DNA of 36,795 bases, taken from the NCBI GenBank assembly GCA_013139985.1, contig WSZT01000123.1, forward strand, positions 1 through 36,795. Direction: 5' to 3'. Every line of letters starts with the position of its first letter. Within the stretch, counting starts at the first letter, position 1. Source of the stretch: Candidatus Methanophagales archaeon. GTDB lineage: Archaea > Halobacteriota > Syntropharchaeia > Alkanophagales > Methanospirareceae. Under the pieces are notes generated by a model. It saw only the letters and a program-made list of their open reading frames with translations, was not told where the DNA came from and did no database searches. Below are positions 1 through 36,795 of this stretch, in pieces. The position numbers and the translations under genes were made by a program.

Positions 1-2
1 AG

Positions 3-158
3 AGGACGCATCGCTGGACTTATGGATGGCGAATGCTCAGATACTTGAGGAAGAATGACACTTATCTTGCTATTGGACTCACGTATACAGATTACGGCAG
101 TAACCGACTGGAATATGGCGCGTATCCGATGATCGTTGGTGTGCATGTATTAGCGTAA
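3..158 (+). CDS. C-terminal end of a hypothetical protein (truncated by window start)
   Basis: Frame 3 is open from the window edge to TAA at 156-158: RTHRWTYGWRMLRYLRKNDTYLAIGLTYTDYGSNRLEYGAYPMIVGVHVLA*. Family not recognised. Confidence 0.4.
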   Translation, partial: RTHRWTYGWRMLRYLRKNDTYLAIGLTYTDYGSNRLEYGAYPMIVGVHVLA

Positions 159-189
159 GGGAACGCACAACTAATTTGACAATGTCAAA

Positions 190-1281
190 TTACTCTTTCA
201 GCTTCAATATAGTATCACCGAATTCCGAAGGGATGATGCCAGTAGCACCCATCGTCTTAGGATGAAGGTCAATTTCAAGCACTGCATAGTCATGACCAAG
301 CCATTTTAACGGCTCGATTGTCCTTGGACCGTTAGTAACCGAGAAAATCTCCATTTTTATGTTATACTTCGCTAATGGCACACCATGCGGAATGCCTAAT
401 AAAACTGCGAAGTCATAATCTGAATAGAACTCTTTGATAATAGCAGCAGCTTTATCGCCTGCAACCCCATATTCATCCAACCCGCCGATTATATGGTCTA
501 TCGTGATACCGTCCGCAGCTAACTCGTCACGAATTATCGCCGAATAGCCTCGGATCTTTCTCACGCCCACGTTTATATCAAGGTTCGCGATATTAACGAT
601 TTGCGAAGCCGCAGCGACATTATTAACAGCTCTTAAAATGTCCGCGAACATGAATGCCGTCTCCTTCTTCGCATTTAAAACGCACACGCCCTTTTTTCCC
701 GCGTCTATGAGCTCAAGCAGCCTCCGGGCAACGTCTATTTTAGAATCGCCTTTCGATGGTGGGATAAAGCTTTTGCTTGCTGCTCCTACTTCCTTTTCTA
801 ATAACGTTGCCGCTTCAAGCATTCTCTTCTGACGTTCAAACTCATCACTACTGATTATACCTGCTTTATATGCGGATTCTAAGGTTAAGATAACGCCTAC
901 GGTGTTGTCTCGGTAGCCAGCATGCACGTCTACCGCAATCACCTTGCAGCCTACGCCACTGTCCACGATCGTCTGAGACAGGTCTTCACCGATGATCATG
1001 CTCGCACAGGTGCCCACTACGCCCATCAATTCCGGCTGGAACATCGCTTCAGCCTTCTTCAGTACACTCACGAGCGCTTCCTGTCCTCCGAACACGAAAT
1101 TACTCTCGTTCATTGCAGTGGTTAAAACATGCATACCGTCTTCTTCAAGCAGCCGGCTGTGCTTGAAACTGCAGCCCGGTGGGCCATGCAGAATCGCAAC
1201 GTCCACATCTAAATCACGGAGCGTATAAAGCGCAGCTACTATTGCGCTCGGTCTCGGATGCAGTATCATCTCTTCGCTCAT
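190..1281 (-). CDS. cfbD: Ni-sirohydrochlorin a,c-diamide reductive cyclase catalytic subunit (nitrogenase NifD-like)
   Basis: 363 aa; NifD-like protein with [35 protein letters not shown] typical of CfbD/NflD of coenzyme F430 biosynthesis. Confidence 0.9.
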
Positions 1282-1440
1282 GTCTTGGGGTTCCTGCTTT
1301 TTTAGCCTTTACTTTACTGAAGAAGGGTTTAGGAAAAGAAAGTTTTTAATATATATTATTTTAATGGCATAGTCTAAAAAACCCAGGGATTTATCAACGC
1401 GGAGATCGCAGAGTTATGGCGCAGAGTTTATGACTATTTA

Positions 1441-1488
1441 TGACGCAGATTTACACGGATTTGATTTCTTCTGCGTTAATCTGCGTCA
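1441..1488. repeat. Imperfect inverted repeat of dispersed GACGCAGATT/AATCTGCGTC family (copy A)
   Basis: tgacgcagatt (1441-1451) and aatctgcgtca (1478-1488) are perfect 11-bp reverse complements, with imperfect extension inward. Confidence 0.7.
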
Positions 1489-1964
1489 ATAATTAATTTT
1501 CTTGAACGAGGGATGGAGTATTTAAGGTATACGAGAACTTGAATATCGCCATTATATAAATTAAAGTATTATTTGATCGCACCATTTTCCCCCTCACCGT
1601 CTTTCAATTTCCCATAGGTGACATTTCAGGTATTCTATGGACTGTGGTATAAGAGAGCTAACGTAACTTCATACTGTTGATTGGACACTTTCGATTCGCT
1701 TTATCTCTTCTGCTATCTGATGTTTTTGATTTTGAATTGGAACGGTCTATGCTCCTTAAATGCGCACACAACTTCTGGACGATTTTATACGCAAAGAAGC
1801 CAGAAAAAGTGCCTGAAAATTGGCGGATGATAAAGGATCATATCGGGCTTGAAGCGACCGAAGAGAATCTGTTTTTGAGGGCGGTATATTCTACTGGTGG
1901 GAAGACAGTTATAGAGTTTAGCAGCAAAGAACCAATAAATAAAGAATTCATGATTTGTATCTCT

Positions 1965-2732
1965 TCAAATTCGAGGAATAGATACGATAAACTCGGTTTC
2001 GGTTGGCGTTAATATAACGTCTTTATTTAATTGCTCTTTTATCGTTTTAATCATTCTATAAACGCCACTGCCAATATCTGTTACCATCCCAACTTTATAG
2101 AGTAGGTTATAAAGGGTCGGATTTCGGAGCACATGACAGCCCGCTATTTTCATACTCGCTACAGTAACGGTATTAGGTAACTTCCCCGGCGTTCTGATTT
2201 CTATTCTATCGTTAAATATGAATAATCTTATTGGTGCATTAATTGTATAATCCCTATGAACAATAGCATTTACAACTCCTTCTCTTAAAGCAGCCATAGG
2301 TATTTCGGGATATAATTCTGGTTCAAAACCTTTTATTCGGTGCTCTTCCCGTATATACAATCCCAAGAATCTTGATGTGTCCTCAAGTACATCTAAAATT
2401 TTACCATCTAAATCTTTTTTATCCGCTGGGGGGATGGAGATGTCCGTGCCCGGGATATAAGCGGCTATAATCTTTGCATATGGAATAAATCGTTGAGGAT
2501 TTTCTCCAAAAAATAGTATTCCAGCAAGTGTGGGCTTTTTATTAGGTGTAATAAGTTTAAGATTCTCAAGATAACTTTCAATTAAACTTTCTTCAGGAGA
2601 AATAGCTAAATACTTTTTCAGAAACGTTCTAAAATGGTCTATGTCAAGGCTACCAAGCGAGGCTCTAGAGATCGGAATTTTGTCATAATTTTCACCTTTT
2701 AATAATCGCTCTTGAAGTTCTAATTTATCCAT
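1965..2732 (-). pseudogene. N-terminally truncated AlbA/Schlafen-HATPase type transcriptional regulator (C-terminal ATPase part)
   Basis: Contains ALREGVVNAIVHRDYTINAPIRLFIFNDRIEIRTPGKLP and DIGSGVYRMI, typical of ATP-binding 'divergent AAA/HATPase' regulators. The usual N-terminal AlbA_2 domain is missing; ORF begins near the RASLGSLDIDHFR linker. Confidence 0.65.
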
Positions 2733-2929
2733 TTAACGTGTATTTTCCCTTTTCTGCACCCAGCGGGATGATCATATATTTCCCTTTTTCTATGCGTTCA
2801 ATCCATCCCTTCTTCTCCAGTCGTGAAAGAATTACCCATAGCACCTCTTTTGGGATATTTGCCGTACTTGAGACATTCTCAATAGTGAAAAACCTTTTTT
2901 GCCAGTTCTTCAAGTATGCTAATTCTCAT
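2725..2929 (-). pseudogene. AbiEi-type antitoxin N-terminal winged-helix remnant
   Basis: LWVILSRLEKKGWIERIEKGKYMIIPLGAEKGKYTLN matches the AbiEi antitoxin N-terminal domain. ORF stops right after YTLNG. MRISILEELAKK upstream (ATG at 2929-2927) is in another frame, separated at an A6 run. Confidence 0.65.
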
Positions 2930-3125
2930 TCTTATGTACTATCCTTAACAGCTAATTTTGTTATTGTTGGTGTATGTGATCGAGAAAAACGTCTCGCTTC
3001 TTTTTGTTGTTTTTCATAATAGTTTGATATACAATATTATCCTAATATCTCGTGAAAATCTGTGTAATCTTGTGGTTTTAATAAAAATAAAAAAAAGAGG
3101 GTTTACACCCCCTCCCTCACTTCAC

Positions 3126-3911
3126 TCACTTAACGTACAGTGTTCCTTTTGCTTTCTTCGCAGTCATTGCGAGATCGCCACTATATTTCTTGTATTCCGC
3201 ACCGTCTATTGATTCCGTACCCTCCAACTTAAAAGAAGGCATCATATCCTGCACCGTACCCTTAACCGTTATCTCACCACTCGTCATATCCGCACCAGGC
3301 ATAACGGCATCGCCCTCTATCACTATTTTACCGCCGTGCATGTTCAAGCCCGCAAGCATTCTCGCATTGCCTTTTATCACTATCTCGCCACCACCCATGT
3401 ACTGTCCGACACACTCATCGGCATTGCCGCCAACCGTCACCTTTCCGCCTGTCATACCAGTCATCTCGCCCCGGTACATAGCACAGAGGTTAGCCGCAGC
3501 ATCTCCTCCTATAACCAGTTCTCCACCGTGCATTTCACGGCCGGCCCAGCAATCGGCATTACCCTTTACGGTTATTTTACCTCCGTTCATCATCGCACCG
3601 CAGTGCATGTCCACATCACCGTTAGCCTCTATCTCGCCTGCGGTCATACCATCGCCTATCCGCTTCACACGAGACAAATCGCCGTCCAGCACTATCTTCA
3701 CATCGTCCGCACTACCGGCAGTCCCATCTACGCTCACATCGAACAGATCGCCCGTATTCTCTTCTTTATTGCCCCACCAGACCTGAACCGCCTTTATCTC
3801 CGCTTCCGTCTTACCAAACAATTTATCCGGAGTCAATGAATCCACCTCAACGGGTATCTTCGCAACTCCGCTCGTAACTTCACTCTTTAACTTCAATTTT
3901 ATCGTCTGCAT
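3126..3911 (-). CDS. fwdC: formylmethanofuran dehydrogenase subunit C
   Basis: 261 aa with repeated GGxxxxxGxA (GltS-C/FwdC beta-helix) motifs; directly downstream of fwdA. Confidence 0.92.
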   Translation of the reverse strand: MQTIKLKLKSEVTSGVAKIPVEVDSLTPDKLFGKTEAEIKAVQVWWGNKEENTGDLFDVSVDGTAGSADDVKIVLDGDLSRVKRIGDGMTAGEIEANGDVDMHCGAMMNGGKITVKGNADCWAGREMHGGELVIGGDAAANLCAMYRGEMTGMTGGKVTVGGNADECVGQYMGGGEIVIKGNARMLAGLNMHGGKIVIEGDAVMPGADMTSGEITVKGTVQDMMPSFKLEGTESIDGAEYKKYSGDLAMTAKKAKGTLYVK

Positions 3912-3935
3912 TTTTTTTCTTTCCTCCTTCCTATA

Positions 3936-5624
3936 TTAGCTCCTCCAGGGCGCCTTTATCTCATATGGATTCGGTACGTAAGCGTCCTGCACAGGATAAT
4001 TATTGAGGGTCACCGAATAGTAATGATCGAACTTATCCTTCAACTTGACCATCATCTCATCCGTCAGCTTATCGTCACATTCCGGCGTCACGAAATACGT
4101 CTTTCCTGCAGGTGTCGCAACCACTTCGCCGTCCTTTACCACAATTTGGCCGCCTTTTATCGTGTATTTCGTGTTCAAGAACGCTTTCTGTATCTTACCC
4201 GCATCTGTTTCTTCTGGTGTCATATCATAAATTGCAACGTCACCGTCAGCACCAACGCCAAGATGCCCTTTTCCGTGCTCATGCAATCCCAACGCCTTTG
4301 CAGTCATACCCCTCGTTATTATCGCTATCTCATTTAAGTCGTACTCACGATCTATAGAAGGCAGCAGCGCCTTGTCGTATATTACCTTGTGCATATCCGC
4401 CGACGACTCTTCACGCCTCTTCTTGCTCATCAGCATCGAAATAAGGATCGGATACCCAATGAACGGTCCTGCATTTGGATGGTCGGTCGTGAGCGCAATC
4501 TTCCACGGGTCTTCAACCAGCAATGCTAATTCCATACCTATTGCCCACTGGATAGTATTTACCGGCGATTTACCGGAATACAAAAACGGTGTTATTCCCG
4601 AACCCGTCTCAAGCTCGACATCGTGGTTCGTCCATTTCCGGCCCGTTATCTGATACAAACTGTATTCCATCGGGCCATCTGCGGTCATTGTCGTTGTATC
4701 TCCAAGGATTATAGAGCCGATGTCAATAGTCGCATGGTCGTTTTGGTTTATATAACCTGCAATTGCATCCGCCTTCGACTCGAAATCACCCCAGTTCGTA
4801 CCGCCGTAAGAATGGAACTGTGTATGAGTGGTATGCATAACCTGCCGATCTTTCGCCGGTTTTATGCCTTTCACGAGGTCATAAGTCTCCTTTGTTATCT
4901 CGAAGTTTCCCGGATGACCGAGCATGTTCGTATGCACATGGATAGAGTGAGGCATATCGAACTTCTCATTCGCTTCTGCTAAACCTTTTATTATCTCTGC
5001 CGGTGTAACCTCGAACGTAGGCACGGTATCATTCAAACTGCAGTTCTTTCCCCAGCCCCACATCTCTGTTCCGCCTGGATTCACGATTTTCACACCGAAG
5101 CCTTTTGTTGCTTTCATTATCCATGCCACATACGCAGCAAGCAGGTCCATGTCCCCGCCATTTACATACTCCATCGTCATCCAGTTGTTGTCAAGGAGCG
5201 GTAATGCCGCATTATCCAGTATCGGAATGTCTACTAACTCTTCATGCGTGTGTCTCGCTGCAAGAGGCGGCATTGCCGCTTCCATCACAAATGTATAGCC
5301 CATCCTCGCATACCGATAGCCAGTAGCGAACGTATTAGGCACCGAATAACCGGATTGCATCCGGCAAACCTTCGTCTTCGCCTCTACGCCCTTCCTACCG
5401 TCTTCTGGTCTGAACAGCCTGCCCGAATTGACTTTACCGCCTGCAATGTGAGAATGGATGTCCACACCACCTGGCATTACTACTCTGCCCTCTGCGTCTA
5501 TCACTTTCGGATTCTTTACTTCCGCCACTACTTTACCGTCACGAATGCAAATGTCCTTCTTCTCGCCCTTCACGCCATTTAGCGGGTCATAAACCACTCC
5601 GTTCTTTATTAATACTTCTGCCAT
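3936..5624 (-). CDS. fwdA: formylmethanofuran dehydrogenase subunit A
   Basis: 562 aa amidohydrolase-fold; GGVDIHSHIAGGKVNSGRLFRPED, SIHVHTNMLGHPGN, GFGVKIVNPGG. Confidence 0.95.
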   Translation of the reverse strand: MAEVLIKNGVVYDPLNGVKGEKKDICIRDGKVVAEVKNPKVIDAEGRVVMPGGVDIHSHIAGGKVNSGRLFRPEDGRKGVEAKTKVCRMQSGYSVPNTFATGYRYARMGYTFVMEAAMPPLAARHTHEELVDIPILDNAALPLLDNNWMTMEYVNGGDMDLLAAYVAWIMKATKGFGVKIVNPGGTEMWGWGKNCSLNDTVPTFEVTPAEIIKGLAEANEKFDMPHSIHVHTNMLGHPGNFEITKETYDLVKGIKPAKDRQVMHTTHTQFHSYGGTNWGDFESKADAIAGYINQNDHATIDIGSIILGDTTTMTADGPMEYSLYQITGRKWTNHDVELETGSGITPFLYSGKSPVNTIQWAIGMELALLVEDPWKIALTTDHPNAGPFIGYPILISMLMSKKRREESSADMHKVIYDKALLPSIDREYDLNEIAIITRGMTAKALGLHEHGKGHLGVGADGDVAIYDMTPEETDAGKIQKAFLNTKYTIKGGQIVVKDGEVVATPAGKTYFVTPECDDKLTDEMMVKLKDKFDHYYSVTLNNYPVQDAYVPNPYEIKAPWRS

Positions 5625-5625
5625 T

Positions 5626-6930
5626 TTACTTGCCCTCCTTTTCTTTTATCGCACGCACTTCGTCCAGTATACGCTTCAGTATCTCCTCATCCTCTGGATA
5701 TTCCGAATCGATTAATTTACGCAGCCGTATAGGTATATTATCCATCCGGTAGACGTTCCCCTCTGCTTCCACACCACTTACCGCAACCGGAAAGACGACA
5801 TCTGCGAATTCGGTTGTCGGATTCGGGTATGGATCTATCTGAATGACCGGAATCTTAGCGAGGTGCTTTATTGACTCACCCGGGAAATGTGCGCCTGGGT
5901 CTGATGCGATTATCATCGCGGCATCACACTCTTGCCTGATTAAAAGGTCCGTAGCCGATAGCTCACCCGGGTTGTACCATGCGTAACCGCGAGTTAAATC
6001 AACGGCAAATGGGAATCCCGTCTCCCACGTGCAGACCTGATTGATTCCCGCTACGTTGTAATGACCTCGCATTGGCGTTATAGTGAACTTGGTGTGTGTA
6101 TGCGCGGCTCGCGTCATTTGTATCGCATTCACGATGTTGTTCTGCCTTGCTCCAGTGTGCGTCACACCCATCCCGAAGAATGTTGCCCCGAACTTCGCTC
6201 CTTTCATCATCTCCGCGGTCTCTAATAAGTCCTTCTTCGACACACCGCCTACCTCGTCCGGTACTACGTCCTCATGCCCGTACAGAATAGCCCTCAAGGC
6301 AGAGAACACTAGATAATCTTTACCTTGGTCTAATTGTAAGAATACGTCCGCCATCTTCGACGTCTTTGTCGCCCGTACATCAACAACGACAAGTTTCTTC
6401 GCCTTTTTGCCCTCTTCTGTCCAAAACCCCTTTGAGACATACGAGTATCGCTTCATGTGGTTAGCATGCGCCTCTGCAGGGTTTGCACCCCAGTATATAA
6501 TAACGTCTGCACGGTTCTTCACCTCTCCAAGCGTGCATGAGGGCAGTCCAACATCCTGAATCGCCAGCACGGAAGGGCCATGACAGACCGAAGCGGTATT
6601 ATCTATAACGGCACCTAGCTCCTCTGCAAGCTCGACTCCTACTTTATCCGCTTCACAAACCGTAGAACTCCAGCCATATAGTAGCGGTCTTCTCGATGCC
6701 GCTAATATCTCCGCCGCCTTCTTTATCGCTTCGTCATAAGAGCAGTCCTTGAGCTCGCCATTTACTCTTATCGCAGGGCTCTTTATCCTGTTGTGCCCCA
6801 TTAGCTTGCTCTTCCCTACAGAACATGCCCCCCTCTTCACCTTCGTCACTTTGTTATCTTCTACTTCTACCACGATATCGTCGCATACACAGCCACACAA
6901 AGAGCATACAACATCCGTAACTTCTACCAT
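5626..6930 (-). CDS. fwdB: formylmethanofuran dehydrogenase subunit B (Mo/W-pterin, Cys form)
   Basis: 434 aa; CSLCGCVCDDI cluster motif, ASVCHGPS active-site Cys region, MRGHYNVAG. Confidence 0.95.
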   Translation of the reverse strand: MVEVTDVVCSLCGCVCDDIVVEVEDNKVTKVKRGACSVGKSKLMGHNRIKSPAIRVNGELKDCSYDEAIKKAAEILAASRRPLLYGWSSTVCEADKVGVELAEELGAVIDNTASVCHGPSVLAIQDVGLPSCTLGEVKNRADVIIYWGANPAEAHANHMKRYSYVSKGFWTEEGKKAKKLVVVDVRATKTSKMADVFLQLDQGKDYLVFSALRAILYGHEDVVPDEVGGVSKKDLLETAEMMKGAKFGATFFGMGVTHTGARQNNIVNAIQMTRAAHTHTKFTITPMRGHYNVAGINQVCTWETGFPFAVDLTRGYAWYNPGELSATDLLIRQECDAAMIIASDPGAHFPGESIKHLAKIPVIQIDPYPNPTTEFADVVFPVAVSGVEAEGNVYRMDNIPIRLRKLIDSEYPEDEEILKRILDEVRAIKEKEGK

Positions 6931-6946
6931 TTTTTCCTTTTTCCTC

Positions 6947-7360
6947 CTAGCCCATATACGTCTGCATCAGTTCTTTTACATGCAGAACTTTATCGCCTGT
7001 CTTCTCTATCTCCGCATCTATGCCCTTATACGAGGGCATACCCGCACCGTGCGTATCCCCACTGACAAGAGCATTTGCCCAGGGACCCATCGGCATAAAA
7101 GCTATCCCTTCTGGAGTTCCTGCATCTTCTTTCGCTTTCACTATCACTTCGCCATGACTCGTTTTCACCTTCACCGACTCATCAGCAGCCACACCCAGCT
7201 TTTCCATATCCGCTTTGTTCAGATCACATCGTGCCACTTCATCAAAGTACTCTTCTGACATCTTACTGTCTAAATTTCGGCCTTGAACAGTTGTTCTTCC
7301 ACTTATCAAATTCACTTTTGTTCCCATTTTTATCCATTTATATCTCGTACAAACGAACAT
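6947..7360 (-). CDS. fwdD: formylmethanofuran dehydrogenase subunit D
   Basis: Molybdopterin dinucleotide-binding type (GEVIVKAKEDAGTPEGIAFMPMGPWANALV); upstream of fwdB. The true start is probably the internal Met of MGTKVNLISGRT. Confidence 0.9.
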   Translation of the reverse strand: MFVCTRYKWIKMGTKVNLISGRTTVQGRNLDSKMSEEYFDEVARCDLNKADMEKLGVAADESVKVKTSHGEVIVKAKEDAGTPEGIAFMPMGPWANALVSGDTHGAGMPSYKGIDAEIEKTGDKVLHVKELMQTYMG

Positions 7361-7561
7361 TTAAATATATCGGAATTTCTCTTCCGTAACAAATTAAATG
7401 ATGGCGGTAGAGAGTTCAGCACGGAATGATGAGTTTCATCATGACCTTTGGATGATATGCATGACTGCCAGGGCCATCATATTTTTCATCGATACGAATA
7501 CTTCGGCGGCTATTTTATAAAGATAATTTAATACCCATAATTATAATTTTATGGTGATAGG

Positions 7562-8566
7562 ATGGCGAGTCATCCAACTTGTACCATAAAGAAAGAAAGA
7601 ACAAAAACAATGACAGAAAGCGAACCAATGAGGATATTGGAACGGAATGTAGAGGAGCTAATAACAAAAGAGGAGTTAGAAGAGGTATTGTCGTCAAAGA
7701 AGAAGCCAAGAGCGTATGTAGGCTATGAGCCAAGTGGTCGTGTCCACATCGGACATTTACCTATACTAAACAAGCTGAAAGAACTGCAACGTTTCGGCTT
7801 TCACATAATCGTGCTCCTTGCTGATCTGCATGCGTATCTAAACGAAAAAGGTAGCCTGGAGCAGATACGGGAGACAGCAGAGTATAATAAGCGCTGTTTC
7901 GCCGCTGCGGGCTTAAGTGACGAGACCGAATTCATTTTTGGGTCTTCTTTCCAATTGGACAATGAATATATGATGAATGTATTAAAACTTGCCACAGTGA
8001 CGACGGAAAAGAGGGCGAAGAGGAGTATGGACGAGCTCTCAAGGAGCAAGGAAGACCGGAAAGTATCTCAGACGATATATCCACTGATGCAAGCAGTGGA
8101 TATAGCATACCTTGATATAGATGTAGCAGTAGGCGGGATAGACCAGCGGAAGATACATATGCTTTCGCGCGAGAACATCCCGAAATTAGGCTTCAAAGCA
8201 CCTATTTGTATCCACATGCCGCTATTAATCGGATTGGATGGTGAGAAGATGTCCTCCTCATTGGGCAATTACATTGCGGTGGACGAGCCTGTAAAAAGCG
8301 TAGAGAAGAAGATAATGGGCGCTTTTTGTCCCGCCAAGATCGCAGAAGGCAATCCCATACTGCAAATATACAAGCATACTATATTTCCCGCGGTAGGTAA
8401 AGTGACAATAGAAAGAAAAGACAAATACGGTGGCAATATAACTGCTAATAGCTACGAGGAGCTCGAACTCGATTATTTACACGAGCGGGTACATCCGTTA
8501 GATGTAAAGACAAATGCAGTGCGGTATTTAAATGATGTTTTAGCGCCTATGATGGATTTGAAATAA
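7562..8566 (+). CDS. tyrS: tyrosine--tRNA ligase
   Basis: Class I aaRS signatures HIGHLPILNK and GEKMSSSLGNYI. Start may be an internal ATG (~7610 or 7628) rather than 7562. Confidence 0.93.
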   Translation: MASHPTCTIKKERTKTMTESEPMRILERNVEELITKEELEEVLSSKKKPRAYVGYEPSGRVHIGHLPILNKLKELQRFGFHIIVLLADLHAYLNEKGSLEQIRETAEYNKRCFAAAGLSDETEFIFGSSFQLDNEYMMNVLKLATVTTEKRAKRSMDELSRSKEDRKVSQTIYPLMQAVDIAYLDIDVAVGGIDQRKIHMLSRENIPKLGFKAPICIHMPLLIGLDGEKMSSSLGNYIAVDEPVKSVEKKIMGAFCPAKIAEGNPILQIYKHTIFPAVGKVTIERKDKYGGNITANSYEELELDYLHERVHPLDVKTNAVRYLNDVLAPMMDLK

Positions 8567-8598
8567 CCGTGAAAAATTTTGACAAGACGGTTATTTTT
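8561..8598 (+). terminator. Hairpin terminator overlapping the tyrS stop codon
   Basis: aaataaccgt (8561-8570) and acggttattt (8587-8596) are perfect 10-bp reverse complements, followed by T residues. Confidence 0.6.
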
Positions 8599-8657
8599 AA
8601 ATTTAGTTTATAAGGGCCTAGGAAATAATACGTTAATATCCTAATCGGAGAGGTCAA

Positions 8658-10703
8658 ATGCATTACATAATTACAGAGAAGGGGACAACAGCAAAAAAAA
8701 TCGCGGCCATTCTATCGAATGGCAAGGCTAAGAAGAAAAAGATTGGTGGTATAGATGCACACGAGTTCGATGAAAAGGTAGTTATAGGACTGAGCGGGCA
8801 TGTCTTTCGTCTTGACTTCCCGGATAGCTATAATAATTGGAGCAAAGTGGATCCTTACAAGCTGATAGATGCCAAAATAGTTACTGTTGCATTAAAAAAG
8901 GATATAGTTAAAATGCTGGGTCAGATAGCAAAAAAAGCCGATTATATTACCATTGCTACTGATTACGATCGAGAAGGGGAGTTAATAGGCGTTGAAGCGC
9001 TCAACAATATCAAAAAGATAAACCCTGAATTGAAGGTTGATCGGATGCGATACAGTGCTATAACAGAGAAGGACATAAAAGATAGTTTTGCGGCAAGAAG
9101 TAAGGTAGATTATAACTTAGCAGCATCAGCCGAAGTGAGGCAGATAATAGACCTGGTCTGGGGTGCATCACTGACTAGGTTCATATCCCTATCTGCAAAT
9201 CGGTTGGGCGAAGGGTTCTTTTCGGTTGGACGAGTGCAATCCCCAACACTTGCGTTACTTGTAGAGAAGGAGAAAGAGATAGCGAACTTCGTACCGCGTA
9301 AGTATTGGGAACTGCATGCGAAATTAAAGACAGAAACCGGTGAGATTTTTGACGTAACACATAAAACAGCTAAATTCTGGGAAAAGGACGAAGCGGAAGG
9401 GGCAAAAGCGCGAATAGAAGCTGCCAAATCGGGCGTTATTCGTACGCTAAAGACGAAGTTACGGGTTGAGAAGCCGCCTACACCTTTTGATACTACCAGT
9501 TTTATAAGTGCTGCATCCGCTATAAGCTATACTCCGAAGCGTCTAATGGCTATCGCAGAGGGGTTATACCTTGGCGGACTCATCTCTTATCATCGTACTG
9601 ATAATACCACCTATCCTGACACGCTTGATTTAAAGGCGTTAGTGCAGATGTTCCAGAAGCACAAAGAATTTGGTAAGCATGCCAAGTTGCTACTCACGAA
9701 AAAGGAATTAAAGCCAACTGCAGGTAAAAAAAAGACCACTGACCATCCGCCCATACATCCGGTCGCAGAAACAACAAAAGATAAGCTAGAGAAGGACGAA
9801 TGGAAAGTCTATGAACTTGTAGTTCGGCGTTTTTTAGCTACACTTTCGGACGCTGCGAAATGGGAAGATACAAATGTGACGGCTGAGATAGGCGACGAGC
9901 CATTAACAGCAAAGGGTAGACTACTGAAGGAGCAAGGTTTCCTCGCCATATATCCGTATCAGAAGAAGGAGGAGCTGGTAATACCACAGTTAAAAGAGGA
10001 TGAGAAAGTAGATCTTGAGCATATCGAGCTTGTAGAGAAGGAAACGAAACCGCCAAACAGGATTTCGCAGGCGGGACTAATAAAGAAGATGGATGACTTG
10101 GGGCTGGGCACGAAGAGTACGCGACATGAGATAATAGGGAAGTTGTATGATAGAACATACGTGCAGGGCAATCCGGCAAAACCAACGGAGAAGGCAGTTG
10201 CGCTTATAGATTCATTAGAGAAATACGCCGCGCTGATAACGAAGTCGGAGATGACAAAAACGCTCGAGTTGGAGATGGATGAGATAAGTGAGGGAAAACG
10301 GAAGAAGAATGAAGTTGCAGAAGATTCGCGAAATATGCTGAAAGACGTGTTTGCGGATCTGAAGAAGAACCGTAGTGAAATTGGAAACTCGCTCAAAGAA
10401 GCTGTAAGGGCAGATAAAATCGTAGGATCATGCCCTAAATGTGACTCGGATCTGTTATTGTTATCTTCTAGACGCGGTAAGCGATTTATAGGCTGTAGCA
10501 ATTATCCTGCTTGTGAATTCTCGCTTCCAATGCCAAAGAGTGGTAGAGTTGTTGTGACCGAGGACAAATGCGATGAACATCCCTATATGTTTAAGTTGAA
10601 GATAATAAAAAAGGGTGCGCGCCCCTGGGATTTCGGCTGTCCATATTGCAATTTCCAGCAGTGGCAGGATAAAGTAAAAAGTGAGAAAAAAGGTGAGAAT
10701 TGA
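8658..10703 (+). CDS. topA: DNA topoisomerase I (type IA)
   Basis: 681 aa; Toprim (ATDYDREGELIG), SYHRTDNTTYP, C-terminal zinc-finger CPKCDSDLLLLSSRRGKRFIGCSNYPACEF. Confidence 0.95.
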   Translation: MHYIITEKGTTAKKIAAILSNGKAKKKKIGGIDAHEFDEKVVIGLSGHVFRLDFPDSYNNWSKVDPYKLIDAKIVTVALKKDIVKMLGQIAKKADYITIATDYDREGELIGVEALNNIKKINPELKVDRMRYSAITEKDIKDSFAARSKVDYNLAASAEVRQIIDLVWGASLTRFISLSANRLGEGFFSVGRVQSPTLALLVEKEKEIANFVPRKYWELHAKLKTETGEIFDVTHKTAKFWEKDEAEGAKARIEAAKSGVIRTLKTKLRVEKPPTPFDTTSFISAASAISYTPKRLMAIAEGLYLGGLISYHRTDNTTYPDTLDLKALVQMFQKHKEFGKHAKLLLTKKELKPTAGKKKTTDHPPIHPVAETTKDKLEKDEWKVYELVVRRFLATLSDAAKWEDTNVTAEIGDEPLTAKGRLLKEQGFLAIYPYQKKEELVIPQLKEDEKVDLEHIELVEKETKPPNRISQAGLIKKMDDLGLGTKSTRHEIIGKLYDRTYVQGNPAKPTEKAVALIDSLEKYAALITKSEMTKTLELEMDEISEGKRKKNEVAEDSRNMLKDVFADLKKNRSEIGNSLKEAVRADKIVGSCPKCDSDLLLLSSRRGKRFIGCSNYPACEFSLPMPKSGRVVVTEDKCDEHPYMFKLKIIKKGARPWDFGCPYCNFQQWQDKVKSEKKGEN

Positions 10704-10713
10704 CAAGTGCCTC

Positions 10714-10737
10714 AACTTTTTTTACACGCAAAAAGTT
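10714..10737. terminator. Bidirectional hairpin between convergent topA and ATPase F
   Basis: aacttttt (10714-10721) / aaaaagtt (10730-10737), perfect 8-bp stem between converging genes. Confidence 0.5.
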
Positions 10738-11061
10738 TCACTTAATCGCGACACCAACTGCACGTTTTATCAATAAGCCTATTTCGTCAACCGCATCCAC
10801 CATAGGTCCTTTCTTATCGGGCACTTCAATGATAACGGGGATCACGCCGCTTTTCTTCGCATTTATCGCTCTTATCTTCTCTTTGTTCCGCGCTACGGCG
10901 GCAATCCTTTCGCTTATAATTACAACAGCAACCGCATCCCGTACTAAATTATCTAACACACGAGTAACATCCTCATTGTCCGTGGAACATTCATACACTT
11001 TCGTTACTCCCGCAAGCCGGAAACCACTTGCAGTCTCAGAGTCCCCAATTACTGCAATCAT
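10738..11061 (-). CDS. atpF: A-type ATP synthase subunit F
   Basis: 107 aa; MIAVIGDSETASGFRLAGV, VVIISERIA. Confidence 0.9.
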   Translation of the reverse strand: MIAVIGDSETASGFRLAGVTKVYECSTDNEDVTRVLDNLVRDAVAVVIISERIAAVARNKEKIRAINAKKSGVIPVIIEVPDKKGPMVDAVDEIGLLIKRAVGVAIK

Positions 11062-11717
11062 TTTTCTGTAAAGAGCGTTTTCATTATATCTTCCCTTATA
11101 CTGGCAGAGTATCGAGTCATACGCTGTTCAAAAGTATTATTCACCTCTATTTTACCCTCTTTTCCTCGCACTATGACTCCACCTGCGGACTTTATCCTTT
11201 CACGGGATAGCGATAATTTTACAGGTACCGTTATATCATGGCTTAGTTCAGTAGATACTTTCTTAAGTATAGATTTGTCTATGTAAGACACATCCTCCTC
11301 GCAAATCACTGCTTCCAATTCATTGTCTGTGCCACCACCAGCAATTAGATTTATTGAAGCGTCCTTTATCAAACCAGCCATGATGTCAGAATACGAAACA
11401 CCTTTGAAACCTTCTTCTTTTACTTTCTTTATCCTCTGCATTGTTTCCTCTAACGCCTTCTTTGTCATCTCCTCCTCAGCATTCCATTTAAGCTTCCTTG
11501 CATTCAGCCGCGCGGCTCTAACCATCCGCTCTTTCTCCTCCAGACCTCGCGCTTCCTCAGCCACAATAAAGTCCTTTTTTCGATCTTCTATCTCTTCTCT
11601 CGCTTCACTAATCAGCTCACTCGCCTTCGCCTCAGCTTCGCGCACTATCTTATCGCACTCAGCATTTGTTTCATCTTTTATCCGCCCCTCTATCTCATTC
11701 ACACCCAAGCGAATCAC
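11058..11717 (-). CDS. atpE: A-type ATP synthase subunit E
   Basis: 219 aa coiled-coil N-terminus, C-terminal AGGVIVRGKEGKIEVNNTFEQRM; 4-bp overlaps with neighbours. Confidence 0.88.
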   Translation of the reverse strand: MIRLGVNEIEGRIKDETNAECDKIVREAEAKASELISEAREEIEDRKKDFIVAEEARGLEEKERMVRAARLNARKLKWNAEEEMTKKALEETMQRIKKVKEEGFKGVSYSDIMAGLIKDASINLIAGGGTDNELEAVICEEDVSYIDKSILKKVSTELSHDITVPVKLSLSRERIKSAGGVIVRGKEGKIEVNNTFEQRMTRYSASIREDIMKTLFTEK

Positions 11718-12031
11718 CCCAACCCCAATATCTTTTCTAGCACTATGCTTGCCGTGTTCTCGATATTAGATTCCGCAATAGATCTCAGCTTCTCTGCCTC
11801 GGCCTCCGCATTTTTCATTAGCTCTTTCTCTTCCTCTCCGCCTTCCTTCGCATACTTATCGGCAACCTCAAAGGAGACGTTCTTCTCATCCACACGCGCT
11901 GCCTCTTTTCGCCCTTTTACTTCTTCCTCTGCCGCCCTTGCTATCTCTACAGCACGCTCTTTGGCCGCTTCTATCTGCTTCTGACCTGCCTCTTCCCTTT
12001 CTCTTATAAACCTTAATGCTTCTACTGCCAT
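11714..12031 (-). CDS. ahaH: A-type ATP synthase subunit H (peripheral stalk)
   Basis: 105 aa Ala/Glu/Lys-rich coiled coil beginning ALRFIREREEAGQKQIEAAKERA, first in the H-E-F operon. Confidence 0.8.
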   Translation of the reverse strand: MAVEALRFIREREEAGQKQIEAAKERAVEIARAAEEEVKGRKEAARVDEKNVSFEVADKYAKEGGEEEKELMKNAEAEAEKLRSIAESNIENTASIVLEKILGLG

Positions 12032-12165
12032 TGTATATTCTTCTATAATGGGACGACTGTATTATAGCTTTTTAAATGTTTCATTTATAATTATTTATCC
12101 TTTTTAAAAGGTTGTTAAACTCGCTCTCTCTATATAAGATTACTAAAAAGTTAGGTTAATTATTT

Positions 12166-12957
12166 ATGATACCGAAAATAAGTTTCTCCGCGGTAGATGC
12201 GACCAGCAACCCCGTGGAGTGGATGTATAGAATAGAAGATGCTGGCTTTCAGGGCTGGGAGATTGTGGGTGAAGGCGAGCAGAAAGTGGAAGGCGAATTT
12301 AAAGAGCGGGTGAGGGCGATAAGCGAAACGACAAATCTCATCCTTTCATTGCATTCCCCGCTCTCGGATATTAACATAGCAAGTGTAAACGAGCGGATGA
12401 GGGAAGAAAGCATAAGGCAGATAAAGGAGTGCATAGATGCGGCATACGAGTTCATTGCAGATATATGCGTAGTACATCCTGGCCTTTTCTCGCCATTGAC
12501 CGTGCAGATGCCGGAGAAGGCGTTTCAGAAAGCGATTGCGAGTCTAACAACAATATGTGATTTTGCTGCGGAACGTGGGTTGCGAATAGCATTAGAGAAT
12601 CTAACATCGGCGAAAATGCTTATGGGTCGGGATCCGGAAGAACTCAATCGAATAGTGCGCGGTGTGAATGCGGATAATCTTGGACTCTGTCTTGACGTGG
12701 CGCATGCAAATACGACAAAGACGCTAGACGAATTTTTAAATAAGAAGGCGACTGCTGTAGAGATAATACACATGCATGCAAGCGACAACTTTGGCGCTGA
12801 TGACCTGCATTTGCCATTGGGCGAGGGCAACCTGGATTATAAAAAGGTGTTGGCATGGATAAAGGACTATGAATATCACGGGCTAATGGTGCTGGAATTG
12901 TATACCTTAGAGGGCGGGATAGAGAGCTTGGCGCTTATACAAAAGCACTTAACATGA
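12166..12957 (+). CDS. sugar phosphate isomerase/epimerase (xylose isomerase-like TIM barrel)
   Basis: IALENLTSAKMLMGRDPEEL, LGLCLDVAHAN, HMHASDNFGADDLHLPLGEGNLDY. Confidence 0.85.
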   Translation: MIPKISFSAVDATSNPVEWMYRIEDAGFQGWEIVGEGEQKVEGEFKERVRAISETTNLILSLHSPLSDINIASVNERMREESIRQIKECIDAAYEFIADICVVHPGLFSPLTVQMPEKAFQKAIASLTTICDFAAERGLRIALENLTSAKMLMGRDPEELNRIVRGVNADNLGLCLDVAHANTTKTLDEFLNKKATAVEIIHMHASDNFGADDLHLPLGEGNLDYKKVLAWIKDYEYHGLMVLELYTLEGGIESLALIQKHLT

Positions 12958-12975
12958 CGTCAAATAGAATAGGGA

Positions 12976-13235
12976 TCACGAGACCATAGCATCAAGGTCT
13001 GTGTCGAGATATGCAGCCATTTCATTGCAGTACCCATGTGTGGCAGTCTCAATAGTATATAGTTTTTTTGGTGCGAGTGCTTTTGCGTATGTCCGCTGTG
13101 CATTTTCGTATGCTATGATCGTATCGTTTAGGGAATATCGGGACCTGAAAGAAATATCACAGCAGCTATTGCCGCGATGCTAATAGCAAGTATTATTATT
13201 GCAGTGCGTGCTCCACCCTTTTGGTTTTTGGCCAT
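12976..13235 (-). pseudogene. Internally deleted alpha/beta hydrolase (dienelactone hydrolase-like) remnant
   Basis: On the minus strand MAKNQKGGARTAIIILAISIAAIAAVIFLSGPDIP* (13235-13128), then in another frame NDTIIAYENAQRTYAKALAPKKLYTIETATHGYCNEMAAYLDTDLDAMVS* (to 12976). The latter resembles an alpha/beta hydrolase C-terminus with the Asp and His regions. Confidence 0.5.
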
Positions 13236-13309
13236 TAATTAGATAAAATATTTATGATTCATAGTTATAGTATGTCATTATATCAGGAGATAAGAAAGAG
13301 GCGATAAAA

Positions 13310-15028
13310 ATGAGTGCAATATTGCGTGTTCATGGGCTTTGTAAGCGGTACGAATTGTCAAAGATAGATAGAGATCTGGTAGCGCTGGATGATGTATCTT
13401 TTAAGTTAGAAAAAGGCGAGACGCTAGGGGTAATCGGAATGAGTGGGGCAGGTAAGACAACTTTGCTTCGCATGCTTCGCGGTTATGAGCGGTTTGATGA
13501 AGGTGTAATAGAGATAGATGGCATTAAAGTGACACCTGATTCATCTTGGTCTGAGTACAGGAAGCTTAGAGAAAAGACGGCTTTTCATCTTCAGCGCTCT
13601 TTTGCACTTTATAATATTTCCGTGATAGACAATGTAATAAAACGGCTGAGGTCGAAGCAAACAGGTTTTGAAGATGTACCTGTGTTTGATGACGAATACG
13701 ATGAGCTAAAGGAAGAGGCATTTAAAATTCTCGATCTTGTTGGATTACGAGACAAATGGAATCACCTATACACGATTTTGAGCGGTGGCGACAAACAAAG
13801 GGTTTTGCTCGCGCGGCAACTAGCAAAAGAGCCCGCCATATTGCTCCTTGATGAACCCGGCACGATGTCTGACCCTCTAACGAGGAAATATCTGCTTGAG
13901 TCTGTAAGACGGGTGAAAGATAAAACAGATCTATCCATTTTACTCGTCTCTCACATGCCCGAAGTGCATGAATATCTTTGCGATCGGTTGCTCATGATGG
14001 ATAAAGGGAAGATAGTAGAAGACGGAGAAACGAAAAACGTAATCGATAAGTTCTTAACCCCTCTTGAGCCCGTAAAGCCTTTAGCACCAATAAAGGATGT
14101 GCAAGACACGATGATCTGGATTGACGGTGTCTGGAAGAAATATGACCTGGTCACATACCATACATTGATGCGAACGATAGAAATGCAAGACATAAATGTC
14201 AAGATTCCGAGAGGCAGCATAGTAGGGATAGTTGGTCCTTCTGCAATGGGGAAGACGGTTTTAATGCGCTTATTAGGCGGTTTTGAGAAGCCAGATGGAG
14301 GTCATATTCTGATCAGGATAGGAACAGTAGACTTTGCTAATATTAGCGAATATGGTAGTAGATCAATAGAAGCGCGGAGTAAATTAGGTATTATTCATCA
14401 GGAGTTTGCACTTCCGCCTTACCAGCTCGTTCAAGACCTTTTTGCACGACGGATCGGGTTGAAGAAGTTCGAGATGGTGAAACATGCGATGGAAAGGGCG
14501 GAGGAATTTGGTATTAGTGACGTCACGCTCGATGTTCTTTTACGACTTGCTGATTTGCCGGAGGAAGAGGCTAAGGGTAGACTCCGGGAGATAGATCTTG
14601 ATATAGGGCTATTGAATGAACTGTTCCCTGTATATCCGGCGACCGAAGCATTTAATGCGGCTAAGCCATACCTAAAAGCGGTGAACTTGCCTGAGGAGAT
14701 ATTCAGTCGTTACATTTCGGAGACGAGTGTGGGCGAGGAGATAAGGCTCGCAATTGCTTCTCTTATGGCTTCAAACTGTGAAATTCTACTATTAGACGAG
14801 CCTTTTGGTGACATAGACCCTGTTTCGTTGCGTATGGTAACGAATGCATTGAAAGATTTGAATCGTAAGTTCGGTACAACTATGTTAGTTGTGAGTCATC
14901 AGCTAGACGTGATTCGAGAGCTTACGCACGAAGCGATATTAATAGATGAGGGAAGACTTGTGTTGCGAGGCGATCCGGATGAGGTGTGTGATACATTCCT
15001 GACGCAGAAGTTTAAAGAGCTGGAATAA
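13310..15028 (+). CDS. atwA: methyl-coenzyme M reductase system component A2 (tandem ABC ATPase)
   Basis: 572 aa with two ABC domains: Walker A GMSGAGKTTLLRML and GPSAMGKTVLMRLL, LSGGDKQRVLLARQL, LLLDEPFGDIDP. Confidence 0.9.
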   Translation: MSAILRVHGLCKRYELSKIDRDLVALDDVSFKLEKGETLGVIGMSGAGKTTLLRMLRGYERFDEGVIEIDGIKVTPDSSWSEYRKLREKTAFHLQRSFALYNISVIDNVIKRLRSKQTGFEDVPVFDDEYDELKEEAFKILDLVGLRDKWNHLYTILSGGDKQRVLLARQLAKEPAILLLDEPGTMSDPLTRKYLLESVRRVKDKTDLSILLVSHMPEVHEYLCDRLLMMDKGKIVEDGETKNVIDKFLTPLEPVKPLAPIKDVQDTMIWIDGVWKKYDLVTYHTLMRTIEMQDINVKIPRGSIVGIVGPSAMGKTVLMRLLGGFEKPDGGHILIRIGTVDFANISEYGSRSIEARSKLGIIHQEFALPPYQLVQDLFARRIGLKKFEMVKHAMERAEEFGISDVTLDVLLRLADLPEEEAKGRLREIDLDIGLLNELFPVYPATEAFNAAKPYLKAVNLPEEIFSRYISETSVGEEIRLAIASLMASNCEILLLDEPFGDIDPVSLRMVTNALKDLNRKFGTTMLVVSHQLDVIRELTHEAILIDEGRLVLRGDPDEVCDTFLTQKFKELE

Positions 15029-15038
15029 ATAAGGTTTT

Positions 15039-15113
15039 GCTCCGCTGGTGTAGTTCGGCCAAGCATGCGGGCCTCTCGAGCCCACGACCTGGGTTCAAAT
15101 CCCAGGCGGAGCA
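15039..15113 (+). tRNA. tRNA-Glu (anticodon CTC)
   Basis: GCTCCGC...GCGGAGC acceptor with A discriminator, GGGC-CTCTCGA-GCCC anticodon arm (CTC), GGTTCAAATCC T-arm; CCA not encoded. Confidence 0.93.
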
Positions 15114-15459
15114 TGTTATATCACAATTTGAAGTAGAGACGGATTTAACTAAAAGCCATAGAGGTTATACTGTCTTAATCGCTGAAACGGGCAGCGAAAT
15201 TTTGATGATAGAAATCGAACATCGCAGCCCTAAAGAGCAAATAGAGAAAAACATAAGGAAAAACCTTGAAAACTCTGATGTTGTCTATGAGATAGCCAGC
15301 GATGAGATAGCGAAGAAGAAAGCGATTCAGGTGGCGTTGAAAGTGATGTTCCGATTGAGAAAAGAAAAGCCAGATAAAGACCTAAAAGTCAAGATAGCCA
15401 GTATTAATGAGTTAAAACAGAGTGGGTTTAGGGAGTGGTTTGAGGTGAGGAATAAGTGA
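15114..15459 (+). pseudogene. C-terminal fragment of a nuclease-like (possibly PD-(D/E)XK) protein directly abutting tRNA-Glu
   Basis: The frame starts inside the tRNA; credible protein only from HVISQFEVETD... ending NELKQSGFREWFEVRNK. GYTVLI...ILMIEIEH..PKEQIEKNIRKNLE resembles C-terminal nuclease-like domains. Confidence 0.4.
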
Positions 15460-15824
15460 GCATAAATGAGAATGCGTGTTTTTACCACATGACCTTGAGA
15501 ATACAAGAATAAGGGAGAATAGTAAAAGGGCTTTCTTTAAAAACCTTCGGCTGCATTCGAGGATATCTAACTTATCCACTTTTGCGTCTTGATAAGTGTG
15601 ATCGCTATATGCTATAATAAAGCTGGATTTATTCTTTCTATAGATGGCTGTGGTGGAGAAATTAGTTTAAGCTAAATAGAAAGTTTATATAGCGAACAAT
15701 CATATCTATTTATATAGGGACAACAATATTCAATAGTATTCAATAAAGGAGGAGATAAAGGTCGATCAAGAGTAACCTTTAAGAGGGTTAAACAAAAAAT
15801 CATTTAAAACAAGGAGGTAAAATT

Positions 15825-15869
15825 ATGAAAATTCAAGATTGTTTTTATTCGGATCCGTTTGATTGTTAA
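15825..15869 (+). CDS. 14-aa micro-ORF MKIQDCFYSDPFDC
   Basis: Strong Shine-Dalgarno aaggaggt 6 nt upstream of ATG; TATA-like tttatata upstream (~15683 and ~15711). Only ORF on this strand before the convergent gene. Confidence 0.35.
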   Translation: MKIQDCFYSDPFDC

Positions 15870-15894
15870 ATTAATAGTTATCGCGGAAGGGGTA

Positions 15895-17088
15895 TCACGT
15901 ATTTTTTATGGAGGCAGAGGCATCGTTCTTTTCCTCTAAGAAGTCTGCCCATTTATTTTCAATCTCTCCATGCCAGGAAGGACTTAAAAGTAAAATATCT
16001 TTGTCATTTAGAAGCTCGCAAATAATATTGTGAGCTTTTTGTTTTGATTTTTCATCTTCCTTCTCGCTCAAATGTTGTAACGCCCAAGCGCAACTTTCCC
16101 AATAATGATAATAATCCTGAAAATCCTTTTTAGATACCTCTTTTAAAATTTCGTTACTACATTTTAATGCTAGCACTTTATCTCGTCTGGTTGGCTTATT
16201 AAATTCTTCGACTCTAGCAGCTTCAGCTAAGAAATATACCCAATTACTTTTACAGCGATATATATCTTCTTTATATTCGTTTTCAGACAATTTTTTTGCA
16301 TAGTGCAAACTGCCCTTAGCTTTCTCTATGGCAATCCTAATTAAATCTTCAAATATTTTTTTTGTATGAATATCCTGAGTGCTCTTTTCTACTTTTACTT
16401 CCTCCCAAACCACGAATAGTTGCCAAAAAGTAAATCCCGTGCTTCTTAGCATTTGAGCTCTAAATAAATTTTGACGATTTTCAATCTCATTTTCTGTTCT
16501 TTGCGAAAGCTCCCCTTCTCTTCTCGAGACTTCATTCACGTGCTTTTCTATACGCTTATGAACCTCGTCTTCTGTCCTGTGGGCTTTATTCAGATCCTCT
16601 TTGATACGTTTATGAACCTCATCTTCTGTCTGTTTGATTCCTTGAGTTATACGTGTCGATAATCGCTCTTGTAAGGATTCATATATTAAAACGCTAAAAC
16701 CTGTCAAACCTACTGCAAGTAAAGTAATAAGGATAAGCAAAAGATTGGCTATGTCTATAACACCTGTAGGTGGATCTTTTTCAAATAAGCCGTACCATAA
16801 AAAAGGTTGTGCAATACCAAATGCAATTACAAAAATGATAACAAGAACATTTTGAGGCCCTGTACCTAATTTCTTTGCTTCGACTACCGCAATTATCTGT
16901 CCCTGATCTACAAGAGCGTAGTCAACAGGACCGTTTGAAGTAGGATATTCCTCAATAGCATGAGATAGATAGGAGCTCAAATGTTTTGATTCATGGTATT
17001 TTATAAGTTTCCAGCCTATGGCTTCAAGTTTATGGTCAATGCGCCGCTTTCGTGTTTCCTGTTCTGTTTCTTCTGTCATACAGACCAT
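15895..17088 (-). CDS. Chimeric protein: HsdR-N-like nuclease half + two TM segments + coiled coil + helical-repeat-like C-terminus
   Basis: N-terminal RRIDHKLEAIGWKL...GPVDYALVDQGQIIAVVEAKKLGTGPQNVL resembles the type I restriction R-subunit N-terminus. Then hydrophobic VIIFVIAFGIAQPFLWYGLF and ANLLLILITLLAVGLTGFSVLIY, heptad-rich repeats and a helical C-terminal region. Confidence 0.7.
   Translation of the reverse strand: MVCMTEETEQETRKRRIDHKLEAIGWKLIKYHESKHLSSYLSHAIEEYPTSNGPVDYALVDQGQIIAVVEAKKLGTGPQNVLVIIFVIAFGIAQPFLWYGLFEKDPPTGVIDIANLLLILITLLAVGLTGFSVLIYESLQERLSTRITQGIKQTEDEVHKRIKEDLNKAHRTEDEVHKRIEKHVNEVSRREGELSQRTENEIENRQNLFRAQMLRSTGFTFWQLFVVWEEVKVEKSTQDIHTKKIFEDLIRIAIEKAKGSLHYAKKLSENEYKEDIYRCKSNWVYFLAEAARVEEFNKPTRRDKVLALKCSNEILKEVSKKDFQDYYHYWESCAWALQHLSEKEDEKSKQKAHNIICELLNDKDILLLSPSWHGEIENKWADFLEEKNDASASIKNT
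16551..16630. repeat. 54-bp period tandem repeat within the chimeric gene
   Basis: tacgcttatgaacctcgtcttctgtc (16551-16576) and tacgtttatgaacctcatcttctgtc (16605-16630), 54 bp apart; encodes TEDEVHKRI-type 18-aa units. Confidence 0.7.
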
Positions 17089-17159
17089 ATCCCATAGATA
17101 ATTAGTATTCGCTCAGCTATGATAAAGGTATGAGGTGTGAGTTGTCAGGTAGGAGTATC

Positions 17160-17366
17160 CTAAGTCAAGCCCCTAAAACCTATAACCTGACACCTGCCCC
17201 AATACATTTTCACTTTTTGCGATCCTTCTTTTGACGTATCGAAGAGGAAGTTGATGCTGCCCAGGGCATGGATTATTGCCACAGCCCAGATCTCCATCCG
17301 ACCGGAAAGGAAAGGAACATTCCGCTTGCGTGACATTTTCCGTATTAGTTTCTCGCATAACTGCAT
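17160..17366 (-). pseudogene. DUF6398-like domain fragment
   Basis: LCEKLIRKMSRKRNVPFLSGRMEIWAVAIIHALGSINFLFDTS matches my memory of the DUF6398 core (RKR..PL..GRPEIWAAAIV.A.G..NFLFDKS). The following TADELAEFF...STASNKA region is absent. Confidence 0.5.
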
Positions 17367-17404
17367 GTTGTGAACAATTTATATAACTTTAGGTATTTGA
17401 CGAT

Positions 17405-17776
17405 ATGAAAAACCGGATATTCATTAAGAGAGCCTTGATGGACGACAGGGCACTAAGAGCCACAATAGGACTATCCGCATCAGAATTTAATCAACTGGCG
17501 TAGCGTTTCGGTCCAGAAATAGAAAAAAATATACTCATCACCGATATAAATAGATGGATTGGTTATCTGAGCCCTCCAGAAGAAGGCAAAAAGCACGATT
17601 GTGGTATGTTCAAAGGCCTATTTCCGCCGAAGATATTCCCAAAAGGCATAACGCTATGGCTAGATTTGGGTTTCACTGGCGTTGATAAGGATTATCCCAA
17701 TGCGTCTGTTATGATGCCAAAGAAGAAGCCTCGGGGGAAGGAATTGACGGACGAAGAGAAGGCGAATAACAATTGA
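17405..17776 (+). pseudogene. Decayed DDE transposase (IS4/IS5-like) with internal deletion and in-frame TAG
   Basis: MKNRIFIKRALMDDRALRATIGLSASEFNQLA*RFGPEIEKN...GITLWLDLGFTGVDKDYPNASVMMPKKKPRGKELTDEEKANNN*; the C-terminal part matches DDE transposase 'DLGFQG...P.KKPRG..LT.E.K'. Confidence 0.65.
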
Positions 17777-17932
17777 CAAGTTTCGCAACAAAGATACTTT
17801 TAATGATACAGCTATGCTGATATCATGTGGACTATGGAATTATCATCTAATGTGCCGTTGAACAGGACGGACGGAAGCAACATATTAGCCCCTAAAATAA
17901 TAATTTCGCAACAAGTCTAATTATCATACAAA

Positions 17933-18084
17933 GACACTGATTTTACAGATTTACACAGACGCTACTCTACTGTCCTGAAAGATTATTAAGTTTTTACGGG
18001 TTCATAGAATAGAATCGAAATTAAAAAATCAATACACTACTTTACTTTACGTTAAATCCGTGTTAATCTGCGTTAATCGGTGTC
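17933..18084. mobile_element. MITE-like element with imperfect terminal inverted repeats (copy B of the GACAC/AATCTGCGT family)
   Basis: Left end gacactgattttacagatttacacaga; right end tccgtgttaatctgcgttaatcggtgtc. Reverse complements with a few mismatches and one indel; ~152 bp, non-coding. Confidence 0.5.
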
Positions 18085-18234
18085 TTAAAAATCCTTGGAA
18101 AATGATACAGTTCTGGTAAATTAATATTTGTGAGCTCTCTAACCTCCTGAACTCATAACCGTTACCCCAAGAGATAACAACTCTAAAAGTTTTTAAGGTC
18201 GTATCTGCAAACTGTTATTAGGGGGTGATGAAAC

Positions 18235-18429
18235 ATGATGTGTAACTTGGGCAAACTCGATAAGGGTGAGCAAGAGGCGGTTGAGTCACTGGAAAAGGAG
18301 TTGGGGAAGACCGTTCTGGCCTTTCGATGTGATCTCAATGCCAAACCCACTGCGTTGACCGAAGCGGAACTTAACCAAATACAGGCGGTTGAAGATAAGC
18401 ACGAACTCAGTCTCGTTGCCGTCGAGTAG
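18235..18429 (+). CDS. small hypothetical protein (64 aa)
   Basis: SD gggggtgat 5 nt upstream of ATG; coherent acidic protein MMCNLGKLDKGEQEAVESLEKELGKTVLAFRCDLNAKPTALTEAELNQIQAVEDKHELSLVAVE. Confidence 0.5.
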   Translation: MMCNLGKLDKGEQEAVESLEKELGKTVLAFRCDLNAKPTALTEAELNQIQAVEDKHELSLVAVE

Positions 18430-18500
18430 TAGAGGCAGGTTCAAGTGGTCTAGAAGGAGCGGAGAACTATTTTTTATATTTTTTTTTGAAAAAGTCCTCG

Positions 18501-18986
18501 TCAACCCTTTTCGCATAAACACTCTAAAAGCGGGTCTTCCGGTTTATCCTTCATCGTTTGATACACTATGAACGTCTCCGTCCTCTCAACAGCGCCAAAG
18601 GATTGCATCCGCCTTAAAAATTCCGTCATCTCTTCCTTGTCCCGAAAAAGGAGTTCCAGAAAGAAATCAAACCTACCGAAGAGGAGCTGAATCTTCATTA
18701 CATTTCTACTGACACTCAAGAATTCCACAAGTTCCGTCCTCAAATTCTCTTCCGGCTTCGCAATGAGGAGGACATATGCTTTGAACGAGAATCCGAGCTT
18801 ATCCGCATCTAAACACACTGAAAATCGCTTTACTATACCCTCTTCTGATAGCTTCTTCAATCGTTCAAAAGCCACTTGCCTACTTATCCCACATGCTCTA
18901 CCCAGCCCGGAATAAGAACGTCTCCCGTTTTCAAGCAACGCCTTCAAAATGCATTTGTCCTTCTTTTTCAACTTCGTTTCCATCAA
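18501..18986 (-). CDS. Lrp/AsnC family transcriptional regulator
   Basis: HTH LKALLENGRRSYSGLGRACGISRQVAFERLKKLSEEGIVKRFSVCLD plus RAM-like C-terminal domain. Confidence 0.87.
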   Translation of the reverse strand: MMETKLKKKDKCILKALLENGRRSYSGLGRACGISRQVAFERLKKLSEEGIVKRFSVCLDADKLGFSFKAYVLLIAKPEENLRTELVEFLSVSRNVMKIQLLFGRFDFFLELLFRDKEEMTEFLRRMQSFGAVERTETFIVYQTMKDKPEDPLLECLCEKG

Positions 18987-19044
18987 TTGTAAAAATAAAA
19001 TAAAGATATATTTATAAATTGATCCTCTTCTTATTTCTTTTGAA

Positions 19045-20979
19045 GTGCTTGAGAAGATGAAAATGAAAGAGGAAAAGCGAAGTGGAAAGGTAGAAGATGA
19101 AAGAACAATAGGGCTGTTAAAAGCGAGGTTGGGAGAGGAAAATTACCAGAAACTTATCAAGATAGATAATCCTGAACTCCATCAATTTGTTGCTAAGTAT
19201 ATAGAGCTTTGCAATCCTGACAAGATTTTTGTATGCTCTGATTTACCGGAAGACATCCTGTACATTCGGCGGGAGGCGATAAGAGTAGGTGAGGAGGAGG
19301 AACTTGCTATAGATGGGCATACAGTCCATTTTGACGGCTATTACGACCAGGCAAGGGATAAGGTGAATTCCAAGTTCCTTTTACCGCCGGGTGTTGAGTT
19401 AGGACCTAATATAAATGCGATGGACCGAGAGGAGGGGCTCAAAGAGATTCACACGATTATGGAAGATATTATGCAAGGGCACCAGTTGTACGTGCGATTC
19501 TTTTGTTTAGGGCCGCTCAATTCACAATTCGCCATACCCGCAGTTCAACTTACCGATTCCGGTTATGTTGCGCATTCCGAAGATCTACTATATAGGCAAG
19601 GATACGATGAGCTCGTAAGATTGGGACGATCAGCGCAGTTTTTGAAGTTTGTGCATTCCGCAGGAGAGCTAGACGCAAGGAAAACCTCAAAGAACATAGA
19701 TAAACGCCGGGTTTATATTGATCTTGAAGATGAGACGGTATATAGCATGAATACGCAGTATGGAGGCAATACAATAGGACTTAAAAAGTTAGCGATGCGT
19801 CCTGCGATAACCCGAGCGTCAAAAGAAGGATGGCTGACCGAGCACATGTTCATTATGGGCGTGCATGGCCCTTCTGGACGGGTGACCTATTTTACCGGTG
19901 CGTTTCCTTCGCTCTGCGGTAAGACCTCTACAGCCATGCTACCGGGAGAGACTATTGTTGGTGATGACATAGCCTACCTCAGGAACATAGATGGCGTAAT
20001 ACACGCGGTCAATCCGGAGAATGGCATATTTGGGATAATACAGGGCGTAAACTCTGTGGACGACCCCCAGATTTGGAATGCACTCCACAGCCCGGGCGAG
20101 GTTATATTCTCTAATGTGCTGGTCACGGAAGAGAAAGGCGTTCACTGGATAGGTAAAGATGAAGAAGAGCCGAAAAGGGGGTTCCATCATTCGGGTGAAT
20201 GGACGCCGGGAAAGAGAGACGAAGATGATAATTTGATTTCGCTTTCGCATCCAAATGCCCGATTCACGCTCGACATGCGACTATTAGAGAATGTGGACCC
20301 GGAACTCAATAATCCGGCAGGTGTGTTGGTAAGCGGGATAATATATGGCGGACGAGACTCGGACACAAAAGTGCCGGTTGAGGAATCCTTTGATTGGGTG
20401 CATGGTGTTATCATCATGAGTGCCGCACTGGAATCAGAAACTACCGCTGCCACTCTAGGAAAAGAAGGCGTTAGAAAAATCAATCCCATGTCTAACCTGG
20501 ATTTCCTTTCTATACCCATAGGAAGGTATATAGAGTGTCATCTGGATTTTGGCGCTAAATTGAATAATCCACCGCCTATATTCTCGGTTAATTATTTCCT
20601 GAGTGATGCGGAAGGGAATTTCACGAATGATAAAACAGATAAGGCAGTGTGGCTTAAATGGATGGAACTGCGTTCACATCACGAAGTAGAGGCGATAAAA
20701 ACGCCCACCGGATTTATACCAATATACGAAGATCTTAAAATGCTGTTCCAGGAAGTGCTTAAAAAGGACTATTCTGAAGAGGATTACATTATGCAATTCT
20801 CTGTGCGCGTAGCGGAAAATTTGGCTAAGATCGAGAGAGTGAAGGAGTTCTACAATACGAAAGTGTATGATGCACCGCAGATAGTATTTGATGTGCTGGA
20901 AGAGCAAAGGCAAAGATTAATCCAGGCGGGAGAGAAATATGGCGATCCTATATCGCCACTAAAACTAAAACGTTCTTAG
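19045..20979 (+). CDS. pckG: phosphoenolpyruvate carboxykinase (GTP-type)
   Basis: 644 aa; FTGAFPSLCGKTSTAMLPGETIVGDDIAYL P-loop/kinase motif. GTG start at 19045 or ATG at 19057/19063. Confidence 0.88.
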   Translation: MLEKMKMKEEKRSGKVEDERTIGLLKARLGEENYQKLIKIDNPELHQFVAKYIELCNPDKIFVCSDLPEDILYIRREAIRVGEEEELAIDGHTVHFDGYYDQARDKVNSKFLLPPGVELGPNINAMDREEGLKEIHTIMEDIMQGHQLYVRFFCLGPLNSQFAIPAVQLTDSGYVAHSEDLLYRQGYDELVRLGRSAQFLKFVHSAGELDARKTSKNIDKRRVYIDLEDETVYSMNTQYGGNTIGLKKLAMRPAITRASKEGWLTEHMFIMGVHGPSGRVTYFTGAFPSLCGKTSTAMLPGETIVGDDIAYLRNIDGVIHAVNPENGIFGIIQGVNSVDDPQIWNALHSPGEVIFSNVLVTEEKGVHWIGKDEEEPKRGFHHSGEWTPGKRDEDDNLISLSHPNARFTLDMRLLENVDPELNNPAGVLVSGIIYGGRDSDTKVPVEESFDWVHGVIIMSAALESETTAATLGKEGVRKINPMSNLDFLSIPIGRYIECHLDFGAKLNNPPPIFSVNYFLSDAEGNFTNDKTDKAVWLKWMELRSHHEVEAIKTPTGFIPIYEDLKMLFQEVLKKDYSEEDYIMQFSVRVAENLAKIERVKEFYNTKVYDAPQIVFDVLEEQRQRLIQAGEKYGDPISPLKLKRS

Positions 20980-20991
20980 AGAAAGTTTTAG
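20965..20991 (+). terminator. Possible hairpin overlapping the pckG stop
   Basis: ctaaaac (20965-20971) / gttttag (20985-20991), 7-bp stem spanning the stop codon. Confidence 0.35.
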
Positions 20992-21171
20992 CCATAAAGA
21001 CAGGTAACCCACACACATTCGCCGCCTGTGCCTCGATTCCAAACAACATATTTTATTCTATAGCTACTCTTATAGATCAAACAGGAATTAGCGTATAAAA
21101 GGTGGCTACAGGACAAAAAAAGACTTAAATAGAGGGGAATCGTATAGTGAGTAAGCAGGGGTATATCAAGA

Positions 21172-23877
21172 ATGAAACGGATTGAAAAAGCATCTTTGAT
21201 CTGTGGCCTTACGTTGGTCTTGTTATTCTGCTTGTCGCTCTATATCCGGGTCGCTATTCCGTACAACATCGTCTTTAATGACACATTCGTACGATTTGGC
21301 GGCTATGACCCGTGGTATAACATAAGGCTTGTTGAGAATACACTGCATCATTTCCCTCACCGCATCTACTTTGATCCGTTCACCGCTTACCCTCAGGGTA
21401 CGTATAACCCTTTTGGAACTCCGTTATTTGATCTCTCGCTTGCGTTCATTGTATGGGCACTAGGACTTGGAAATCCATTCGCTACTTTAAGCCCGTCTAT
21501 GATAGAAGAGATATGGGCGTGGTATCCTGCTGTTTTAGCCGCCCTTACTATCTTCCCGGTTTATTTCATTGGGAAAGGATTATATAACCGTGGTGCAGGA
21601 CTTCTTTCCGCAGCTCTTATAGCCATCCTCCCCGGACAGTTCTTAATTCGTTCTCTATTAGGATTTACAGACCATCACGCTATGGAGACCCTTTTCAGCA
21701 CGATTGCCATGCTTTTTCTTATCCTTGCGCTGAAGAGTGCGCGTGAGAAAGGAATAACATTTCAGTCATTCTTAGGAGGAGATAGGAGTTCGTTAAAAAA
21801 GCCAATCGTATATTCCATCATATCTGGTGTTTTTCTGGGATCTTATTTCCTCGCATGGCTCGGTGCTCCGCTTTTCATATTAATCTTGTGTACATATGCA
21901 GTGGTTCAACATGTCGCCGATCATCTTAGAGCGAAGGATACCGATTATCTTTGCATTATCTTCGTACCTCTTTTTATCGTTCCCTTAGCTATGATAGCAC
22001 CTGCGCTTTCTTTTGGGTTCCTTTCCGAAATCCACAACTGGTCTCTTCTTCTTGCCATATTCGTTCCGCCCGTTTTAACTGCGCTTTCTTTATTGATAAG
22101 AAAAGCAAAAATAAAACCTTATTGGTATCCTATTCTGATTTTAGCAATAACTGTAGCATCTTTTGTTGTATTGTTCGTTTTTACGCCTGCGTTATACTCG
22201 ACCATAACATGGTCACTTCTACACATATTCTCACCCTCAAAACCGTATTTAGCCATAGTTGAGGCCCAACCCATGGTATGGGGCAATATATGGGCTTGGT
22301 TCACTACCACTTTCTTCATCGCTTTTGTCGCCCTCGCAGGGATAGTTTATAATATCTGGAGGAAATGGCGGGCAGAAGAGATTCTTCTTCTCGTGTGGTG
22401 CGCAATAATGCTTTTTGCTTGCTTCGGTCAGGGCAGATTCAGTGCTTATTATGCAATAAATGTCGCCCTCCTCTGTGGTTTCCTATCCTGGGAGATTATC
22501 GAGCTCGTGGCGTTTAGAGGTGCAGAAAAAGGCGTCAAAGATATGAAAGAATCGAAAGGGCCGTTGGAAGAGAAAAGAGTGGATGCCATAAAGGGTAAGC
22601 GGAGAAGAAAAACGATAAAAACGCAAAAGAGTAATGAAATAAAAAATAAAAAATTCTTACGCGTTGATGTTATATTAACCTTCATCGTCATCTTAATTGT
22701 TGTTTTCTTCTTCCCCTTAAATGAGGCATTGACAACGGCAAAGCTTGGCAGTGGAGGCCCGCGAGAGGACTGGTATGAATCGCTTTCCTGGATGAGGGGG
22801 AACACACCCGATACAGGTGTTGATTTTTATGCCTTATATCCTCGCGATTATGCCTATCCTGACTCTGCATATTCCGTGATGAGCTGGTGGGACTATGGTA
22901 ATTGGATCACTTATATCGCACATAGGATTCCGGTGGCTAATAACTTTCAGCAGGGGATAGGAGGGCCAAATAGTCCTGGCGCCGCCATTTTTTTCATTGC
23001 GAAAAACGAATCAGTAGCAAATGAGGTCGCAGATGCATTTGACGTGAGGTATGTTGTGAGTGCTTTCCCGATGGTAGATACAATGGCCTCATACCAGGAT
23101 CTATACGGGTCAATGACCTTCTGGGCTAATGACACAACTGGACGCTATACGTTGGACCAAACAGAAGGGAGATCCACGTTTGAGCTGAGAGAAGAATACT
23201 ACAAGACGATGGTGACAAAGTTGCATATGTTCGACGGAAGTGAGACGCAATTCAAAGGCGGATACCTTGGAAAGTCATCCATATTGCTAATTAGACCATT
23301 TCAAACGAAACCTTTGCAACATTACCGGTTGGTGCACGAGTCATCCACATACATGGTACCACATGTTATTCTAAATGTCAAAACCGATGACTTACAGGCA
23401 TGGGAATGCTATGTTGGATCTAATTATACTATGGCAGAACGATTAGCGTATGAACTCCGTCATGGCTTTATCGATCCTGAATATCAAGATATAGCTAGAT
23501 GGACCCCGCCTTTCGTTTCGCCGATGAGCTTTGTAAAGGTTTTCGAATATGTGAAAGGGGCGAAGATAGAAGGTAGAGCACCTAAGGGTGCTATTGTTGG
23601 GATAGCGACAAATATAACCACAAACCAGGGTAGAGAATTTATGTACTCTCAAATAGCAATGCCTAACGGCACCTACGAGTTCGTTGTGCCATATTCAACA
23701 GAAGGACCGATAGAAAGAGACGGATACACAAATTTTGATGTTCTCGCAGCCCCCTATGTCTTAAGGATAGGTCATATAGAAAACGAAACGATAGTATGGG
23801 ATACAAGGCAGGTTGTGGTAGAGGTCACTGAAGAAGCAGTGATGGAGGGGAAAACCGTAAGGGTTGATTTAGTGTAA
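21172..23877 (+). CDS. aglB: dolichyl-phosphooligosaccharide-protein glycotransferase (STT3/AglB)
   Basis: 901 aa multi-TM; DPWYNIRLVEN, WWDYGNWI catalytic motif. Confidence 0.93.
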   Translation: MKRIEKASLICGLTLVLLFCLSLYIRVAIPYNIVFNDTFVRFGGYDPWYNIRLVENTLHHFPHRIYFDPFTAYPQGTYNPFGTPLFDLSLAFIVWALGLGNPFATLSPSMIEEIWAWYPAVLAALTIFPVYFIGKGLYNRGAGLLSAALIAILPGQFLIRSLLGFTDHHAMETLFSTIAMLFLILALKSAREKGITFQSFLGGDRSSLKKPIVYSIISGVFLGSYFLAWLGAPLFILILCTYAVVQHVADHLRAKDTDYLCIIFVPLFIVPLAMIAPALSFGFLSEIHNWSLLLAIFVPPVLTALSLLIRKAKIKPYWYPILILAITVASFVVLFVFTPALYSTITWSLLHIFSPSKPYLAIVEAQPMVWGNIWAWFTTTFFIAFVALAGIVYNIWRKWRAEEILLLVWCAIMLFACFGQGRFSAYYAINVALLCGFLSWEIIELVAFRGAEKGVKDMKESKGPLEEKRVDAIKGKRRRKTIKTQKSNEIKNKKFLRVDVILTFIVILIVVFFFPLNEALTTAKLGSGGPREDWYESLSWMRGNTPDTGVDFYALYPRDYAYPDSAYSVMSWWDYGNWITYIAHRIPVANNFQQGIGGPNSPGAAIFFIAKNESVANEVADAFDVRYVVSAFPMVDTMASYQDLYGSMTFWANDTTGRYTLDQTEGRSTFELREEYYKTMVTKLHMFDGSETQFKGGYLGKSSILLIRPFQTKPLQHYRLVHESSTYMVPHVILNVKTDDLQAWECYVGSNYTMAERLAYELRHGFIDPEYQDIARWTPPFVSPMSFVKVFEYVKGAKIEGRAPKGAIVGIATNITTNQGREFMYSQIAMPNGTYEFVVPYSTEGPIERDGYTNFDVLAAPYVLRIGHIENETIVWDTRQVVVEVTEEAVMEGKTVRVDLV

Positions 23878-23919
23878 AAAGAACTACAAGAAAAATTATC
23901 CAAGGATGGAGAGTAAAAT

Positions 23920-24369
23920 TCAAATCTTCTTCTCATATACTATTGCATCCTCGCCATCTGCATAATAGCCTTTAATGAGACAGGCCCGTCTGTAACCCTG
24001 TTTTTTATAAAATTTCATCGCACCCCAGTTACTTTTTCTGACCTCCAGCGTGACTTTATCGAAACCAGACGCGAGAAATTCGTGATCCACTATCTTTAAT
24101 AACCTTTTTCCTATTCCTTTCATTCTATAGTCCTTAGCTACTGCAAGTCCGGATATATGCCCATGCCCTCTTCTTATCGCGCCACCGACAAAACCAATAA
24201 CCTTATCCACCATAGAAACGACAAAGAAATATCGCTCGAAGGAATGGTACAAATCCGCTATATCAGACGATGTATTTATTGTTCTTATATTCCCCTTCCA
24301 TACACGTACAATATCTCGCAGATCCGCCTCTGTTGCTTTCCTTATCTGCACTCCATATTCTATTTCCAT
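23920..24369 (-). CDS. GNAT N-acetyltransferase (RimI-like)
   Basis: IRKATEADLRDIVRVW, HISGLAVAKDYRMKGIGKRLL, VRKSNWGAMKFYKKQGYR. I prefer the internal Met at 24369 over the 24438 ORF start. Confidence 0.85.
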   Translation of the reverse strand: MEIEYGVQIRKATEADLRDIVRVWKGNIRTINTSSDIADLYHSFERYFFVVSMVDKVIGFVGGAIRRGHGHISGLAVAKDYRMKGIGKRLLKIVDHEFLASGFDKVTLEVRKSNWGAMKFYKKQGYRRACLIKGYYADGEDAIVYEKKI

Positions 24370-24397
24370 TTTTATTAATTTAAAGTTTATATCTAAT

Positions 24398-24987
24398 TTT
24401 AAGATTACGCATATATCGGATGCGATAGAAGAAGCCAATTATACCCGAGTCGAAGTAGTCTCAGTGGGTTCAGATAGCTTTGATATGAGCTGGGTTAGTT
24501 CAACGGAATCACGCTGTTTCTTTGATTATGGTCTTTCCCCTTTTCTCCTTAATAGCACTCTTCCTGCACCCGACCTACCCACAAAATACCATTGGGTCAC
24601 GATAAAAGGGCTAAATGAGGAAAACGCATACCATTACCGGGTTAATAGCTCCTCTAATGGCATAAACAATTTCACTACCTTCCCATTAGACGCAGATAAT
24701 TACCCCTTTTCCTTTGCTGTTGCCACTGATATTCATTGGTCGAGTTCCAATAGTATTAGTAATTTTGGCCGGAGGTATCAGAAGGCGCATGGGTAACAGA
24801 ATGGGCGAAATTAGGGCAGGGGAACACCACATATAGCTTTAATTCCGTCGGATGGCACGTTATAGTAAATGATATATATCCACGCCTCGGCGACAATTAT
24901 GTGAGCTTTATTTTTGGCGCCTTGTCTGACAGGTCAATAAATGTCTCTTTCGCTCCCCGGAATCTTGGAGACGGTATCAAAGCTTAA
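24398..24987 (+). pseudogene. Metallophosphoesterase (purple acid phosphatase-like) remnant, frameshifted/internally deleted
   Basis: Frame 1: NYTRVEVVSVGSDSFDMSWVSSTES...HWVTIKGLNEENAYHYRVNSSS...YPFSFAVATDIHWSSSN (FN3-like then phosphoesterase start). Another frame: GNTTYSFNSVGWHVIVNDIYPRLGDNYVSF...GIKA*. Confidence 0.5.
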
Positions 24988-25465
24988 CACGTAACTGCTC
25001 AGGCGGACTCAAATCCATATCCATAGCACCTTTAAACAGAGTGGCGAAATGATTGAGTCGCTCTACTTTGCCGTTTTCACCTAAGTTTTCTCTTGCTCTC
25101 TCTACAATTTCAGCAAAAACATCCGGATTATATATGTCATTACCCATTTCTTCATGTAAGATTAAAAGAGCTTTTAAATGGACTTCCGGATACTCTCTAC
25201 GTCCGGAATAATATGCCGTATATCTAACTTTCAAGCAATTAGAGGAAGTGTCAATGTCAATCACCTCTAATTTTTCGTAACCTTGCTTTTGAAGTTGTTT
25301 ACTCAATTCCGCTTTATATCGCCCGCTAAAATCTTCATCGGTTTTTATCTTTTCTTCTATTTCCTCTATCAATTCGAATGAACAATAAGGGAGTTCACAT
25401 TCTACTTTTACCTCTTTGTAAACAGCCCTAAATATTATATTATCCAATATTTTATTAAGTCGCAT
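24977..25465 (-). CDS. hypothetical protein
   Basis: Coherent 163-178 aa ORF (start at 25465 or 25510), KILDNIIFRAVYKEVKVECELPYCSFELIEEIEEKIKTDED...; family not recognised. Confidence 0.6.
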   Translation of the reverse strand: MRLNKILDNIIFRAVYKEVKVECELPYCSFELIEEIEEKIKTDEDFSGRYKAELSKQLQKQGYEKLEVIDIDTSSNCLKVRYTAYYSGRREYPEVHLKALLILHEEMGNDIYNPDVFAEIVERARENLGENGKVERLNHFATLFKGAMDMDLSPPEQLRVKL

Positions 25466-25606
25466 ATGCACCTTCCTATCCCGCAGATTGCAGCTACATA
25501 CCGTTACCACTTACAGTCGCTATAAGTGATTGATACTATAAAAAGATTTCTGTTACTTTTAAATAAAACTTTTTGAAATGAAGGGTTTTTTAAAAAGAAA
25601 AGGTTT

Positions 25607-26476
25607 ATGAAGCGAAAACTAAAAGCCGTCTGGGAACTAACGAGGGCGGAGCATGGATTGATGTACGGGTTTGGTGTGCTAATAGGGATAGTTATAGCCG
25701 GCGGGAGCTCCTATGCAGTAGCGATTTTAGGCTTTCTTATCGCACTATTCATTCAAGCAGGCACCTTCGCGTTAAACGATTATTGCGACCTGGACTCGGA
25801 CATAGCAAACCGGAGGAGGGATAGACCGCTGGTGAGAGGCGAGCTAAGAAAAGAGGAAGCTTTGCTAGTCGCATGCTTCGCCACTGCACTTGGCATTATA
25901 TTTGCGATAATCCTTGCAATAATCCTGAATAGCTTTATTCTCCTGCTCCTGGCACTTATATTAGCTGCATTGGGCATACTCTACGACCTAAGGATGAAGG
26001 CTTTCCTTGCGATAAGTAATATTTATATAGCCGTTACGATGGCAGTGCCTTTTATCTTTGGCGGATTAATAGCAGGAGGAGTAGATATGTCGCTGCTTGT
26101 CCTCTCTTCTATTGCGTTCCTTGCAGGTTTCGGAAGAGAAGTGATGAAGGATATAGCAGATGTAAAAGGCGATGCACTGAGAGATATAAAGAGTGTTGCA
26201 CGGATATACGGTGTGGAGAAGGCAAAGACGATCACTGTTCTTTCTTATTCTCTCGCGGTCGTACTGAGTGTGATACCTTTTTTCCTGGTCAAAACAACCT
26301 ACGCCTTTAATCTTGCGTATATACTTGTGATTCTAGCTGCCGATGCTCTGTTTCTGCATGTGTGTATCAAACTGCGAAAAGAGGATGTGAACTATAACTA
26401 TCTGAGGAAAGAGACGTTAATAGCAATTGCTATTGGGTTAATTGCGTTCGTATGTGGTGCTCTGGTACCCTTATGA
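25607..26476 (+). CDS. UbiA prenyltransferase, digeranylgeranylglyceryl phosphate synthase
   Basis: NDYCDLDSDIANRRRDRPLVRGEL and second Asp-rich motif DIADVKGDALRDIKS; multi-TM. Confidence 0.87.
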   Translation: MKRKLKAVWELTRAEHGLMYGFGVLIGIVIAGGSSYAVAILGFLIALFIQAGTFALNDYCDLDSDIANRRRDRPLVRGELRKEEALLVACFATALGIIFAIILAIILNSFILLLLALILAALGILYDLRMKAFLAISNIYIAVTMAVPFIFGGLIAGGVDMSLLVLSSIAFLAGFGREVMKDIADVKGDALRDIKSVARIYGVEKAKTITVLSYSLAVVLSVIPFFLVKTTYAFNLAYILVILAADALFLHVCIKLRKEDVNYNYLRKETLIAIAIGLIAFVCGALVPL

Positions 26477-26569
26477 TCTTAAATACGCAATGCAAGTAGC
26501 TAAGAGCTATTATAATTTATAAAACTACACTGAAATAAAAATTTATTCGTAAAATATAGATATATATCC

Positions 26570-27046
26570 TTGGTTGTGAGAAAGATGAGAATAGCAATAG
26601 GCGGCACTTTTGACCCGCTGCATGACGGACATAAGAAGTTATTGAAGAAGGCGTATGAGCTCTGTGAAGGTGGAGAAATCGTCATAGGCGTGACATCGGA
26701 TAAAATGGCACGTGCAAATAAGGACAGACTGGTTCTTCCTTACAATAGAAGGGCAGAGAAGATCCGACAACATATGTATAAAGAATACGGGGTGAAGGTG
26801 AGAACGATGGAATTAAACGACCGATATGGCATCACCCTAGATGCGGATATTGATTATATAGTTATATCGCCAGAAACGTATGTCATTGCGTTGACGATAA
26901 ACGAACTGAGGAAAAAGCGTGGCAAGAATCCGATAAAGATAGTAAAAGTGGCACATGCAAAAGCAACAGATGGGCAGGTAATCTCTTCTACGCGGATAAC
27001 AGCGGGCGAGATAGATGAACATGGGGCTTTACTTGCGCACTTATAA
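26570..27046 (+). CDS. coaD: archaeal phosphopantetheine adenylyltransferase
   Basis: IGGTFDPLHDGHKKLLKKAY nucleotidyltransferase motif and ISSTRI; start probably the ATG of MRIAIGG (~26585). Confidence 0.88.
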   Translation: MVVRKMRIAIGGTFDPLHDGHKKLLKKAYELCEGGEIVIGVTSDKMARANKDRLVLPYNRRAEKIRQHMYKEYGVKVRTMELNDRYGITLDADIDYIVISPETYVIALTINELRKKRGKNPIKIVKVAHAKATDGQVISSTRITAGEIDEHGALLAHL

Positions 27047-27078
27047 TGAGAAAGATACAGGATACAAGATGCAAGTTC

Positions 27079-28185
27079 TCATATCACAAGTTTCTTCTCT
27101 AACTTCGTCAGGTTCTCACAGCCGTTCTTCAGCACCAGCACCATATCCTCCAGTCGGATGCCACCTACTTTGGGGTCATACAATCCCGGCTCTATTGTAA
27201 TTACATTCCCTGCACGTAGTTCGTAATCGTTATCGCCAACGCTGGGTGTCTCATGTATATCCAACCCCACACCATGACCCGTGGAATGAATAAATCCTTT
27301 CTTACTTCTTTTTCTTATCGTCCCGTACCCTCTTTCCTCGAATATATCGCATACGAGATTATGCACTTCTTTGCATGTTACACCCGCTTTTAAGAGCGCT
27401 AATGCAGCTTCTTGCGCATGCTTAACAGTCACGTACATATCTGTTAGCGCCTTTTCCGGCTCGCCTTTGGCCACGGTTCTTGTCATATCTGCAAAATATC
27501 GCTCCAACTTCAATCGCGGGAAGATGTCTATGATAATGGCTTGATTTGCGTAAATGGGACCAGAACCCGCAAAATGGGGATCTGCAGCTCTTTCCCCACA
27601 TGCTACTATTGATTCTCCTCCGTCACAGTTACATCCCGCATCAATCAAAGCGTGTTCTATGTACGCCTTTACACTCTCTGACGTTAGCACCTTCCCGTTA
27701 TCCATAAGACAGTTGCCCTTCACCGAAGAGCTCTTTATAACCGTTATGGCAATCTCCATTGCGTGCTCGCATGCTCTTTGCGCCTTCCTTACATACTCTA
27801 TTTCTTGCCCACCCTTTATCTCACGCTCTTTCGTCATTATTAGTTCCTCTACGGGAACTACTTCTATGCCCGTCTTCTTTAGTTCTTCGGCAGTGAATAA
27901 AGAGAAATACCTGGGCACTTCTATAGAGGTTATACCTTCTTCATGCAGGACGTTTGTGATGAACTCTTCTGTTTTTAGATCATGACCGTAATCGAGCGAA
28001 GATCGAACTTCATTTACGATTGACTCCTTTTTCGCACGTTCATATTCCATCTGCGATACAAGGAGGAGGTCTTTGTGAGGCAAGCGAAGATAAACAAAGG
28101 GGTCCGCAGAGAGGAAACGAGTTGCGTAATACATGTCTGCATTATGCATACTCCCGCTGACCATTAGAAGAGCTTTTGCACTCAT
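27079..28185 (-). CDS. M24 family metallopeptidase (Xaa-Pro aminopeptidase-like)
   Basis: IIIDIFPR...YFADMTRTVAKG, HSTGHGVGLDIHE, NVITIEPGLY, GIRLEDMVLV metal-ligand motifs. Confidence 0.87.
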   Translation of the reverse strand: MSAKALLMVSGSMHNADMYYATRFLSADPFVYLRLPHKDLLLVSQMEYERAKKESIVNEVRSSLDYGHDLKTEEFITNVLHEEGITSIEVPRYFSLFTAEELKKTGIEVVPVEELIMTKEREIKGGQEIEYVRKAQRACEHAMEIAITVIKSSSVKGNCLMDNGKVLTSESVKAYIEHALIDAGCNCDGGESIVACGERAADPHFAGSGPIYANQAIIIDIFPRLKLERYFADMTRTVAKGEPEKALTDMYVTVKHAQEAALALLKAGVTCKEVHNLVCDIFEERGYGTIRKRSKKGFIHSTGHGVGLDIHETPSVGDNDYELRAGNVITIEPGLYDPKVGGIRLEDMVLVLKNGCENLTKLEKKLVI

Positions 28186-28262
28186 GTTTTCTATTTTATC
28201 TCGCAGACATAAAATCTATTATATCCACCTCAATGAAAATCCTAAATCACAATTTCTAAACT

Positions 28263-28892
28263 CTAAACCATTTTAAATCCGCAAAAATCCTTCACCGGGC
28301 ATTCTTCGCATCTCTTACGCCTGCAATATTTTATACTGAGTTTAACAAGTGCCGTTTCAACACGTGAAAGTTGTTCGCCTTCAAATTCATGCGGATTTAT
28401 GTCCAGATTCTCTGCTACGCTTTTAGCTTTGCTCGATACTTCCAGGCTTATGTGCCATACCCCGCGCAATTCACACAGGAATATCTGTGTCGTTACAGCA
28501 CCAATACCTTTAAATTCCTGCAACCTTCTCGCTAAATCTCTTGTATCTGAAGATTGATTATAGAGGTTCTCCAGAGACCCATATTTATCTTTTAGCGTTT
28601 GCGATATATCGAGCAGCTTTGTCGCTTTGGAAAAGTCGTATCGCACATATCCACCTTCATCCAGAATTTTTACCAGTTCGTCCCAGCCAGCGGCAATGAT
28701 CTTCTCCATGCTGTCAATTCCATACCGTTCAAATGCTTTGTACGTGTTAACTGCGATCTTCTCGCTTATCCTCGCACCGAACAGGATGGACGCTAAAAAC
28801 CATTTGAACCTGCCTGCTGGCTCCGTCAAGTCTATCCCGAGGTCTTCAGTATACAAAGAGAAGTTAGCGAGAAGCAGTTCGATTTTGTCCAT
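28263..28892 (-). CDS. endonuclease III-like HhH-GPD protein with putative 4Fe-4S loop
   Basis: FKGIGAVTTQIFLCELRGVW hairpin; C-terminal CRRKRCEECPVKDFC cluster. Confidence 0.75.
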   Translation of the reverse strand: MDKIELLLANFSLYTEDLGIDLTEPAGRFKWFLASILFGARISEKIAVNTYKAFERYGIDSMEKIIAAGWDELVKILDEGGYVRYDFSKATKLLDISQTLKDKYGSLENLYNQSSDTRDLARRLQEFKGIGAVTTQIFLCELRGVWHISLEVSSKAKSVAENLDINPHEFEGEQLSRVETALVKLSIKYCRRKRCEECPVKDFCGFKMV

Positions 28893-28909
28893 GATTATTC
28901 ACTTTCTCT

Positions 28910-30157
28910 TCAGTTTGTTGATTGTGTTTTATCCTTAGAGTCATTCCAAATATTTTCAAAAAACTTTATCGCCTCAGTCACAGTTTCCTGGTCTCTTGTC
29001 CATATTCCTGCGTTATATTGATCAATTAAGCCGTTCCGATCAAGGTCTGAGGAGGATATTAATACCTCGTGTTTATCTACTATCACCATCCTGGAATGAA
29101 TTTTCCAATTACTTTTGCAATTTCCTCCGCTATATTTGTTTAGCTGATCAATAACTTTTCTATTTACGCCTTTATCGTCCTTCGGTCGGGTTATCATTTT
29201 AAAGGTTAATTCCGGTTTCTCAGTTATTAATTTTATCAATTCATCATGCAGTATCTCAATGTACGGAGATAAGATTCTTATCTCAGATTTGGCTGAGTGA
29301 AGCATCCTCTTTATTATTTCCTGTACATCTTCAACATGGTATTCCTCAAAATATTTGGGTGATGTGTGAACGAAATAGGGCTTTATATATTTTAATTCCT
29401 GTTTCCTTAGCATATCTCCCCATTCTACATATTCTAAAGAGGCTTTTGGCCCCTCGCCAGCGCTTATTAATGCTAGACAAGCATCAGCACTCCAGTACCT
29501 ATCCTCTTTTTGAATCCTCTTTATCCACTCAACTGCTTTTATTACGCATTCATCATTTTGTCCAAAAACCCTTGAAAGAGCTTCAATCAATAGGGATGTT
29601 CCCTCAATTGGGTATGATGTTCCGTCTTTCCACTGATGAATTTCACCCCAATAGCCTTCTCCTTTTTGTTCACTTTTTAAGAATTCGCCTAAATCGTCTA
29701 TTATTTCTTTATACTTCAAATAATCGAGTTCACAAAGAGCAAGCGTGCCAATAGCGAGGGCTTTTAAATATTGAGAATGTAAAGGGGAAGAATGATGACT
29801 CTTAAACTCATCTAAATTATCTAAAAAATACCCCACAGCCAAATCAGTAGCCTCAGAATCCGGCTCTACTGATGTCAAAACTCTCAAGTTCAAAGTGTGC
29901 GGGGGGTAATCACCGGTAGGGATTTTTCCCTCACGCGTTTGTGGTTTTTTAATGAACGCCTCTAGAGCCTCTTTAAAACATTCATTTGAGCTCAAACCCA
30001 TCTTTGATAGATACCATAAAAGATATGGATCGTAAAACAAAGCCTCATCAAATCCCTCAGGGCCCTCTTTATCTAACCAAAAAGCCTCTCTTTTTGCAGT
30101 ATCAAAAAATTCTTTTAATAATGGTGAATTTACCTTACTCAATACGTAAAAATACAA
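28910..30157 (-). CDS. alpha/alpha-toroid (terpenoid cyclase/prenyltransferase-like) + phospholipase D-like fusion protein
   Basis: N-terminal helical repeats (GYWGEIHQWKDGTSYPIEGTSLLIEAL, YWSADACLALISAG); C-terminal PLD-like IHSRMVIVDKHEVLISSSDLDRNGLIDQYNAGIW. TTG start at 30157 or slightly downstream. Confidence 0.7.
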   Translation of the reverse strand: MYFYVLSKVNSPLLKEFFDTAKREAFWLDKEGPEGFDEALFYDPYLLWYLSKMGLSSNECFKEALEAFIKKPQTREGKIPTGDYPPHTLNLRVLTSVEPDSEATDLAVGYFLDNLDEFKSHHSSPLHSQYLKALAIGTLALCELDYLKYKEIIDDLGEFLKSEQKGEGYWGEIHQWKDGTSYPIEGTSLLIEALSRVFGQNDECVIKAVEWIKRIQKEDRYWSADACLALISAGEGPKASLEYVEWGDMLRKQELKYIKPYFVHTSPKYFEEYHVEDVQEIIKRMLHSAKSEIRILSPYIEILHDELIKLITEKPELTFKMITRPKDDKGVNRKVIDQLNKYSGGNCKSNWKIHSRMVIVDKHEVLISSSDLDRNGLIDQYNAGIWTRDQETVTEAIKFFENIWNDSKDKTQSTN

Positions 30158-30201
30158 TAGATTTCACATATAAAAAGTCAGATGAAAGAAAGGGGGCTAT
30201 T

Positions 30202-30885
30202 ATGACAGGATTGAAGGGCATTTTTGAGGATCGATTTGAAGATGTTCTTACAGCGGCGAAAGAAAGCGAGCTTCGGTGTTTACAAGGTAAGCGGTGGGAT
30301 GGGAATGCAGTACTGATTGTTGTAGATGCCGCATTGGATTCGGTTGGATTGCACTACTTCAATATAGTTGTGCCGCGGGTTAAGCGCTTTTACAACGATT
30401 ACGTGAAGACGGACGAGCTAAGCACTTTTAATGCTTTTTCAACGCTTTCCACAGAAGATGCACGGTTGAGAGGGATAATGAATAACAAGCGTGTTTGGCA
30501 GGTGGCAATAGGTATAAGTCGCGTTTTAAGAGGCATTAAAATACGTAAGGGTTTGGATACTGATTTTAATGCGGTGCGGTACTGGGCGGAGCATGCAAGG
30601 GTTAAGGACTGGGGAAATGATGAAATAGGAAAGATTAACGGTGTCGGACTGATAACATTTCAGTATCTGCGAATGCAAGCCGGTATAGATACAAGCGTGC
30701 CGGACAAAATAATAAAGCGGGTGCTGGAACGAGAGTTAGGAGTACATGCGAATAATGATTTACTGTTCATCGACGAGATGGCGCAGTTATCAAAAGAGAT
30801 AGGCTATTCGCAAATAATGATCTGCTGGGCGATTTGGTCCCGGGAATCGAATATAAAAAATCACTGGAAAAATTTCTTGTGTTAA
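30202..30885 (+). CDS. HhH-GPD glycosylase-fold-like protein
   Basis: INGVGLITFQYLRMQAGIDTSVPDKIIKRVL resembles HhH followed by the conserved Asp. ATG 30202 is preceded by aggggg; upstream ORF extension overlaps the divergent gene and is rejected. Confidence 0.6.
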   Translation: MTGLKGIFEDRFEDVLTAAKESELRCLQGKRWDGNAVLIVVDAALDSVGLHYFNIVVPRVKRFYNDYVKTDELSTFNAFSTLSTEDARLRGIMNNKRVWQVAIGISRVLRGIKIRKGLDTDFNAVRYWAEHARVKDWGNDEIGKINGVGLITFQYLRMQAGIDTSVPDKIIKRVLERELGVHANNDLLFIDEMAQLSKEIGYSQIMICWAIWSRESNIKNHWKNFLC

Positions 30886-30974
30886 TCTTGTGGAATCTCG
30901 TGGTTTTTAAAATCTACTATACAAATATTTCTTTTTAATTATGTACTATATTTATTATCTATCTGTATTGAGCC

Positions 30975-32195
30975 ATGAAAGAATACGAAGTCGAATGCAT
31001 AAGATGCGGCGCACATTACAGTAAGGAAGACGTAGTATACACGTGCAGGAAATGCGATGGATTACTGAATATAAAATACGACTATTCGGAGATAGACCCG
31101 AAACAAGTGGTGAACGCGAAAGGAGAAGGCGTATGGAAATATCGTACGTTATTGCCTTTTAGTAACGAGACAGAACAGATAACAATAAACGAAGGGAACA
31201 CGCCTTTGTATAGATGCGACCGACTCGCTAAATCGATTGGCATCAGAGATTTATGGGTGAAACATGAAGGTCTGAACCCATCAGGGTCATTCAAAGACCG
31301 TGGGATGACCGTAGGCGTGACGAAAGCGGTAGAGTTGGGTGTAGGCGGCGTAGCATGTGCATCCACCGGTAATACCTCCGCATCACTTGCCATCTTTGCA
31401 GCAAAGGCAGATCTCCCTTGCTTTGTCCTGCTACCAAAAGGTAAAGTAGCCTTAGGGAAAGTAGCACAGGCGATGATGCACGGTGCAAAAGTGTTCTCGT
31501 TAAGAGGTAACTTTGATGATGCTCTACGTATTGTCCGTATTTTATGCGAAGAAGAGAACATTTATTTATTGAATTCCGTGAATCCGTACCGGTTGGAAGG
31601 GCAGAAGACGATAGCGTTCGAAGTAGCGGAAAAGCTTGGATGGAACGTTCCAGACCGTCTTATTCTGCCAGTTGGGAATGCCGGTAACATAAGTGCGATA
31701 TTCAAAGGCTTTTCTGAGTTGAACATTTTGGGCATAACAGACGAGATTCCGAAGATGACTGGCATTCAAGCAGCGGGTGCGAAACCAGTAGTGGATGCCA
31801 TTAAAGCGGCTAAAGCTGAGATAACACCAGAAGCTAACCCAGAGACCATTGCATCTGCAATAAGAATAGGCGATCCCGTGAACGCGGCAAAGGCTTTGCA
31901 CGCCATTAGAAATTCCGGTGGTGTCGCGGAATCGGTGACGGACGAAGAGATAACAGAAGCGCAGTTGGAATTAGCACGGGTGGAGGGCATTGGCGTAGAG
32001 CCTGCAAGTGCAGCTTCAATCGCAGGCCTGAAGAAACTAGTCGAACTGGGAGAGATAGCGAAAGATGAGCGAGTTGTTTGTATTACCACCGGTCATCTAT
32101 TGAAGGACCCGGAACGTGCGATAAGCATATGCGAAGCACCGATAGAGGTGGATGCGGATGTAAATGCGCTGCGGAAGATGTTGAGAGCAGTATAA
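30975..32195 (+). CDS. thrC: threonine synthase
   Basis: N-terminal zinc ribbon (CIRCGAHYSKEDVVYTCRKC), PLP site NPSGSFKDRGM, LPVGNAGNISAIFKG. Confidence 0.92.
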   Translation: MKEYEVECIRCGAHYSKEDVVYTCRKCDGLLNIKYDYSEIDPKQVVNAKGEGVWKYRTLLPFSNETEQITINEGNTPLYRCDRLAKSIGIRDLWVKHEGLNPSGSFKDRGMTVGVTKAVELGVGGVACASTGNTSASLAIFAAKADLPCFVLLPKGKVALGKVAQAMMHGAKVFSLRGNFDDALRIVRILCEEENIYLLNSVNPYRLEGQKTIAFEVAEKLGWNVPDRLILPVGNAGNISAIFKGFSELNILGITDEIPKMTGIQAAGAKPVVDAIKAAKAEITPEANPETIASAIRIGDPVNAAKALHAIRNSGGVAESVTDEEITEAQLELARVEGIGVEPASAASIAGLKKLVELGEIAKDERVVCITTGHLLKDPERAISICEAPIEVDADVNALRKMLRAV

Positions 32196-32262
32196 ATGAG
32201 GAGATACGTCAGCGGTCGGTTAAAGAACAAGAAAGCATAATATCCAACTAAAATCAATTATT

Positions 32263-32365
32263 GACACAGATTAACACTAAAACTTTTTAGAAAAAAGTTT
32301 TATCAAAAGCCAATTTCTTTGGTAAAGCTTTCTTTTTTAAAGAAAGGTTTGTGTAAATCCGCGTC
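32263..32365. repeat. Imperfect inverted repeat (copy C of the GACAC/AATCTGCGT family) enclosing hairpins
   Basis: gacacagattaacac (32263-32277) vs gtgtaaatccgcgtc (32351-32365): reverse complements at 12/15 positions; internal aaaacttttt-ag-aaaaaagtttt hairpin. Confidence 0.5.
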
Positions 32366-32423
32366 CTAAATCAAATTTATAGGTAGAAGTTATACTTCAT
32401 AAAATAAACACTGAAAAGGGAAA

Positions 32424-33413
32424 ATGAGCGTCACAATAACTTCACCAAGCAGACTCCATTTCGCACTTATAGATCTGAACGGTGAGCTTGGACGAGTAGA
32501 TGGTGGAGTAGGGGTAGCATTGAATGACCCCTCTTTGGAAGTAGCCGTATCTGCAGTAGATAACGATCAGGTGGAAGCGGAAGAAGTTGTTCCTATATTA
32601 GAACAGCTAAGAAGTAAAATAGAGTTGAGAGCGAATTACCACGTAACGATATTGAGGAAGTTGCCATCACATGTGGGCTTGGGCTCCAGGACACAATTAT
32701 CACTAAGTGTGGCAAAAGCGATAAGCGTGCTGGAAGGCCGAAGCGATAACGCGGTAGAATTAGCAAAACTGGTGGGTAGGGGTGGCACTTCTGGGATAGG
32801 CGTGGCGGCATTCGATAAAGGCGGGTTCATCTTAGATGGCGGTCATGTGTTTCGGAATGATAAGAGCTTGAAGAACGTGAAGGGGCTAAAAACGGGCTTC
32901 CGCCCTTCTTCGGCATCTGACGTGCCGCCACCACCTGTTCTCTTTCAGCATCCGCTACCCGAAGACTGGTTCTTTGTCATTGCGATACCACAAGTGAAAA
33001 GGGGCGCACATGGACCTGAAGAGATAGAGATTTTCAAGCGGTGCTGCCCCATAGAGCGCGAAGAGGTGGAAAAAGTATGCCGGATTCTGCTTATGCAGAC
33101 ACTACCATCCGTGCTTGAGAATGATATAGCAACATTTGCAGAGAGTCTAACCATGTTACAGCAGGTAGGGTTCAAGAGGATAGAGCTAAAGCTACAGCAT
33201 GAAATAATAAATGAGCTTTTCCACTTCTTCGATGCTCATGCCCTGGGGTATGGTATGTCCTCTTTTGGCCCTGTAACGTATGCAATAGTGAAAAGCGAGA
33301 AGAGAGCAAAAGAGCTCGCAGCGGCGACAAAAGCATTCCTGGATCAAAAGACGATGCCCGCTTTAGTGTCTTATTCAAATACAAATAATAGTGGCTGTGA
33401 AGTAGGATATTGA
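32424..33413 (+). CDS. beta-ribofuranosylaminobenzene 5'-phosphate synthase
   Basis: GHMP-like; SPSRLHFALIDLNGELGRVDGGVGVAL, LPSHVGLGSRTQLSLSVAKA, GRGGTSGIGVAAFDKGGFILDGGH. Confidence 0.92.
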   Translation: MSVTITSPSRLHFALIDLNGELGRVDGGVGVALNDPSLEVAVSAVDNDQVEAEEVVPILEQLRSKIELRANYHVTILRKLPSHVGLGSRTQLSLSVAKAISVLEGRSDNAVELAKLVGRGGTSGIGVAAFDKGGFILDGGHVFRNDKSLKNVKGLKTGFRPSSASDVPPPPVLFQHPLPEDWFFVIAIPQVKRGAHGPEEIEIFKRCCPIEREEVEKVCRILLMQTLPSVLENDIATFAESLTMLQQVGFKRIELKLQHEIINELFHFFDAHALGYGMSSFGPVTYAIVKSEKRAKELAAATKAFLDQKTMPALVSYSNTNNSGCEVGY

Positions 33414-33417
33414 GTAA

Positions 33418-34290
33418 TTACGTTATCCCTTCGATCATCGTCCCGATACCACTATCAGTGAATAATTCGAGCAAAAGGGAATGTGGTTCCCGCCCATTAA
33501 TAATATGGGCCGTAACGCCGCCGGAAGCCGCTCTCAAACCCGCTTCTACTTTTGGTATCATCCCCTCACCGATAATTTTAGTTGCTATAAGCGCTTCTAT
33601 TTCCGAGGCCGTCACTTGCGAGATCAAAGTAGAAACGTCAGAGGGATCACGCATCAAGCCAGGAACATCAGTGAGTAATACCAGCTTCTTTGCCTTTATT
33701 GCACATGCTATCTCGCCGGCTACCAAATCAGCATTTACGTTAAGGCTGTTTCCCGCATCATCCACCGCTATTGGCGATATAACGGGAATATAATCTTCAG
33801 CAGCAGTTATATTTAGTATTTCTGCGTTTATAGTCTCTATCTCACCCACCCAGCCGAGGTCAACTTCTAGTTCCACGCCTTCAACCTTATGCTTCTGCTT
33901 CTTCTTCGCTACGATCAACTTGCCATCGTTACCTGATAAACCAATACCCTTACCACCATGTTTCCCGATAAGAGATACTATACGCTCATTAATGCTACCT
34001 ACAAGCACCATACTAGCTATTTCCATTGTTTCGTCATCGGTAATGCGAAGCCCCCCGATAAATTTGGGCTTCTTGCCCAATCGCTCCATTATCCGCGTTA
34101 TTTCCGGACCGCCGCCATGCACCACGATGGGCGATATTCCGACGAATCTAAGCAGCACCAGGTCTTGCGTGATGCTGTCCATAATGCTTTCGTTTACTAA
34201 CGCATGCCCGCCTATCTTTATCACTACTTTCGAACCGTAGAACTCACGGATATATGGTAGCGCCTCTATCAAGATTTCCTCTTTCTTCAT
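33418..34290 (-). CDS. argB: acetylglutamate kinase
   Basis: KIGGHALV, PIVVHGGGPEI, LSGNDGKLI, VNADLVAGEIA. Confidence 0.93.
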   Translation of the reverse strand: MKKEEILIEALPYIREFYGSKVVIKIGGHALVNESIMDSITQDLVLLRFVGISPIVVHGGGPEITRIMERLGKKPKFIGGLRITDDETMEIASMVLVGSINERIVSLIGKHGGKGIGLSGNDGKLIVAKKKQKHKVEGVELEVDLGWVGEIETINAEILNITAAEDYIPVISPIAVDDAGNSLNVNADLVAGEIACAIKAKKLVLLTDVPGLMRDPSDVSTLISQVTASEIEALIATKIIGEGMIPKVEAGLRAASGGVTAHIINGREPHSLLLELFTDSGIGTMIEGIT

Positions 34291-35246
34291 GTCTTTAATA
34301 CCTTTGCTGCTTCTTTCGCGAAATAAGTGATAATCAAATCAGCACCTGCTCGCTTTATCGCTGTTAAGCCTTCCATCATCACGTCATTGTGCTTCAAATA
34401 TCCCTTCTCGGATGCCGCTTTTAGCATTGCATACTCGCCACTGACGCTATAAGCCGCCAGCGGAACATCAAACCTTGCACGCACTTTAGAGATAATGTCG
34501 AGATATAAAAGAGCGGGTTTCACCATTACGATGTCCGCACCCTCTTGTATGTCCAGTTCCACTTCCCTGAGCGCTTCCCGTGCATTAGCAAACGCCATCT
34601 GGTAACTGCTTCGGTCACCGAATTGGAAGCCGGAATCGGCCGCCTCGCGGAAAGGGCCGTATAAAGCCGAATTGTATTTCGCGGCATATGACATAATAGC
34701 AGTATCAGAGAAGCCCGCATCGTCTAGTTTCGCTCTTATCGCCTTTACCATACCGTCCATCATGCCAGAAGGGGCGACAATATCCGCACCCGATTGCGCT
34801 TGACTTACCGCTATCTTGCCCAGCACTTCCAGTGTTGGGTCATTGAGCACTTGCCCATCCTCTATAAGCCCGCAATGCCCATGTGTTGTGTACTCACAAA
34901 GACATAGATCGGTAATAATAACAATATCATCAATATCCTGCTTTATCTGTCTAACTGCGCGTTGTACCACACCTTCGTTATTGAATGCTTCACTTCCTGT
35001 CTCATCTTTACTCGCGGGTATTCCAAACAGCAGCACCGATTTTATGCCCAGCGAACGTGCTTCTAAGACCTCTTTTACCACTCCTTCTATTGGGTGTCTA
35101 TACTGCCCGGGCATGGACTCAATCGGTTTTTTGGCTGCTATTGTCTCGTCAATGAACAACGGGAGAATCAGATCGTCTATGGAAACCCTGCTTTCTGTTA
35201 ATAGCTTCAAACCTCTCAAACGCCTCAGCCTAACTTTTGGGTACAT
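34287..35246 (-). CDS. hemB: delta-aminolevulinic acid dehydratase (porphobilinogen synthase)
   Basis: DLCLCEYTTHGHCG, SGMMDGMVKAIR, MSYAAKYNSALYGPFREAA, MVKPALLYLDI; 4-bp overlap with argB. Confidence 0.95.
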   Translation of the reverse strand: MYPKVRLRRLRGLKLLTESRVSIDDLILPLFIDETIAAKKPIESMPGQYRHPIEGVVKEVLEARSLGIKSVLLFGIPASKDETGSEAFNNEGVVQRAVRQIKQDIDDIVIITDLCLCEYTTHGHCGLIEDGQVLNDPTLEVLGKIAVSQAQSGADIVAPSGMMDGMVKAIRAKLDDAGFSDTAIMSYAAKYNSALYGPFREAADSGFQFGDRSSYQMAFANAREALREVELDIQEGADIVMVKPALLYLDIISKVRARFDVPLAAYSVSGEYAMLKAASEKGYLKHNDVMMEGLTAIKRAGADLIITYFAKEAAKVLKT

Positions 35247-35320
35247 CTATTTATCCAGGACCTCCTAATAAAGTATAAAGAAAGTATGACTAAAAAAACC
35301 TTTCTTTTGAGCATAGATAA

Positions 35321-36415
35321 ATGAAAATAGGTTTCCTCATCAACCCGATAGCGGGAATGGGCGGGTCTGTAGGACTAAAAGGAACGGACGGACTGGTAGA
35401 TGAAGCGCTGATGAGGGGTGCTAAACCGATAGCATTAGAACGAGCAAAGAAATGCATGGATGCGCTAAATACCGACCATTTTATTCTCACTTGCTCGGGC
35501 GAGATGGGCGAAGATGCAGTAATAAAGCAGAGCTATGAAGTGGCATACTCGTTCGATGGAATGAGCACGAGAGAAGATACAAAGAACGCATGTACGCTAT
35601 TTTTGGATAACGGGGTAGAGCTACTGCTGTTCTGTGGTGGTGACGGAACGGCAAGGAATGTATACAGCGTAATCGGAAAAGAGATCCCGATATTAGGTAT
35701 CCCTGCGGGTGTGAAGATGCATTCAGCGGTATTTGCGATAACGCCAAAGAGTGCCGCGAAATTAGTCGATTATTTTGCAAATGCCCAATCAGAATTGCGT
35801 GATGCCGAGGTAATGGATACTGATGAAGACGCATACAGGCGAAACGAGCTGCGAATGAAGGTATTTGGGTATGCCCGCACACCCTATGAGCCGGTTCTGG
35901 TACAGCAGGGTAAAAGCTTGTTCCAGAGTGTGAGTGAAGAGCGAGCGAAGGATGAGATTGCAAAATTCGCATCTGAGTTCATGATTTATGATGAGCTTTA
36001 CATCTTAGGTGCCGGAACGACAATCCATAAAATCGCGGAGTTGCTTGGCTTGGGCGATAAGAAGACGTTACTTGGTGTGGACGCAGTGAAAGAAGGAGAA
36101 TTAGTCGGGAAAGATATGAACGAGCGTGACTTGATGCGGTTATTGGAGCATGAGAAGAAAGCGAAGATAATGGTTAGTCCTATTGGCGCGCAGGGGTTCG
36201 TATTTGGACGTGGTAGTCAGCAGATAAGTGCAAAAGTGATAGAAACGGTCGGTGTGGCGAATGTGATTGTGCTTGCAACGCCGCACAAACTGAGTGAAAC
36301 GCCGGTTCTTATGGTTGATACGGGCAGTGATGAGCTGGACGAAAAGTTGAGTGGGTATATGAGTGTTGTTTGTGGCTATCGAATGGCACAGAGGAAGGAA
36401 GTGAGAAAGGGGTGA
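35321..36415 (+). CDS. ATP-NAD kinase-like protein (COG3199 type)
   Basis: GFLINPIAGMGGSVGLKGTDG, LLLFCGGDGTARNVYSVI. Confidence 0.85.
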   Translation: MKIGFLINPIAGMGGSVGLKGTDGLVDEALMRGAKPIALERAKKCMDALNTDHFILTCSGEMGEDAVIKQSYEVAYSFDGMSTREDTKNACTLFLDNGVELLLFCGGDGTARNVYSVIGKEIPILGIPAGVKMHSAVFAITPKSAAKLVDYFANAQSELRDAEVMDTDEDAYRRNELRMKVFGYARTPYEPVLVQQGKSLFQSVSEERAKDEIAKFASEFMIYDELYILGAGTTIHKIAELLGLGDKKTLLGVDAVKEGELVGKDMNERDLMRLLEHEKKAKIMVSPIGAQGFVFGRGSQQISAKVIETVGVANVIVLATPHKLSETPVLMVDTGSDELDEKLSGYMSVVCGYRMAQRKEVRKG

Positions 36416-36585
36416 AAGATTTATCTTAATGTCCGTTAAAAAAACTATATGTTCTTTTACCTTTTCTCGATAGCCTGAACAAGCCACTCTTTGTTACCTT
36501 TGATACAATCTCATCTTCTTTTAGGATGACCATGCGTGGTCGGAAAGAAAAAATCTTTAAATGCAATTGCCGGAAACAAAGACTT

Positions 36586-36795
36586 ATGCCCTACGAGAAA
36601 TTCAGGAAAGAGGTAGAGAGGATACTGGAAGAGAAAGCGGAACCGGTTACATGGAACGAGATAAAAGCGAGTTCGACAAAGCTAAAACAGAAAGCGCCGT
36701 ATCATGTGTATGTGCAGAAGCTACAGGGTGACATCGGGCTGGTGCGATTCAAACGTGGCCAGAAAACAGCTTGGGCATTACGGAAATGGTTTGAG
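36586..36795 (+). CDS. hypothetical protein, truncated by window end
   Basis: MPYEKFRKEVERILEEKAEPVTWNEIKASSTKLKQKAPYHVYVQKLQGDIGLVRFKRGQKTAWALRKWFE..., open to the window edge. Confidence 0.55.
   Translation, partial: MPYEKFRKEVERILEEKAEPVTWNEIKASSTKLKQKAPYHVYVQKLQGDIGLVRFKRGQKTAWALRKWFE

Follow-up and report, generated by a model that had tools for sequence, protein, structure and literature searches.

Divergent HhH-GPD-type genes in ANME-1 archaea and a toroid-PLD gene that is being lost from between them

In an ANME-1 (Methanophagales-type) genome, two genes for HhH-GPD-like proteins, HhH1 and HhH2, flank a gene that fuses an alpha/alpha-toroid-like region to a PLD-like domain (TPLD). 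The tight packing raises the question of whether the three encode one functional unit acting on damaged or modified DNA, or on lipids, as the original prediction proposed. The window, by which we mean the whole stretch of 36,795 nucleotides analysed, comes from contig C109 of this genome. Among named members of the genome collection, ANME-1 cluster archaeon AG-394-G06 and Methanophagales isolate CSMAG_2623 are closest to this genome. The features of the locus are as follows.

28263..28892, minus strand: HhH1, endonuclease III relative of 209 aa (profile match to Nth, column make-up)
28281..28325, minus strand: HhH1 Fe-S cysteines C190, C195, C198 and C204 (C-x4-C-x2-C-x5-C)
28910..30157, minus strand: TPLD, toroid-PLD fusion of 415 aa, 5'-truncated here, TTG start uncertain
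29408..30157, minus strand: TPLD alpha/alpha-toroid-like domain, residues 1-250 (SQHop_cyclase_C, PDB profile matches, Foldseek 8pak)
28928..29335, minus strand: TPLD PLD-like domain, residues 275-410 (PLDc_2; Foldseek TrmBL2, NucT, Zucchini)
29045..29098, minus strand: altered PLD motif of TPLD, HSRMVIVDKHEVLISSSD (HxRx4D...SSxD)
30157..30201, no strand: deletion joint (30157/30158), then HhH2 leader (blastn of gaps)
30202..30885, plus strand: HhH2, predicted HhH-GPD fold protein of 227 aa (AlphaFold2 and Foldseek)
30703..30705, plus strand: HhH2 Asp168 codon, GPD-type Asp invariant in 35 members

The gene coordinates and both spacings of the original prediction stand: exactly 17 bp (28893-28909) separate the TPLD stop from the HhH1 start, and 44 bp (30158-30201) separate TPLD from the HhH2 ATG at 30202. 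A 299-aa open reading frame from TTG 29986 is an over-extension of HhH2, whose homologues begin at 30202. The flanking genes are of the housekeeping kind: a UbiA-type prenyltransferase, a CoaD-like adenylyltransferase (named by eye), an M24 peptidase, threonine synthase and beta-RFAP synthase; an NAD kinase gene lies farther away. The window also holds a 110-aa open reading frame (24464-24796, plus strand) that by eye resembles a shortened start of a metallophosphoesterase-type protein, possibly a gene remnant, and a 177-aa open reading frame (24977-25510, minus strand) with no Pfam or PADLOC match.

HhH1 has no Pfam match above the cut-off, and PDB sequence searches with the single sequence or a profile return chance matches only. 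At the profile level, the predicted kinship with endonuclease III holds up: in hhalign the HhH1 family matches canonical ANME-1 Nth proteins over residues 26-206 with a probability of 97.2% (E 4e-11), and unrelated controls stay below 1%. HHH_5 is recognised in 16 of 18 members and EndIII_4Fe-2S in 11 of 18 (E<0.05). Among 37 members, D78, W31, W70, W146, R140-E141 and the GGYVRYD segment at 80-86 are near-invariant. The Fe-S cysteines are nearly invariant wherever the C-terminus is present, and are missing in one genome (G050). An ordinary Nth (GVGRKTAN...VDTHVHR) is encoded on contig C177 of the same genome.

In the profile alignment the catalytic Lys of Nth falls on V133 of HhH1 and the catalytic Asp on S153, and by column make-up none of the 37 members restores these residues. 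Because both are missing, HhH1 would serve as a recognition protein or, like Sis-HhH-GPD, be a glycosylase of non-canonical type; most likely its HhH hairpin and Fe-S loop would bind a lesion or a stretch of distorted DNA. The comparison enzyme, SiRe_0278 of Saccharolobus islandicus, is placed in the HP0602/MagIII-type group. It is active as an alkylation glycosylase, relying on a different acidic residue, E134, and has a Ser in place of the catalytic Asp as well as four cysteines at its C-terminus (PMC11754123). Since that enzyme is active with a Ser there, loss of the Asp alone does not prove HhH1 inactive.

HhH2 matches nothing in Pfam, NCBIfam or PADLOC, and PDB sequence searches, single or profile, again give chance matches only. 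Its AlphaFold2 model (pLDDT 90.6) predicts an HhH-GPD glycosylase fold, as had been expected of the divergent gene: Foldseek pairs it with the Ogg2, Mag2 and MagIII glycosylases and endonuclease III, and its 47 best PDB matches are HhH glycosylases, with weak E-values from 4e-3. P167-D168 is invariant across 35 members, and none of them has a Lys at the catalytic-Lys position. From its fold and residues, HhH2 would most likely act as a monofunctional glycosylase, flipping the damaged base and breaking the glycosidic bond with Asp168, without a lyase Lys.

Of 397 genomes sampled across the phylum, 77 encode HhH2. The two HhH genes are divergent in G000 and G004 and, with no TPLD, in G001, G003, G010, G011, G016, G017, G025 and G286; in G002 the pairing is inferred across a contig break, and in G029 each gene sits on a long contig of its own and the two are not adjacent. 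HhH1 and HhH2, which show no close kinship, represent separate branches of the HhH-GPD superfamily, arranged divergently in much of this ANME-1 family, and form a real but unlabelled pair of repair type with a predicted chemistry. We found no paper on HhH-GPD proteins in ANME-1, and viral scans with the HhH1, HhH2 and TPLD families recovered no relatives.

The content of the gap between the pair varies by genus, with TPLD in the genus of the window (g1) and another open reading frame in G286, and the gap looks like a site where accessory genes turn over. A radical SAM gene sits there in G017 (L058 7008-7706) and G010 (L057 2716-3405), and G025 has an open reading frame of the same size and place (L059 6172-6870), identified by size and position alone. 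In G017 and G025 the gap gene is almost fused to HhH2. In G003 (L055 5457-7578), PepQ is unusually divergent from the window copy (74.5% identity, dS 0.67), and a 269-aa open reading frame lies between PepQ and HhH1; the G003 locus has therefore been rearranged too.

Both halves of the predicted toroid-PLD fusion were recovered by Pfam and Foldseek, with moderate support for the toroid. Pfam gives SQHop_cyclase_C at 26.4 bits (cut-off 26.1) and PLDc_2 at 44.7 bits (cut-off 27), and a profile built from four sequences picks up squalene-hopene cyclase in the PDB (E 2e-9). The structure model is moderate (pLDDT 67); its N-terminal half matches squalene-hopene cyclase (8pak) and its C-terminal half TrmBL2, NucT and Zucchini. 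QW-like motifs occur in the toroid at residues 164-170 and 216-222. The DxDD motif is absent from TPLD of G000, G004, G024 and G277, which rules out a terpene cyclase; with no normal HKD site either, the suggested action on lipids finds no footing. Toroids are used in large secreted-looking ANME-1 proteins too, as in a 2181-aa protein of G021 (L063 3240-9785) with NosD, toroid, CARDB and PQQ-type repeat domains.

The PLD fold is present, but the catalytic motif HxKx4D...GS/S-x-N is not. All 13 readable homologues carry HxRx4D...S(S/T)xD instead of HxKx4D...SxN (the window, G004, G277, G024, G332, G177, a Haladaptatus plasmid copy, G507, G490, G397, G431, G564 and the C-terminal piece of G002), and a broken copy in G228 reads QPR at the motif. 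Other PLD-domain proteins of the phylum have HxK...SAN. In mammalian PLD2, the Lys-to-Arg change K758R is used to inactivate the enzyme (PMC10942622). The altered motif makes an ordinary PLD nuclease unlikely, and judging by sequence TPLD is probably not one. Because the site is conserved and not decayed, a binding role is the best inference: the PLD domain would probably bind a ligand, such as a phosphodiester, and not carry out the usual PLD hydrolysis, and the toroid would serve as a second binding module.

TPLD might then be a metabolite-sensing or chromatin-associated binding protein whose PLD domain works like the C-terminal domain of TrmB or TrmBL2. Among the fold matches TrmBL2 ranks first (E 5e-7) and TrmB appears too; a weak Regulator_TrmB sequence match exists and the motif has no catalytic Lys. 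However, TPLD has no DNA-binding HTH and no regulated operon nearby, and the scores of NucT and Zucchini are almost as high, which marks the TrmB matches as a general feature of the PLD fold. We regard this reading as improbable.

The comparison of congeneric genomes bears directly on whether TPLD belongs with its neighbours. Two of the five genomes of the genus (G001 and G003) have lost TPLD by deletions with different breakpoints, each leaving end-scars, and both keep HhH1 and HhH2; the three genes are not retained and lost as a set, which contradicts the proposed single unit. Their gaps of 150-151 bp open with the last TPLD codons (...ATTCCAAATATTTT). The G001 gap then jumps to the first codons of a window-type TPLD and the HhH2 leader, and that of G003 to the TPLD 5' leader as in G002 and G004. 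By eye, the joints share the short words TTTT and TTTTCAA. Reading these gaps as sites that were never occupied is wrong, as they contain both ends of TPLD (or its leader).

The window copy itself lacks about 300 bp of 5' sequence, comprising the leader and roughly 38-61 N-terminal residues. At the joint, about 305 bp are missing relative to G002 and 236 bp relative to G004 (blastn of the gaps passes from 773 to 1079 in G002 and from 1295 to 1532 in G004). The lost part, including the start codon and N-terminal residues, is present in G002, G004, G277 and G024, and the 5' joint is nearly the same in G001 as in the window. The 44 bp gap, taken originally for a shared promoter, is a deletion joint. 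In G228, from another genus, a TPLD copy interrupted by frame breaks and a TGA stands immediately upstream of HhH1; the gene thus adjoins HhH1 in two genera, intact in g1 and broken in G228, and its ancestry beside HhH1 is perhaps older than the genus. The scars of G001 and G003, the truncation in the window and the G228 copy therefore show that the ancestor of the genus had TPLD and that the gene is being lost.

TPLD with both domains occurs in 8 of 397 genomes of the phylum, one copy being broken, and in 7 of 300 genomes in the class of G332, presumably haloarchaea. In G024, G277, G332, G177 and others it has no HhH neighbour. A phage search with TPLD found none, and a plasmid search found one remote haloarchaeal copy: a full-length homologue on a Haladaptatus caseinilyticus plasmid (L210 7986-9320, NZ_CP111039.1), preceded directly by a small gene whose annotation is a helix-turn-helix protein.

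The history of the family is mosaic. Between the window and G004, dS is 0.09-0.21 in the flanking genes, 0.57 in the toroid and 1.83 in the PLD domain. The PLD domain of the window copy is 86% identical to that of G228, from another genus, and 42-49% identical to those of G004 and G002 of its own genus, which in turn are 81-90% identical to that of G277, of the genus of G228. The window toroid is 84% identical to that of G002. The statement on G002 takes its two contig-end pieces as one gene. These identities across genera show that TPLD has exchanged PLD domains between genera. The toroid dN/dS of about 0.25-0.3 indicates past purifying selection and past function; values for G228 were left out, since an internal stop shifted the codon alignment.

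Taken together, the three genes are probably mere neighbours and not one machine, because relatives have repeatedly lost TPLD and kept HhH1 and HhH2. The likely explanation, which we favour, is a lineage-conserved base-lesion pair, HhH1/HhH2, together with an independent accessory gene in decay; TPLD would be a member of a patchy archaeal family seated in the gap between the pair. Against this stand the position of TPLD beside HhH1 in two genera, a placement that random insertion does not favour, the past purifying selection on its toroid and the weak Foldseek E-values of HhH2. All genomes are fragmented metagenome-assembled or single-cell assemblies, so the TPLD deletions could be strain variants or misassemblies.

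Alternatively, TPLD alone could be an antiviral accessory, an altered PLD/toroid sensor or effector on mobile or island DNA, with PLD specificity cassettes and a gene discarded when unneeded. Its patchy distribution, allele exchange, repeated loss and plasmid copy fit such a role. In G507 (L218 8399-18000) a DUF1156 methylase gene (HmaB-like) follows PglZ-like and DUF499/HmaC-like genes (Hma type), and some 1.3 kb farther downstream on the same strand comes a toroid-PLD homologue, together possibly a defence island. This is the one locus of nine with defence genes close to TPLD, and we treat it as a lead only, a defence role for TPLD resting on this single case. PADLOC reports only PLD similarity for TPLD itself, through a weak DrmC profile similarity that any PLD domain gives. 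No tested neighbour in the window and four other TPLD loci matches PADLOC, and the tested neighbours of the window copy include no DISARM core genes, its flanks being housekeeping. We consider an antiviral TPLD unlikely.

More speculatively, and with a lower probability still, the toroid-PLD proteins may be an undescribed archaeal family in which the fixed HxR...SxD site is a non-hydrolysing sensor of foreign nucleic acid or of a modified ligand, the PLD domain being swapped among genera as a specificity cassette and the gene discarded when unneeded. Least probable is the three-gene repair or defence module, in which TPLD would cut or mark DNA and the HhH proteins find or remove modified bases: the tight spacing, the arrangement common to G000, G002 and G004 (and by ancestry to G001 and G003) and TPLD upstream of HhH1 in G228 speak for it, but the TPLD-HhH2 spacing is a deletion product, the scars and repeated losses left HhH1 and HhH2 in place, TPLD occurs elsewhere without HhH genes, and its motif is of the non-catalytic type in 13/13 homologues. 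Of the predicted functional unit, what survives is that TPLD adjoins HhH1 upstream in g1 and G228.

The reading of a conserved pair with a decaying neighbour separates a conserved but unlabelled HhH-GPD pair, one member of which is without both classical catalytic residues, from a transient accessory gene that resembles part of an operon. A further outcome is a PLD family whose active site is consistently altered, along with a clear case in which deletion scars in relatives overturn a functional guess based on operon structure.

Compared with known systems, HhH1 matches the Nth profile along residues 26-206, a span that takes in the Fe-S cysteines at the C-terminus, and differs in V133 and S153 at the catalytic positions, in its near-invariant DEGGYVRYD segment and in the cysteine spacing, C-x4-C-x2-C-x5-C against C-x6-C-x2-C-x5-C in the [4Fe-4S] loop of Nth. 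With Sis-HhH-GPD, compared by description only, it shares an archaeal HhH-GPD origin, a Ser in place of the Asp and a set of four cysteines at the C-terminus, whereas it has V133 near the position of E134 and another cysteine spacing. HhH2 shares its predicted fold (TM about 0.5-0.66) and the conserved Asp with Ogg2, MagIII and Mag2; it is only about 9-17% identical to them, belongs to no library family and, unlike Ogg2, has no Lys. The C-terminal half of TPLD has the fold of the TrmB/TrmBL2 C-terminal domain and of NucT and Zucchini. It lacks the HTH of the former, and carries HxR...SSxD where NucT and Zucchini, which are HKD enzymes, have HKD. Its N-terminal half matches the squalene-hopene cyclase toroid, including QW-like repeats, but is a single short toroid without DxDD, fused to a PLD domain.
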